Assembly (NCBI GenBank): GCA_002011815.1
Contig: MTOV01000015.1
Coordinates: 65,405 to 129,404 of the forward strand
From: Nitrospirae bacterium JdFR-86
GTDB taxonomy: Bacteria > Nitrospirota > Thermodesulfovibrionia > Thermodesulfovibrionales > JdFR-86
DNA length: 64,000 bases
Direction: 5' to 3'
A program made the translations under genes and the position numbers. Every line of letters begins with the position of its first letter. Within the stretch, counting starts at the first letter, position 1. Positions 1-64,000 of the stretch are shown in pieces. The notes under the pieces are model-generated. The model saw only the letters and a list, made by a program, of their open reading frames with translations. It was not told the origin of the DNA and did not search any database.

Positions 1-203
1 AGGGGAGAGAGCACGTTTTCAAAATGTAGGACTTTTATAGAAAGTTGTTCAAGGAGCTTGGTTTCGCCGCCAGTGTTTTGCTTCATGAACTGTGCAAAGA
101 GCACTCTGAGGCCTCTGCTTTTTGCCCTTATGGCAAGACCTACGGCAGATGTAGTCTTTCCTTTTCCGTCTCCAGTGTATATATGGATAAGACCTTTTTT
201 CAT
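1..203 (-). CDS. cobO: Cob(I)alamin/corrinoid adenosyltransferase, CobA/CobO/BtuR type (partial, runs off window start)
   Basis: Reverse-strand translation from ATG at 203: MKKGLIHIYTGDGKGKTTSAVGLAIRAKSRGLRVLFAQFMKQNTGGETKLLEQL; P-loop GDGKGKTT typical of CobA/BtuR. Not in ORF track because it is truncated. Confidence 0.9.
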   Translation of the reverse strand, partial: MKKGLIHIYTGDGKGKTTSAVGLAIRAKSRGLRVLFAQFMKQNTGGETKLLEQLSIKVLHFENVLSP

Positions 204-219
204 GGGAGGTATTAAACCA

Positions 220-294
220 TGGAGCGGGCGACGGGATTCGAACCCGCGACCTGGAGCTTGGGAAGCTCCCACTCTACCACTGAGTTACGCCCGC
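220..294 (-). tRNA. tRNA-Gly (anticodon CCC)
   Basis: Reverse complement starts GCGGGCGUAACUCA, has anticodon arm GGAGC-UUCCCAA-GCUCC, T-arm GGGUUCGAAUCCCG, and encoded CCA end. Confidence 0.93.
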
Positions 295-300
295 ATGTCC

Positions 301-735
301 TCAGTAGTTCTTCTCGTTGTCCTGATTTACGTAGAAGTTGGCTCCTTCCACTGCTGTGCCGCTTTTTCCAGTGGCGTTTGCTATGAAACCGGTCGTAGCG
401 TTATCAACGACTGTATAGTTTATTGCATAGTTGAATCTCAGGTTTGCATCATCGCCTGGTTTAAACCCGGGAAGATATGCCTGAATAGCGGCTATTCCGT
501 CCAGTGTGCCGCTTGCTGTTGCATCCCCGGGGGCGTATTCTCCGTACTCTGCGTAGTACTGTTCCTGAAGAAGCCTTAATGCTTCAAGGTTTGCCTTTGC
601 CTCTGCATGCATGGCCTTTGCCCTCTGCCCAAGAAAAAGAGGCACTGCAATACCTGCAAGTATTCCTAAAATAAGAATGACAATTAAAAGCTCCACGAGT
701 GTAAAACCTGAACGGTCAGTAGGTGAAAGCTTCAC
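301..735 (-). CDS. Type IV prepilin-like protein (N-methylation domain)
   Basis: RSGFTLVELLIVILILGILAGIAVPLF, class III signal/prepilin motif. Confidence 0.9.
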   Translation of the reverse strand: MKLSPTDRSGFTLVELLIVILILGILAGIAVPLFLGQRAKAMHAEAKANLEALRLLQEQYYAEYGEYAPGDATASGTLDGIAAIQAYLPGFKPGDDANLRFNYAINYTVVDNATTGFIANATGKSGTAVEGANFYVNQDNEKNY

Positions 736-808
736 GCTTCTGTCACCTCCTTTATAAGGGATTGCCTTCTAAAGCATAACATAACATTGCGTTGTTTGAC
801 TACACTGG

Positions 809-3610
809 TTAAACTTTCGGCTTTTTTACCGCGATATATATAATCGTCAATGCCGTTAAAAACAGACTCAATGTCATGAAAAACAGTATCTTGTGCGGGC
901 GGTATCGAAAGATAACTGAATGCTTACCTTGAGGGACTACGATACCTCTTAATAAGCCGTTGACTTCGTATATCCTGGTTTCTTTGCCGTCTATAAACGC
1001 TTTCCAGCCGGGGTAATACTGGTCTGAAAGCACCACAAACCCCTCATCAGGAAAATCAGCGCTTATAACAATTTCATTCAAGCCATACTTTTTTATTGAG
1101 ACTTTGCCCTTTGAAAACTTTTTCCTTCGGATTTCGTCTATGTCATTTTTGTAGATTATAGCCTGGTCTTTGAGATTAATTTCCAGAAAGTCGAGTTTTC
1201 TTTTTGCTTCGTAAAAGTCATTGACTGGTATCAGTTCTGCTATAGACCATGCCCTTGGGAGGTAGTTTTTATTCAGGTAGACGTTATAATCTTCGGTCTC
1301 TGAAATCTTTTTGTAGATAAAGTCTTCATCCTTAACGTGAGTGTTAAGGATAGGGGGATTATAATGCTCGAATTTCTCCATGGAGAGGTCTTTTATCTCT
1401 ACAGGGCGTTCTGGAATAGTGATGATGAACACCGTGTATGTATCGCTTTTGTCTATTTTTATTACCTGATGAAAGTCTCTGTATTGCTTTTCCAGCCAAT
1501 CAGCGGGAATCAGCAGTTTGCTGTCGAGGTCTCTTAGGGCTGATATTTTGTTTACTTCAGAGGCTGGATAGAGATACACGCCTAAATATCCTTCTGCACC
1601 TTCAGGTGCTTTAGCCTTAAAGGATATGGCATAAGCTCCTTTAGCGAGATTAAGTGTTTTGTAGATGAGTCCGATATCTTTTCCGCCTGGCGAAAAGAGT
1701 ATGTATGTGTCTTTGTGTTTTTTGGCACTTCTTGACGGTGTCCAGTCGAGGCTGGGCATCTTGGTGCGGCTTGGAGCAGAAGCACTTGCTTTTACATCAT
1801 CGACATTTAGATTCATTTCCTTTGAGATTTTCAGGTATTTGCCCCCGAGCATACTCAGAATAACGTTGTTGTTTATAAGGTAGTCCCATGAGATAGAACC
1901 CAACCCTGCAAGCCACAGGTTTAAGATATCGCCGTATTTTTCCAAGAAAAGCGGGTCGTATCCGGTGAGGGAGCTTGTTTTACATGTCAGGTTGGCTGTG
2001 GGATTGTATTTGCTTACTTCCCACCAAAGTTCCCGGGGAATGATGTTGGCTATTCTGTAAATCTCCTTGTCTGTTTCCGTAAACTTATAATACGGTTCAG
2101 AACTGCAAAGGTTTGCCGCCTCAGAGAGTTTTGGACCTGTTGTCTTCTGGAGACCACCCAGTGAAAAAAGCTCTAAAAATATCAAGACTAAAAGAAGATA
2201 TATCATCGCCGGTCTTTTAAATTTTTCGTATACATATGTCCAGAACAGATAGAGGAACATCAGAACCAGAGGTATATATACGAATTTGTTTTCGATACTT
2301 AAGGCTTTATCTGCGAGATAAGGGTTTTGATACCCTCTGGACAGCAAGTGACTTATTAAGGTTTTTTTAAGCTCAAGAGACTGAAATGACAGAACAAGAC
2401 CCGTTGCCAGCAGAATCGCTGATATAAGACCGAATGAAACGTATTTGATATAGTCCTTTTGTTTTTCGTAAAGCAGTCTTTCGATGCCAAAACCAGAGAG
2501 GACGGAGACAGCAAAGGTAAATTCAAATATGTTTCTTCCGTGAGCCCGAATCTTATTGAATACAGGCACATGGTAAAGAAGCCTGTAAACAGGGTTGTCC
2601 CCGCCAAGTGAGAGAAAGATTCCAATGAGCCCTACAATCCCCCAGAATTTGATATGGGAATTAATCTTTCTTCCGGTGGTAAAAATCACTACGGATAATA
2701 CTAGAGGCAGAATTCCTATGAGTATCGACATGCCGCTTTCTGGTGACCAGCCTTCAAACAAACGCGGGAAGATAAGGGACGAGAGCATTTCCCAATAGAC
2801 ATGATATCCTGTGAAGTATTCGTATCCGAGGTAGAGTTTTCTGGCACGCATCCATGAAAGGGAGAAGAGTTCCGTGGTTGCCAGTATTTGAGGCAGGGCA
2901 ATAAAGATTCCAAGGAGTATCCCTGAAACCCCAAGGATAAAAAACCTTCCTCTATGCGGGCTCTCAGGTTTAATGCTGTAAAATATCAGAAAGAATCCGG
3001 CAACGAGGTATGTATAAACACATATCTGGAAATTGCCTGCAAACACCTGCACTGCAATGGCAAGTGCGAGTAGAAGAGAGTATCTCAGTTCCAGTGTTCT
3101 TCTTAGCTTTTCGAAAAAATACATGATTAAAGGGAGGTACACTGCTGAATTCACTATTGCCGTGTGGTCTTTGTTCGTTGCAAGGAAGCCTGAGAAGCCG
3201 AATACAATGCCTGCTGTAAAAGCAGGAAACTTTTTTATCCCTATGAGTCGCACGTAAAGGAAGGTGAAGAATCCTGCAAGGGCAAAATGTAAGATATAGT
3301 TTAGGTTATAGGCTAAAGGGGCATTCAGGATAGAGTAAAGGATAAGGTTTGGCGGATAAAGTGTGCCGTATTGTATTTCGCTGAAAAACGGCATTCCTGC
3401 AAACTCGTAAGGATTCCAAAAGGGAAAGTTGAGGCTTTTCAGTGCGGATGAGTAAAGGTGTTTTACCGAATAGTTTTGAGCCAAGGCGTCATTGTATGGC
3501 GCAAGAAGAATACCTTCTGTGAATGCCCTGTAATTAAAAAAACAGGAGACGAAAAGGAAGAGCAAAAAATATTTTAAATTGCTGTCAAGAAATTTCTTGA
3601 GTGCCCCCAT
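809..3610 (-). CDS. YfhO family GT-C-like membrane protein
   Basis: 933-aa polytopic protein with YfhO-like features (FPFWNPYEFAGMPF, RAHGRNIFEFTFAVSVLSGFG, C-terminal YYPGWKAFIDGKETRIYEVNGLLRGIVVPQGKHSVIFRYRP). Confidence 0.85.
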   Translation of the reverse strand: MGALKKFLDSNLKYFLLFLFVSCFFNYRAFTEGILLAPYNDALAQNYSVKHLYSSALKSLNFPFWNPYEFAGMPFFSEIQYGTLYPPNLILYSILNAPLAYNLNYILHFALAGFFTFLYVRLIGIKKFPAFTAGIVFGFSGFLATNKDHTAIVNSAVYLPLIMYFFEKLRRTLELRYSLLLALAIAVQVFAGNFQICVYTYLVAGFFLIFYSIKPESPHRGRFFILGVSGILLGIFIALPQILATTELFSLSWMRARKLYLGYEYFTGYHVYWEMLSSLIFPRLFEGWSPESGMSILIGILPLVLSVVIFTTGRKINSHIKFWGIVGLIGIFLSLGGDNPVYRLLYHVPVFNKIRAHGRNIFEFTFAVSVLSGFGIERLLYEKQKDYIKYVSFGLISAILLATGLVLSFQSLELKKTLISHLLSRGYQNPYLADKALSIENKFVYIPLVLMFLYLFWTYVYEKFKRPAMIYLLLVLIFLELFSLGGLQKTTGPKLSEAANLCSSEPYYKFTETDKEIYRIANIIPRELWWEVSKYNPTANLTCKTSSLTGYDPLFLEKYGDILNLWLAGLGSISWDYLINNNVILSMLGGKYLKISKEMNLNVDDVKASASAPSRTKMPSLDWTPSRSAKKHKDTYILFSPGGKDIGLIYKTLNLAKGAYAISFKAKAPEGAEGYLGVYLYPASEVNKISALRDLDSKLLIPADWLEKQYRDFHQVIKIDKSDTYTVFIITIPERPVEIKDLSMEKFEHYNPPILNTHVKDEDFIYKKISETEDYNVYLNKNYLPRAWSIAELIPVNDFYEAKRKLDFLEINLKDQAIIYKNDIDEIRRKKFSKGKVSIKKYGLNEIVISADFPDEGFVVLSDQYYPGWKAFIDGKETRIYEVNGLLRGIVVPQGKHSVIFRYRPHKILFFMTLSLFLTALTIIYIAVKKPKV

Positions 3611-3622
3611 GTATTTTTTGCC

Positions 3623-5278
3623 TTATTTTTGACTTTTTATTATTTCGATGAGCTTTAAAAAGTCGGCTAATTCTTCTTTGTATTCGCCTTCAATGTCGAG
3701 TTTTCTTGCTGTCTTTAGATGGATTTCTGCCTTCTCCCATTTTTGCTGTCTCAGGTAGCAGATGCCGAGATAATAATGCGGTAATAAGAAATTCCGGGTG
3801 TTTTCAATGGCTTTTTCAAAATAACCAATTGCTTTGTTAAGAAACAGTTTTTTCTTTGTTTTTTTGCTTTTGGCAGAATTAAACAGGTCGTAATACATAA
3901 GACCCAGATTGTAATAAGCGGCTGCCTCACCCTTAGCCGTTTTGATAACGTTTAAGATTTCTTTTTCAGCGACCTCAGGGGTTTCAGCACCGGCAGATGC
4001 AAACAGAAGCATGACAGACAGTATCTCTTCTGTTGTGAGGTTTCTCTGTTTCAATGCTTTGAGAAGTTCTTCTTTGCCTTTTTCTTTAATGCCTTTTTTC
4101 AGAAGGACTGCTCCGTAATTCAGGTGGGCGAGGGCAAAGTCAGGGTTTTTCTCTGCTGTGTCTTTCCATATTGCTATTTCGTCTTTCCAAACAACAGTTC
4201 TGTTGTATGTGCCGATGCCGTAGATTATGAAGACTGGCATGAGACAGGCAAACAGGATTTTCGGGTTTTTTATCCTTTTTAAGACTGCTCCAATCAGAAG
4301 ACAGAAACCTGCTGAAGGCAGATAAAGGAAGCGTTCTCCTATAACTCCCCCGGTGGATAAGGTGGCTAATAACGACAGTATTAGCGTGAGTATAATCCAT
4401 GCTGTCAGGAAGCCTTCGAGTCTTTTGCCTTCAGAGTAAAGAACGCCTCCAATGACAAGAGGGATTAAGGAGAATATGAAGTAAAAGGGACTGTCTGATA
4501 TATACGGCATCATGTTCAGGTTAAAGGGCACTGCGAGTTTTTGCATGCTGTAGCCGAAGCTGACGAACAGACTGTAAAAACTTTGCGGGTATAAGTCTGA
4601 TAGTGAGAGAGCTTTATCTGTGTCGTGAGGGAAAAGATAATAGACAACGACTACTATGATGTATGCACAGACTGCCCGGAGCAAACGGTTTTTATTGAAT
4701 CCGCCGACTGCTTCATATATTAGCAGGATGCCGATAAATGAAAGAGCGTTCTGCTTGCTTAAGACTGAAAGGAGAAAGAGCAGACCGCTTAAGATAATAA
4801 CGAGGGTTCGGCCACTTTTTCTGTAGTGGAGGTAAAGTATGAAGGCAGGGATAAAGAACACGGTCTGAAGTAGCTCTGCCCTTGCCGACACCCATGCCAC
4901 TGCTTCTGTATGGATGGGATGAAGAGCAAACAGCAAGGCTGAAAAAAAAGACGCTCCAGTGTTTTCAAGCAGGTAAATGCCCAGAAAAAACACTAGGACT
5001 GAACAGATACTGTGAAGCAAGATGTTTGTCAGATGAAACCCTGCGGGCTTTACGCCCCATAGCTGCTCGTCAAGAAACATTGAGATGTCGAAGAGAGGTC
5101 TGTAATATTTGGCTTCAGAAGCAGGAGAATAAATATTTCCGGACAGCGTTGTAATCTGATTGATATTGTCCCATACAAAACCGCCTGTGAGTGCTGGTAT
5201 ATAGACTATGAAAGCCACAAGGAATACTACTGCGGACAAAAGAATCCTTGATGATGTAATGTTCTTGAAGTTCATCAA
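3623..5278 (-). CDS. GT-C (O-mannosyltransferase/TMTC-like) membrane protein with C-terminal TPR repeats
   Basis: Polytopic N-terminus with LTNILLHSICSVLVFFLG...LLFALHPIHTEAVAWVSARAELL; TPR-like C-terminus. Confidence 0.8.
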   Translation of the reverse strand: MMNFKNITSSRILLSAVVFLVAFIVYIPALTGGFVWDNINQITTLSGNIYSPASEAKYYRPLFDISMFLDEQLWGVKPAGFHLTNILLHSICSVLVFFLGIYLLENTGASFFSALLFALHPIHTEAVAWVSARAELLQTVFFIPAFILYLHYRKSGRTLVIILSGLLFLLSVLSKQNALSFIGILLIYEAVGGFNKNRLLRAVCAYIIVVVVYYLFPHDTDKALSLSDLYPQSFYSLFVSFGYSMQKLAVPFNLNMMPYISDSPFYFIFSLIPLVIGGVLYSEGKRLEGFLTAWIILTLILSLLATLSTGGVIGERFLYLPSAGFCLLIGAVLKRIKNPKILFACLMPVFIIYGIGTYNRTVVWKDEIAIWKDTAEKNPDFALAHLNYGAVLLKKGIKEKGKEELLKALKQRNLTTEEILSVMLLFASAGAETPEVAEKEILNVIKTAKGEAAAYYNLGLMYYDLFNSAKSKKTKKKLFLNKAIGYFEKAIENTRNFLLPHYYLGICYLRQQKWEKAEIHLKTARKLDIEGEYKEELADFLKLIEIIKSQK

Positions 5279-6487
5279 TTACCTCGACTTTTTTAAGTAT
5301 TCACGCACGAAGATGTAGCCTGCCAGTGCAGAAAATATCATCTGGAGTCCAAAGAAGGTAAAGAATAGGGCGGTGATTACTTTTCTCGTCTCGAAGTAAT
5401 ATCCAAATCCCTGCTTTACCCAAGAAATAACTGAATCTACACTTATACCTGCTCCGATGATGAATGAGACGACTCCGGCACATAACAGATATTTAAGGGT
5501 GCGAAGATTCAGTGCTTTTACCAGCCGGTCTTCTTTTTTGAATTTATGTCTGATTGCGTAAAGGTCTACGATAATACCGTTTATCATCAATTGAAAGCCT
5601 ATTATAAAGGACATGACTCCGAATATAAAGGAGTGTATATCGAGCCTGACGCCGAAAGCCTCAAAAGGTTTTCTGAATGTCAGCGCACTTATTACCATGC
5701 CGAGCAACAGGAGCACAGCACCGGGCAGGAAGAAGGTGACCAGAGGGTTGTAAAGTATAAGCAGTCCGAGTATGGTTTTAATAATGACGAAGCCGTCTTT
5801 AAACGGTTTTAGCTTAGATACGCCGGCTCTTTCATTGTAGTTAATTCCGAGTTCTCTTATGCTTGAGCCCATACGGGATGCCTTGACGACTATTTCCGCT
5901 TCAACTGCAAAATCCCTTGATTCTATATCGAGTTTTTCTATCAGTTCTCTTTTAAGTCCGTAAAGACCTGACAGCGGGTCTGTGCCTTTAAAACCGCTCA
6001 GCAGTCTGATAAAGGAAGAGATTAGTTTGTTTCCGAGGAGGTTCAACAGCCGTATGTTTTTGCTGTCTCTGCGGGTAAGCACCATGTCCACGGTGTCGAG
6101 TTCTCTGCTTATCCTTGGTATCTCTTCAGCCGGATAGGTGTTGTCAGCATCCATGAAGATTATCTTTCTTCCTTTCGCATTGCGGATGCCTGTGATTATG
6201 GCTGCTCCTTTTCCCATGTTCTTGCGGTGGCTGATGACCTTGCAGGGAAAGCTGCGGGCTATAGATGCTGTATTGTCTGTAGAGCCGTCATCCACGACCA
6301 GAATCTCGAATCTTTCCTTGGCTTCCGGCAGGACTTTCAGAATGCTTTGCAGGGTCAGGGGCAGACCTTCTTCTTCGTTATATGCAGGCAGTATGATTGA
6401 CGTATCTACTGTCTCGTCATTCATGACCGGACTGTTGTATTCTACATGATTAAGAGTCTTAAATGAAGTTGACCTCTTTGATTGCAC
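5279..6487 (-). CDS. Glycosyltransferase family 2 (dolichol-phosphate-sugar synthase-like) with C-terminal TM region
   Basis: TSIILPAYNEEEGLPLTLQSIL...ILVVDDGSTDNTASIA...FMDADNTYPAEEIPRI. True start may be the internal ATG at MNDETVD. Confidence 0.88.
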   Translation of the reverse strand: MQSKRSTSFKTLNHVEYNSPVMNDETVDTSIILPAYNEEEGLPLTLQSILKVLPEAKERFEILVVDDGSTDNTASIARSFPCKVISHRKNMGKGAAIITGIRNAKGRKIIFMDADNTYPAEEIPRISRELDTVDMVLTRRDSKNIRLLNLLGNKLISSFIRLLSGFKGTDPLSGLYGLKRELIEKLDIESRDFAVEAEIVVKASRMGSSIRELGINYNERAGVSKLKPFKDGFVIIKTILGLLILYNPLVTFFLPGAVLLLLGMVISALTFRKPFEAFGVRLDIHSFIFGVMSFIIGFQLMINGIIVDLYAIRHKFKKEDRLVKALNLRTLKYLLCAGVVSFIIGAGISVDSVISWVKQGFGYYFETRKVITALFFTFFGLQMIFSALAGYIFVREYLKKSR

Positions 6488-8717
6488 CGTTTATAACCTC
6501 TTCTTCTGTGATGGTTATCTCTATGGTTTTGCCATTACTCTGAATGCGGTAGGGTGCCTGAGCACCGGTCTCGTAAGGGTTGCCTTCGGTAGAGTAAGGA
6601 AGATAGAACTCAAAGTATCCTTCATTGTTGCTCTGTGTGCGCATGTGGTATTCGAACCTGCGGTTTCTGTTGGTAAGCACAGGGACTTTTGCAGAGACTT
6701 CGGTGTTTGGAGTCGTCCTGCCGTGAATTTTCACTCCCTCTACGAACTCGAATATTTTTACGAGGCTGAACTTTGCTCTATTAGTCGTCTCGAGCGTTGA
6801 GTCGTGTTTTGATTCGTAAACAAGGCGGAAATGCCCCAGTGCCTCCACATTAAAGCCTTCGATGTTTGCAGCTGAGCCGTTAAGATAGAAGAGCCTTGAG
6901 CCCATGGCTGAAAAGTATTTCTTGTTGACTTTTCCGGCGTCCACACCTGACTGAAGGAGGAAGTCTTCTTTTGGAATGCCGAGGTAATGAAGGTATGTCA
7001 GCAGGTTCTGTTCACCGGTAAGAATGAATCTGACACCCAGACGGCGGCATAATTTTACTGCCTTTTCCTCGTCATCTTCAACGAAGAATCTGGCTGAGTT
7101 GAACACGCCTTCACGGTGTGTCTTTCCCCAGCCAAATGGGTTGGCAATGTTTGGTCTTTCTGCAAAGAAGTTTAAGTAATGTCCGAAACTCCATGGTGCC
7201 ATCACCCCGTATTGAGGTTTTTCCCATGGCTCTGTCAGAAAATCCGTTTTTGGCGTGTTGTCCCTTATCCACAGCAGGGAGTCGAATACCTCCCCCAGAC
7301 TCCTGATAGAGGTGCTGGGGTAGAGTCTCTCGGACTTTGAAAAAAGGTCAACAGAGGGATATGCCAGGCCAATGATAACTCCAAATGCGATTACCAGGAC
7401 GACGGGTTTTAGTTTTTGAAGCAGGGGATGTCGCCTTTTGAAGAGATGTTTTGTGCCTCTTTCGAGGAGATTTGAAAGCGACAGGCTGAATACCGGCACC
7501 AGCAGAGGAATGAGTCTTATCTGTGTAAACGCCAGGACTGTTGCTGTCACGAGCCAGTAAGCGGTGATAATCGAGACAAAATCACGCTCTTTTTTAGCCC
7601 TGTAGATGCTCCAGAGGAGCAGCAGCGGCGTAAAGAGAAAAAGATAGGACGAGTCATGGATATAATCTTTGAGTCCGTATGACAGGATGGACTGCGTTTC
7701 TATAACAGTTGAAGCAATGGGGTCGCTTTTGAAAAGGAACATCCATGCGTTCTTTAGAGGTGTTAACCAAAGGACAGGCACTGCTAAAAGAATTACTCCA
7801 GCGATAAGGTAGATGAAAAACCTTACAGATATGCCTCTTTTGACTATAAGAGAGGCTATCATCCAGAAGATATATATCCCAGCAGAGAGACAGAGTGTCA
7901 GTGTGGGCTGAAAGAGTGAAAGAGGCGAGACCTCAAAAGAGCCTATGCGTGCAAAATGCGATGTCATGGAAAGGGGAAAAGCCAGAACCCATGCCCATAG
8001 AAATGTCTTGCGGCTTGCCCTTGCCAGTGTCTCATCGTAATGTCTCCTGAACAGGTCAATGCATCCTTTAAGAAGGACAAATCCGAAGACAATAACAGGA
8101 AAAACATTTGCCACTGGCACGAATAAAAAGGACATAGCTATTGCCAGACCGCAGAGGAAGGCTGTGGATGCTTTTCTCAGACTGTATGCTCTTTCAAACA
8201 AGTAAAGGATTAACACAAGGAGGAAAGGCTCAAGCATGTGGTGGTCGACCCTGCCTACTCTTGAGGTATGGAGGAAGGCAGGATTCAGTGCAGTAAACAG
8301 TGCAGCCAGGAGTCCTGTTTCTTTGCCAAACCACCTGGAGCCGGCTATTGCTATCAGAGCTATGGTAAGAAGTCCAAGCAGAGGGGACACGATAACACTG
8401 ATTTTGCCTGCCTCATAAAGCGTTGGCTCATTACCTGCAAAAAACCGGGCTATGCTTGCAAGGAAAAAATCAAACCCCGGTGGCCATGCAATGTAAGCAC
8501 CGGTCGGATAGTTTACGTAGTAGTCAAACTCAAGGAGGCGGGGGTAATGAAGGGCAGTAAGCCATATCCTTCTTACATGATAATAAGGGTCTGTGCCGAA
8601 GAGCCTGATTTCCCTTTCGAAAACGACTCCGCTCCAGTTGAAGTAGCACAGGTAGAGGAATGCATAAAATACTGCAAACAGGATAAAATATGTTTTCCAG
8701 CTTTCTGAGTGTTTCAT
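6459..8717 (-). CDS. STT3/PglB/AglB-like oligosaccharyltransferase family membrane protein
   Basis: N-terminal LFGTDPYYHVRRIWLT (first acidic STT3 motif), LNPAFLHTSRVGRVDHHMLEPFLL, and PWEKPQYGVMAPWSFGHYLNFFAERPNIANPF in the WWDYG-equivalent position. Confidence 0.83.
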   Translation of the reverse strand: MKHSESWKTYFILFAVFYAFLYLCYFNWSGVVFEREIRLFGTDPYYHVRRIWLTALHYPRLLEFDYYVNYPTGAYIAWPPGFDFFLASIARFFAGNEPTLYEAGKISVIVSPLLGLLTIALIAIAGSRWFGKETGLLAALFTALNPAFLHTSRVGRVDHHMLEPFLLVLILYLFERAYSLRKASTAFLCGLAIAMSFLFVPVANVFPVIVFGFVLLKGCIDLFRRHYDETLARASRKTFLWAWVLAFPLSMTSHFARIGSFEVSPLSLFQPTLTLCLSAGIYIFWMIASLIVKRGISVRFFIYLIAGVILLAVPVLWLTPLKNAWMFLFKSDPIASTVIETQSILSYGLKDYIHDSSYLFLFTPLLLLWSIYRAKKERDFVSIITAYWLVTATVLAFTQIRLIPLLVPVFSLSLSNLLERGTKHLFKRRHPLLQKLKPVVLVIAFGVIIGLAYPSVDLFSKSERLYPSTSIRSLGEVFDSLLWIRDNTPKTDFLTEPWEKPQYGVMAPWSFGHYLNFFAERPNIANPFGWGKTHREGVFNSARFFVEDDEEKAVKLCRRLGVRFILTGEQNLLTYLHYLGIPKEDFLLQSGVDAGKVNKKYFSAMGSRLFYLNGSAANIEGFNVEALGHFRLVYESKHDSTLETTNRAKFSLVKIFEFVEGVKIHGRTTPNTEVSAKVPVLTNRNRRFEYHMRTQSNNEGYFEFYLPYSTEGNPYETGAQAPYRIQSNGKTIEITITEEEVINGAIKEVNFI

Positions 8718-8739
8718 GTTTTAGACAATTGGCGACTAC

Positions 8740-8777
8740 AATTAAAAAGGGGGTTATAGAAAACCCCCTTTTTAATT
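8740..8777 (-). terminator. Perfect inverted repeat / intrinsic terminator between pilin and glycosyltransferase genes
   Basis: aattaaaaaggggg-tt-atag-aa-ccccctttttaatt; GC-rich core with A/T tracts on both sides, directly after the pilin ORF on the minus strand. Confidence 0.75.
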
Positions 8778-8797
8778 ATTGTTTGTGCCGTTTCAAG

Positions 8798-9355
8798 TTA
8801 TCTGGCTGTTACTGTGGTGTTGAATATCTCCGAGCCTAATGTGGCTTTTGATGCATAAGCTCTTATCTCGATCGTCCTGCTTCCGGTGTTGGTTATCATG
8901 ACAGAGCCTTCGATAGCAGTGTTGCCGGTGTCGTCTCTCCTGAACAGATAGTTCTGCGCATTAAATGGACTTCTCTCGTTTTTGCCTATATGGTGATTGA
9001 TTATGTCGTTAATGACGTCGGCAATGGTGGTATAGGTATCATTACTAGCCTGGTTAAATATGGCGTTACATGTCTTTCCAGGGCCGGGATTAGCTGCCTC
9101 TACGCATATTTCCGTTCCGTCAGAGTCCAATACGATGTAAGGGTCACCTGCAACATACGCATCGAGCATGCTCTGAATCTCTGAAACAGCGCCTTTTGCA
9201 CCTGCCTCAACAGACCTGACCTTTGCTTTCTCTCTCTGTCCCAAAAATGCAGGGATTGCTATCGCTGCAAGTATTCCGATGATTGCAATAACGATCAGGA
9301 GCTCGATGAGTGTGAAACCTTTCTGGTCCCTTAGATTATTAACTGCCTTAAACAT
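8798..9355 (-). CDS. Type IV pilin / prepilin (major-pilin-like)
   Basis: MFKAVNNLRDQKGFTLIELLIVIAIIGILAAIAIPAFLGQREKAK, canonical type IV pilin N-terminus; own strong promoter. Confidence 0.93.
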   Translation of the reverse strand: MFKAVNNLRDQKGFTLIELLIVIAIIGILAAIAIPAFLGQREKAKVRSVEAGAKGAVSEIQSMLDAYVAGDPYIVLDSDGTEICVEAANPGPGKTCNAIFNQASNDTYTTIADVINDIINHHIGKNERSPFNAQNYLFRRDDTGNTAIEGSVMITNTGSRTIEIRAYASKATLGSEIFNTTVTAR

Positions 9356-9449
9356 TCTTTCCCTCCTTTTATTCTCAAAATATTAGGGCTGTCAGACCCT
9401 CTCTATTACACCCTGAGTTCTTACATCACCTCCTTCTCAATACTTCGAC

Positions 9450-9478
9450 AGTCTAACCGACTACCGCTAACTTGTCAA
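9450..9478 (-). promoter_or_regulatory. Sigma70-like promoter of pilin gene
   Basis: Minus strand TTGACA-17 nt-TAGACT; inverted repeat GAGAGcttaaaCTCTC abuts/overlaps the upstream side. Confidence 0.55.
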
Positions 9479-9773
9479 GAGAGCTTAAACTCTCACATCC
9501 GCTGTATTTATAAAGCAGCTTTTATGCCAGAAATTTAACCGAAAAAATTCAATAAATTCAAGGCTAAAAACTTGAGACATTGCATCTGTGTGACAAATTT
9601 TGTCAGTAGATGGTGTTTTTTGTCAGAATTTTGCGATTTTCTATGGGGTTTATCGGAAAACAGGATTGCTGCTTTTCGGATTTATTATATATTTAGTGAT
9701 TGTAGTATTTACATAATACAGTTGTGTGGTAAAATTTAGACCAGATTAAAAGGCTGACTTTGGAGGGGGATGT

Positions 9774-12700
9774 ATGAAATTTATTGGTCTTGATGCCGGT
9801 TCTGTCAGTGTCAAGATTGTTTTGCTGGATGAACATGGCAGAAGGCTTCAGGGCTATTACCGACATCACAAAGGGCATCCTGTAGGCACTGCCCTTGAAC
9901 TCCTCAGCAAGGTCGCAGACAACGACTGCTCAATCGCGATTACTGGTTCTGCCGGAAGGCTCATAGCTGAGATACTGGGCGTTGAGCCTGTAAACGAGAT
10001 AGTTGCACAGTCATACTCCACGAAAAGGCTTTACCCGCACATAAAGACGATTATAGAGATGGGCGGTGAGGACTCAAAGCTCATACTCATGGATGAGGCA
10101 GGGGTAAAGGATTTTTCCATGAACTCTGTGTGTGCAGCAGGCACAGGCTCTTTTTTAGACCAGCAGGCAGAAAGGCTCAGGCTGACCATCGAAGAGCTAA
10201 GCGAACTTTCCCTTAAATCAAAGAAGCCGCCTCGGATTGCCGGCAGATGCAGCGTGTTTGCAAAGTCAGACATGATACATCTTCAGCAGATTGCGACTCC
10301 GGTGGAAGACATTGTTGCAGGGCTGTGCTTTGCAGTGGCAAGGAATTTCAAAGGCACAATATCCAGAGGAAGAAATATTGTAGAGCCTGTTTCATTTCAG
10401 GGCGGAGTGGCTGCAAACAAGGGAATGATAAGGGCGTTTAAGGAAGTCTTCGGACTTTCAGAGTTATTTATCCCTCCTGATTTTGCCCTGATGGGTGCAC
10501 TCGGCGCAGCACTTAAGGCTCTGGATGAAGGTGTTGTTAACCGCTTCGATCTTAAAGCCATCGAAGAGTTCTTAGAAAAAGAAAAGCCGTCTTCAGAAGG
10601 GCACAAGCCTCTTATTCAAAAAGGCGATGACTTTTTCCAGAGGCATTCCACAGGCAACGGAGAGGTTGTCCGTCCTGAAGGCTCAGACAAAATCAGGGCT
10701 TACATGGGTATAGACATCGGCTCAATAAGCACTAATCTTGCGGTTATTGATGAACAGGGAAGGCTTCTTGCCAAGAGATATCTTATGACTGCCGGAAGAC
10801 CCATAGAAGCCGTAAGACAGGGGCTTTCAGAGATAGCCTCTGAGATAGGCGACAGGGTGGAGATATTAGGTGTAGGCACTACAGGCTCAGGCAGGTATAT
10901 GATTGCTGATTATGTAGGTGCGGATATCGTAAAGAACGAGATAACAGCACAGGCGACTGCTGCTGCATACATAGACAAAAACGTGGATACCATATTCGAG
11001 ATAGGAGGGCAGGACTCCAAATACATCTCCTTGCGAGACGGCGTTATAGTTGACTTCGAGATGAACAAGGCGTGTGCAGCAGGCACAGGCTCTTTTCTTG
11101 AAGAACAGGCTGAAAAGCTTAACATCTCCGTAAAAGAAGAGTTTGCCGAACGTGCGTTTTCTTCTGAAAGCCCTTCAAGGCTTGGAGAAAGATGCACGGT
11201 CTTTATGGAAAACTCCCTTATGGCGAACCTTCAGAAAGGCACGCCTACAGACGACCTCCTGGCAGGGCTTGCTTATTCCATAGTGCAGAACTACATAAAC
11301 AGGGTCGTGGCAGGAAAACCTGTGGGCAAGAACATATTCTTTCAGGGTGGTGTTGCGTTCAACAAGTCTGTAGTCGCTGCATTCGAGAAGTATCTGGGCA
11401 AACAGGTTACAGTGCCGCCTCATCATGATGTCACCGGTGCTATAGGTATGGCACTGATTGCGCAAAGACACATGAAGGAAAAAGGAAACCCGAAGTCAAC
11501 ATTCAAGGGGTTTGACCTCTCGAAGAGACCTTACGAGCTGTCTTCCTTTGAGTGCAAAGGATGCCCGAATATATGTGAGATAAACAGGGTGAAGATAGAA
11601 GGTGAGAAAGGCTATCTGTTTTATGGCGGAAGATGCGAAAAATACGATATAAGGAGAAAGGACACAAGCCATATCCCTGACCTGTTCGGCTTCAGGGAGG
11701 AGGCTCTCTGGAAGGTTGTAAAGCCGCCTTCAGGCTCAAGACCCAAGATAGGCATCCCTTACATATTCTTTTTCCATGATTTTCTGCCTTTCTGGTGGAG
11801 TCTTTTCGATGCCCTTGGCTTTGATGTGGAAGTCTCTCCCAAGACCAACAGGCAGATAGTAGACCTTGGGCTTGAAAGCGTGCTTTCAGAGGCGTGTTTC
11901 CCTGTAAAAGTGGCTCACGGGCATATAAGATATCTCCGTGACAACGGGGTGGATGCCATCCTGCTGCCGAGCTTTATAAACCTCAATCGCAAGGGAGAGG
12001 AGTTTTCACGTGGTGTTGCATGTCCGCACACGCAGACCATACCTTATGTCTCCAGAGTCGCCATAGACGGGCTTAAGACCATAGTGCCTGTAGTTGACAT
12101 GAGCAGGGGAAGGGACTATTTGATTAGTGAGCTTAAGAAATCTTTGCGGAGCTTTGGCATCAGCCGCGGTGCAATCACAAGGGCGATTGAAGTTGCAGAG
12201 AAGGCACAGACAGAGTTTGAAAATACTGTCAAAGAAAAAGGCAAGGAGGTGTTTTCCTCTCTGCCTGAAAAAGCCATAGTTATAGTCGGCAGGGCGTATA
12301 ATGCATTTGAAAAGGGTATGAATCTTCGTCTGCCTGAGAAGCTTGCGACTCTGGGTGTGCTTTCCATACCCATGGACATGCTGCCGCTGAATACTGCTGA
12401 GATAAAGACTCTCTGGCCTAACATGTACTGGAGGTCAGGACAGAGGATATTGAGTGCAGCGAGGTTCATTGCACAGCATCCGAATCTTTATCCGATTTAT
12501 ATCGGGAATTTCTCCTGCGGACCTGATTCTTTTATATTGAAATACTTCAAGGAAGAACTTTCAGGCAAGCCTTTCCTGCACATAGAGATAGACGAACACA
12601 GTGCCGATGCCGGTGCAATAACAAGATGCGAGGCATTCCTCGACAGCATAGAAAACCAGAGGGCAACGATTAAAAAAGCAGAGCGCAAGATGCCCAGAAG

Positions 12701-13898
12701 TCTCAGTTTGAGCAGGAGAACGGTTTTCATTCCGAGGATGTCCGACCACGCATGGGCGCTTGCTGCTGCATTTGAGCGCTCCGGCGTGCCAGCGTCAGTG
12801 CTTCCTGAGCCTGATAAAGAAACCGTGGATGTCGGAATGAGGTATGTCTCCGGCAAGGAGTGCTACCCGTGTGTTGTGACTACAGGAGACATGCTCAAAA
12901 AGGTGTTTTCTTCTGACTTCAGGGCTGAAAAGGCAGCCTTCTTTATGCCTTCTGGCACAGGACCGTGCAGGTTCGGTCAATACAATGTTTTTCACAGGCA
13001 TGTGCTTGACAGTCTTGGTTTTGATAACGTGCCGGTATTTTCGCCCAATCAGGATACAGGCTTTTACAGAGACCTCGGTATCGTAAGCAAAGACTTTACA
13101 ATGCTCGCATGGAAAGGTATAGTGGCAATAGAGCTTCTTTATAAGTGTCTGCACCAGAACAGACCTTATGAGAGGGAAAAGGGTGTCTCTGATGCCCTCT
13201 ACGGTGAGTATCTCAAGAAGATATATTATTCCCTTAAGGGGGCTGACGGAGATATCGAGGCTGTCCTTTATGACATGAAACGGGATTTCGAGAATATCCC
13301 GAAGCACAAAGAGGAGAGACCGCTTATCGGGATTATAGGAGAGATATTCGTAAGGAGCAACCGGTTTTCGAACGAAGACCTCGTAAGAAAGATAGAGGCG
13401 CTTGGCGGAGAGGTCTGGCTTGCGCCTGTTGAGGAATGGATATATTACGTAAACCTTATGGGGCTGAGGAAGGCCTTGATAAAAAAAGACGGCTCTGCTA
13501 TTATTGATTTTCTCATCAAGAAGTTCTTTCAAAAGAGAATCGAGCACAAATTTTCCCGTCCGTTCGAGGGATATTTAAAGACCCTTAAGGAACCGACGAC
13601 AAAGGAGATATTAAGAAAGGCGTCTCCTTATGTGCACGACTCTTTTGAAGGAGAGACTATTCTCAGTGTCGGCAAGGCGATTGACCTTGCTGAAAAGGGA
13701 GCCTGTGGCATAGTCAATGCCATGCCTTTCGGCTGTATGCCAGGCACGATTGTCTCGGCTTTGATGAGGGGTATAAGCAGGGACTATGATTTGCCTGCAA
13801 TAAGTATCCCTTACGACGGCACAGAGTCGCCGACTACACAGATACAGCTTGAAGCCTTTATGGATCAGGCTAAAAACAAATTAAAGCAAAGGAGGTGA
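9774..13898 (+). CDS. Acyl-CoA dehydratase activase (BadF/BadG/HgdC family, tandem ASKHA domains) fused to DUF2229/HgdB-like region
   Basis: Two copies of the motif set (GLDAGSVSVKIVLLDEHG / GIDIGSISTNLAVIDEQG; VCAAGTGSFLDQQAERL / ACAAGTGSFLEEQAEKL), then YIFFFHDFLPFWWSLFDALGF...SEACFPVKVAHGH. Confidence 0.92.
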   Translation: MKFIGLDAGSVSVKIVLLDEHGRRLQGYYRHHKGHPVGTALELLSKVADNDCSIAITGSAGRLIAEILGVEPVNEIVAQSYSTKRLYPHIKTIIEMGGEDSKLILMDEAGVKDFSMNSVCAAGTGSFLDQQAERLRLTIEELSELSLKSKKPPRIAGRCSVFAKSDMIHLQQIATPVEDIVAGLCFAVARNFKGTISRGRNIVEPVSFQGGVAANKGMIRAFKEVFGLSELFIPPDFALMGALGAALKALDEGVVNRFDLKAIEEFLEKEKPSSEGHKPLIQKGDDFFQRHSTGNGEVVRPEGSDKIRAYMGIDIGSISTNLAVIDEQGRLLAKRYLMTAGRPIEAVRQGLSEIASEIGDRVEILGVGTTGSGRYMIADYVGADIVKNEITAQATAAAYIDKNVDTIFEIGGQDSKYISLRDGVIVDFEMNKACAAGTGSFLEEQAEKLNISVKEEFAERAFSSESPSRLGERCTVFMENSLMANLQKGTPTDDLLAGLAYSIVQNYINRVVAGKPVGKNIFFQGGVAFNKSVVAAFEKYLGKQVTVPPHHDVTGAIGMALIAQRHMKEKGNPKSTFKGFDLSKRPYELSSFECKGCPNICEINRVKIEGEKGYLFYGGRCEKYDIRRKDTSHIPDLFGFREEALWKVVKPPSGSRPKIGIPYIFFFHDFLPFWWSLFDALGFDVEVSPKTNRQIVDLGLESVLSEACFPVKVAHGHIRYLRDNGVDAILLPSFINLNRKGEEFSRGVACPHTQTIPYVSRVAIDGLKTIVPVVDMSRGRDYLISELKKSLRSFGISRGAITRAIEVAEKAQTEFENTVKEKGKEVFSSLPEKAIVIVGRAYNAFEKGMNLRLPEKLATLGVLSIPMDMLPLNTAEIKTLWPNMYWRSGQRILSAARFIAQHPNLYPIYIGNFSCGPDSFILKYFKEELSGKPFLHIEIDEHSADAGAITRCEAFLDSIENQRATIKKAERKMPRSLSLSRRTVFIPRMSDHAWALAAAFERSGVPASVLPEPDKETVDVGMRYVSGKECYPCVVTTGDMLKKVFSSDFRAEKAAFFMPSGTGPCRFGQYNVFHRHVLDSLGFDNVPVFSPNQDTGFYRDLGIVSKDFTMLAWKGIVAIELLYKCLHQNRPYEREKGVSDALYGEYLKKIYYSLKGADGDIEAVLYDMKRDFENIPKHKEERPLIGIIGEIFVRSNRFSNEDLVRKIEALGGEVWLAPVEEWIYYVNLMGLRKALIKKDGSAIIDFLIKKFFQKRIEHKFSRPFEGYLKTLKEPTTKEILRKASPYVHDSFEGETILSVGKAIDLAEKGACGIVNAMPFGCMPGTIVSALMRGISRDYDLPAISIPYDGTESPTTQIQLEAFMDQAKNKLKQRR

Positions 13899-13902
13899 TT
13901 TA

Positions 13903-13998
13903 GTGGGGAGCGTTATAAAGTGGCGTAAGAAGAAAATGAGTAAGCACAAACACAGAAAGCTCAGGAAGAGGACCAAGTTCCAGAGGAGGAATAAATAA
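13903..13998 (+). CDS. bS22-like / AURKAIP1-COX24-domain small basic ribosome-associated protein (31 aa)
   Basis: GTG start after SD aaaGGAGGTGAttta; translation MGSVIKWRKKKMSKHKHRKLRKRTKFQRRNK. Below the ORF-track length cutoff. Confidence 0.88.
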   Translation: MGSVIKWRKKKMSKHKHRKLRKRTKFQRRNK

Positions 13999-14217
13999 TT
14001 GAAAGAGGAAAGAATTTTGAATGAGAGGGTACGACTCCTCGAAAAGGAGATGTCCACTCTTACAGAAGAGTTGGAAAAGGTAGAAAAGTTTGTTGCCGAA
14101 CTGGAGGACCTGAGGACAGAGCTTAAGGCTTTTAAAGTTTTTCTGGGCAGGTCTCATCCTGAGTTTAAGAAAGAGTTTCTCGATATTCTTAAGAAGCTTA
14201 AAACCGGCTCACCTTGA
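13999..14217 (+). CDS. Small coiled-coil hypothetical protein
   Basis: TTG start directly after the bS22-like stop; heptad-like EERILNERVRLLEKEMSTLTEELEKVEKFVAELEDL. Confidence 0.6.
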   Translation: MKEERILNERVRLLEKEMSTLTEELEKVEKFVAELEDLRTELKAFKVFLGRSHPEFKKEFLDILKKLKTGSP

Positions 14218-14926
14218 TGCCGATAAAGGGCATGGAGTCTGTGTAATCGGACAGGAGCACTTTTTTAACCGCACCGCCTTTGTTCTTTTTCCCGCTTGCG
14301 TGAATCAGAAAGACCTTACCGTTCTGTTGTTTTACGATTCCGATATGTCCGACTATTTCGCCTACAACACGCTTTTCAGGTGCTTTTATAAAAAAGATTA
14401 TGTCTCCGCTTAGGAGCTTTTTGAGTGCCTGAGGTATAAGGGCTTTAGGTATTATTCTTACTGTTTTTATTCCCCTTGAGCCTTCTATTTCCACTGTCTC
14501 TGCAAGTGTGTCGGTTATTTCCCTTCCCCATTTGCCGCTTCTTATCATGTCTTCGGCATACTGAAACCTGTCTTCGTAATTGAGCACTTTCCCGTTTTTC
14601 ATTCTGCCTCTGGTTATGAATCTTTTTTCAAGGGCGACTTCAACTGCTTTTTCAGGCGAGTCACTCAGGGCAAGCTCCACTACTCTGAAGGTAAGATACA
14701 TACAGTCAACTCTTTCGTCAGCCACTATGACAGACCGTGTTACATATTCTCCCAGGGGGTCTGGGTCATACGGTGTGCCTATGAACTTTTCCGCCCAAAA
14801 GGCTATTCTTTCGCCTACAGGCAGGTGAGAGATTTCTTTCTGAAGAGATGCTATCTCAGAGTTTTGCATAAAAGGGTATGCAATGGAAGGCAGCATTAAA
14901 AGCGTGAGCAGGATTATCTTCTTCAT
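14198..14926 (-). CDS. DUF1460 / N-acetylmuramoyl-L-alanine amidase-like secreted protein
   Basis: Signal peptide MKKIILLTLLMLPSIAYP; VGERIAFWAEKFIGTPYDPDPLGEY...ERVDCMYLTFRVVELAL; GHIGIVKQQNGKVFLIHAS. Confidence 0.8.
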   Translation of the reverse strand: MKKIILLTLLMLPSIAYPFMQNSEIASLQKEISHLPVGERIAFWAEKFIGTPYDPDPLGEYVTRSVIVADERVDCMYLTFRVVELALSDSPEKAVEVALEKRFITRGRMKNGKVLNYEDRFQYAEDMIRSGKWGREITDTLAETVEIEGSRGIKTVRIIPKALIPQALKKLLSGDIIFFIKAPEKRVVGEIVGHIGIVKQQNGKVFLIHASGKKNKGGAVKKVLLSDYTDSMPFIGIKVSRF

Positions 14927-14995
14927 GACTATTCAGTATAACTTACTGTTTTGTGAATTTTCCCCCACTGTATATAAAATCTTTCGTGTTATATA

Positions 14996-16798
14996 ATGCT
15001 TGTTATGGATACCCGTCGCCAGGAGCTTGTAATCAGCTTGCTGCTTGTTGTAACGGTTTTTGCGGTCTTCTGGCATCTGAAGTATAACGATTTCGTCAGC
15101 TTTGACGACTACATGTATATTACTGAAAACAGCCATGTGACATCAGGCCTTACGAAAGAAAACATTATATGGGCATTTACCACCGGCCATGCAAGCAACT
15201 GGCATCCCCTGACGTGGCTGTCGCACATGCTTGATGTTGAGCTTTACGGACTGAATCCCACAGGACATCATCTGAGCAATCTGCTGTTTCATATAGCGAA
15301 CACTCTGCTGTTGTTTTTGATTCTCAAGCGTTTGACCGGAGCACTCTGGAGGAGTGCGTTTGTTGCCGCCCTGTTTGGACTTCATCCTTTGCATGTAGAG
15401 TCTGTTGCATGGGCTTCAGAACGTAAGGATGTTTTAAGCACCTTTTTCTGGATGTTGACCATGGGGGCTTATGCCAGGTACGTCGAACGTCCCAGGCTTA
15501 CCCTGTATCTGCTGACTCTTCTGATGTTTGTTCTGGGGCTTATGTCCAAGCCGATGCTTGTGACCCTTCCGTTTGTTTTGCTCATGCTTGATTACTGGCC
15601 TCTTAAACGCCTTAAGAAATCCACGGCATTTGATTTATTCAAGGAGAAGATTCCTTTTTTTGTTTTTTCAGCGGCTTCAAGTGTTGTGACATTTGTGGTG
15701 CAGAAACAGGGCGGCAGTGTTGCTCCTCTTGATGTGCTGCCTGTTAAGATGCGGCTTGCGAATGCTCTGGTTTCTTATGTCAGGTATATAGGGAAGATGT
15801 TTTTCCCTGAGCATCTGGCGTTCTTTTATCCGTTGCCTAAAGAGTTTCCTGTGTGGCAGGTTTTAGGAGCAGGGTTGTTTTTGCTCTGTGTGTCCATAGT
15901 GGTGATATTGTCAGCCAGACGGTTTTCTTATCTTGTAACAGGGTGGCTTTGGTATGTTGTAACTCTTCTGCCTGTTATCGGACTGATTCATGTGGGGTTA
16001 CAGGCAATGGCGGACAGATACACATACGTGCCGCTTATTGGTCTTTTTATAGCCATGGTATGGGGAGTCTCGGACGCCGCAGGAAAGTGGCGCATCCGGC
16101 AGAGTGTGGTTGCTGTCTCAGGTATTGCCGTGCTTCTTTACCTGATGACATTTACATGGCTTCAGGTGGGTTACTGGAAAAACAATATCACACTTTACAG
16201 GCATGCACTTGATGTAACTGAAGAAAACTACATGGCGCACAGCAAGCTGGCGACTGTCCTGCTTGCAGACGGCAGGCTCAAAGAGGCGACTGTGCATTTT
16301 AACGAGGCCTTACGGATTAAACCTGATTTGCTTGAGGCGCAATACAATCTGGGTAATGTCCTGGTGGCAGAGGGCAGGTTTGAGGAAGCAGTTGACAGTT
16401 ATTACCGCGCATTGAAGATAAGACCCGGATTCAGAATGGCACACATTGCTCTGGGGAAAACACTGGCTAGACTCAAAAGATATAAAGAGGCACAGGCCTA
16501 TCTTGCCAGAGTGTCTGGCACTGAGCCTGATTCAGAGAAAGTGCAGATACTCATGGGAAACATACTGCTGCAATATGGAAACCTTGATGATGCTATTTAC
16601 TATTACTCGAAGGCACTACAAATCAATCCCGAGCACTTTGAGACGCAGAACAACATCGGTGTTGCCTTTTATAAGCAGGGGAAGTTCGAAAAAGCAATTG
16701 AGCATTTCTCCAAGGCACTGGCTCTGAGACCTGACTCTGAGAAAGCCAGAGCCAATCTCCGCCTTGCGCTGGACTCTGCAGGCAAACGTCAGGATTAG
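14996..16798 (+). CDS. GT-C (TMTC/O-mannosyltransferase-like) membrane protein with C-terminal TPR array
   Basis: GHHLSNLLFHIANTLLLFLIL...FGLHPLHVESVAWASERKDVLS; C-terminal TPRs (AQYNLGNVLVAEGRFEEAVDSYYRALKIRPGF). Paralogous architecture to 3623..5278. Confidence 0.85.
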   Translation: MLVMDTRRQELVISLLLVVTVFAVFWHLKYNDFVSFDDYMYITENSHVTSGLTKENIIWAFTTGHASNWHPLTWLSHMLDVELYGLNPTGHHLSNLLFHIANTLLLFLILKRLTGALWRSAFVAALFGLHPLHVESVAWASERKDVLSTFFWMLTMGAYARYVERPRLTLYLLTLLMFVLGLMSKPMLVTLPFVLLMLDYWPLKRLKKSTAFDLFKEKIPFFVFSAASSVVTFVVQKQGGSVAPLDVLPVKMRLANALVSYVRYIGKMFFPEHLAFFYPLPKEFPVWQVLGAGLFLLCVSIVVILSARRFSYLVTGWLWYVVTLLPVIGLIHVGLQAMADRYTYVPLIGLFIAMVWGVSDAAGKWRIRQSVVAVSGIAVLLYLMTFTWLQVGYWKNNITLYRHALDVTEENYMAHSKLATVLLADGRLKEATVHFNEALRIKPDLLEAQYNLGNVLVAEGRFEEAVDSYYRALKIRPGFRMAHIALGKTLARLKRYKEAQAYLARVSGTEPDSEKVQILMGNILLQYGNLDDAIYYYSKALQINPEHFETQNNIGVAFYKQGKFEKAIEHFSKALALRPDSEKARANLRLALDSAGKRQD

Positions 16799-16803
16799 AT
16801 TTG

Positions 16804-17214
16804 CTAAAACTCCTTAAAGACCTTTGCAAGAGAATCCCCTGCCACATGCATCCTGAACTCGTTGAAGTAGCCGAAGGGAGTAAGCATTACGTTGTAACCT
16901 GTCCTTTTCAGCCTTTCGACCACTTCATCAAGCAGTGATTTTGCAAACTCAGGGGAGGACTTGCTTGCCGAAAGGTGGTTGAATGAGTGAAGCACCACGT
17001 TTTTCGTGTCGAACTTGCCTGCTATCCATTTCGTGTTTTTTACGAACTTTTGCAGAACGCTTCCTCTTTTTTCTTCGTCTTCTGCCTCTGCATGGAAAAA
17101 GATTACGACAGCGTCCTTTACTGACTCTTCTTTTCTTATTTCAGGCACATGAGGAAGGCTTCGGCTTGCGGTCTTATACCACCATTCATGCACATAGAAC
17201 ATCAAAAGCTTCAT
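16804..17214 (-). CDS. Free-standing archaeal-type threonyl-tRNA synthetase editing domain protein (tRNA-Thr_ED-like)
   Basis: 136 aa; KLLMFYVHEWWYKT..., VVLHSFNHLSASKSSPEFAKSLLDEVVERLKRTGYNVMLTPFGYFNEFRMHVAGDSLAKVFKEF resembles the archaeal ThrRS N-terminal editing domain (HSFAHLS / PFG motif region). Confidence 0.75.
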   Translation of the reverse strand: MKLLMFYVHEWWYKTASRSLPHVPEIRKEESVKDAVVIFFHAEAEDEEKRGSVLQKFVKNTKWIAGKFDTKNVVLHSFNHLSASKSSPEFAKSLLDEVVERLKRTGYNVMLTPFGYFNEFRMHVAGDSLAKVFKEF

Positions 17215-17333
17215 GCATGATTTTTAACTGATTTGTCTTTTTTAATCAAGCGGACTCATACAGGGCAGGAGGGGGTTGAAATTGAATTCCCTTAAAAACC
17301 GTGCTAAGATATTGAAATTCCTGCGAGAAATTT

Positions 17334-19585
<2,252 letters not shown>

Positions 19586-19589
19586 GACT

Positions 19590-20804
19590 ATGGGGAACGG
19601 AAATCTGAAGGGCATATTGAACAAGCTTACGATTGAGGATATTGACCTTAAGGGCAAGCGAGTTTTCATAAGGGCTGATTTCAACGTCCCTCTGGATGAA
19701 AACCTTATGATAACCGATGACAGACGGATACGCTCTACGTTACCTACGATTAACTACTGTATTGACGAAGGTGCAAAGATAATTCTTGCGTCGCATCTTG
19801 GAAGACCGAAGGGCAAGCCGAACCAGAAGTACAGTCTTGCTCCAGTTGCCAAGAGACTGCAGAGGCTTCTGAATAAAGAAGTAACTTTTGCCACTGACTG
19901 TGTAGGACCTGAGGTTGAAGGCATTGTCTCGAAGATGCGGCCTGGTGATGTTGTTGTCCTTGAGAATCTGAGGTTTCATGCCGAAGAGGAGAAAAACGAC
20001 GAAAAGTTTGCCAAAGCGCTTGCTTCGCTTGCAGACTGTTATGTAAACGATGCATTCGGCGCTGCACACAGGGCGCATGCCTCTATAGTGGGAATCCCCA
20101 AGTTCATTCCTGCGGCAGCAGGCTTCCTCTTGAAGAAGGAGATTGAGTATCTGAAAGGCGTGGTAAGCAACCCGGTAAGACCTTTTGTCGCAGTGCTTGG
20201 CGGTGCAAAGGTCTCAGGTAAGATAGGAGTGCTTGAGAATCTTCAGGACAAGGTTGACAAGGTGATCGTCGGCGGAGGCATGGCGTTTACATTTATAAAG
20301 GCCATGGGCTACGAGGTAGGCGATTCACTTGTAGAGCCGGATATGCTTGGTCTTGCAGAAAGGATAATGGACAATCTCAAGCGTAACAATGTGAAATTCT
20401 ATCTGCCGGTTGACTGTGTAATTGCCCAGAGCCTTGAGCCGGGTGCTGAGACAAAGATAGTTACCACGCAGGAGATACCGAAAGGCTGGCGTGCTCTTGA
20501 CATAGGTCCTGCATCATGCAAGGTCTTTTCAGAGGCTATTCAGGATGCAAAGACAGTCATCTGGAACGGGCCGATGGGTGTTTTCGAGGTTGATGCCTTC
20601 TCAAGGGGAACATTTGCAATGGCCCGTGCAGTAGCTGATGCATACGCCCTGACAATAGTAGGCGGCGGCGACACAGACCTTGCCGTGCATAGGGCAGGTG
20701 TGTCTGACTCTATATCGTTCATCTCCACAGGCGGAGGTGCATCCCTGCAACTCCTTGAAGGAAGAGAGTTGCCTGGTATTGCCGCTCTTACAGACAGGAA
20801 GTAG
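19590..20804 (+). CDS. pgk: Phosphoglycerate kinase
   Basis: [14 protein letters not shown]...; [33 protein letters not shown]. Start at internal ATG preferred over track start 19572. Confidence 0.97.
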
Positions 20805-21216
20805 AAGACTGCGTTACTGTCTGTAAGTCCTCGCCTGAGAACTTGTGCGGTAGTTTCTTGTCATAGGGGGATAATATCCCCCTTTTCATCTCCACTACTG
20901 AGGGGTTCTTGCTCTCGAACTTGTCGATGAGATAGGAAGCAGCGACTTCTGGTTTAATCAGGTCTCCGCAGGTGAAAATATCCACTGCTGCATAGCCATA
21001 CTCCGGCCATGTGTGAATGCTCAGATGAGACTCTGCAATGATGACCATTCCGCTAATTCCAAAGGGGTTAAATTCGTGAAAGGATATGTCGATAATCGTT
21101 GCGGCAGCTTGTTTTGCTGCTGACACTAAGGCGTCTTGAACCTTTTCTCGGTTCCTGAGGATTTCAGGATTACAATCTCTTAACTCTACTAAAAGATGGG
21201 TACCTAAAGCATGCAA
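20788..21216 (-). CDS. speD: S-adenosylmethionine decarboxylase proenzyme (SpeD/SpeH, prokaryotic class 1B)
   Basis: [46 protein letters not shown] at 21216 follows a purine-rich SD; track start is 21234. Confidence 0.93.
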
Positions 21217-21243
21217 TCCTCTACCCCCCTTCAAAAATATGAT

Positions 21244-21266
21244 CAGGGGTCACACACCAACCCCTG
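21244..21266 (-). promoter_or_regulatory. Short hairpin in speD 5' leader
   Basis: CAGGGGT-9 nt-ACCCCTG inverted repeat just upstream of speD. Confidence 0.4.
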
Positions 21267-21359
21267 AACCACAAAGATACATCAAAACCGATGACCTTGT
21301 CAAGAGGTTTTTTGCTGAACAGGCGCTGGAGTGTGCCGGACAGGATGTCCAGCCGGGTC

Positions 21360-22271
21360 TCAAAGTGCTTTTTCCAGGACTTTTATTTTTGCCTTATTTC
21401 TTTCGGCGATAAGCCATTTTCTGAAGCCTTCGTGCCTTCTCTTTTCGATGAGAAAGAACATTAACTGTTCTTTTGCCTCTTCAAACGTGGCGTATTGAGC
21501 CTCCTGCCGCTCGTAGATTTTTATAATGAACCAGCCCTTGTTGCCTTTTACAGGTTCTGAATAAGAGCCCTTTTGCGTGCTGCGAATGGCTTTTGCCATC
21601 TCTGGCGAAAAGGATGCAGGCTCTACCCAGTCGGACGTGCTGACTATTGCCCTGCCTTCTCTGGAGAGCTTTTCCGCCATCTCGTCAAAGGGGATTTTGT
21701 TTGTCTTCATCTCGTTGAAGACTTTCTTTGCCTCCTCCTCTGTGTTGAAATGCATTATCCGGATTCTGACCCTTTCCGGTTGCTTGACTGGCCTGTTTGA
21801 TTCGTATTGTTTTTTTACGTCCTCGAACGTGATTGAGCTTATGTCAGCAAAGCTCTTTCTGAATCTTTCGATAAGAAGTTGGTCTTTCAGGTCCTGGAGA
21901 AACTCTTCGTAGCTTACTCCTCTCTGCCTGAGCTGTTTTATGAAATCTTCTTCAGAGAGTTCTCCTTTTATTGCATCCACCCTGTCTTTCAGTTCGCTGT
22001 CTGAGACCTTAATGCCTTTTGCGGCTGCTCCATTGATAACGAGGGCTTTTACGATGAGTTCATTAAGGACTTGTTTTTTCAATACCTGCTCGTTGAACTG
22101 TGTGCCGGCTGTTTTATACATCCGGATACGCTGATTTTTATATCGCTCGTATTCTTTCTTGCTTATTTTTGTGTCGTTGACTTTTGCCACATAATCAGGT
22201 CCGCAGGCATTTAGAACAATGGCAGGTAATACAAGCAGGACGATGCGTACTAATAGTTTAGCTGGTGTCAT
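21360..22271 (-). CDS. SurA/PrsA-type peptidyl-prolyl isomerase lipoprotein
   Basis: Lipobox VLNAC; KVNDTKISKKEYERYKNQ; parvulin-like KAIRSTQKGSYSEPVKGNKGWFIIKIYER. Confidence 0.85.
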   Translation of the reverse strand: MTPAKLLVRIVLLVLPAIVLNACGPDYVAKVNDTKISKKEYERYKNQRIRMYKTAGTQFNEQVLKKQVLNELIVKALVINGAAAKGIKVSDSELKDRVDAIKGELSEEDFIKQLRQRGVSYEEFLQDLKDQLLIERFRKSFADISSITFEDVKKQYESNRPVKQPERVRIRIMHFNTEEEAKKVFNEMKTNKIPFDEMAEKLSREGRAIVSTSDWVEPASFSPEMAKAIRSTQKGSYSEPVKGNKGWFIIKIYERQEAQYATFEEAKEQLMFFLIEKRRHEGFRKWLIAERNKAKIKVLEKAL

Positions 22272-22319
22272 CAGGCTGTATTATCGTGGTTTCTGTCCGG
22301 GATTTCAAGGGGCAGGGGC

Positions 22320-23348
22320 TTATTCTGCCATTTCCACGAGTTTTTCCGCTATTTGCACGGCGTTCAGCGCAGCGCCTTTTCTCAGGTTGTCAGCCACTAT
22401 CCACATGTTTATGCCGTGCTCTACAGAGTCGTCTTCTCGAATCCTGCCTACGTATGTCTCGTCTTTACCTGCAACATCTATAGGCAGTGGATAGACGTTC
22501 TTTTCTGGTGCGTCAAACACCACAATGCCTGGTGCTTCTGCAAGCACAGCTCTTACTTCGTTTGGGGTAATCTTCTTTTCGGTCTCGATGTTCAGGCTCT
22601 CTGAATGGCATCTGAAGACAGGGACTCTTACTGTTGTTGCAGTTACTTTTATGGAGTCGTCTCCCAGTATTTTCTTGGTCTCGTTGACCATTTTCATTTC
22701 TTCTTTTGTATAGCCGTTGTCGAGGAACTTGTCTATATGCGGCAGAATATTGAAGGCTATCTGATGTGGATAGACATTGCATTTTACTTCCCTGAAGTTC
22801 AGGATATCTGTTGTTTGCTGGAGAAGCTCATCCATGGCTTTTTTGCCTGTGCCTGAGACCGACTGAAAGGTAGTAACCACCACCCGTTTTATTCTTGCTG
22901 CATCGTGAATCGGCTTAAGCACGACGACCATCTGTATGGTCGAGCAGTTCGGGTTTGCAATTATCCCTTTGTGTTTTTTAAGGTCATGCGCGTTTACCTC
23001 CGGCACAACGAGCGGGACTTCAGGGTCCATTCTCCACTGGCTTGAATTGTCAATTACCACACATCCGGAGGCTGCTGCAATAGGAGCCCAGATTTTAGAC
23101 CTTTCTGCACCTGCTGAAAAAAGAGCTATATCTATGTCTTTGAATGAGTCTTCCTTGAGGGTTTCAACTGGAATTTCGCTTTCCTGAAAGGTCAGGGTTT
23201 TGCCCTCTGAGCGCTCGGATGCAAAAAGCCTGAGCCTTTCTACAGGAAAGTCTCTTTCTTCAAGAATCTCGACCATCTCGTTTCCGACTGCGCCGGTTGC
23301 CCCGACTACGGCTACAGTGTATCTTTCTTTCTTTTTCAGCATGCGCAA
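22320..23348 (-). CDS. asd: Aspartate-semialdehyde dehydrogenase
   Basis: VAVVGATGAVGNEMVEILEERDFP; ANPNCSTIQMVV; RVPVFRCHSESLNIE. Confidence 0.96.
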   Translation of the reverse strand: MRMLKKKERYTVAVVGATGAVGNEMVEILEERDFPVERLRLFASERSEGKTLTFQESEIPVETLKEDSFKDIDIALFSAGAERSKIWAPIAAASGCVVIDNSSQWRMDPEVPLVVPEVNAHDLKKHKGIIANPNCSTIQMVVVLKPIHDAARIKRVVVTTFQSVSGTGKKAMDELLQQTTDILNFREVKCNVYPHQIAFNILPHIDKFLDNGYTKEEMKMVNETKKILGDDSIKVTATTVRVPVFRCHSESLNIETEKKITPNEVRAVLAEAPGIVVFDAPEKNVYPLPIDVAGKDETYVGRIREDDSVEHGINMWIVADNLRKGAALNAVQIAEKLVEMAE

Positions 23349-23419
23349 ACCTCTCGTTTAAGGGAATTTAAATATAATAGCATAAAGCGCGGCGTGGATG
23401 GAAAGTGCCGGCAGGTTTT

Positions 23420-23839
23420 TCAGAAGTGCTCAAACCCTGGTTTTTGCGAATGGACAGAGCAGTCTGAAGGGTTATACACATAGCGCAGACCAAAAGGGTC
23501 GAGTATGTTCATATCCTTGTCTATGGAATTTGGTTCAAGGTATTTGGACTTGATGAAATTGCCCTTGTAAGGCAGGGTGAATTCAGCAGTTATCAGTTCT
23601 TTAAGGTCGTTGGGACATCGTCCGTTAATTGTCCTGAAAAGGATTATTGACTGTCTGATGTTAAGGAGTTCAGCCTTAAGTGCGGTCTCTTTAGCCTCGA
23701 GCGTTGGCCTTTGGTATTTCTGAATTGCGACAAGCGCAAGGATGCCGATAATTATAATGACGATGAGTGTCTCGGCGACTCCATAGCCTGTTCTCTGGAG
23801 TTGCTCTCTTTTGTTCTGTATATACAGTTCTGTTTTCAA
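23420..23839 (-). CDS. Prepilin/pseudopilin-like protein
   Basis: QRTGYGVAETLIVIIIIGILALVAIQKYQRP: prepilin-like helix, with Val/Ala-Glu in place of the usual FTLIE. Confidence 0.75.
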   Translation of the reverse strand: MKTELYIQNKREQLQRTGYGVAETLIVIIIIGILALVAIQKYQRPTLEAKETALKAELLNIRQSIILFRTINGRCPNDLKELITAEFTLPYKGNFIKSKYLEPNSIDKDMNILDPFGLRYVYNPSDCSVHSQKPGFEHF

Positions 23840-23848
23840 GTTAAAGGA

Positions 23849-23893
23849 GCAAGGGGATTAAGTCCCTTTGAAAGAGGGACTATGTCCCCTTGC
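23849..23893. repeat. Two-tier nested palindrome at 3' end of iscU
   Basis: GCAAGGGGA tta AGTCCCTttgaaagAGGGACT atg TCCCCTTGC; contains the iscU stop codon. Confidence 0.6.
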
Positions 23894-24320
23894 GGGTTTT
23901 CTTTACGGTTTTTGCCTTCTTTTTCTTGGTCTTGGCTGCTTTTGGTGTTTGTATTCCCTGTTTGCTTTTGTAGTCTTCGATAGCTCTCCTCAGTGCGTCT
24001 GCTCCGAGATTTGAGCAGTGCATTTTCTGTGCAGGCAGTCCTCCGAGTGCCTCTGCAACGGTCTCCTTTGATATGCTCAAGGCTTCCTCAATGGTTTTAC
24101 CTTTAACCATTTCGGTTACCATACTGCTTACGGCTATTGCGGCTCCGCATCCGAATGTCTTGAACTTTGCATCTATAATTTTTCCGTCCTTGACCTTGAT
24201 ACTTATCTTCATCACGTCGCCGCATGTAGGATTGCCTTCTTCGCCGACACCGTCAGCGTCAGGGATTTCACCCACATTTCTCGGGTTCATGAAATGGTCC
24301 ATTACTTCTTTGGAATACAT
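23880..24320 (-). CDS. iscU: Iron-sulfur cluster scaffold IscU/NifU N-terminal type with Lys-rich tail
   Basis: YSKEVMDHFMNPRNVGEIPDADGVGEEGNPTCGDVMKI; FKTFGCGAAIAVSSM; KMHCSNLG. Confidence 0.95.
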   Translation of the reverse strand: MYSKEVMDHFMNPRNVGEIPDADGVGEEGNPTCGDVMKISIKVKDGKIIDAKFKTFGCGAAIAVSSMVTEMVKGKTIEEALSISKETVAEALGGLPAQKMHCSNLGADALRRAIEDYKSKQGIQTPKAAKTKKKKAKTVKKTRKGT

Positions 24321-25501
24321 TGTCCTTTCTCCTCCGTATTACCCCAGCCTCCGGCATAGGGTGAGATTTCCCTCAGCCTGCTTATTATCTGAGGAAATTC
24401 AGAAAGCAGGTAATCTATGTCTTCTTCTGAGTTTTCAGAGCCGAGTGTAAATACGATAGAGCCCTGTGCAAGGCTTGCCGGGATGCCCATTGACAACAGG
24501 ACAGGCGATGCCTTCAGTGCCTTTGAAGAGCAGGCAGAGCCGCTTGCTGCGTATATGCCTTTTGCAGCAAGCATAAGGAGCATGGCTTCTCCTTCTATAA
24601 ACTCAACGCAGAAGCTTGCGTGTCCCGGAAGCCTCTCCGTAGGGTGTCCTGTCAGATATACGTTTTCCACTTTTGTTATGCCTTCAATGAGTTTGTCCCT
24701 CAGTTTTTTAACGTGTTTCATTTTTTCCGGCAGTTCTGCCTTTGCCATTTGTGCAGCCTTGCCCATTCCGACTATTGCCGGCACGTTTTCTGTTCCTGCC
24801 CTTCTTCCGTTTTCCTGTATACCGCCGTATATGAGCGGGACTATTCTCAACCCTGGTCTTACATACAGTGCGGCTGCGCCTTTTGGTCCGTAGAACTGGT
24901 GTGCTGCCAGACTGAGGAGGTCAACGCCAAGCTCGTTGACATCAACCGGAATGTTTCCTGCCGATGCAACTGCATCCGTATGAAAGATTATGTCGTTTTC
25001 TTTTGCGATGGCAGACAGTTCTTTTATAGGCTGAATCGTGCCCACCTCCGGGCTTGCATGGATTATCGAAACCAGAGTAGTCTCTTTTGTGATGGCTTTT
25101 TTCAGTGTATCAGGCTCTACCATACCGTGTTTGTCCACAGGAAGGAATGTGACTGTAAAGCCTGATTTTTCAAGGAATCGTGCGGAGTTGAGCACAGAGT
25201 GATGCTCGACCCTTGAGACGATTATATGTTTTCCCTTGTTCTGTCTGGCGAGTGCTATTCCTCTTAAGGCGAAGTTATTGGCTTCTGCCCCGCTTGATGT
25301 AAAGATAACGGCAGAGGGTTTTGCGCCTATAAGCGATGCAACTTTTTCTCTTGCCTCTTCTATTGCGGTTCTTGCCCGTGTGCCCAGTTCGTATGGGCTT
25401 AAGGGGTTGCCGAATTCTTCCTTGAGGTATGGAAGCATTGCCTCAAGGATTTCTTCTCTTAAAGGATTTGTTGCTACATGGTCGAAATAGCGGATTTTCA
25501 T
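24302..25501 (-). CDS. iscS: Cysteine desulfurase (IscS/NifS family)
   Basis: YFDHVATNPL; FTSSGAEANNFALRG; HTDAVASAGNIPVDV; SGSACSSKALKAS. Confidence 0.95.
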   Translation of the reverse strand: MKIRYFDHVATNPLREEILEAMLPYLKEEFGNPLSPYELGTRARTAIEEAREKVASLIGAKPSAVIFTSSGAEANNFALRGIALARQNKGKHIIVSRVEHHSVLNSARFLEKSGFTVTFLPVDKHGMVEPDTLKKAITKETTLVSIIHASPEVGTIQPIKELSAIAKENDIIFHTDAVASAGNIPVDVNELGVDLLSLAAHQFYGPKGAAALYVRPGLRIVPLIYGGIQENGRRAGTENVPAIVGMGKAAQMAKAELPEKMKHVKKLRDKLIEGITKVENVYLTGHPTERLPGHASFCVEFIEGEAMLLMLAAKGIYAASGSACSSKALKASPVLLSMGIPASLAQGSIVFTLGSENSEEDIDYLLSEFPQIISRLREISPYAGGWGNTEEKGQCIPKK

Positions 25502-25761
25502 GTCTGCCTCGCTTTCTTTTTTATGTAGAACTTATAAATATCCTCTGTCTCTTCCACGCCGAGGAATTCGTTGCCTGTCTTGTCGCACCAGTCAGGGATG
25601 TCTTCAAGTGCACCATCGTAGTCCGTGAGTATTTCGAGCACCTGTCCGGGCTCGAGCGATTTCATCATCTCCTCGAGCTTCAGAAGGTGCATCGGACACA
25701 TCATATACACGACGTCAGTCGTTACGTCTGCTTTTACGTTTTCAACGAACTTCAGCGGCAT
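25498..25761 (-). CDS. TusA-like sulfurtransferase/redox protein
   Basis: MMCPMHLLKLEEMMKSLEPGQVLEILTDYDGALEDIPDWCDKTGNEFL; TusA-like fold signature but CPMH rather than CPxP. Confidence 0.8.
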   Translation of the reverse strand: MPLKFVENVKADVTTDVVYMMCPMHLLKLEEMMKSLEPGQVLEILTDYDGALEDIPDWCDKTGNEFLGVEETEDIYKFYIKKKARQT

Positions 25762-26266
25762 CGAGAGCCCCTTTTCCTTTGTTTTTTGTCTGCACTGCGG
25801 TGGTTTTCCTCCCGGTTCGGATTTTATTCGAGCGCGCTGTGCGTGTTTGCTTAAGCGTGGCTTCTTCCTTCAGCAGGTCATCGAGTGTAATGGTATTGAG
25901 GAATGCCTCTATTTTCTCGCCGAGTGAGCTCCAGAGCAGGTAGGTTACGCATCCGTCAACCCGGCTGCAGCCTTCTTTTGGGTCCAGGCATGATGTTATT
26001 GCAACAGGTCCTTCAAGCTCTTTTAATATAGAGCCTATGCTTATTTCCTTAGGAGGTCTGTTCAGGAGATAGCCTCCACCCGGACCTTTAACACTCGATA
26101 TGATTCCTGCCCTCCGCAGGGTGTTGAGTATCTGTTCGAGATAGGCTACGGAGACTTCCTGCCGTTCTGATATCTCCTTTATGGTCGTGGGTCTGGACGG
26201 ATAGCCCTTTGCTATCTCAAACATAGCCCTTACGCCATATTGACCTTTTGTTGACAACCGCAGCAT
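25742..26266 (-). CDS. Rrf2/IscR family transcriptional regulator
   Basis: MLRLSTKGQYGVRAMFEIAKGY...QEVSVAYLEQILNTLRRAGIISSVKGPGGGYLL; Cys triad CLDPKEGCSRVDGC. Confidence 0.94.
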   Translation of the reverse strand: MLRLSTKGQYGVRAMFEIAKGYPSRPTTIKEISERQEVSVAYLEQILNTLRRAGIISSVKGPGGGYLLNRPPKEISIGSILKELEGPVAITSCLDPKEGCSRVDGCVTYLLWSSLGEKIEAFLNTITLDDLLKEEATLKQTRTARSNKIRTGRKTTAVQTKNKGKGALDAAEVR

Positions 26267-26317
26267 GATTTAGATTATAAATAGTTTAGTGATTTTGTCA
26301 AGTATTATTGGAGGGGG

Positions 26318-27091
26318 TTAAGCGGTCACGCTGACAGGGTCTCCGACGTTGATGCCGAGTGTTTCGGAGGCACTGCGCATATAAACGAATATCTCAAGGT
26401 GTCCGCTTGAGTTTATGAGTGCGTGCGGCTCGTTGTCATCGGCTTCTGAGTAGTGACTTTTGATGTCTATGTGCCTGTCTTTGACGAGAACCCTCAGGGT
26501 GTCCTTCTGTAAGGTGGCTTGCAGGTGTTCGGCTTTTATGTTTGTTATGGCATTGCCAAAGCGGTCAAGAAAGATGACTTCACCGCTTATCCTGTTGCTT
26601 TCAATAGACGGCACAGGAAGCTCGAGCTTGACGTAATCTGTTATAGGTTCTCCGAAGTTTATTGCTCTTATGCCTCTTGAAAGCCATGCCGCCACCGGGG
26701 CGAAGACATCCCTGCCGTGGAAGGTGCTGCTTTGTTTGTGTAAAAAGTAATAATCAGCGGTGATATGCAGAACCTGAAACGAGCTGTAAGAGTTGAATAT
26801 CTCGGTGAACACACCGTTGTCAGGACCTACGAAGATGTGTTCTGCTGTCTCGATGAGTATCGGTCTTCGTGCCGAGCCAACTCCAGGGTCTACGACGACA
26901 ACGTGGATGCTCTTGGGTGGAAAATACTTGTAGCTTTCACCGATTACAACAGCGGCTTCCATTATGTTATAAGGGCTTATGCCGTGGGTGATGTCCACTA
27001 TCTGGACATCGGGGTTGATGCTGAGTATCACACCCTTCATCATTCCTACGAACGGGTCTTTGTATCCGAAGTCAGTCGTCAGGGTTATCAA
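26318..27091 (-). CDS. SAM hydroxide adenosyltransferase / chlorinase-fluorinase-like (DUF62)
   Basis: [47 protein letters not shown]. Confidence 0.93.
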
Positions 27092-27995
27092 TGAGGAGCC
27101 CTCCGATTATCTCAGATATATCATTGATCTTGTTTTCCTTCATATATATCTTTATACCCTCCAGTATATCAGAGGTAGAGGAGGGATTTATAAAATTTGC
27201 CGTGCCGACTGCCACTGCAGTCGCTCCTGCAAGCATGAACTCCAGTGCGTCTTCTGCGTTCATTATTCCGCCCATGCCTATCACAGGGATGTTTACCGTG
27301 CGGGAGACCTCCCAGACCATTCTCAGGGCAATGGGTTTTACAGCAGGGCCTGAAAGTCCGCCGGTGATGTTTTTAAGCACCGGTTTTCTGGTTTTTAAAT
27401 CCACTGCCATTGCCGTAATGGTGTTTATAAGAGATACTGCGTCTGCCCCTGCCTCCTCGGCTGCTTTTGCCGGCTCTTTGATGTCAGTGACATTGGGCGA
27501 AAGCTTGACTATGAGCGTGGAGTGATTTACGGATTTTCTGACCTTTGAGACGAGCCTGCCGAGTGTTCTGCTGTCAGCGCAGAATGCAATGCCTCCTTTT
27601 TTGACATTAGGGCATGATACATTAAGCTCTATGCCGTCAACCCTTGCCTCATCCAGTGCAGAGGCAAGCCTTACGTATTCATTTACAGTGCTGCCCAGTA
27701 TGTTTACAATGAGTTTTGTATCAAAGTTTCTGATATACGGGAGTTTTTCTTTAAGGAATTTTTTGAGCCCTACATTCTGAAGCCCTATTGCATTGAGCAT
27801 TCCGCATGGTGTCTCGCAGATTCTTGGTGGCGGGTTGCCCTGCATCGGCGTTAACGAGATGCCTTTTACGACTACAGCACCGAGTGAGTTCAGGTCAACA
27901 AAATCAGAGTATTCCTCACCGTAGCCGAAAGTCCCTGATGCCGTCATCACCGGATTTTTAAGCCTGAGTTTTCCTATGCTTACTTCAAGGTTCAT
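27072..27995 (-). CDS. pyrD: Dihydroorotate dehydrogenase catalytic subunit (class 1B)
   Basis: [65 protein letters not shown]. Confidence 0.95.
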
Positions 27996-27999
27996 TAAA

Positions 28000-28752
28000 T
28001 CACCACAGTATGTCCTTTATATTGAATACAGGTCCTTCTTTGCAGACTCTTTTATATCCCTTCAGGGTTTTGACTGCGCAGCCCATGCATGCTCCGATAC
28101 CGCATGCCATGTTCTCCTCAAGCGATATATAGCCTTTTAAGCCTTTTTCAAGTGCAAATTCCGAGACAGCCCTAATCATCCCCTTCGGACCGCAGGCATA
28201 GATAAGATGTTTGTCATTGACATGGAATTCATTCAGAAGGTCAATTATCGTTCCCTTTTTCCCGTAAGAGCCGTCATCTGTGCTTATGTGAAGTTCTTTT
28301 ACAAGCCCTCTGAGTTCATCGAGCATGAGAAGTTCGTGTTTTCCCCTTGCGCCGTAAAGGACAATCGCCTTCCCTTTGAGTTTTTCCGCAAGGTAAAACA
28401 CCGAGGCAATGCCGATGCCTCCTGCAATGATTAACGGGGTGTGTTTCTTCTTGGGTATGGGATAGGAATTTCCAAGAGGACCCATGACATTGATAACGGT
28501 TCCTGTTTTCATTTCTTTCATCAGTGTAGTGCCTTTTCCTTTTATGCGGTAGAGTATCCGGATGCTGTCGTCTGATTTTGTAAGTATGCTGAACGGTCTT
28601 TTAAGCAGGGGGTCGCACGAGTTGCCTATGCCTATCATGTAGAACTGTCCTGGAAGGGGGACGGGTGTCTTTGCCAAAGGTGTAAAGGTAAGAAGGTAGT
28701 GGTTTTTGCTGACAGGTATGTTTTCTTTTATTTCCGCTTTGAAATGCAACAC
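28000..28752 (-). CDS. pyrK: Dihydroorotate dehydrogenase electron transfer subunit
   Basis: [34 protein letters not shown] 2Fe-2S motif. Confidence 0.94.
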
Positions 28753-28771
28753 GTTTTTTCTTTAAAGGGGG

Positions 28772-29245
28772 TTATTCAAAAGCAATCTCCACGATTTCGT
28801 ATTCTATTCTTCTTGCAGGGGCGTTGATGGTTACGGTATCTCCTACTTCTTTTCCAAGGAGCGCTCTTCCAACAGGCGAGCTTACGGATATTTTCCCGTT
28901 TTTTGCATCAGCCTCGTCTGTGCCGACGAGTCTAAATACGTATTCTTCGTCTGCCTCGAGGTCAAGGACTTTTACTTTTGCGCCGAAGGTGACCCTGTCG
29001 TGGTTTATCTTTGACGGGTCTATGACCTCTGCGCGGGCGAGTTTATCCTGAAGCTCCTGAATCCTGCCTTCGATGAACGACTGTCTTTCCTTTGCAGCAT
29101 GGTATTCTGCGTTTTCCGACAGGTCACCATGCGCCCTTGCCTCTGCAATTTCCTGTATGTTCTTAGGTCTTTCGACCTTAATAAGTCTGTCGAGTTCTTC
29201 CTGCAGTTTTCTGTAGCCGTCAGGCGTCATTGGTATTTTCTGCAT
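28772..29245 (-). CDS. greA: Transcription elongation factor GreA
   Basis: IPMTPDGYRKLQEELDRL; ARAHGDLSENAEYHAAKERQ. Confidence 0.97.
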   Translation of the reverse strand: MQKIPMTPDGYRKLQEELDRLIKVERPKNIQEIAEARAHGDLSENAEYHAAKERQSFIEGRIQELQDKLARAEVIDPSKINHDRVTFGAKVKVLDLEADEEYVFRLVGTDEADAKNGKISVSSPVGRALLGKEVGDTVTINAPARRIEYEIVEIAFE

Positions 29246-29325
29246 GTCTCTACCTCGCTAGCATCTGTGATTTATTAATTTAACACTTTTGGATTTTTTT
29301 GTATACAGGGTTGTAAAGTTTGTCC

Positions 29326-29354
29326 TTGACATAAAATCAGAAATCCTTTAGATT
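29326..29354 (+). promoter_or_regulatory. Sigma70-like promoter upstream of lipoprotein gene
   Basis: TTGACA-17 nt-TAGATT, about 67 nt before ATG at 29421. Confidence 0.5.
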
Positions 29355-29420
29355 ATCCGGAAAAAATAATAATTTCAGCAGATTTATCCCAAAAAAATTG
29401 CGAGAGATGGAGGTATAATC

Positions 29421-31544
29421 ATGAGAGTATTTTCGCGGAGTCTTGCGGTCTTATTGGTTCTTCTTGCGTTTCTGGTTTATGGCTGTGGCAGCTCTTCGAG
29501 CACTACCAGTACTACCAGCACTATAAGCGGAAAGGTGGCGGACGGCTATGTCCAGAATGCCACTGTGTATGTCTATAGCGACGCAGCTATGACGAACCAG
29601 ATAGGTTCAGGAACGACCGACTCGAATGGAGAATTTTCCATTACTCTTAGCGTTTCAACTGTTCCTACCACGGTATATATAAAATCTGTAGGCGGCACTG
29701 TGATAGATACAGGAATGCCTGCACCGACCATGATTTTTGTCGGCTCAGCAAGCGGCAGCAGTATTAACGTAACGCCTATCACGGATTCCTTATACAGGTA
29801 TTCGCTCAGCATGGGGCTTGACACTGCAATAAGCAATCTCGCTGGCAAACTCGGCATAACAGAGTCTGACCTGTACGGTGACCCTGTAGCCAACTCAAAC
29901 CTTGCAGGGGCTTTGTATAATGCGCTTTCCTCTGGCACGCAGGTCGGCACACTGCCGGACGGCTTTTACAACGCTGTAGTCATCTATTTTGACGAGGACA
30001 ATTTGACTGATACTTATTATGTTAACGGCGGCGGGATATCAAACGTAATAGACGACAATGGAAACAGAGTGGGATTAACCATAAGCATCTCAGACGGCAC
30101 AATAAGCGGCACTGTCAATGGAACAACCAGTGTGATTAGAGGCAAGATTCACGGAAGCAGTCTGGTTCTGGATATTGTTGATGATCCAAACACTCCTACC
30201 GCCCTGACCCGTGTGACCGGCAGTATCGGCTTACTCGGAAGCGTAACCGGGGTTTACACCGATCTTGATAGCAGTGTTTCTCCTCCTGAACTCACAAAAG
30301 GCATATTCATTGCCTCGTTTATCCCTGCATCAGGGGTTAATCCTGCGGCTATAGCCAATGTGGTTCAGAGCATATACACCGGCGAAAGGCATGTGCTTTA
30401 CAGGGATATCTTTGGTGATGACAACCGCTTAAGATGGGGTGACATTACAATTGCCGGCATTGGTATTAACAACAATGTAACCGCCTCTAACCTGACCATT
30501 ATGCAGGATGCTGGGACGACTGCCGATGTCACTCCGATGACATTGACATTCAACGATGGAGAGCTTCTGACGAATGAAAATGGAATTCCAGAAAACATCA
30601 TCGCCCTTGAGTTCGTTGATGAAACAGGCAGTATAAAGGCATACTCGTTCCAGCCTGTGGGAAGCAGAAGGGGTATCTATGTGGCTATACAAAATGCTCC
30701 GAGCGGCGGCAACCCTGTTGCAATAGGCGAATCTTATATGGCTAAGACCCAGAGCCTTGCCCCATCACTTAAGGCAAACACTTCGTATGCTGTGCAGGTT
30801 GCAGTCGCCCATCCGGGTCTGCTCGGTTTTTCAAGGGATGATGCACTTGCCAACGCGGTGGCATCAGACATCTTTAATACACCGGATGCAAGTAATTTCG
30901 TAAACGGCGCTGCATTTGTCAACGGCACTGTCGGGGATGAGCCGCTTACAGTCTTCAACGGCAGTATGATGGCTTTCAAGATGGATGACAACGACGACGG
31001 ACTTTCAGACCCCGGGCAGGACTTCATCAGACTCATTGAGCTTTACGAGACAGGTGCAATGCAGGGCGAGGAGATGACAGGCGGATGCGCAAACTCCACC
31101 GACCCAACGTTAGGCGTAGGCACATGTGATGCTACTCTGGGCTTTACTGACCCTCTAAAACGCTACCCTGCTACATTCGTCGGTTTCATAAGGGAGAAAG
31201 GAACCAATGGACCGACGTTTTCAGGCAAGCTGAACTTCCTTGCAAGGGCTCTTTATGCCTGGTCGTATAGCGACTATGAAAACGCTTATGTCACAGGCAC
31301 TATAACCATATCAGGCAGTTCTGCAACCCTTGACTGGGCTGATGCAGGCGAAGATTCAGACACGGCAACACTTGCGGCTGAGAATGAAAACGACAGTGGG
31401 CTTTATCATCTGTATGGCGCGCTCGATAGCTTCAGCTACATAGACATCTACTGGCCTGTCGGCGGAACAAAAGCCACATATATAGTCACCGACAACAGTT
31501 CAGGAACGGTAGTGCAGGTAGGAGAGGCATACCTTACATATTAA
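29421..31544 (+). CDS. Large secreted lipoprotein with Ser/Thr linker and carboxypeptidase-regulatory-like domain; unknown function
   Basis: Lipobox VYGCGSSSSTTSTTSTISGKVADGYVQNATVYVYSD. Confidence 0.8.
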   Translation: MRVFSRSLAVLLVLLAFLVYGCGSSSSTTSTTSTISGKVADGYVQNATVYVYSDAAMTNQIGSGTTDSNGEFSITLSVSTVPTTVYIKSVGGTVIDTGMPAPTMIFVGSASGSSINVTPITDSLYRYSLSMGLDTAISNLAGKLGITESDLYGDPVANSNLAGALYNALSSGTQVGTLPDGFYNAVVIYFDEDNLTDTYYVNGGGISNVIDDNGNRVGLTISISDGTISGTVNGTTSVIRGKIHGSSLVLDIVDDPNTPTALTRVTGSIGLLGSVTGVYTDLDSSVSPPELTKGIFIASFIPASGVNPAAIANVVQSIYTGERHVLYRDIFGDDNRLRWGDITIAGIGINNNVTASNLTIMQDAGTTADVTPMTLTFNDGELLTNENGIPENIIALEFVDETGSIKAYSFQPVGSRRGIYVAIQNAPSGGNPVAIGESYMAKTQSLAPSLKANTSYAVQVAVAHPGLLGFSRDDALANAVASDIFNTPDASNFVNGAAFVNGTVGDEPLTVFNGSMMAFKMDDNDDGLSDPGQDFIRLIELYETGAMQGEEMTGGCANSTDPTLGVGTCDATLGFTDPLKRYPATFVGFIREKGTNGPTFSGKLNFLARALYAWSYSDYENAYVTGTITISGSSATLDWADAGEDSDTATLAAENENDSGLYHLYGALDSFSYIDIYWPVGGTKATYIVTDNSSGTVVQVGEAYLTY

Positions 31545-31562
31545 GCTCTTTGGGCGATACAG

Positions 31563-31599
31563 CCGGGCTGGCGGTTTGAAACCGCCAGCCCGGTTTTTG
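31563..31599 (+). terminator. Rho-independent terminator
   Basis: CCGGGCTGGCGGT-ttgaa-ACCGCCAGCCCGG followed by tttttgttttt. Confidence 0.92.
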
Positions 31600-31866
31600 T
31601 TTTTCAGGCATAGTCTTTGCAACTTATAGTAGAAAATTGACCTTCCTGTAATTCTTTTCCTGGAATCAGTTTTATTCTGCAATTACAGTCATATAAGCGT
31701 TGAAAAAACAGTTTTTCGCCGATTTGCTTGGATTACCGCAAAATAATTACTACTTCCAGTTGTTGACTGGGGTTTGATTCGATGCTAAGAGAATGGAAGG
31801 AAACGAAGCGCGATTTTACAGATAGAGGAATGTTTTGTAGGAACTTTTAGGTAATGGAGGTAAAAA

Positions 31867-34380
31867 ATGGGAAGGAAAGTTTGCATGGGTTTTAATTTTC
31901 TACTGCTTCTGGTCTTTGTTCTGTCCGGCTGTGGCGGTGGTAGCAGTTCGTCTACTACCACCTCAAGCGGTTCGGTTAGTGCGCTGACTGTGGCTGAAAA
32001 AGTAAGTGTTGTAGACGCGCAGTCAGAGCAAAGCACTTCCTCGGTGTCACCGCTGAGTGTGGATTTCGAGCGTGCACGGCTTGCCATCACTGCAGTGCCT
32101 GCTGATTCGGATTATAACAAGGACAAAACCATTATCTTTGTCGAGGAGCGTTCTGCGGAAACGTTTAATCTCGTAAACGAAATCCTCTGTATGATAGCGC
32201 AGAGCCAATATGACGACATGCTCAACAAGGGCGATTACAAAGCGCAGATTGACGTCAAGCAGTGCGAGCAGGAAAACGACAGCGCTTCAACTGCAGGGCA
32301 GCAGTCCCAGAACAAGTCCTCCGCATCTACAATGCCTGAATATGCGCTGTGGACAGTAAACTCTTCAAGAGCGGACAGCAGCTCACCTCATATTGTAAAG
32401 GCATGGATTCACGAATCAGCGAGTGGGTTTGACCCTGCAAAGGTAATCTTTACCAATACCGTCATAACCGAGGGCAAAAGCGACACGAACCCCTACGGTA
32501 TCTTTACGATGAACTTCAAGGCATACCCTGAGGTCAATGGAACCGTGGATACAAGCGGAGACCCTATATTCAAAGGGCTTCTGAAGGCGGAAAGGGATTC
32601 CGCCACAGGCAAGGTGCTGTTGAAATTTGTTGTTAGTGGTGGTTTTGATACCCCGGATGGCACTATGTCTTTCACCGAGGCGGCTACTCTGGAAAGGGCG
32701 GCAGACGGCTCAACAGGCGGAGGCACTGTCTCTACTGTCAATGTAGACTCAGGAAGCACGGTACAGACACAGTTCGATTTCGCATTTGACCAGAACTACT
32801 TCTTAAGAGAAGATGCATTAGGAAATAAAATATGCCTTGACAGAAACAGCTTTGATGAGGCCACATGGAGATATGGTCTTTATAATTCCACAACAGGCAG
32901 CAGGGTGAACCTTAACTCAGGATTCCCTGTAAGGACTGAGGATGGAGTTCACGGCTGGGTCGGCTACTACGGAATGTGGTTCCCTATGGATGTATCCATA
33001 ACCAACGGTGCTACGGTTTACAGAGAGACTTACGGACAGGGTGGTACAGCGACACCATACCAGGTCTTTATAGCCAGCGGCAGGCTCGTAAAGCACGAGA
33101 AGAAACAGTTGACACTGGCGGATATCGAGAACATCCCGCTTCAGTATCACGACTCTAACCCTAACTCAGGCGACAGCACTGAATACCGCACGATATGGAA
33201 CGGGACAACATTCTCTCACGTAGGAATGCTGAATACGAGCACATGGATGTGGGAGGATATAACCCCGCAGGATATGGACCTTTCCTCTCTTGACTGGACA
33301 GACCTTCATTTCTGGTCGCAGTCCCTTGGTGGCTCTGTGCAGATTCAGCTTGAGGACGGAACAGACAGGTGCAGCCAGAATCAGGATGGCTCATTTGACT
33401 GCTCCGGTGCTATTGATACCGCTGCTGAGATTGCAAACACACCAGTCATATTCTATTCCGAAAACCTTGTTTATCCCGGCGATACTGTGCCTTCTACGCT
33501 TTCGTGCCTTGAGAACTGTCCAAATCCGGCAACCATCAACAACTCTACCTCTGCTGATGATTACTTTGATACATGGAGTTTAAGCTGGCAGGATGTTGCA
33601 CCGGCAAATGCAAACGTCGTGGATTACGAGTTTGACACGACCAGTATGATTCTTAAGTGCGTTGATACCGACTTCGGCTGCAATAGCACTGGCGATGACG
33701 TAGTGCAGACGGCAAGCGGGGCAAGCACATGGGGAGTGTGGAGCGGTCCGCTTTTTGACTTGACAAGCTCGAGTATTCAGAATGCACTTGCCTGCGTCTG
33801 GGACGATACCGGAACCTCTACATGCGGGTGGCAGGCATGGAGTAACCTCGATGTGTTCTACACATGGGAGACAGGTCCTAACGACTGGAACAAATTTACT
33901 GCTCTTAAAGACCCTGACACCGGCGAGTTCGTTACATTCGACCCGCCAATACAGGTGGAGTATACCCATACCCAGACCGACACCACTGCGTCGGATTATA
34001 AATACAACGGCACAAAGTTCTATCTCGAATACAGCGGTTTTGGAAACCTCTGGGGCATACCCGGTGTGTGCGTCGATATGGATACAGGTGAGGAAACAGA
34101 GTGCGCAGAGGGTGTAAGATGGGTGCCTGAGTTCTCGATTCCTGACGGTTCAACGGTTACAGATACCTCAACCGATGCAGAGTACCTCGTGAAAGCACTT
34201 GAGAAAGAGCAGAGGATGAGGCTTTCGAATCCGAGCGACTCGTCGGATGTATCCGCGTGCTCGTCACTGACCACTACTACGTATACTCTGCCTTCGATTT
34301 CCGACTGGCAAGACCCTGCCATCGGAGATGAGCCTACAGTTACCGACCCGCCTGCGGTAATAGGCGGAGTGCTTCAATAA
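31867..34380 (+). CDS. Large secreted Cys-containing lipoprotein, unknown function
   Basis: Lipobox VLSGCGGGSSSSTTTSSGSVS; long soluble region with several Cys (CLENCPNP, CVDTDFGC, CVDMDTGEETEC). Confidence 0.8.
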   Translation: MGRKVCMGFNFLLLLVFVLSGCGGGSSSSTTTSSGSVSALTVAEKVSVVDAQSEQSTSSVSPLSVDFERARLAITAVPADSDYNKDKTIIFVEERSAETFNLVNEILCMIAQSQYDDMLNKGDYKAQIDVKQCEQENDSASTAGQQSQNKSSASTMPEYALWTVNSSRADSSSPHIVKAWIHESASGFDPAKVIFTNTVITEGKSDTNPYGIFTMNFKAYPEVNGTVDTSGDPIFKGLLKAERDSATGKVLLKFVVSGGFDTPDGTMSFTEAATLERAADGSTGGGTVSTVNVDSGSTVQTQFDFAFDQNYFLREDALGNKICLDRNSFDEATWRYGLYNSTTGSRVNLNSGFPVRTEDGVHGWVGYYGMWFPMDVSITNGATVYRETYGQGGTATPYQVFIASGRLVKHEKKQLTLADIENIPLQYHDSNPNSGDSTEYRTIWNGTTFSHVGMLNTSTWMWEDITPQDMDLSSLDWTDLHFWSQSLGGSVQIQLEDGTDRCSQNQDGSFDCSGAIDTAAEIANTPVIFYSENLVYPGDTVPSTLSCLENCPNPATINNSTSADDYFDTWSLSWQDVAPANANVVDYEFDTTSMILKCVDTDFGCNSTGDDVVQTASGASTWGVWSGPLFDLTSSSIQNALACVWDDTGTSTCGWQAWSNLDVFYTWETGPNDWNKFTALKDPDTGEFVTFDPPIQVEYTHTQTDTTASDYKYNGTKFYLEYSGFGNLWGIPGVCVDMDTGEETECAEGVRWVPEFSIPDGSTVTDTSTDAEYLVKALEKEQRMRLSNPSDSSDVSACSSLTTTTYTLPSISDWQDPAIGDEPTVTDPPAVIGGVLQ

Positions 34381-34400
34381 TAAAACTCCTTCCCAAAAAA

Positions 34401-34427
34401 GGCGGGGCATTCGCCCCGCCTTTTTTT
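34401..34427 (+). terminator. Rho-independent terminator
   Basis: GGCGGGGCattcGCCCCGCC followed by TTTTTTT, after the lipoprotein stop. Confidence 0.93.
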
Positions 34428-34452
34428 ATGCGTTATCTGTTAAACTTATTCA

Positions 34453-37098
34453 ATGAATCTCTACCTTATTGACGGAAACTCTTACGTATACCGCGCATTT
34501 TATGCAATAAGAGGGCTTTCTGACTCAAAAGGCAGACCCACCAATGCCATATACGGCTTTACGAACATGCTCCTTAAGATAATCAGGGAGAGAAAGCCTG
34601 ACGCCCTTGTCGTTTCCTTCGACTCACCGCATCCTACAGAAAGGCACATGCTCTTTGAGGAATACAAGGCTCACAGGCCTGAAACCCCTGATGAGCTTAC
34701 ACAACAGATGCCGCATATCAGAAAGATAATAGGTGCCCTCCGCATAAAGACGTTCGAGATGCCGGGCTATGAGGCAGACGACATACTTGCAACACTTGCA
34801 GAAAAAGCCTCAAAAGAAGGAATGGAAGTCTTCATAGTCACCGCGGACAAGGACATGCTCCAGATCCTTCATGATTCAATAAAAATCTACGACCCGATGA
34901 AAGACAGAATCCTTGATGAATCTTATGTAAAGGACAAGTTCGGCGTCCCGCCGTCAAGGATTACGGAATTCATGGCTCTTGTCGGAGACGCAGTGGACAA
35001 CATCCCCGGAGTAAAAGGCATAGGAGAAAAGACTGCAAAAGAGCTTCTTAGTGAATTTAAAGCCCTTGATGAACTGATAGAACACCCTGAAAGAATAAAA
35101 AAAGAAAGACTGAGAAAACTCATAACCGAAAATATAGACGCTATAAAACTGAGCAGGAGGCTTGCAGAGATAAACAGGCAGGTGCCGCTTGAGATAGACC
35201 TGAAGGAGTTCTTTCTTAAAGAGCCTGACTGGCAGATGCTCTTAAGTCTTTTTAAAGACTTCGAGTTCTCCTCGCTCATGAAGTTAATTCCCGGGACACC
35301 GGCATCTGAAAACCACTACGAGACAGTGCTTGAACTCAATAAACTAAAAGAGTATTTAAGCTCTGTAAAAGAGGAGTTTTCTTTTGATACCGAGACCACA
35401 GGGAAAGACCCTATCAGGGACAGCATAGTAGGGTTTTCCATCTGCACTGAAAAAGGCAGGGCGGTTTATGTCCCCCTTATGCATGCATACGAGGGTGCGC
35501 CCCGGCAGATAAACAAAAAGGACGCCATTGGTGCAATAAAGCCTCTTCTTGAAGATGACTCTATTGCAAAAATCGGACACAACCTTAAATACGATATGCT
35601 TATCTTCAAGAAGGAAGGGATTAGTACAAAAGGCAGGCTCTATGACACAATGGTAGCCTCGTATCTTTTAAACCCGCTTAGAGCTGACCACAGTCTGGAG
35701 AACGTCTCTCTCGAATGCCTTTCGAGAAAAAAGAAGACTTTTATGGAAGTGGCAGGCAAGGGCGGTTTCCAGAGTGTGCAGATACCACAGGCAACAGAGT
35801 ATGCCTGCGATGATGCAGAGCTTGCATTTGAACTTAAGGAGCTGCTTTTTGAAAGGCTGAAGAATGAAGAACTCGAATCTGTTTATTTCGACATAGAGAT
35901 GCCGCTTATATATGTGCTTGCAGAGATGGAAGAGGCAGGCGTGAAAATAGATGCGGAAAAACTGAATGCAATCTCAAAAGAGCTTGACCGTGAGCTTGAT
36001 GCGCACAAAAAAAGAATATACTTTCTTGCAGGCGGGGAGTTTAATATAAACTCTCCGAAACAGCTCGGCAGGGTGTTGTTTGAGACCCTTGGTCTTAAGC
36101 CTGGAAAGAAAAAGAAGACAGGATACTCCACTGATATGAGCGTGCTTGAGGAGCTTGCAAAGACCCATGAGCTTCCGGGTGAGATACTTAACTGGAGAAG
36201 CCTCTATAAATTAAAAACGACTTATGTGGATGCGCTTCCAGCACTTGTAAACCCCACTACCGGAAGGCTTCATACATCGTTTAACCAGACGGTTACAGCC
36301 ACAGGAAGACTTTCAAGCAGTGAGCCGAACCTCCAGAACATACCTGTAAGAGGACACTGGGGAAAAATGATAAGAGAGGCATTTACAGCAGAGGAAGGAT
36401 GCCTCCTAATCTCTGCTGATTACTCTCAGATAGAGCTGAGGATTCTGGCGCATCTGAGCAGGGATGAGGCGCTTGTTGATTCCTTCCGCAGGGATATTGA
36501 CGTACATTCACGCACAGCATCCGAGATATTCGATGTGCCGGTTGATAAGGTTACATCTGATATGAGGAGGATAGCCAAGACGGTGAATTTCGGAGTGGTT
36601 TACGGGATAACACCGTTTGGGCTTTCAGATACCCTCAATGTATCAAGAGAAGAGGCAGAAAAGTATATAGAGCATTATTTTCAAAAGCATGCTGGTGTAA
36701 AGGCATACATAGAAGGGGTTTTGTCAGAGGCAAGAGAGAAAGGCTATGTAAAGACCATTTACGGCAGAAAAAGACCTGTGCCTGAACTCAAAAGCAAGAA
36801 TGCGAATACAAGACTGCTTGGCGAAAGACTTGCAGTGAACTCTCCCATACAGGGCACAGCAGCGGATATTATAAAACTGGCAATGATTAACATTGCAAAA
36901 AGGCTTAAAGACTTACGTATGAAGACAAGAATGATACTTCAGGTGCATGACGAACTGCTGTTTGAATCTCCTGAAGAGGAGGCACAGCAGGTTATGGAAC
37001 TGGTAAAAGAACAGATGCAGAAAGCCGCAGAGCTTTCCGTACCCCTTAAGGTGGATATCGGATGCGGTAAAAACTGGGCAGAGGCACACTCAATATAA
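34453..37098 (+). CDS. polA: DNA polymerase I (5'-3' exo, 3'-5' exo and polymerase domains)
   Basis: LYLIDGNSYVYRAFYAI; FDTETTG with YACDDAELAFEL; QTVTATGRLSSSEPNLQNIPVR; DYSQIELRILAHLS; QVHDELLFE. Confidence 0.97.
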   Translation: MNLYLIDGNSYVYRAFYAIRGLSDSKGRPTNAIYGFTNMLLKIIRERKPDALVVSFDSPHPTERHMLFEEYKAHRPETPDELTQQMPHIRKIIGALRIKTFEMPGYEADDILATLAEKASKEGMEVFIVTADKDMLQILHDSIKIYDPMKDRILDESYVKDKFGVPPSRITEFMALVGDAVDNIPGVKGIGEKTAKELLSEFKALDELIEHPERIKKERLRKLITENIDAIKLSRRLAEINRQVPLEIDLKEFFLKEPDWQMLLSLFKDFEFSSLMKLIPGTPASENHYETVLELNKLKEYLSSVKEEFSFDTETTGKDPIRDSIVGFSICTEKGRAVYVPLMHAYEGAPRQINKKDAIGAIKPLLEDDSIAKIGHNLKYDMLIFKKEGISTKGRLYDTMVASYLLNPLRADHSLENVSLECLSRKKKTFMEVAGKGGFQSVQIPQATEYACDDAELAFELKELLFERLKNEELESVYFDIEMPLIYVLAEMEEAGVKIDAEKLNAISKELDRELDAHKKRIYFLAGGEFNINSPKQLGRVLFETLGLKPGKKKKTGYSTDMSVLEELAKTHELPGEILNWRSLYKLKTTYVDALPALVNPTTGRLHTSFNQTVTATGRLSSSEPNLQNIPVRGHWGKMIREAFTAEEGCLLISADYSQIELRILAHLSRDEALVDSFRRDIDVHSRTASEIFDVPVDKVTSDMRRIAKTVNFGVVYGITPFGLSDTLNVSREEAEKYIEHYFQKHAGVKAYIEGVLSEAREKGYVKTIYGRKRPVPELKSKNANTRLLGERLAVNSPIQGTAADIIKLAMINIAKRLKDLRMKTRMILQVHDELLFESPEEEAQQVMELVKEQMQKAAELSVPLKVDIGCGKNWAEAHSI

Positions 37099-37113
37099 AG
37101 GGAACAGACGGAG

Positions 37114-37788
37114 GTGGGTGAAGTGAAGAAAAAAGAGCTTGAAAAGAAGAAAGTGGTTGAACTCAGGGCTCTGGCAAAAGAGCTCGGGATTAAATTGAAA
37201 GCAAGAAGAAAAGCCGAAATCATAGATGAATTGATTAAGAAGACACCCAGGAAAAAGCGAAAACCTGCAAAAAAGAAAGCCGTTGAAAGACCCCTGATTA
37301 AAAAGACAGACAAGCCTGTATCCCTAAGGGCAAAAGCCAGAGAAAGAGCACTTGTGAAGAAGGCACAGACTCCTTTAGAGCCTGTGAAAGAGCTGTCCGT
37401 AGCAGGTGACATAGACAGAGTCACTGCCCTTACTGTCAGCCCATGGCAGATATTCACTTACTGGGAGCTTACAGAGCGCACTGTGCGTAAGGGCACTATT
37501 ACTTTAAGGGTTTATGACGTAACAGGAGTGGATTTTGACGGGGAGAACGCACTTAGTTTTTTTGACATAAAGATGTCGAAAAGAGTGGGAAGCGCTTATA
37601 TAGATGTAGTGCCTGGAAGGGAGTTCATCGTGGATATAGGAGTCTTAAGCCCTGAAGGCACGTTCATGCCGGCAAGAAGGTCGAACAGGGTTTCAACGCC
37701 TCCGGGTGCACCGCAGAAGGAAAAGGCGATTCTTCCTGCCGAGTATTTCGAGTTCTACCCCGGTAGAGAACCAATGCCTACTTCTTAG
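37114..37788 (+). CDS. Rho N-terminal-like/DUF4912 domain protein
   Basis: VVELRALAKELGIKLKARRKAEIIDELIKK; C-terminal VSPWQIFTYWELTERTVRKG...SAYIDVVPGREFIVDIGVLSPEGTFMPARRSNRVSTP. Confidence 0.8.
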   Translation: MGEVKKKELEKKKVVELRALAKELGIKLKARRKAEIIDELIKKTPRKKRKPAKKKAVERPLIKKTDKPVSLRAKARERALVKKAQTPLEPVKELSVAGDIDRVTALTVSPWQIFTYWELTERTVRKGTITLRVYDVTGVDFDGENALSFFDIKMSKRVGSAYIDVVPGREFIVDIGVLSPEGTFMPARRSNRVSTPPGAPQKEKAILPAEYFEFYPGREPMPTS

Positions 37789-38654
37789 TCGTCTTCTTTT
37801 GCGAATGGATGTGCTTTGTCGTATACGTCCATGAGGTGGACTATGTCGAGATGTGTGTATTTCTGCGTGGTTGACAAAGAGGAGTGTCCAAGGAGTTCTT
37901 GAATTACTCTCAGGTCTGCACCGCTTTGCAAAAGGTGTGTGGCAAATGTGTGTCTCAGGGTATGGGGGCTTACCTTACCGCTTAACGCCAGCATCCTTGA
38001 GTATTTCATCACAATACGTCTTACGCCTCTGTCTGTAAGCCTTGTGCCTTTTCTGTTAAGAAAAAGAGCCTCATGGGGTTTTTTAAGAAGTGCCCTTTCA
38101 ACCATATAGGCTTTAAGCGCATCCATGGCTTTTGTTCCGACAGGCACTATCCGTTCTTTTTTGCCTTTTCCTCTTACTTTCAGCATGCCCTCACGGAGGT
38201 TCAGATCTTCGACATTCAGGGCTGAAAGCTCGCTTACTCTGAGTCCGCTTGAATAAAGCAGTTCAAGCACTGCCCTGTCTCTGGCAGCAAGAAAGCCTAT
38301 CCCTTCTGGTTTTTCCACGAGTGAAAAAACCTCATCTACGCTGAGAAATCTCGGCAACTGCTTTGGAAGTTTGGGGGAAGAGACCAGTTTTGCAGGATTG
38401 GCTTTAATATAGCCTTCCCTGTGAAGAAACTTAAAGAACGACCTTAAAGCCGCAAGCCTTCTTGATGCAGTAGTTTTCTTGCGCCCTCCTGTAATCTCGG
38501 ATGCCACGAATCCCCTGATGTCGCTTAAGTCTATTTCATCGGATGCAGATTCAAAGAACAGTTCGAGGTCTTTTCTGTATGCCCTTATTGTGTGAGGTGA
38601 TGCTCCTCTTTGCACCTCAAGGTATTTGAGGAATTTGTCAAGGTATTTTTTCAT
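37785..38654 (-). CDS. xerC: Tyrosine recombinase XerC/XerD
   Basis: YLEVQRGASPHTIRAYRKDL; LLYSSGLRVSELSALNVEDL; SPHTLRHTFATHLLQSGADLRVIQELLGHSSLSTTQKYTHL. Confidence 0.94.
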   Translation of the reverse strand: MKKYLDKFLKYLEVQRGASPHTIRAYRKDLELFFESASDEIDLSDIRGFVASEITGGRKKTTASRRLAALRSFFKFLHREGYIKANPAKLVSSPKLPKQLPRFLSVDEVFSLVEKPEGIGFLAARDRAVLELLYSSGLRVSELSALNVEDLNLREGMLKVRGKGKKERIVPVGTKAMDALKAYMVERALLKKPHEALFLNRKGTRLTDRGVRRIVMKYSRMLALSGKVSPHTLRHTFATHLLQSGADLRVIQELLGHSSLSTTQKYTHLDIVHLMDVYDKAHPFAKEDD

Positions 38655-39349
38655 GAAAACACCTGAAACAGAAAGAATGTAACCGATGCTCCTATGAGCC
38701 CTCCGAGTATGACCTCCAATGCGTTATGCACGCGTGTTGTTATCCGGCTCTGTGCAATTATCACTGCGAGTATGAAACACAGGAACGAGGCAAAAAAGCT
38801 TTCCGTTGTATACGTGACTGAGACCCAGACCGAAAAGGCAAGAGCAGCATGCCCGCTTGGCATCCCCCCGCTTAAAGGATGTCCTTTTCCAAAGTAAGCC
38901 TTCATCAAAACTACTATTATAAGAACAAGAATAAAGGCAATGATTGATATTTCCTCTTTCGAGTGCTTTGTTATGTAGAGTCCTCTCTCAAAGATATCAC
39001 GCACATACGGAAAGAGAATTATATAGCCTATGACAGCAGAGCCTAATGCGGTTATCAGCACTGCACCTGCTGCTATGTCTTTTGCGGCTTTTGCCTTTTC
39101 GCTGTGCTCTGGAGAAAGCAGGTCAACAATGGCTTCCACGGCTGTGTTTAGCATCTCGGCAAGCAGAACGGCTATGACTGCAAGGGCTATGAACAGGAAT
39201 TCGTTTTTTGAGACGCCTACGGCATAGCTTGCAATCAGCACTCCAGCAGCAGTGTAGAAGTGATATCTAAGGTGCTTCTGGGTTTTTGCTGCATGGAGTA
39301 TGCCTTCTATGGCGAAATTGACGCTGTTAACCCATTGTCTTAAAGGCAT
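38651..39349 (-). CDS. Fused diacylglycerol/undecaprenol kinase (DgkA-like) and PAP2 phosphatase
   Basis: AEMLNTAVEAIVDLLSPEHSEKAKAAKDIAAGAVL (DgkA) followed by GKGHPLSGGMPSGHAALAFSVW...RITTRVHNALEVILGGLIG (PAP2). Confidence 0.9.
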   Translation of the reverse strand: MPLRQWVNSVNFAIEGILHAAKTQKHLRYHFYTAAGVLIASYAVGVSKNEFLFIALAVIAVLLAEMLNTAVEAIVDLLSPEHSEKAKAAKDIAAGAVLITALGSAVIGYIILFPYVRDIFERGLYITKHSKEEISIIAFILVLIIVVLMKAYFGKGHPLSGGMPSGHAALAFSVWVSVTYTTESFFASFLCFILAVIIAQSRITTRVHNALEVILGGLIGASVTFFLFQVFS

Positions 39350-39408
39350 ATGCTATTTTACCACTAAATGACGGTTACGAGCTTTTCAGACGCCTGCGGG
39401 AAAGCCGG

Positions 39409-39855
39409 TTAAGATTCTTCGAGCTTCTCAAGGAGTTCTGTCTCCTTTTTTATCATCTTTCTTCTCTGGTAGGTGTTTTTTTCGTGGTCGTAGCCCAGGA
39501 GGTGAAGGAGTCCATGCACCAGAAGCCGCCGGAGTTCCTCTTTAAAGGTGACACCGTGCTCTTTAGCCTGAATAAGGGCTTGTGAGGGGTTTATGACTAT
39601 GTCTCCGATAAGAAAGTCAGCATCCGCAGGGAATTCGTCAGGAGATTCATAGATGGGAAATGAAAGCACATCTGTGGTTCTGTTTACCCCCCGGTATTTG
39701 AGGTTCAGCTCTTTTGTCCTTTTTGCCCCTGCCAGAAGTATGCTAAGTTCGGCTCTTTGCAGGTTGAGCAGTCTGAGGGCTTTCAGCGAATCTTTCTTTA
39801 GCTGCCTGAGATTTACTCTTATTTTCCTTTGTTGATTGCTTATAGAGACCTTCAC
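39409..39855 (-). CDS. ybeY: Endoribonuclease YbeY
   Basis: LVHGLLHLLGYDHEKNTYQRRKMIKKETELL. GTG at 39855 gives MKVSISNQQRK with upstream GAGGA. Confidence 0.93.
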   Translation of the reverse strand: MKVSISNQQRKIRVNLRQLKKDSLKALRLLNLQRAELSILLAGAKRTKELNLKYRGVNRTTDVLSFPIYESPDEFPADADFLIGDIVINPSQALIQAKEHGVTFKEELRRLLVHGLLHLLGYDHEKNTYQRRKMIKKETELLEKLEES

Positions 39856-41296
39856 TGCGTTCCTCTTTGAAGTCAAAGCCGGGATAATCGACTCTTTTGT
39901 GGAATATGCCTGTCAGGATGTAGGTAAAACGCTTTTTAACCTCGTAGATGTCTTTAAGTGTCAGTTCGCATTCATCGAGTTGTCCTGTAAGGAATATGTG
40001 ATTTATTATTTTGTCGACCAGTGCTGCGATTCTTGCGGATGTAGGCTCGGTAAGCACTCTCGATGCCGCTTCTACTGCATCAGCCATCATTATAAGTGCG
40101 GTTATGCGGCTCTGGGGTCTGGGCCCCGGATACCTGTACTCCTGCTCTGAAAGTTCAGAGCCGTTTGGCTGTCCTTTGGCTTTCTCGTAAAAATATGTAA
40201 TAAGGCTGTCGCCATGGTGCTGCTGTATGATGTCTATTATTACCGGAGGCAGTTTGTGCTGTTTTGCAAGTTCCACTCCTTCTTTCACATGTGAGATCAG
40301 TATCATACTGGACATATGAGGCGTGAGTTTTTCGTGTTTGCTTACTCCGGTGACCTGGTTTTCGATGAAGTATTCAGGCATCTTCATCTTTCCTATGTCG
40401 TGATAATAAGCTCCGACACGGGCAAGCAGGGGATTTACCCCTACGGACTCCGCCACTGCCTCTACAAGATTGCCAACGATTATGCTGTGATGATACGTGC
40501 CCGGTGCAGCAATCATAAGGTTTTTCATAAGGGGCTGGTCAAGGTCGAGAAGCTCAAGAAGGCTTATGTCTGTCGTAACATTGAAAAGATACTCAAGCAG
40601 AGGCAACGTCAGCGAGACTATGGCGATGACTAATACTGCAGAGACTCCAGCAAATCCCATTGCTATCAGTGTTTTAAAGGTAAAGAACTCTCCGCCGAAA
40701 AGCTGTATGAATATTACCGTAAAAAGGTTTGCACACAGGACATAAAGTCCTCCTCTGAGAATGGCAGTGCGCTTTTTGCATCTTATGACGCTGAAGGCAG
40801 CGGTCAGACTGCCCACGAACACATACAGGGCAAATGTAGCGTCAGCCTGCCACAACCCTGAAAGAAGACTTACAATAAAAGAAAATACAATTGCTGTGTG
40901 GAAGTCAAAAAGAAGGGTGACGAGCATTGCACCTGCAGGAATTGGTATTCCGAAGACAGCGGCACCGCCTGTCTCTATCTCAAGCCCGCGGGACAGACCA
41001 TAAAGGATGTATTCCATGACCCTGCCGAGCAGAAGCGTGCCGACAATCATAAGCCCCAGAAGCAAAAGCATGCTGTATTTCTTTATATACTGGGGTTTGT
41101 ATCTCATGATGTCCTTGTAGAGGATGAACAACAGGACGGATGCTATCAGAAAACTGCCTATGAATTCTTCAATACCAAATTTCTTCTGTATTGTGACTGC
41201 TGACAGAAATCCAAATACTGTTAGAAGAGAGTAGATTTTTAAATCAGTCTTTCTGCTGCTTAGTCTCTTCTGCAAGTTTTCTTTCATATCTGTCAT
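39743..41296 (-). CDS. HDIG-domain 7TM-type (PgpH/YqfF-like) phosphohydrolase, short form lacking a large extracellular domain
   Basis: APGTYHHSIIVGNLVEAVAESVGVNPLLARVGAYYHDIGKMKMPEYFIENQ; HHGDSLITYFYEKAK. Confidence 0.9.
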   Translation of the reverse strand: MTDMKENLQKRLSSRKTDLKIYSLLTVFGFLSAVTIQKKFGIEEFIGSFLIASVLLFILYKDIMRYKPQYIKKYSMLLLLGLMIVGTLLLGRVMEYILYGLSRGLEIETGGAAVFGIPIPAGAMLVTLLFDFHTAIVFSFIVSLLSGLWQADATFALYVFVGSLTAAFSVIRCKKRTAILRGGLYVLCANLFTVIFIQLFGGEFFTFKTLIAMGFAGVSAVLVIAIVSLTLPLLEYLFNVTTDISLLELLDLDQPLMKNLMIAAPGTYHHSIIVGNLVEAVAESVGVNPLLARVGAYYHDIGKMKMPEYFIENQVTGVSKHEKLTPHMSSMILISHVKEGVELAKQHKLPPVIIDIIQQHHGDSLITYFYEKAKGQPNGSELSEQEYRYPGPRPQSRITALIMMADAVEAASRVLTEPTSARIAALVDKIINHIFLTGQLDECELTLKDIYEVKKRFTYILTGIFHKRVDYPGFDFKEERSEGLYKQSTKENKSKSQAAKERFAESPQTAQPAKSRT

Positions 41297-42227
41297 ATGC
41301 CCTTACTATCTCCTGCACGAGTTTATGTCTGACGACATCACGTTCGGAGAAGTATACAACCTTTATGCCTTCGATTTCACCAAGTATTTTTTCCGCCTCT
41401 ACGAGGCCAGATACCTTTCCATGAGGAAGGTCTATCTGTGTGATATCTCCTGTTATAACGGTCTTTGAATTAAAGCCTAATCTTGTAAGATACATCTTCA
41501 TCTGCTCTGATGTTGTATTCTGAGCCTCATCCAGTATGATGAAAGAGTCGTTAAGCGTTCTTCCCCTCATGAATGCAAGCGGGGCTATTTCGATTATCCC
41601 CCGTTCTATGAACCTGTTTGCTTTTTCTGCCTCCATCATGTCATAGAGGGCGTCGTAGAGAGGTCTAAGATAGGGGTTTACTTTTTCGTAGAGGTCTCCG
41701 GGCAGGAAGCCCAGTCTTTCACCTGCTTCTACCGCAGGTCTTGCAAGGACGACCCTGCTTACCTGTTTGCGAAGCAGTGCATTGACTGCCATAGCCATGG
41801 CGAGGTAGGTCTTTCCTGTGCCGGCAGGTCCTATGCCGATAACGATGTCATGGGTTTTGATGGCTTCTATGTATCTGAGCTGGGTTTCTGTTTTCGGTAT
41901 TATAAGCTTCTTTTTCGGAGACACAGCTACGTTGTTATTGAAGAGTTCTTTCAGGGATACCGGCTCACCAGAGGAGAAAGAGCTTACGGCGTACCTGATG
42001 TCTTCGGGTCTTAGTGAATAACCGCTTTTGTTTATGCTTCTCAGTTCTTCTATGAGTGTCTTGGCTTTTTCTACAGAGGCTTCATCCCCCTGAAGAAAGA
42101 CTTTGTTTCCCCGCGAACTTATAATGATTCCGAGGGTCTCCTCTATGAGTTTCAGGTTCCTTTGCAGTTCGCCTGAAAGGAACGACAGTTCTTTTTCAGC
42201 GTCAAACTCTATCTGTGTAGTTACCGT
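41244..42227 (-). CDS. phoH: PhoH family ATPase; full-length frame begins at a non-canonical codon (ACG 42227, or CTT 42230)
   Basis: Core GIGPAGTGKTYLAMAMAVNALL, VILDEAQNTT in ORF track 41244..41924. Same frame continues upstream as VTTQIEFDAEKELSFLSGELQRNLKLIEETLGIIISSRGNKVFLQGDEASVEKAKTLIEELRSINKSGYSLRPEDIRYAVSSFSSGEPVSLKELFNNNVAVSPKKK, the conserved PhoH N-terminus; SD AAGGAG 6 nt before ACG. Confidence 0.88.
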   Translation of the reverse strand, partial: TVTTQIEFDAEKELSFLSGELQRNLKLIEETLGIIISSRGNKVFLQGDEASVEKAKTLIEELRSINKSGYSLRPEDIRYAVSSFSSGEPVSLKELFNNNVAVSPKKKLIIPKTETQLRYIEAIKTHDIVIGIGPAGTGKTYLAMAMAVNALLRKQVSRVVLARPAVEAGERLGFLPGDLYEKVNPYLRPLYDALYDMMEAEKANRFIERGIIEIAPLAFMRGRTLNDSFIILDEAQNTTSEQMKMYLTRLGFNSKTVITGDITQIDLPHGKVSGLVEAEKILGEIEGIKVVYFSERDVVRHKLVQEIVRAYDRYERKLAEETKQQKD

Positions 42228-42237
42228 AAGCGTCTCC

Positions 42238-42825
42238 TTATTTACGTTTAATTACGAATGCGTCTATCCCTTCGGTTTTTTTGAGTCTCAATGCCAGAAG
42301 CTCTGCAGCTTTTTTATCCTTGAATTTGCCGACTCTAACCCTGTAGATAGTCTTACCCTCTGGTGTCTTGGTGCTCTGGATATAGACCGTATAACCTTTT
42401 TTTCTGAGTTTTGCTTTTAGTGTTTCTGCGTCTTTACTGTTAAAGAATGCCCCTGCCTGCACGCTGTAGGTTTCTTTCTTTGCAATGGATGCAGTCTTCT
42501 TGGTCTTTGTTTTTGGCTTAGAAGGTTTTGTTTCGGGTTTGACTTCCGGCTTTTTGGTTTCAGGTTCTTGGAGCCTGGCTGTGACTGTCGGTTCCGATTG
42601 GAATAAAGCCTCAGGTATCGGAGGCGGACTCACTTCTTCGAACTGATATGGCTCCTGGGGCTGTGCAGGTATTTCCGCAGCGGTCGGCTTTGCCGTCTGG
42701 GTTTTAATGGTTGCCTTTCCTACGAAGAAACCAAGAGCAAAGCTTGCACCTGAAACTACCACAACTACAGCAATCGCTATTGCCCTGCCGCTCAGCATCT
42801 CCATAAAACCCTTTTTAGGGTTCAT
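42238..42825 (-). CDS. SPOR-domain membrane protein
   Basis: N-terminal TM helix; C-terminal ETYSVQAGAFFNSKDAETLKAKLRKKGYTVYIQ...YRVRVGKFKDKKAAELLALRLKK. Confidence 0.9.
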   Translation of the reverse strand: MNPKKGFMEMLSGRAIAIAVVVVVSGASFALGFFVGKATIKTQTAKPTAAEIPAQPQEPYQFEEVSPPPIPEALFQSEPTVTARLQEPETKKPEVKPETKPSKPKTKTKKTASIAKKETYSVQAGAFFNSKDAETLKAKLRKKGYTVYIQSTKTPEGKTIYRVRVGKFKDKKAAELLALRLKKTEGIDAFVIKRK

Positions 42826-43847
42826 ATAATAAGCATAGCATCACCATATGAAAAAAATCTATAACCTTTCTTTACTGCCTCGGCATATGCACTAAGGAGC
42901 TTTTCAGTGCCGCACAGTGCAGAGACGAGCATGAGAGGAGTGCTCCGCGGAAGATGAAAATTCGTAATAAGCCCTTTTACCGCCTTGAACCTGTAGCCAG
43001 GATAGATGAAAATGTCTGTGCTGCCTCTGAAAGTGCCGTTTGGCTTTGCCTGTGCGAAGAAAGGTTCGTTTGTGTTGGGAGCGTATCTGTTGCTGAAAAA
43101 GCCCTCTATTGCCCTTGTAGTGGTTGTGCCTACGGATATGAGTTTCCCTTTCAGATTGGAGATTTCTTCGATAAGCCGTTTGTCTATCTCGAAGTATTCA
43201 GGTTCCATTATATGGTCTTCTACCGAGTCCGTGCGGATGGGGGTGAATGTGCCTTTTCCTACATGAAGTGTGAGGTATCTTATGAGCACTCCTTTGTCTT
43301 CGAGTTTTTTTAGCAGGTCTTCTGTGAAGTGAAGCCCTGCCGTGGGTGCTGCTATAGAGCCTTCACACTTGGCATAGACTGTCTGATACCATTGTTTGTC
43401 CATACGGTTCGGTTTACGCTTTATATAAGGGGGCAGGGGCATCTGACCGGTTTCCCAGAGCGTCTCTTTTAAGTCACCTGAGGATATTATGTCTGCTGTC
43501 TTGCCTTCATACACCTGAAGTGAAAGTTTTTCAGATACCTTAAGCGTGCCTGTATATCTCTTTGGACAGAGGATTTCCCATCTCGTGCCTGAGATATGTC
43601 TTACAAGGAGTATCTCGAGCCTGCCGCCAGTGGGTTTAATGCCTGTAAGTCTTACCGGCAGCACCTTTGTGTTGTTCAGGAGGAGCATATCACCTTTGTC
43701 CAGATATTCGACTACGTCGTGGAATTTTCTGTGCTCGATTGCACCGTCCATGTGAAGCACGAGGAGTCTTGAATCATCTCTTTTTCTTAATGGTTCGCTG
43801 GCTATTAAGGACTGCGGAAGATGGAAATCAAAATCAGTTATTTTCAT
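42822..43847 (-). CDS. queA: S-adenosylmethionine:tRNA ribosyltransferase-isomerase QueA
   Basis: MKITDFDFHLPQSLIASEPLRKRDDSRLLVLH; AAPTAGLHFTEDLL; THFHLPRSTPLMLVSAL-like. Start at 43847 preferred over track 43973. Confidence 0.95.
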   Translation of the reverse strand: MKITDFDFHLPQSLIASEPLRKRDDSRLLVLHMDGAIEHRKFHDVVEYLDKGDMLLLNNTKVLPVRLTGIKPTGGRLEILLVRHISGTRWEILCPKRYTGTLKVSEKLSLQVYEGKTADIISSGDLKETLWETGQMPLPPYIKRKPNRMDKQWYQTVYAKCEGSIAAPTAGLHFTEDLLKKLEDKGVLIRYLTLHVGKGTFTPIRTDSVEDHIMEPEYFEIDKRLIEEISNLKGKLISVGTTTTRAIEGFFSNRYAPNTNEPFFAQAKPNGTFRGSTDIFIYPGYRFKAVKGLITNFHLPRSTPLMLVSALCGTEKLLSAYAEAVKKGYRFFSYGDAMLII

Positions 43848-44811
43848 AGGTCTCGATGGTGGTGCCGGGATAGAAATATGAGAGGATTTCCTTATATGTT
43901 TTCCCCTGTTTTGCCATTTCAAGTGCGCTCCACTGGCAGAGTCCCACGCCGTGACCGTAGCCTTTGCCTTCAAGGAATACCGAGTCTTTTTCTATCCGGA
44001 GAGTGAAATTCGTGCTCGGAAGTCTTTTCCAGCCAAGACTTTTTCTCAACTCAGTAGCCTTGATGATTTTATTGTCAGGGTTGCTGATAAAAGCAAGCTC
44101 TTTGACTCTGCCTGTGGCTGTATAGGATTTTATTTTTATGTCTTTTATGCCTTTTACGCCTATGGCCTGTTCTATTTCCGCAAGGGGTATCTTTCTTGCC
44201 CAGATGCTGTAAGGCGAGAGCTTGCAACTTGCCCTGACGGATTTTAAATAAGGGTAGCTTTTGCCGAAGACTTCCTGGGGCTCTTCGGTTCTGCCTCCGC
44301 ATGTGGAATGATAGAATGCCTCGATTGGACTTCCATTGTATGTGAGTATTTCACCCTTTGTCTGTCTGACTGCAGAGGAGACTACTGTGTCTGAGTTGAG
44401 CCCCTTGTAGAGTTGATGGAGCACTGTGGATGTAACATGGAACTTTCTGTCACTGTTTTTTAGTTTCTGGAAGACGGCATATGTCCTGACGACAACTGCC
44501 TGAGCCTTAAGTGCTTCCATTGCCCAGTCTTTTCCAGTCTCTGCTTTTACGACCCCTTCGACATAGGCTTCAAGCGGCACTTCATTTATGAGGTAAAGAC
44601 CGCTTTTGCCTTTCCAGACTTCGATATCCCCGCTGTAGCTGACATGTCCCATGATGAGGTCGCCGTTTACCCTGTCGAGTCTTACGAGTTTTTCGTCTTC
44701 CTCTGGAATGTGGTTAAAGTCTTTATCAAGGATTAAGACCTTTATGGTCTCCGGCAGTGCCGGAGCCGCTGTCAGTATGATTGTCAGTGCTATTACGATT
44801 AAGGTTTTCAG
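43834..44811 (-). CDS. SpoIID/LytB domain secreted protein; signal peptide reached only from a CTG start at 44811
   Basis: Track ORF 43834..44652 has VPLEAYVEGVVKAETGKDWAMEALKAQAVVVRTYAV and GYGHGVGLCQWSALEMA. Upstream same frame gives (M)KTLIVIALTIILTAAPALPETIKVLILDKDFNHIPEEDEKLVRLDRVNGDLIMGHVS. Confidence 0.87.
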   Translation of the reverse strand: MKTLIVIALTIILTAAPALPETIKVLILDKDFNHIPEEDEKLVRLDRVNGDLIMGHVSYSGDIEVWKGKSGLYLINEVPLEAYVEGVVKAETGKDWAMEALKAQAVVVRTYAVFQKLKNSDRKFHVTSTVLHQLYKGLNSDTVVSSAVRQTKGEILTYNGSPIEAFYHSTCGGRTEEPQEVFGKSYPYLKSVRASCKLSPYSIWARKIPLAEIEQAIGVKGIKDIKIKSYTATGRVKELAFISNPDNKIIKATELRKSLGWKRLPSTNFTLRIEKDSVFLEGKGYGHGVGLCQWSALEMAKQGKTYKEILSYFYPGTTIETYENN

Positions 44812-45038
44812 TGTCTCCTCCCCAAGACCCAGAGAATAAGTGTAATTATCAGGCTTAAGAGTATGCTTGTGGCTAATGGAAAGTAGAATGTAAAATTCTT
44901 TCTCTGTATTAGTATATCACCTGGAAGCCTGCCTATAAAAGGGACTTTCCCGGCGACAGTCAGAATCGCACCGAGTGCGGCGATAATGATGCCGATGAGA
45001 ATCAAGCCTTTTCCTATCTGTTCTATACCGTTTATCAT
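44808..45038 (-). CDS. DUF2905 family small membrane protein
   Basis: IGKGLILIGIIIAALGAILTVAGKVPFIGRLPGDILIQRKNFTFYFPLATSILLSLIITLILW. Confidence 0.9.
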   Translation of the reverse strand: MINGIEQIGKGLILIGIIIAALGAILTVAGKVPFIGRLPGDILIQRKNFTFYFPLATSILLSLIITLILWVLGRRH

Positions 45039-45046
45039 GTGTATGC

Positions 45047-45613
45047 CTATACAGCGATTTTGTTAAACCGGGATTTTTTAAGCCGTTTCTGGGCTTCTCT
45101 TTCCTGTTTTGAGTATATGCATCCGCAGTATTTCTGTCTGTAGAGCCCGAGTTCTTTTGAAAGCCTTACGCCTTCCTGCCATCCTCCCCGCAGGTCTTCA
45201 AAGTAAAAGGGTATGGAGTATTCTTTTCCTATTTGTTTTCCTGTTTCTACTATCAGGTCGAATTTTTGATACGGGCTTACGAGCAGTGTTGTGGTAAAGC
45301 CGTCGAGTCCCATTTTTTTAGCTGTGCTTGCCGTCTCCCTGAGCCTCATCTGGTAGCACACTGCACAGCGGATGCCTTTATGGTCTTCAAGTGCATTAAG
45401 AAAGTCTTTCAAGCCGTAGTGGTCTATGTATTCTATATCGAGTCCCCAAAGGCTGTCGAGCGTATTTAATGCTTCCAGTCGTTTTGTATATTCTTCTTCA
45501 GGATGAATGTTCGGGTTAAACCACAGTCCCTTTAAATCTATGCCTTTTGATGACAGGTGCCTGATGGGATGCAGACTGCAGTTTGCACAGCATATGTGCA
45601 TGAGAAGCTTCAT
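45047..45613 (-). CDS. queH: Epoxyqueuosine reductase QueH (DUF208)
   Basis: KLLMHICCANCSLHPIRHL...GLWFNPNIHPEEEYTKRLEAL; RCAVCYQMRL; YCGCIYS. Confidence 0.93.
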   Translation of the reverse strand: MKLLMHICCANCSLHPIRHLSSKGIDLKGLWFNPNIHPEEEYTKRLEALNTLDSLWGLDIEYIDHYGLKDFLNALEDHKGIRCAVCYQMRLRETASTAKKMGLDGFTTTLLVSPYQKFDLIVETGKQIGKEYSIPFYFEDLRGGWQEGVRLSKELGLYRQKYCGCIYSKQEREAQKRLKKSRFNKIAV

Positions 45614-45637
45614 GTAATATTATAACAAAAGCCCATG

Positions 45638-45958
45638 TTATGCCTCTTCCGCAGGCGTTACGACTGCCATTACCACGAGTTTTTCCCCTTTGTCTGCTGA
45701 AAAACCGTGAAGCACCATTGGCTCGCAAAGGATGCAGGTCTTTTCATCTGCCTCGACTGTTTCGTCTCCGACAATGAAAGTCCCCTTGCCTTCTACGCAG
45801 TACATGAGGAGTCTCAGGGGTGCTTTGTGGGGCTCAAGTTTCTGCCCTGGGTTCAGGCACATAAGGGCGATTCGCATCTCAGGCTTGTCAGAAAGCATCT
45901 GCCTTGAGATTTTGTCAGGATGAAATTCAATCATCTTTTTTAAGTCTATGACTTCCAT
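45638..45958 (-). CDS. Cupin domain protein
   Basis: MCLNPGQKLEPHKAPLRLLMYCVEGKGTFIVGDETVEADEKTCILCEPMVLHGFSA. Confidence 0.8.
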   Translation of the reverse strand: MEVIDLKKMIEFHPDKISRQMLSDKPEMRIALMCLNPGQKLEPHKAPLRLLMYCVEGKGTFIVGDETVEADEKTCILCEPMVLHGFSADKGEKLVVMAVVTPAEEA

Positions 45959-46137
45959 GAGATACCTCCTGTTTTAAGGTGTCTTATTATCAGGGAGTTT
46001 AGTCCTTTCTGACCGGGTAGGCAACAAAATCTTTTTCTATTAGCCCTTTCAGCCTCTTGCTTGCTTTGGTATCGGCAATCCGGAGGGGTGCGTGCCTTAT
46101 TGAATTTTCCTGGTGTAGATACTACTATATAACTAAT

Positions 46138-46809
46138 TTGACTGAGCTTATAGACAGGATAAGCACCGTATACAAGCGGATGTCTCATGCCGCCATGAGA
46201 GCCGGCAGAAACCCTGAGGATGTAAGGCTCGTTGCAGTTACGAAGTTTGTAGACGCCAGCAGGATAAAAGAGGCTTTTGATGCAGGCTTGAGGGTATTCG
46301 GCGAAAGCAGGGTGCAGGAGGCGCAGGAGAAGGTAGCGGAACTGCAGGGGCTGAATATCCAGTGGCATATGGTAGGGCATCTTCAGAAGAATAAGGCAAA
46401 GGCGGCAGTGGGGATTTTCGATTTGATTCATTCTCTGGATTCAGTCGAACTGATGGAGCTTGTGAACAAATATGCAGATAAGTTAGGAAAGGTGCAAAAA
46501 GGACTCATACAGGTAAAACTCTCTGAAGAGGAAAGCAAGTTCGGCATAAGCGAGAATGAAGTAGAAGAACTTCTTGAGGCGGCAAAGGGTATGAAAAACC
46601 TGAAAATAGAGGGTTTGATGACGATCCCTCCGTTTTTCGATGACCCTGAGCTTGCAAGACCATATTACAGAAGGCTTAAGGAACTGGGAGACAGGTTTGG
46701 TCTTCCTGAGCTTTCGATGGGCATGACTAATGATTTCGAGATTGCGATAGAAGAGGGGGCAACCATGGTAAGGGTGGGCACTGCAATATTCGGGGAGAGA
46801 CCGGAATGA
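46138..46809 (+). CDS. yggS: YggS family pyridoxal phosphate homeostasis protein
   Basis: [83 protein letters not shown] 46138 preferred start (MTELIDRIS). Confidence 0.94.
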
Positions 46810-47585
46810 TTGGCTTTATCGGTGGCGGAAATATGGCAGAAGCCCTTATAAAAGGGATGACTGCACACGGCATGAGGGACATAATAGTTTCTGAACCCCG
46901 TGTAGAAAGAAGACAGCATCTGGAGCAGGTTTACGGTGTAAAAACTACATCTGATAATCTTGAGGCGGTTTCGTCCTCAGAGATTGTAATACTTGCCGTA
47001 AAACCGCAGAACATGGCTGAAGTCCTCGATGAGATAGCTGACTCTGTGGCAGGAAAGACTATTGTCTCAATAGCCGCAGGCATTACGATTGCTTACTTAA
47101 AAGACAGGCTTAAAACTGACAGAATCATCCGCGTGATGCCCAATGTTGCCTCTCAAGTGCAAGAGGGCATGGCGGTAATCTCGCTTTGTGAGTGTTTCTC
47201 AGGCAAGGATGTAAATATTGTAAAAGAGATTTTTATGTCTTCAGGCAGGGTGCTTATGCTGCCTGAGAAGCATCTGAATGCAGTGACTGCACTGTCCGGA
47301 AGCGGACCTGCATTTATTGCCCTGTTTTTAGAGGCAATGATAGAGGGTGGCGTGAATCTGGGGCTTACAGAGGATGATGCCCTTGCCCTTGCTGTCCAAA
47401 CAGCCGCAGGCACTGTAAGGCTTTTGGATGAAGGGCTTGCACCTGAAAGACTTATAGAGATGGTCAGGTCGCCAGGCGGAACAACTGCCGCAGGCTTGAA
47501 GGTGTTTGAGGAAAAGGGATTGAAAACAACCGTGATTGATGCGTTGAAGGCAGCAGCAAAAAGAGCAGAGGAGCTGGCTAAGTGA
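46806..47585 (+). CDS. proC: Pyrroline-5-carboxylate reductase
   Basis: [58 protein letters not shown]. Confidence 0.95.
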
Positions 47586-47625
47586 TTACTCTTGGGTAAT
47601 AACCGGAATAACCGAGGAGGTTTAA

Positions 47626-47925
47626 ATGTTTATATTTGGAAATTTTCTGTTTGCGCTGGCTCAGGTGCTGGACATAGTCCTGACGATTTACATGTGGGTA
47701 ATCGTCATAGCTGCCCTGATAAGCTGGGTGAATCCAGACCCGTATAATCCCATTGTAAGGTTTCTTTATGCTGCAACCGAGCCTGTTCTAAGGCGAATCA
47801 GACGGCTTATAGCATTCCATGTTAGCATAGACTTTTCACCCATGATAGCAATTTTAGGCATATTGTTTTTAAAGTATTTTCTAGTAGCGTCCATGATGGA
47901 TATTGCAAGAAAGCTTAGATATTAG
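47626..47925 (+). CDS. YggT family membrane protein
   Basis: LAQVLDIVLTIYMWVIVIAALISWVNPDPYNPIVRFLYAATEPVLRRIRRL. Confidence 0.92.
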   Translation: MFIFGNFLFALAQVLDIVLTIYMWVIVIAALISWVNPDPYNPIVRFLYAATEPVLRRIRRLIAFHVSIDFSPMIAILGILFLKYFLVASMMDIARKLRY

Positions 47926-47946
47926 ACGGACCGAAAGGAGGAGGTC

Positions 47947-48429
47947 ATGAGAATAACGCCTCTTGATATTCAGCAGAAGCAGTTCCCAATAAAGTTCAGA
48001 GGGTTTGATGTTGAGGAGGTGTATGCGTTTCTTGAGGTGGTAAGAGAAGAGATGGAGGAATTGCTGAGGGAGAACGCTTCTTTAAAAGAGAACCTCCACA
48101 GACTTGAAACCCAGCTGAAAGAATACAAGGATATGGAGACTACACTGAGAGAGACCCTGATGACCGCCCAGCAGATGGTGGATGAGTACAAAGTGAATGC
48201 AAGAAAAGAAGCGGAACTGCTTACAAGAGAGGCGGAACTCAAGGCAGAAGCCATAATCAAGGAGGCGCAGGAAAAAGTCGTCAAGATACACGAGGACATC
48301 GTAGACCTTAAGGGCATAAGACGGCATTTCAAAGAGGAGGTAAGGAGGCTGATAGAGTCCCACCTTAGAATGCTTGAGTTCGATTCAGAGAGGGAAGACG
48401 AAGAAAAGGGTGAAAAAACAGAGGTATAA
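47947..48429 (+). CDS. divIVA: DivIVA domain cell-division protein
   Basis: MRITPLDIQQKQFPIKFRGFDVEEVYAFLEVVREEMEELLRENA. Confidence 0.9.
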   Translation: MRITPLDIQQKQFPIKFRGFDVEEVYAFLEVVREEMEELLRENASLKENLHRLETQLKEYKDMETTLRETLMTAQQMVDEYKVNARKEAELLTREAELKAEAIIKEAQEKVVKIHEDIVDLKGIRRHFKEEVRRLIESHLRMLEFDSEREDEEKGEKTEV

Positions 48430-49678
48430 CGCAGTCAAAGGCGTGCAGGATATCCTGCCGCCTGATATCTATATCTGGCAGAAAATCGAGGCTGCCGCCA
48501 AAGAAATCTTCAGGGTATATGGCTTTCAGGAGCTTAGACTGCCCATAATGGAGCCTACTGCAATCTTTGTGAGGAGCATCGGAGAAACCTCGGATATCGT
48601 TGAAAAGGAAATGTACACATTTACCGACAAGGGCGGAAGAAGCATAACCCTGAGACCAGAAGGCACTGCCTCGGCAGTCAGATGCTATGTGCAGAACCAT
48701 CTTTATAACCTTCCTTCACCGCAGAAGTTTTTTTATTCAGGCCCGATGTTCAGGTATGAAAGACCACAGAAAGGCAGGCTCAGACAGTTCTATCAGATAG
48801 GTGTCGAGGCGTTCGGTGTAAGCGAGCCGAAGCTCGATGCAGAGATTATAGCAATGCTCAGGGTGTTCCTTGAGCGGATAGGACTCAGTGGGCTTAATTT
48901 TGAGATAAATTCCATAGGCTGTGAGAAATGCAGACCTGGTTACAGAGATGCACTCCTTGATTTCTTCTCTTCACGGCTTGACTCCTTATGCCCTGACTGT
49001 AAAAGGAGATATGAGCAGAATCCCCTGAGAATACTCGACTGCAAGGTGGACGCGTGTATAGAGCAGAGGAAAGATGCACCTGTTGTCTCTGATTTTCTAT
49101 GTGATGAATGCGTATCGCATTTCAGTGAACTCCGGAGCATTCTGGAAATGCTTGATGTCCCTTATGTTGTAAATCCGACTATGGTGAGGGGGCTTGATTA
49201 CTATACGAGGACGACTTTCGAGGTCACGAGCGAGCGTCTTGGGGCGCAGAATGCAGTTGCTGCTGGCGGCAGATATGACAGGCTTGTTGAGGAGTTCGGT
49301 GGTCCTCCGACTCCGGCTGTGGGTTTTGCTGTCGGCATGGAAAGACTCGTTGCCCTTGTAAAGGATACTGCAGATTCTGTTCCGTCACCAGAGGTTTTTA
49401 TTGCTACAGTCGGTAAAGATGCAGCTCAGAAAGCTCTTCTGATAGCAGAGGGGTTCAGGGCAAAAGGCGTGTGGGTTGAGGTTGGGTATGAAGGAGCATC
49501 TTTGAGAAGCCAGATGAGAAGGGCTGACAGATTCAATGCAAATTATGTCCTTATCTTGGGGGAGGACGAGCTAAAAAGGGGCAGAATCGGCTGGAAAAAC
49601 CTGAAAGACGGCTCTGCAGGCGAGGTCGGTATACAAGAAGTTTATGATTTTTTACAAAAAAACCTAAATAAGATATAA
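48410..49678 (+). CDS. hisS: Histidyl-tRNA synthetase
   Basis: AVKGVQDILPPD; FYSGPMFRYERPQKGRLRQFYQIGVEAFG; GLDYYTRTTFEV. GTG at 48410. Confidence 0.96.
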   Translation: MKKQRYNAVKGVQDILPPDIYIWQKIEAAAKEIFRVYGFQELRLPIMEPTAIFVRSIGETSDIVEKEMYTFTDKGGRSITLRPEGTASAVRCYVQNHLYNLPSPQKFFYSGPMFRYERPQKGRLRQFYQIGVEAFGVSEPKLDAEIIAMLRVFLERIGLSGLNFEINSIGCEKCRPGYRDALLDFFSSRLDSLCPDCKRRYEQNPLRILDCKVDACIEQRKDAPVVSDFLCDECVSHFSELRSILEMLDVPYVVNPTMVRGLDYYTRTTFEVTSERLGAQNAVAAGGRYDRLVEEFGGPPTPAVGFAVGMERLVALVKDTADSVPSPEVFIATVGKDAAQKALLIAEGFRAKGVWVEVGYEGASLRSQMRRADRFNANYVLILGEDELKRGRIGWKNLKDGSAGEVGIQEVYDFLQKNLNKI

Positions 49679-49687
49679 TCTTTTTTG

Positions 49688-50641
49688 ATGGGTGTTCTTA
49701 GAGCCTCTGTCCCCGGTATAGGTATTACGCTAATGGTAGCAGTGATTTCTTTTCTTACCTCGTCAATTCACCCATCTTTTGATGCACTGGTTATCTCGAT
49801 AATTTTCGGAATGCTTGTTGCCAATATGTTTGATAACAGGGAAGTGTTCGACAGGGGCGTAAATATAGTATTGAAAACGTTTCTTCCTATAGGTATAGGT
49901 TTTTACGGAATGCAGCTTGTGTTTTCTGACTCGGAGATGCGACTTTTACCTGCTGTCATAGGTGTTTTTATTCTTGTCTTTGGTGTTACGTATTTCATAT
50001 CCAGAGGGTTTGGCCTGGGACGACGTTTGTCTGTATTGTTAAGCACTGGAATGTCTGTCTGCGGCGCTTCCGCTATTGTAGTCATAGCACCCCTTATAAA
50101 TGTAAAAAGAGAGGATACTTCAATATCCATAATCTCCGTCATGACAGTAGGTTTGACAGGTATGCTTATTTATCGTTTCCTGTATGGGACGTTTGGACTG
50201 CCAATGGAAAATTTCGCTTTTCTTTCAGGCACGACTCTTCCAATGTTCGGTCAGGTTAAAGTTGCATCTTCGGCAATGGGGCAGGAGAGTCTTTTGATGG
50301 CTTCAAATTTTAAACTTTTAAGGGTCTCTGCTCTGGCGGTTCTGGCAGGTGCGGCTTTGGTGTTTTTAGGAAGGGAGAAAAAAAGGTTTTATGTCCCGTG
50401 GTTTATGGTATTGTTTTTTATTCTGGCAGTTGCAGTGAACGTATCTGAAAAGGTTGCATCCGTTAGAGGAGTGTTCGAGACGATAAGCAAATTTTCCCTT
50501 TCCTTTGCACTTTCTGCAATCGGATTGTCTCTGGATTTTAACTCCATAACAGACAAAGGGGCATCTCCACTCTTTGCGGTATTTCTCTCTTGGGGCATAA
50601 TAGTACTGACGATTTACCTCGTGTTTAGTGTGACGGCTTAA
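49688..50641 (+). CDS. YeiH/UPF0324 family putative sulfate exporter
   Basis: GVNIVLKTFLPIGIGFYGMQLVFS; GMSVCGASAIVVIAPLINVKREDTSISIISV. Confidence 0.87.
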   Translation: MGVLRASVPGIGITLMVAVISFLTSSIHPSFDALVISIIFGMLVANMFDNREVFDRGVNIVLKTFLPIGIGFYGMQLVFSDSEMRLLPAVIGVFILVFGVTYFISRGFGLGRRLSVLLSTGMSVCGASAIVVIAPLINVKREDTSISIISVMTVGLTGMLIYRFLYGTFGLPMENFAFLSGTTLPMFGQVKVASSAMGQESLLMASNFKLLRVSALAVLAGAALVFLGREKKRFYVPWFMVLFFILAVAVNVSEKVASVRGVFETISKFSLSFALSAIGLSLDFNSITDKGASPLFAVFLSWGIIVLTIYLVFSVTA

Positions 50642-53600
50642 TGCTTACAAGTAAACTGCCATATAAATTCCTTGTAATGTTCCTGGTCTTTTCTTGTGTT
50701 CTGATAGTGGCTTTTTCCCTTCTCGTGTACCATGATTCAGGAAAGATGATAAAGGACATCGAAGCCATAGGGACACTTACACCCGAGCAAAAAGCCGTAT
50801 ATACGAGATACATGAAGGATATAACCGAGAGTCTCGTATCTCTTGCGTTCTATGTGTTTGTGCTTGCATTCATCCTGTCTTTGTTCTTTTCCCGGAAATT
50901 TCTTGTTCCTGTAAGAGAGCTTTACAGGGGGGCAAAGGCTTTAAAGGACGGCAATCTTGACATAAAGCTTGATGTTATCACCAACGATGAGCTTGGAGAG
51001 GTGACAAAAGCGTTTAACGACATGGCAGAAGCCCTCAGGAAAAAGACAGACGAGCTCATGAGAAAAGAACTCTATGTCAGTGCAATGCTCGACCCCTTGT
51101 GGATTGCGGATATGGACAATATAATCATTGACATAAACCCTGCCTTTACAAGACTCTTCGGCTATGAAAGAGATGAGGTTATCGGTTCTTCTATTTTCGA
51201 TTTTCTGGATGAAGAATCCGAAAAGATAATGAGGAGACAGTTTCATGAAAGAGACAAGGGTATAGCGTCTACTTACCAGATATCAATAATCTCGAAGACC
51301 GAGGGGCTCATACCTGTGCTTATAAGTGGTGCACCGCTCATCGAGAACGGAGAGGTAATCGGCAAGATAGGGATAATAAAGGATTTCAGACATGAGCTGG
51401 CATTGAGGGATGCCCTTAAAGAGGAAAGAGACTATACAGAAGCAATAATGGACAGTATGGTTGATGCCCTGCTTGTTATTGACAGGGAGTACCGGATAGT
51501 CAAGGCTAATATGGCGGCTCGTGTGAGTGCAGGACAGAACATCACAGGAAAGCACTGTCACAGCGTGTTTCACGCGTCAGGAGAATGGTGTTTCCTGCGT
51601 GGAATGGAATGTCCGGTGAAAATCGTTTTTGATACAGGAAAGCCTTACAAGACGATTCATGAGCACAGTGATGCTACCGGCTCGTCTATATTTCACGAAA
51701 TAATTGCATATCCCGTGAAGGATCGTTACGGAGAAGTAAAGCATGCAGTCGAGATTATGAGAGATATAACCGAAAGAAAGAGGTTTGAGGACGAGATTGA
51801 ACTGAAGAACAGGGAGCTTACTACGTTGAACAGTATCTCAAAGATATTGAGCCGATCTCTCAAAGCAGAGGATATATTCAACAATGTGCTTGACAGAATC
51901 GTTGACCTTCTTGGTATGGACGGCGGAGGAATATTCTTCCTCGACGAGATGAACAGAGTCCTGAAGTGTAAATACCACAGGGGAATGTCCGAGGATTTCA
52001 TAAAGTCTACAGGAAGAATAAAGGTTGGCGATGACATTCCCGGAAGGGTTGCGCTTACAGGGCAGAGTATAATTACCCCTGATATATCCAAGGATACAAG
52101 AAGTGAAAGGTCAGTATTAAGGCATTCGGGTATAAAAGGCTATGCATGTATTCCCATCAGGGGGAAAGAAAAACTGTTAGGTGTCTTTTTTATTTTCAGT
52201 TTCAATCCTTATGTCTTTACTCCTGAGGAAGAAAGGATACTTAACTCTATCAGTGAGATGATGGGTATAGCTTTTGAAAATATCAGGCTTTATGAGAAGA
52301 TGCGGGAGCTTTACGAACAGCAGAGGTTGCGCAGGGCATCAGAGCAGAAAAACCTTCTTGACCTTTCCTCCATGCTTGCCTCTACGCTGGACATAAAAAG
52401 CGTTCTTGCATCAAGCCTGTCTCTTATAAAAGACTCATGCAAGGCAGACCTTGCATGGATGCTTGAAACAGATGACAAAGGCGACCTTATACTTAAAACT
52501 GCTTCCGGAAATGAAATAGAGGAGGGGACTGTCATCTACCCGGACGGAACAAGTTGCATAGAGAAGTATGCTATGGAGAGGAAGACCCCTGTTGTTGTCT
52601 CTGAGATTGCTTCTGAACCGAAATTTTATGTCTCAGAGCGTGTGAAAAGTTTTAACACCGCAATATCCATACCGCTTTACATCGGGAAGAAGACCCTCGG
52701 CGCATTCACACTCTATTACAGGATGTTCAAAGAGCCTAAGGAGGAGATGATTCATTTCCTTCAGACCGTGGGCAGTATACTGGCGGTTTCGATTGAGAGG
52801 TCAAGACTTTATGAAAGAGCCATTATCGAAAAAGGCATGGCGGATACAATCCTTGAAAGCATAGCAGATGGGGTAATGACTGTGGATATTGAAGGCAAGG
52901 TTATATCAATGAACAGGGCGGCAGAGGAAATGATAGGACTGTCACCGCGAGGCGCCGTTGGGATGCAGGCCTGCGATGTGTTCAGATACAACGAAGGTAA
53001 TACCGAGTTAAGGTGGAGGATGGGTGAGTGTCTCGAAGCGGCAATGCAGGGTAATCTCAAGACAGTAGAGGCATACCTCTATAACCATGAAGGCAAGGTA
53101 ATTCCTCTTATGCTGAAGAGTGCTCCTGTTCGTGACCAGAAGGGTGAGATAGTAGGAGTGGTGTATGTCCTCAGGGATATAAGCAGGGAGAGGGAGATAG
53201 ACAGGATGAAGACAGAGTTTGTTAAGGCTGTGTCGCATGAGTTCAGGACGCCTCTTTCGGCAATAGTGGGCATGACTGAAATGGTGCTTGACGGGGAGGT
53301 TACTGGTATCAGGTCAAAGGATTATCTCAGCATGATACTGTCTGAGGGCAGAAGGCTTTCGGATATGGTATCCGACCTTCTGGACATTGCAAGGATAGAA
53401 AGCGGCAGGGAACTCTTCAGGGAAAAAGAGATTGATTTTGAGTCGGCTCTGAAAGACGTAGAAAGAGCGTTTAAGTCGCAGATAGAGAAAAAAGAAATAA
53501 AGTTTTCTTCAAGGATTGAAGGAGATGTAAAAGGCTACAAAGGGGATGAGGAGAAGTTAAAACAGCTTCTCCGGAATCTTGTTGAGAACTCTGTGACTTA

Positions 53601-53883
53601 TTCAGACCGTGGCTGTGCGGTGGAGGTCGTTGTCAGGAGGCACGGTAACAGTATTCAGATAGTAGTAAGGGATGAGGGCTGGGGTATAGCTGAAGAGGAT
53701 TTAAAGCATATAGGTGAGAAGTTTTATCGTGGAAGACATGCTGCCAGGACTAAAGGGACAGGGCTTGGTCTTTCCCTTTGTAAGGATATAGCAAAAATGC
53801 ATGGCGGAACTTTGCATGTTACAAGTAAGCGTGGGGAAGGCACCACCGTTGTCGTGGAGCTTCCTATAAGGGAGGGCGAATGA
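50641..53883 (+). CDS. Membrane sensor histidine kinase (HAMP, multiple PAS, GAF, HisKA, HATPase)
   Basis: LYRGAKALKDGNLDIKLDVITNDELGEVTKAFNDMAEAL; KTEFVKAVSHEFRTPLSAIVGMTEMVLDG; HGGTLHVTSKRGEGTTVVVELP. Confidence 0.95.
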   Translation: MLTSKLPYKFLVMFLVFSCVLIVAFSLLVYHDSGKMIKDIEAIGTLTPEQKAVYTRYMKDITESLVSLAFYVFVLAFILSLFFSRKFLVPVRELYRGAKALKDGNLDIKLDVITNDELGEVTKAFNDMAEALRKKTDELMRKELYVSAMLDPLWIADMDNIIIDINPAFTRLFGYERDEVIGSSIFDFLDEESEKIMRRQFHERDKGIASTYQISIISKTEGLIPVLISGAPLIENGEVIGKIGIIKDFRHELALRDALKEERDYTEAIMDSMVDALLVIDREYRIVKANMAARVSAGQNITGKHCHSVFHASGEWCFLRGMECPVKIVFDTGKPYKTIHEHSDATGSSIFHEIIAYPVKDRYGEVKHAVEIMRDITERKRFEDEIELKNRELTTLNSISKILSRSLKAEDIFNNVLDRIVDLLGMDGGGIFFLDEMNRVLKCKYHRGMSEDFIKSTGRIKVGDDIPGRVALTGQSIITPDISKDTRSERSVLRHSGIKGYACIPIRGKEKLLGVFFIFSFNPYVFTPEEERILNSISEMMGIAFENIRLYEKMRELYEQQRLRRASEQKNLLDLSSMLASTLDIKSVLASSLSLIKDSCKADLAWMLETDDKGDLILKTASGNEIEEGTVIYPDGTSCIEKYAMERKTPVVVSEIASEPKFYVSERVKSFNTAISIPLYIGKKTLGAFTLYYRMFKEPKEEMIHFLQTVGSILAVSIERSRLYERAIIEKGMADTILESIADGVMTVDIEGKVISMNRAAEEMIGLSPRGAVGMQACDVFRYNEGNTELRWRMGECLEAAMQGNLKTVEAYLYNHEGKVIPLMLKSAPVRDQKGEIVGVVYVLRDISREREIDRMKTEFVKAVSHEFRTPLSAIVGMTEMVLDGEVTGIRSKDYLSMILSEGRRLSDMVSDLLDIARIESGRELFREKEIDFESALKDVERAFKSQIEKKEIKFSSRIEGDVKGYKGDEEKLKQLLRNLVENSVTYSDRGCAVEVVVRRHGNSIQIVVRDEGWGIAEEDLKHIGEKFYRGRHAARTKGTGLGLSLCKDIAKMHGGTLHVTSKRGEGTTVVVELPIREGE

Positions 53884-54248
53884 GCAAAGTTATTGTTATC
53901 GATGATGAACCTTTTATCCTGATGATGGTAGAGGATAAACTTAAAAGAGCAGGTCTTGAGGTTATTGCGTTAAGGGAAAGTGTAAATGCCATTGATGTTA
54001 TACGAAAAGAAAGGCCTGACCTTATAATCCTTGACTGGATGATGCCTGAGCTGAGCGGAATAGAGCTTTGCCGGATGCTGAAGTCAGACCCGGAGCTTTC
54101 CTCCATCCCCATATTTATGCTTACGGCAAAGGGACAGGAAGAGGACGAAAAATTAGGACTGAAATGCGGGGTCTCAAGGTATATAACCAAGCCGTTCAGT
54201 CCTAAGGCACTACTTCAGATTGTCCTGAGTGAACTTAAAGGGACGTAG
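53880..54248 (+). CDS. Response regulator receiver protein (CheY-like)
   Basis: KVIVIDDEPFILMMVEDKLKRAG...LIILDWMMPELSGIELCRML...MLTAKG...YITKPFSPKALL; overlaps kinase stop. Confidence 0.95.
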   Translation: MSKVIVIDDEPFILMMVEDKLKRAGLEVIALRESVNAIDVIRKERPDLIILDWMMPELSGIELCRMLKSDPELSSIPIFMLTAKGQEEDEKLGLKCGVSRYITKPFSPKALLQIVLSELKGT

Positions 54249-54272
54249 ACGCCTGTTTCAGTCTGTGCCCCA

Positions 54273-55643
54273 CTAGCCTACAACATCGAGTTTTCTTACC
54301 CTGAGTTTTACTGACAGTTCTGAGGCGAGCCTTCTGCATTTTTCCATATCGACATCTTCCATCTCAACTACGGTAGCCTGCACTTCAGGGATGTGTTTTT
54401 TCGCTTCTTTAATAAAGTTAATTACTTCATCAAAGGCATTGTTGAAGGCAGGCATGCATAGTTTTTCATATGTTTCTTTGTCATGTGCGTCGAGACTTAC
54501 TGAGATGGAGTCGACCATGCCTTTAAGCTCAGGCAGGATGTTTCTGCGATGAATCAGGTTTCCGTGCCCGTTGGTGTTTATTCTGACAAAGCCGCCTTTT
54601 TCTTTTATCCATGCGGAGACTTCCTTTACGACGTCGAGTCGCAGAAGCGGCTCTCCATAGCCGCAGAAGACGACTTCTTTATATGCCTTGGGATCGCCGA
54701 TTGCGGCTTTTAATTCCTCAGCAGTCGGCTCTTCGCTGAGTCTGAGGTTATGCCCTTTTACATAGTCCGAGTGAAACCTTACGCAGAAAGAGCACTTGTT
54801 TGTGCACCGGTTTGTGATGTTTAAATAAAGACTGTCTCTTATTTTGTATGCCACGGTTCCCTTTACAGGCAGCTCTCCTATGCCAAAGAGCCTTTTTGCA
54901 TTTACTGTGGTAAGCCGTGCAATGTCCTCGATGCTTACTCCTCTCAACGAGGCTATCTCCCTCACTGTGTGGATTATGTAAGATGGTTCGTTCCTTTTCC
55001 CCCTGAAGGGTTCAGGGGTGAGGTAAGGAGCGTCTGTTTCTATGAGGAGGTAATCGTCCGGTATCTGTTTTACTATTTCTTTGAGTCTTTTTGCGTTTTT
55101 GAATGTGACAGGTCCTGCTATGGAGATATAAAGGCCCATTGCCATTGCGGTCTCTGCCATTTCGATGTCCCCTGAGAAGCAGTGAAGCACACCTTTGGTT
55201 ATTCCTGAGTCTTTTAGAATACGAAGTGTATCCTCTTTTGCCTCCCTGCTGTGGACGATTACCGGTAAGTTTGTCTCTACAGCCAGTGCAAGATGTTTTC
55301 TGAATACTTCCTGCTGTATCTCTATTGGGGAGTGTTTATAGTGGTAGTCGAGTCCTGTTTCGCCTATGGCAACGACCTTTTTATGTGATGCCCATTCTTT
55401 GAGCAGTTCATAGGTATCATCCCTGAAGTGTTTTGCTTCGTGCGGGTGAATACCTACTGAGCAGTAGACAATGTCGTATGTTTCAGCCAGCTTGAGTGCT
55501 TCTGTGTTGCTTTCAATATCAGAACCTATTGTTATCAGGGTTTCTATACCTGCCTCTCTTGCTCTTTCTATAATTTTGTCTCTGTCCTCATTGAACTGAG
55601 GCATTTCGAGATGGCAGTGCGTGTCTATTAACGTAAGTGACAT
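54273..55643 (-). CDS. TatD family hydrolase fused to radical SAM domain
   Basis: N-terminal LIDTHCHLEMPQFNEDRDKII, GETGLDYHYKHSP, ETDAPYLTPEPFRGKRNEP; C-terminal YLNITNRCTNKCSFCVRF (CX3CX2C), VVFCGYGEPLLRLD. Confidence 0.93.
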   Translation of the reverse strand: MSLTLIDTHCHLEMPQFNEDRDKIIERAREAGIETLITIGSDIESNTEALKLAETYDIVYCSVGIHPHEAKHFRDDTYELLKEWASHKKVVAIGETGLDYHYKHSPIEIQQEVFRKHLALAVETNLPVIVHSREAKEDTLRILKDSGITKGVLHCFSGDIEMAETAMAMGLYISIAGPVTFKNAKRLKEIVKQIPDDYLLIETDAPYLTPEPFRGKRNEPSYIIHTVREIASLRGVSIEDIARLTTVNAKRLFGIGELPVKGTVAYKIRDSLYLNITNRCTNKCSFCVRFHSDYVKGHNLRLSEEPTAEELKAAIGDPKAYKEVVFCGYGEPLLRLDVVKEVSAWIKEKGGFVRINTNGHGNLIHRRNILPELKGMVDSISVSLDAHDKETYEKLCMPAFNNAFDEVINFIKEAKKHIPEVQATVVEMEDVDMEKCRRLASELSVKLRVRKLDVVG

Positions 55644-55693
55644 GGACTTTCTCCTGTTTGTATATCCGTCTGGTCTGGAAAAAGGATTAACCC

Positions 55694-56905
55694 TTATGCA
55701 CCGAATTTTTTAAGTCTGCCTGCATTTGCAAGGGCAAGAGCCATTAAATTTACCGTGGGTATAATGCCGAATTCTCCTTTTCTGCATTCTCTTTCAGAGA
55801 AGGCGCTGGACAGACCTCCTAACACATAAGGGGATTTAAGCAAAAAGGGCACTGGATGCCAGCTGTGGGATTTAAGCACCGAAGGTGTAGAGTGGTCTCC
55901 GGTTATTATAAGCACGTCTGGTTTAAGCTCGAGTATTTCTGGCAGAATATTGTCCACTTCTTCTATTTTATGGGCTTTGCCTTCGAAATTTCCGTCTTCG
56001 CCGAATGAATCCACTTTCTTTACGTGTATGAAGAAGAAGTCGTAGCTGTCGTAGTTTTCCCTGAGGGAGTCCAATTCTTCTTTGAGGTCGCCTTTCAGGT
56101 CAGGCGCATGCATTCCTATGAGTTTTGCGACTCCTCTGTACATGGGATATGGTGCGATTGCAAGGGCTTTCAGTCCGTATGCCTCTTCAAAGGAGGGCAT
56201 GCGGGGCATCTCTGAAAATCCTCTAAGCAGTATGAAGTTTGCCTTGTTCTCGGATTTCAGTATCTCTGCTACCTTTGCTATGAGTTTTTCCGCTACTTTT
56301 GCGACTCTTTCTGCCTGTGGGGTGGAAGGCACAGGAGTGAGGGGACTTTTGCCTTCTTTTTGAGGGTCGGTGTCGTTTATGGCTCCGGAGCCGGGTTCAA
56401 GTGCTTCAGGGAATCTGAGTACTACGGCGAACCTGTGTTCCATTCCCGGAGCGAAGATAACCTCTACGTCGTCTATTTTGTTTATCTCCTGCTGTAATTT
56501 TTCTGTAAGCTTTTTGCTTTCCGGGGTGGGAATTCTTCCTGCCCTTCTGTCCTTAACAATGCCGTTTTCGACAATGGCGTAGTTGCATCTGATGGCTATA
56601 TCTGTGTTTTTCACTTCGAGTCCGAGTCCCAGTGCTTCGAGTATTCCCCTGCCTATCTGGAACTCTTTCGGGTCGTAGCCGAAGAGTGCGAGGTGTCCGG
56701 GTCCGCTTCCCGGGGTGATGCCTGGTGCTACAGGTATGTGAAGTCCGCATCCTGAGCTCTGCGCAAGTGTATCAAGATTGGGTGTGTCTGCTGTCTCAAG
56801 TTCTGTTTTGCCGTGTTCTCCAGGCAGTCCGCCAAGACCGTCAAGAACAAGCAGGATTATCTTTGAATTGTTTTTTACAATAAGATTTTTTATTAAATTT
56901 TGCAT
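55694..56905 (-). CDS. apgM: Cofactor-independent phosphoglycerate mutase, archaeal ApgM type
   Basis: [88 protein letters not shown]. Confidence 0.94.
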
Positions 56906-57009
56906 ATTAAATATTACTTTAAGGGATTTTGTTTTTCAAGTTTGTGTTTTGCCGTTGACATTACTTTTTTATATTCGTATAGTAATCCGAAGTAATTTTT
57001 CAGGGAACA

Positions 57010-58017
57010 GTGGTGACCCGAAAATATAGACGTTTCTTCTTGTGCTGTGTGGCAGTGCTAATGTCGGTGTTCTGGGGGTGCGAGACCCTCAAGACCTCGA
57101 AACCTATTGTGCCCATAAAAGAGTACGAAAAGTTGATAGTGGGCAGGTTTGATGCCGATTATGTAGGAACGACCAACTGCCTGAGGACATGCCATTACCA
57201 TGACAAGATAAACGAGGATTTTGAGGCGAGCACAATGGGTGCTCAGATGTCTCCGAAGACCGGACTGCCACTGGTGGACTGCGAGTCCTGTCATGGTCCT
57301 GGAAGCCTTGCCATAAAGGGACTTACAAAGGAGAAAGTAGAACAGGATGCCAAAGAAGGAAAACAGACAAAGTGCGATTATGAGACCTTTATAGACCTTG
57401 ATAATCTTCCTGCACCGGCAAGGTCACTCATCTGTCTGAAATGTCACACGGCTAATGCCACCTTTAACCTTCACAACTGGAATGCAGGCAGCCATGCAAT
57501 GAACGATGTATCCTGCTCTGACTGTCATAAGATCCATGCCGGACCAGACCTGATAGTCAGACCAAGGGAAACATTCCAGATGTGCTATGAATGTCATGAG
57601 GACGTAAAGGCGGAATTTTCCCTGCCGAGCCACCACCCTGTCCCTGAAAAAAAGGTTAAGTGCACGGACTGCCACAACCCCCACGGTACTACCTCGGAAA
57701 ACCTTCTCAGGGCGGACAATATAAAGGCGACATGCACCGGATGCCATGCTGAAAAAGAAGGGCCCTTTGTCTTTGAACATGCTGATGTGGTGGAAGACTG
57801 CTCCAACTGCCACAGCCCGCACGGCTCTGTAAACAACCATCTGCTTAAGCAGAGTATGCCGTTCTTGTGTCTTCAGTGTCATGAAGGGCACAGGACGTCG
57901 GCAACACGGCCTGCAGAAAAGAAGGCGGCGTATTATACACGATGCACTGACTGTCATTCTACAATACACGGCACAGACATTCCATCACCTTCAGGCAAAG
58001 GGAGATTTATCCAATGA
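57010..58017 (+). CDS. DmsE/MtrA-like multiheme c-type cytochrome lipoprotein (9 CXXCH + 1 CX3CH)
   Basis: Lipobox VFWGC; motifs CLRTCH, CESCH, CLKCH, CSDCH, CYECH, CTDCH, CTGCH, CSNCH, CLQCH, CTDCH; NPHG/SPHG repeats typical of DmsE. Confidence 0.92.
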   Translation: MVTRKYRRFFLCCVAVLMSVFWGCETLKTSKPIVPIKEYEKLIVGRFDADYVGTTNCLRTCHYHDKINEDFEASTMGAQMSPKTGLPLVDCESCHGPGSLAIKGLTKEKVEQDAKEGKQTKCDYETFIDLDNLPAPARSLICLKCHTANATFNLHNWNAGSHAMNDVSCSDCHKIHAGPDLIVRPRETFQMCYECHEDVKAEFSLPSHHPVPEKKVKCTDCHNPHGTTSENLLRADNIKATCTGCHAEKEGPFVFEHADVVEDCSNCHSPHGSVNNHLLKQSMPFLCLQCHEGHRTSATRPAEKKAAYYTRCTDCHSTIHGTDIPSPSGKGRFIQ

Positions 58018-59978
58018 GAAAGAGGAGCATGAAAGGACTCTTAATTCTACTCTTCTTTACTCTGGTCTTCAGTCAGACGGTCTTTGCCGAAGATATACCG
58101 CCGATTTATAAATTTCCTGATATAAAGCCGCAGTTTTCTGTAAGAACCGGTTACAGGCTGGTCGGTCTGACCGGCTCTAAAAGGGCAGGTGAACACGAGC
58201 ATCTTAGTGATTCCGTGTCCTTTGGCGGTGAGATTATAGCGTTCCCCTTCCCCCATAGGATTCATCTGGAGGTGGATGTCGTAAGCGGGATGGACTATTT
58301 TGGAGACTTAAGTTACGCCTACAAGGATATAGTGCTTTCAAGATGGATAAACAGTACTTTGTTTCATAACCTTGACAATATTACACTCGTTGACCTTGAC
58401 CCTTCTACTGCCTCCCCAGGGGTTTCCATAAAAGATGCCGGTGTAAGTTACGGCGTCAAGACAAGCATAAATGACCTGTTTTTAAGACTTAAGACCCATA
58501 ATTTCCCTTTTCATGTTTATGTCAACGGCCGGATTTTGTATAAAGAAGGCACAATGCAGCAGAGGTTTCTTGGCGGTTCAGGCTGGTTCAATGATATAGT
58601 GCGGGTGTCCCGGAAAAGAGATGTTAACTGGAACACTCAGGACATCACCTTCGGTATGAACAGCCATCTGGGACCAATAGAAATAGATATCTCACACACT
58701 GAAAAGAGATTCGACTCCAATGCCGACAGGGTTTTAATTGATACGTATACAGGGGCGGGGTTTCCTCCTGGGGCTGTAAGGGCGGCTGGGGATTACCCGC
58801 ATAATCTTGTGCCTGATTTAGAAGGCTCTACGAACACACTGAAACTGCATACATCTTATACAGGCAAGATTGTTGCTTCCCTGACCATTTCAAAAACCGA
58901 CAGGGAAAACAACGACAGCGGAGCAAAAGCTGATTATTTCACGAGTACCGGTGAAATCAGATGGATGCCTATTACAAGGTTGACCTTTGCATTTAAATAC
59001 AAGCGTGAGGAAACAGACATGGACAATCCTTCCACCCTGACGGACGGTTATTACGGGTTGTCCACAAATCCTACTACGATCACAGGCATCACACCTTCTA
59101 TTTCGTCAAAGACCGATACGTTTTCAGGAAGCATGAGATATAGGCTGACAAAAAAGGTCACATTGAATCTGAGATATATCTACAAAGAAATCGACAGGGA
59201 CAACGCAGATGCCTGGGAAGTCCCGGACAGCACGACTGAGAACACCATATCCCTTTCAGCGAATGCCAGGCTGAAAAATGGTATGAAGTTAAAGGCAAGA
59301 TATAAGCACCGTGAGATTGACAATCCGGCATATAACACTCAGCCTAACCGGTCTGATTCAGGGATGCTTTCTCTCTCCTGGACACCCTTTGAAAAGCTCG
59401 TAACCTTCTTCAGCTATAACATAGCCAGAGAAAAAAGAACAGGTATCACCTATAAAGATATGTACACAGCAAATCCGGAAAACAGGGATGTAAACAGAAA
59501 CAAGTTTACAGGAAGCCTTACATTCTTGATAAAAGACAATATTACCCTGACCACAAGCTATGCTTATCTGCACAACAAGGTCGAGCAGGACTTTGTGTAT
59601 AACGATGCTGATGACGCACCAGATTATACAAATGAATTTCTTGACCCGGGTGTCCAGTACAAGGATATAGTCCGCAACTACGTGGTGGACTTAAACTATG
59701 CCCCAAAAGAAAATATCAGTTTGAATGTTAATATAAATCATACGAAGAGCAGTGGGAACTTTTATCCTGACACAACATTTATGCCCTCTCTTTCAGAGCT
59801 TAAGCTCCGGGAAACTGTTTATTCTGTCTCGGCTGAATATGGTTTAAAAGACGGGTGGGATATTGGTATCAGGTGTAGGTATATAGACCTTGATAATCTT
59901 AGTGAAAACCCTGATAATCCGGAGATTTCCGACGGCACGGTAAGGATTGCGCTTTTGACGGTATCGAAGCGTTGGTAA
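58014..59978 (+). CDS. MtrB/PioB/DmsF-like outer membrane beta-barrel porin
   Basis: Signal peptide LLILLFFTLVFSQTVFAED; alternating beta-strand pattern with GGEIIAFPFPHRIHLEVDVVSG..., overlaps the cytochrome stop by ATGA; ends in aromatic VSKRW. Confidence 0.85.
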   Translation: MRKRSMKGLLILLFFTLVFSQTVFAEDIPPIYKFPDIKPQFSVRTGYRLVGLTGSKRAGEHEHLSDSVSFGGEIIAFPFPHRIHLEVDVVSGMDYFGDLSYAYKDIVLSRWINSTLFHNLDNITLVDLDPSTASPGVSIKDAGVSYGVKTSINDLFLRLKTHNFPFHVYVNGRILYKEGTMQQRFLGGSGWFNDIVRVSRKRDVNWNTQDITFGMNSHLGPIEIDISHTEKRFDSNADRVLIDTYTGAGFPPGAVRAAGDYPHNLVPDLEGSTNTLKLHTSYTGKIVASLTISKTDRENNDSGAKADYFTSTGEIRWMPITRLTFAFKYKREETDMDNPSTLTDGYYGLSTNPTTITGITPSISSKTDTFSGSMRYRLTKKVTLNLRYIYKEIDRDNADAWEVPDSTTENTISLSANARLKNGMKLKARYKHREIDNPAYNTQPNRSDSGMLSLSWTPFEKLVTFFSYNIAREKRTGITYKDMYTANPENRDVNRNKFTGSLTFLIKDNITLTTSYAYLHNKVEQDFVYNDADDAPDYTNEFLDPGVQYKDIVRNYVVDLNYAPKENISLNVNINHTKSSGNFYPDTTFMPSLSELKLRETVYSVSAEYGLKDGWDIGIRCRYIDLDNLSENPDNPEISDGTVRIALLTVSKRW

Positions 59979-60060
59979 GAAGCACAGTCTGCTTTTCAAT
60001 TCAAAGTCTTCCTCTTTATTTTTTCTGTGATAAAATAAAATATATAAAAAGGAGCGTTAT

Positions 60061-61674
60061 ATAGCGGCGATTTACGGCAACATATCAGGCCTTAAGGGCA
60101 GTGAGCTGAATTCTCTCCAGAGGATATACCGGAGAAGAGTCCCGCCGCAGAGTATTTTCACTCCTGAGCTTGCAAAATACCTTTCAACTGTTTCCGGACA
60201 GATAAACCGGCAGATAGGCGTGCTTATCGCAAGAGACGGCATTGTGACTCATGTGATAGTGGGTGATGCAAAAGGCATATTTATTCCATCGCTTGAGGAT
60301 TATCCACTGGGCAGAAAGGCATTAAGAGGATTGAGACTTGTCCATACACATCTTAGAAACGAGGAACTGACTCAGGATGACCTTACAGACCTTGCCCTCC
60401 TCAGACTTGACCTTGTTGCTGCAATAGGAGTAAAGGACGGCGGCATAGGAAAAATTTATCTTGCTCATCTTACGCCTCAGGGCGTGCAAAAAACAGAATA
60501 TTATCCGGAGTTTGATTTCGCTGACTTCATACACTCCCTTGAAGAAGAGATGCAGCGCAGAAGACTCTTTGACCAGACTGACCCAAGGGAAAGGGCTATT
60601 CTTATAAGCGTTTCAAAGAGTCCGAAATACGAGCAGGAAGACTCTATTGAGGAACTCAAAGAACTTGCTGAATCAAGCGATGTGCTCGTTCTGGATACTG
60701 TAATTCAAAGGCCAAAGGAGATTAACCCCCGGTATCTCATGGGAGAGGGAAAGCTTAAGGAGGTCATCATAAACGCCCTGAACAGGGGGGCGACGATTCT
60801 TATATTCGACCAGGACCTTACTCCGTCTCAGATAAAATCCATAAGTGAGTTGACTGAGCTTAAAGTAATAGACCGTTCCCAGCTTATACTGGATATATTT
60901 GCAAGGCGCGCTCACAGCCGGGACGGAAAGGTTCAGGTGGAACTGGCACAGCTTAAATACAGACTGCCAAGGCTTTCAGGCAGGGGGACTGCAATGTCAA
61001 GGCTGATGGGAGGCATAGGCGGAAGAGGACCAGGTGAGATGAAACTTGAGGTTGACAGAAGACGCGTGCGCGACAGAATACACCTGCTTGAAAAACAACT
61101 GAAGTCCCTGAGCGAAGCCAGAAGGCAGAGAAAGAGAAGAAGGGTTCAGAGCGGAATACCTATCGTTTCCATAGTAGGTTATACAAACGCAGGGAAGTCC
61201 ACACTCCTGAATGCCCTGACCAATAGTTCCACTTTTGTCGAAGAAAAAATGTTTGCCACCCTGGACACTGCGACAAGAAGGCTCAGGTTTCCAAGGGAAA
61301 GAGAGATAGTCATTACTGATACAGTCGGTTTTATAAGAGACCTTCCCAAAGACCTTATGGCTGCCTTCAGGGCTACGCTTGAAGAACTTGAGGATGCAGA
61401 CGTGCTCCTTCACCTTGTGGATGCCTCTAATCCAAGATTTCCGCAGCAGATAGCCTCAGTTGAAAAAATACTGGATGAGCTTTCTCTTTCAGAGAAAGAG
61501 CGTATTCTCGTATTTAACAAGATTGACAAACTTAGTGAAGAGGAGGTCAGAAATATCACTGCAAGATACGGTGCTGTAGCCATATCAGCCCTCGACCCTT
61601 CAACATTCGCTCCTCTTTTAAAAGCAATAGAAGAGCGCATCTGGCATGAAAAGTTGGTGGAAACACAGGTATAA
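60061..61674 (+). CDS. hflX: HflX GTPase; conserved N-terminus starts at non-canonical ATA codon (60061)
   Basis: Track ORF starts at 60220 inside the N-domain (IGV-LIARDG). Upstream same frame reads (M)AAIYGNISGLKGSELNSLQRIYRRRVPPQSIFTPELAKYLSTVSGQINRQIGV. SD AAAGGAG 6 nt before ATA. GTPase motifs GYTNAGKSTLLNAL, DTVGFIRDLP. Confidence 0.9.
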   Translation: MAAIYGNISGLKGSELNSLQRIYRRRVPPQSIFTPELAKYLSTVSGQINRQIGVLIARDGIVTHVIVGDAKGIFIPSLEDYPLGRKALRGLRLVHTHLRNEELTQDDLTDLALLRLDLVAAIGVKDGGIGKIYLAHLTPQGVQKTEYYPEFDFADFIHSLEEEMQRRRLFDQTDPRERAILISVSKSPKYEQEDSIEELKELAESSDVLVLDTVIQRPKEINPRYLMGEGKLKEVIINALNRGATILIFDQDLTPSQIKSISELTELKVIDRSQLILDIFARRAHSRDGKVQVELAQLKYRLPRLSGRGTAMSRLMGGIGGRGPGEMKLEVDRRRVRDRIHLLEKQLKSLSEARRQRKRRRVQSGIPIVSIVGYTNAGKSTLLNALTNSSTFVEEKMFATLDTATRRLRFPREREIVITDTVGFIRDLPKDLMAAFRATLEELEDADVLLHLVDASNPRFPQQIASVEKILDELSLSEKERILVFNKIDKLSEEEVRNITARYGAVAISALDPSTFAPLLKAIEERIWHEKLVETQV

Positions 61675-61765
61675 TAGGCAGGCTTAAAGTGGCTCAAGAT
61701 TTTGTTCGCTCGCAACATCTTTGATTCCGGTTGAAGAGTTTGAGCCGGGAAATCGGAGTGTAAAA

Positions 61766-62851
61766 ATGATAGAATTTGCCCCTAAATGGATAGCATGGGA
61801 AATAACCAGAAGGTGCAATCTCAAGTGTGTGCACTGCCGTTCTTCTTCTGAAGAAGAAGTAAAAGGGCATCCTGATTTTTCTACAGAAGAGGCGCTTCGG
61901 ATACTGGATGATATCTCAAGTTATGCAAAACCAGTGGTGGTGCTTTCAGGCGGAGAGCCTCTTTTAAGAAAAGACGTCTTTGAGATAGCCAGCTATGGAA
62001 CAGCTAAAGGACTGAGAATGTGTCTTGCCACAAACGGCACTCTTGTTACCGGTGAGATATGTAAAAAGATAAAGGACTCAGGAATAAAAATAGTGTCTCT
62101 AAGTCTTGACGGTTCGACTGAAAGCGTTCATGACGACTTCAGGGCGCAAAAAGGTGCATTTCAAGGAATAATAAACGCTGCAAGGCTTTTTAGAGAGCAC
62201 GGGATAGAATTTATCATCAACTCGTCGTTTACAAAGCGAAATCAAGAGGAGATTCCAAAGGTCTATCAGCTTGCAAAGGAGCTTGGCGCAACTGCATGGT
62301 ATATGTTCATGATAGTGCCCACTGGAAGAGGCGAGGAAATAATGAGCGAACTCATCTCAAAAGAAGACTACGAAGAGATACTCGAATGGCACTATCAGAT
62401 GGAGAAGGATGAAAAAGACATGCTTGTCAGACCTACATGCGCGCCCCATTATTACAGAATAGTTCTTCAGAAGTCAAAAGAAGAGGGCAGGAAGTTCCAG
62501 AGAAGGACTCTCAAGTTCTCTACAGGCGGGGCAAAAGGCTGTATTGCAGGACAGCTTATATGCCTTATAGATGTGGACGGTAATGTGCTCCCATGCAGTT
62601 ACTTCCCCAAGCCGGCAGGAAACATAAGGGAAAAGTCTTTTAAAGATATATGGGAAAACTCAGAGCTTTTCAAGGAGTTAAGGGATTTCAAGAGTTACAA
62701 AGGCAAGTGCGGTTCGTGTGAGTATATAAATGTTTGCGGTGGCTGCCGTGCAAGGGCGTATGCTGTAAGCGGGGACTATCTTGAAGAAGAACCCTTCTGC
62801 GGATATATGCCGGTGAAAATGAGAAAGAAACTGATAAAAAAGGGTAAATAA
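61766..62851 (+). CDS. Radical SAM/SPASM protein, NirJ/AhbC/AhbD-like
   Basis: [21 protein letters not shown] (CX3CX2C), [18 protein letters not shown]-terminal [23 protein letters not shown]...[31 protein letters not shown]; immediately upstream of hemE. Confidence 0.83.
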
Positions 62852-62884
62852 TTTTAGGTCTGTGACATTGATTTTGGAGGCATT

Positions 62885-63907
62885 ATGAACGATGTGTTTC
62901 TTAAGGCGTGTCGCGGCGAGGAGGTTCCGTATACACCTGTCTGGCTTATGAGGCAGGCGGGCAGATACATGAAAGAGTATCAGGATGTCAGGTCACAGGT
63001 GGATTTTCTTACGCTGTGCAAGACTCCTGAACTTGCCGCAAAGGTAACGCTTCAACCTGTGGACATACTCGGAGTGGATGCAGCAATCCTGTTTTCAGAC
63101 ATTCTTATACCCATTGAGGCAATGGGTATGAGGCTTGAGTTTTCAGAAAGTAAAGGGCCTCTGCTTTCAGAACCCATAAGGAACAGGACTCTTGTTGACC
63201 GCCTCACAGTGCCTGTGCCTGAGGACGACCTCGATTTTGTGCTTGAGACCATAAGGATATTGAGGAGAAAACTTAGTGTTCCGCTTATCGGGTTTTCAGG
63301 CGCACCTTTCACTCTTGCAACATACATGATAGAGGGTGGAAGTTCAAAGAATTTCCTTAATACAAAAAGGATGATGTTTGAAAAACCAACGCTTTTTAAC
63401 GACCTTATGGAAAAGATAACCCACACTGTAATTTTATATCTCAGTGCCCAGATAAATGCTGGTGCTCAGGCTGTGCAGCTTTTTGATACATGGGCAGGTA
63501 TGCTTGCCCCCCAGGACTACAGGGAGTTTGCCCTGCCTTATGTCAAAAAGACAATTGCCAAGCTGAAAAAGCACGGTGTTCCTGTGATATATTTTGTCAA
63601 TGACTGTGCAGGCATCCTCATGGATATAAAGAAATCCGGTGCAGATGTCATTGGCATAGACTGGAGAGTGGACATCGGTGAGGCTGTTAAAAAAATCGGC
63701 AAAAAGTGTGCTGTTCAGGGAAACCTTGACCCCTGTGCCCTTTTCCTTTCAGAGGACAGACTCAGGGAAAGGGTTGAAGACATATTGCAGAAAGCAAAGT
63801 CGGCAAAAGGTCATGTATTCAACCTGGGGCATGGAGTGCTCCCTGACACACCTGTAGAAGCCGCCAGAGCCTTGGTAAAGGCTGTCCATGAGCTGAGTGG
63901 TGAATGA
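62885..63907 (+). CDS. hemE: Uroporphyrinogen decarboxylase
   Basis: [75 protein letters not shown]. Confidence 0.97.
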
Positions 63908-64000
63908 GAACAGGAGTAATCCTTCTTAATCTTGGTGGTCCTGATTCACTTCAGGCGATAAAGCCGTTTCTTTATAATCTTTTTTCAGACAGACAGATAA
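63904..64000 (+). CDS. hemH: Ferrochelatase (partial, runs off window end)
   Basis: ATG overlapping hemE stop (ATGA): [32 protein letters not shown]. Confidence 0.9.

Follow-up and report, generated by a model that had tools for sequence, protein, structure and literature searches.

A predicted AUA start of hflX, of a codon class conserved in three phyla and probably controlled by IF3

Selection is known to maintain a non-canonical start codon in only a few bacterial genes, and the published cases that we consulted come, infC apart, from narrower groups than the one considered here. IF3 rejects non-canonical starts and so represses infC and sigR (PMC5472188). In Staphylococcus aureus, where infC itself starts with AUA, AUA and AUU starts yield ~10% of the output of AUG, sometimes depending on the medium (PMC13009471). 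HflX splits 70S ribosomes, and IF3 is the anti-association factor that prevents their re-association (PMC9067457). HflX appears as Escherichia coli cells resume growth from persistence, and in such resuscitating cells it is ~100 times scarcer than other newly made ribosome-associated factors (PMC8407246). Known control of hflX and hflXr comprises heat-shock promoters, WhiB7 and leader attenuation (PMC9067457). Searching the open-access literature, we found no earlier report of a non-canonical hflX start; the nearest was a uORF motif that precedes hflX in Bacillales (PMC8632094), a different form of control. Hereafter, ATH denotes ATA, ATT or ATC, and NTG denotes ATG, GTG or TTG.

We analysed hflX in a 64-kb window (the whole stretch of DNA under study) from Nitrospirae bacterium JdFR-86. 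The features of the locus are as follows.

60061..61674, + strand: hflX, GTPase HflX with an extra N-terminal domain, 537 residues (TIGR03156; Pfam GTP-bdg_N, GTP-bdg_M, MMR_HSR1)
60061..60063, + strand: predicted ATA start codon of hflX (ATH column, onset of coding constraint, nearby upstream stops)
60048..60054, + strand: Shine-Dalgarno sequence AAAGGAG of hflX (sequence; Shine-Dalgarno kept in ATH loci)
60031..60033, + strand: TAA, the in-frame stop closing the hflX frame on its 5' side (sequence)
60028..60036, + strand: candidate extended -10 box TG-A-TAAAAT, 5' of hflX (excess of such boxes over shuffles)
60220..60222, + strand: GTG, the first canonical in-frame start codon of hflX (reading of the frame)
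60061..60594, + strand: extra N-terminal domain of HflX, residues 1-178, a predicted compact fold (AlphaFold2)

The initial annotation placed the start of hflX at ATA 60061, following AAAGGAG by a 6-nt spacer, in a frame closed upstream by TAA and offering no canonical start before 60220. Each of these elements was confirmed in the window. The spacer (60055-60060) reads CGTTAT, the frame stays open from 60034 up to the stop codon whose last base is 61674, and no ATG, GTG or TTG occurs in it between TAA 60031-60033 and GTG 60220. Considering all frames, the closest NTG triplets lie 34 nt upstream and 40 nt downstream of the ATA. Following ATA 60061-60063, the hflX frame reads AAIYGNISGLKGSELNSLQRIYRRRVPP. 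The candidate extended -10 box at 60028-60036 has the sequence TGATAAAAT, and we predict a transcript start near 60043. Matching the product to TIGR03156, the HflX equivalog model, gave 449.9 bits over the full model length (curated cut-off, 216.75); together with the Pfam domains GTP-bdg_N, GTP-bdg_M and MMR_HSR1, this match assigns the product by homology to the HflX GTPases. Its ribosome-splitting activity is taken by analogy from E. coli and other HflX proteins (PMC9067457).

An ATA in this position might be an ATG misread during sequencing or assembly, a possibility that nothing favours beyond the rarity of ATA starts. We gathered hflX loci, regardless of their start codon, from the order, a species-level genome collection, other Nitrospirota families, Desulfobacterota and Nitrospinota; most of the named loci come from metagenome assemblies. 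In the first two sets (the order and the species-level collection), 98 aligned loci carry ATA in 45 cases, ATT in 31, ATC in 17 and another codon in 5. Leaving out a few outliers, 87 near relatives remain in these sets, and among them ATG, GTG or TTG was never found at the start column; 83 have ATA, ATT or ATC there. The sister genomes that the initial annotation had proposed to search for ATG at this site thus yielded none, and we give the error reading next to no probability. Across 199 distinct loci from Nitrospirota, Nitrospinota and Desulfobacterota, the aligned codon is ATT in 68, ATA in 56, ATC in 48, NTG in 9 and something else in 18. Of these 199 loci, 172, spread over three phyla, thus have ATH in this position, a frequency that excludes both chance and sequencing error. 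This conservation of ATA, ATT and ATC supports the ATA as the true hflX start. It also recasts the rarity emphasized in the initial annotation: the non-canonical start holds up, not as an oddity of one gene in one genome but as a conserved trait of hflX.

Judging from the alignment, what is conserved is the codon class ATH, not the individual codon. On a FastTree phylogeny of 198 HflX proteins, the 172 ATH codons must have passed between ATA, ATT and ATC 43 times or more, compared with 16 changes between ATH and everything else. We consider it very probable, on these counts, that selection maintains the codon class. The trait can nevertheless be lost, as NTG stands at the column in nine loci and just downstream of it in others; several of the 18 loci with some other codon carry NTG one or two codons further on. 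Six loci without ATH at the column (L177, L195, L197, L220, L225 and L226) have ACG one codon 3' of it, 7-8 nt from the Shine-Dalgarno sequence, and this ACG is a possible non-canonical start. Separately, one contig of a related genome (C20 of G258) contains three hflX-like start regions, at 158-200, 1833-1875 and 5839-5880, each with ATT-CCA after GGAGG; these are possibly tandem hflX copies. Viral contigs yielded no relative. Clostridia and Chloroflexota may have a long HflX as well.

Because ATA, ATT and ATC all encode isoleucine, a conserved internal isoleucine would leave the same codons at the column if translation began elsewhere, whether at an in-frame codon further upstream, at GTG 60220 or through a frameshift from another frame, and a few loci do have an in-frame upstream NTG. 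The surroundings of the codon speak against this. In-frame stops lie within two codons upstream in 26 of the 172 ATH loci and within five codons in 42, and 129 of the 172 have no NTG from the upstream in-frame stop to codon +8. Triplets of the NTG type, counted in any frame from -4 to +6, occur in a single ATH locus, compared with 73.7 expected from a mononucleotide shuffle, a crude measure. Comparing 1454 pairs of related loci, we found that mismatch 5' of the start is ~0.6-0.7 at all three codon positions, dipping only at the Shine-Dalgarno sequence. Coding constraint then sets in sharply: from codon +1 it acts on positions 1 and 2 and is looser at position 3. Codon 0 was left out of this reading, being itself selected as ATH. 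Initiation at any of these other sites is accordingly a very improbable reading.

Other properties of the region are those expected of a genuine start. Of the 172 ATH loci, 168 have a Shine-Dalgarno match 4 nt or longer, in most cases at a distance of 5-8 nt from the codon. Residue 2 is Pro, Ala or Ser in 121 of 172, which suits methionine removal. Within the 70 nt upstream of 92 loci (L009-L115), extended -10 boxes, defined as TG before a TATAAT-like hexamer, number 49, compared with 3.2 in shuffles. Their hexamers cluster ~20-34 nt upstream of the hflX start and so imply short leaders of roughly 12-30 nt. Taken together, we are nearly certain that AUA at 60061 is the hflX start, and we infer that initiation takes place there in vivo.

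The domain at stake in the choice of start lends further weight to AUA 60061. AlphaFold2, supplied with 74 sequences, predicted the 178 residues before the HflX core with a mean pLDDT of 95.8 and a pTM of 0.90. Starting at GTG 60220, which is not conserved among hflX relatives, would drop 53 residues from this confidently predicted domain, deleting predicted strand 4-6 and helices 13-24 and 35-48 and cutting strand 52-57. Gene calls that begin at the first canonical codon shorten the HflX N-terminus in this way, so the extra domain is likely truncated in databases. No Pfam family scored above its cut-off over residues 1-178, and matches to solved HflX structures begin at query residue 169 or later; by these comparisons, the domain is absent from solved HflX structures. 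Foldseek returned weak JAMM/MPN-like matches to AfJAMM, CSN5 and RadC (best E 3.4e-3, TM 0.33). His95-Thr-His97 and Asp107/Asp110 are invariant in the domain. Compared with the JAMM motif E-x(n)-H-S/T-H-x7-S-x2-D, the domain has an invariant H-T-H and an invariant Asp 107, but departs from it in the spacing and at the Ser.

We used other genes of the same genomes as controls. All 14 frr loci start with ATG, as do 13 hpf loci, with TTG in one more, so that the two genes together are canonical in 28 of 28 cases and ATG in 27. Among 137 neighbouring ORFs, 11 have homology 5' of their first NTG; one of these is this genome's own hflX copy (L009), and the remaining ten resemble antisense shadows or fragments. 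Neither frr and hpf nor the neighbouring genes support a general use of ATH starts in these genomes. In E. coli, pcnB, which encodes poly(A) polymerase, starts with AUU and is thus an ATH start outside infC; no pcnB exceeded the curated equivalog cut-off in the 14 genomes searched. The infC gene behaves differently from frr and hpf: 24 loci with a readable N-terminus, one of them (L250) less certain, start by our reading with ATA in 21 cases, ATC in 2, ATT in 1 and NTG in none. The start region of infC in this genome (L259) reads GGAGGTGAAAAC-ATA. By these data, the non-canonical start is a trait of hflX in Nitrospirota, Nitrospinota and Desulfobacterota that is common to infC. The infC loci (L237-L265) show ATA in this genome and most relatives, as opposed to the ATT or ATC usually quoted; the statement in the initial annotation that infC-like genes use ATT/ATC does not hold here, nor for infC of S. 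aureus (PMC13009471). One related genome (G009) has two infC matches over the cut-off, L250 and L265.

These observations suggest a mechanism. The AUA at 60061 would be read by ordinary fMet-tRNA initiation, from a short leader bearing a good Shine-Dalgarno sequence. The codon would drift among AUA, AUU and AUC and only rarely to AUG, GUG or UUG, being kept by selection, and in a few lineages the start would probably be ACG one codon later. IF3 would likely reject initiation complexes on the AUH codons of hflX, keeping HflX output low. Output would rise when IF3 is scarce compared with ribosomes, or through initiation on undissociated 70S ribosomes. Such control would be the one by which IF3 regulates its own gene. 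By analogy with infC and sigR, we consider repression of the hflX AUH start by IF3 reasonably likely. Since HflX takes apart 70S ribosomes that are idle or stalled, and IF3 prevents the subunits from rejoining, a common control would adjust both proteins to the state of the ribosomes. More tentatively, HflX and IF3 could form a translational regulon read through the start codon in Nitrospirota, Nitrospinota and Desulfobacterota, in which AUH senses the IF3:ribosome balance or initiation on unsplit 70S, and both proteins are made together when free subunits are short; we regard this fuller version as conceivable, at somewhat less than even chances. Besides the loci with NTG, Fusobacterium hflX counts against this explanation: it was all that a plasmid search yielded, it is the sole sample outside the three phyla, and it starts with ATG.

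The simplest rival to IF3 control grants that the AUH start is genuine and is conserved, yet treats it as a fixed low-output setting for a protein needed in small amounts, with no sensing of IF3 or ribosomes. It rests on the same sequence evidence and would give the same pattern. The roughly tenfold lower output from AUA and AUU in S. aureus (PMC13009471) and the ~100-fold lower abundance of HflX in resuscitating E. coli (PMC8407246) are both in keeping with it. A weaker Shine-Dalgarno sequence or a GTG or TTG start would, however, serve the same end, yet good Shine-Dalgarno sequences and a codon class rejected by IF3 are kept, and infC, the gene sharing that class, is a regulatory case. We therefore judge a fixed setting unlikely, though far less so than an error or a start elsewhere. 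As a whole, the best explanation is a selected AUA start of hflX that is likely IF3-controlled, a reading we hold to be probable, with repression by IF3 and the feedback logic as its conjectural parts. A second gene of the subunit cycle with the codon class of infC, over three phyla, suggests that start discrimination by IF3 serves as a control signal beyond IF3 itself.

Comparing hflX with described systems places it closest to infC. Like infC of E. coli, Streptomyces and S. aureus (AUU, AUC or AUA; PMC5472188, PMC13009471), it combines the codon class with a good Shine-Dalgarno sequence and wide conservation; in this genome both genes start with ATA and both products act in the ribosome subunit cycle. 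Three marks of a conserved infC-type start are found in hflX: a non-NTG codon without a usable canonical start nearby, a good Shine-Dalgarno sequence and a conserved codon class. Autoregulation by IF3 is experimentally shown for infC, whereas for hflX we infer control by IF3, and HflX, unlike IF3, is not itself the discriminating factor. Streptomyces sigR (GTC; PMC5472188) likewise lies outside infC, and its non-canonical start, which annotation missed, is conserved and follows a strong Shine-Dalgarno sequence, but its codons are GTC or GTT instead of ATH, they are kept within one genus (34 genomes) and the effect of IF3 on it is experimental. The staphylococcal genes ccpN (AUA) and cvfC1 (AUU; PMC13009471) resemble hflX in their extended Shine-Dalgarno sequences and conservation, with output below that of AUG for both. 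They differ in having been found by initiation profiling, in encoding a transcriptional regulator or a small protein, not a ribosome factor, and in being conserved among Staphylococci or, for ccpN, in S. aureus and Bacillus subtilis. HflX of E. coli and other bacteria belongs to the same GTPase family and has the core domains in common with the protein described here, which differs by its extra N-terminal domain of ~170 residues. Together, these comparisons place hflX beside infC, sigR and ccpN among the genes whose non-canonical start is conserved; that of hflX is probably repressed by IF3.
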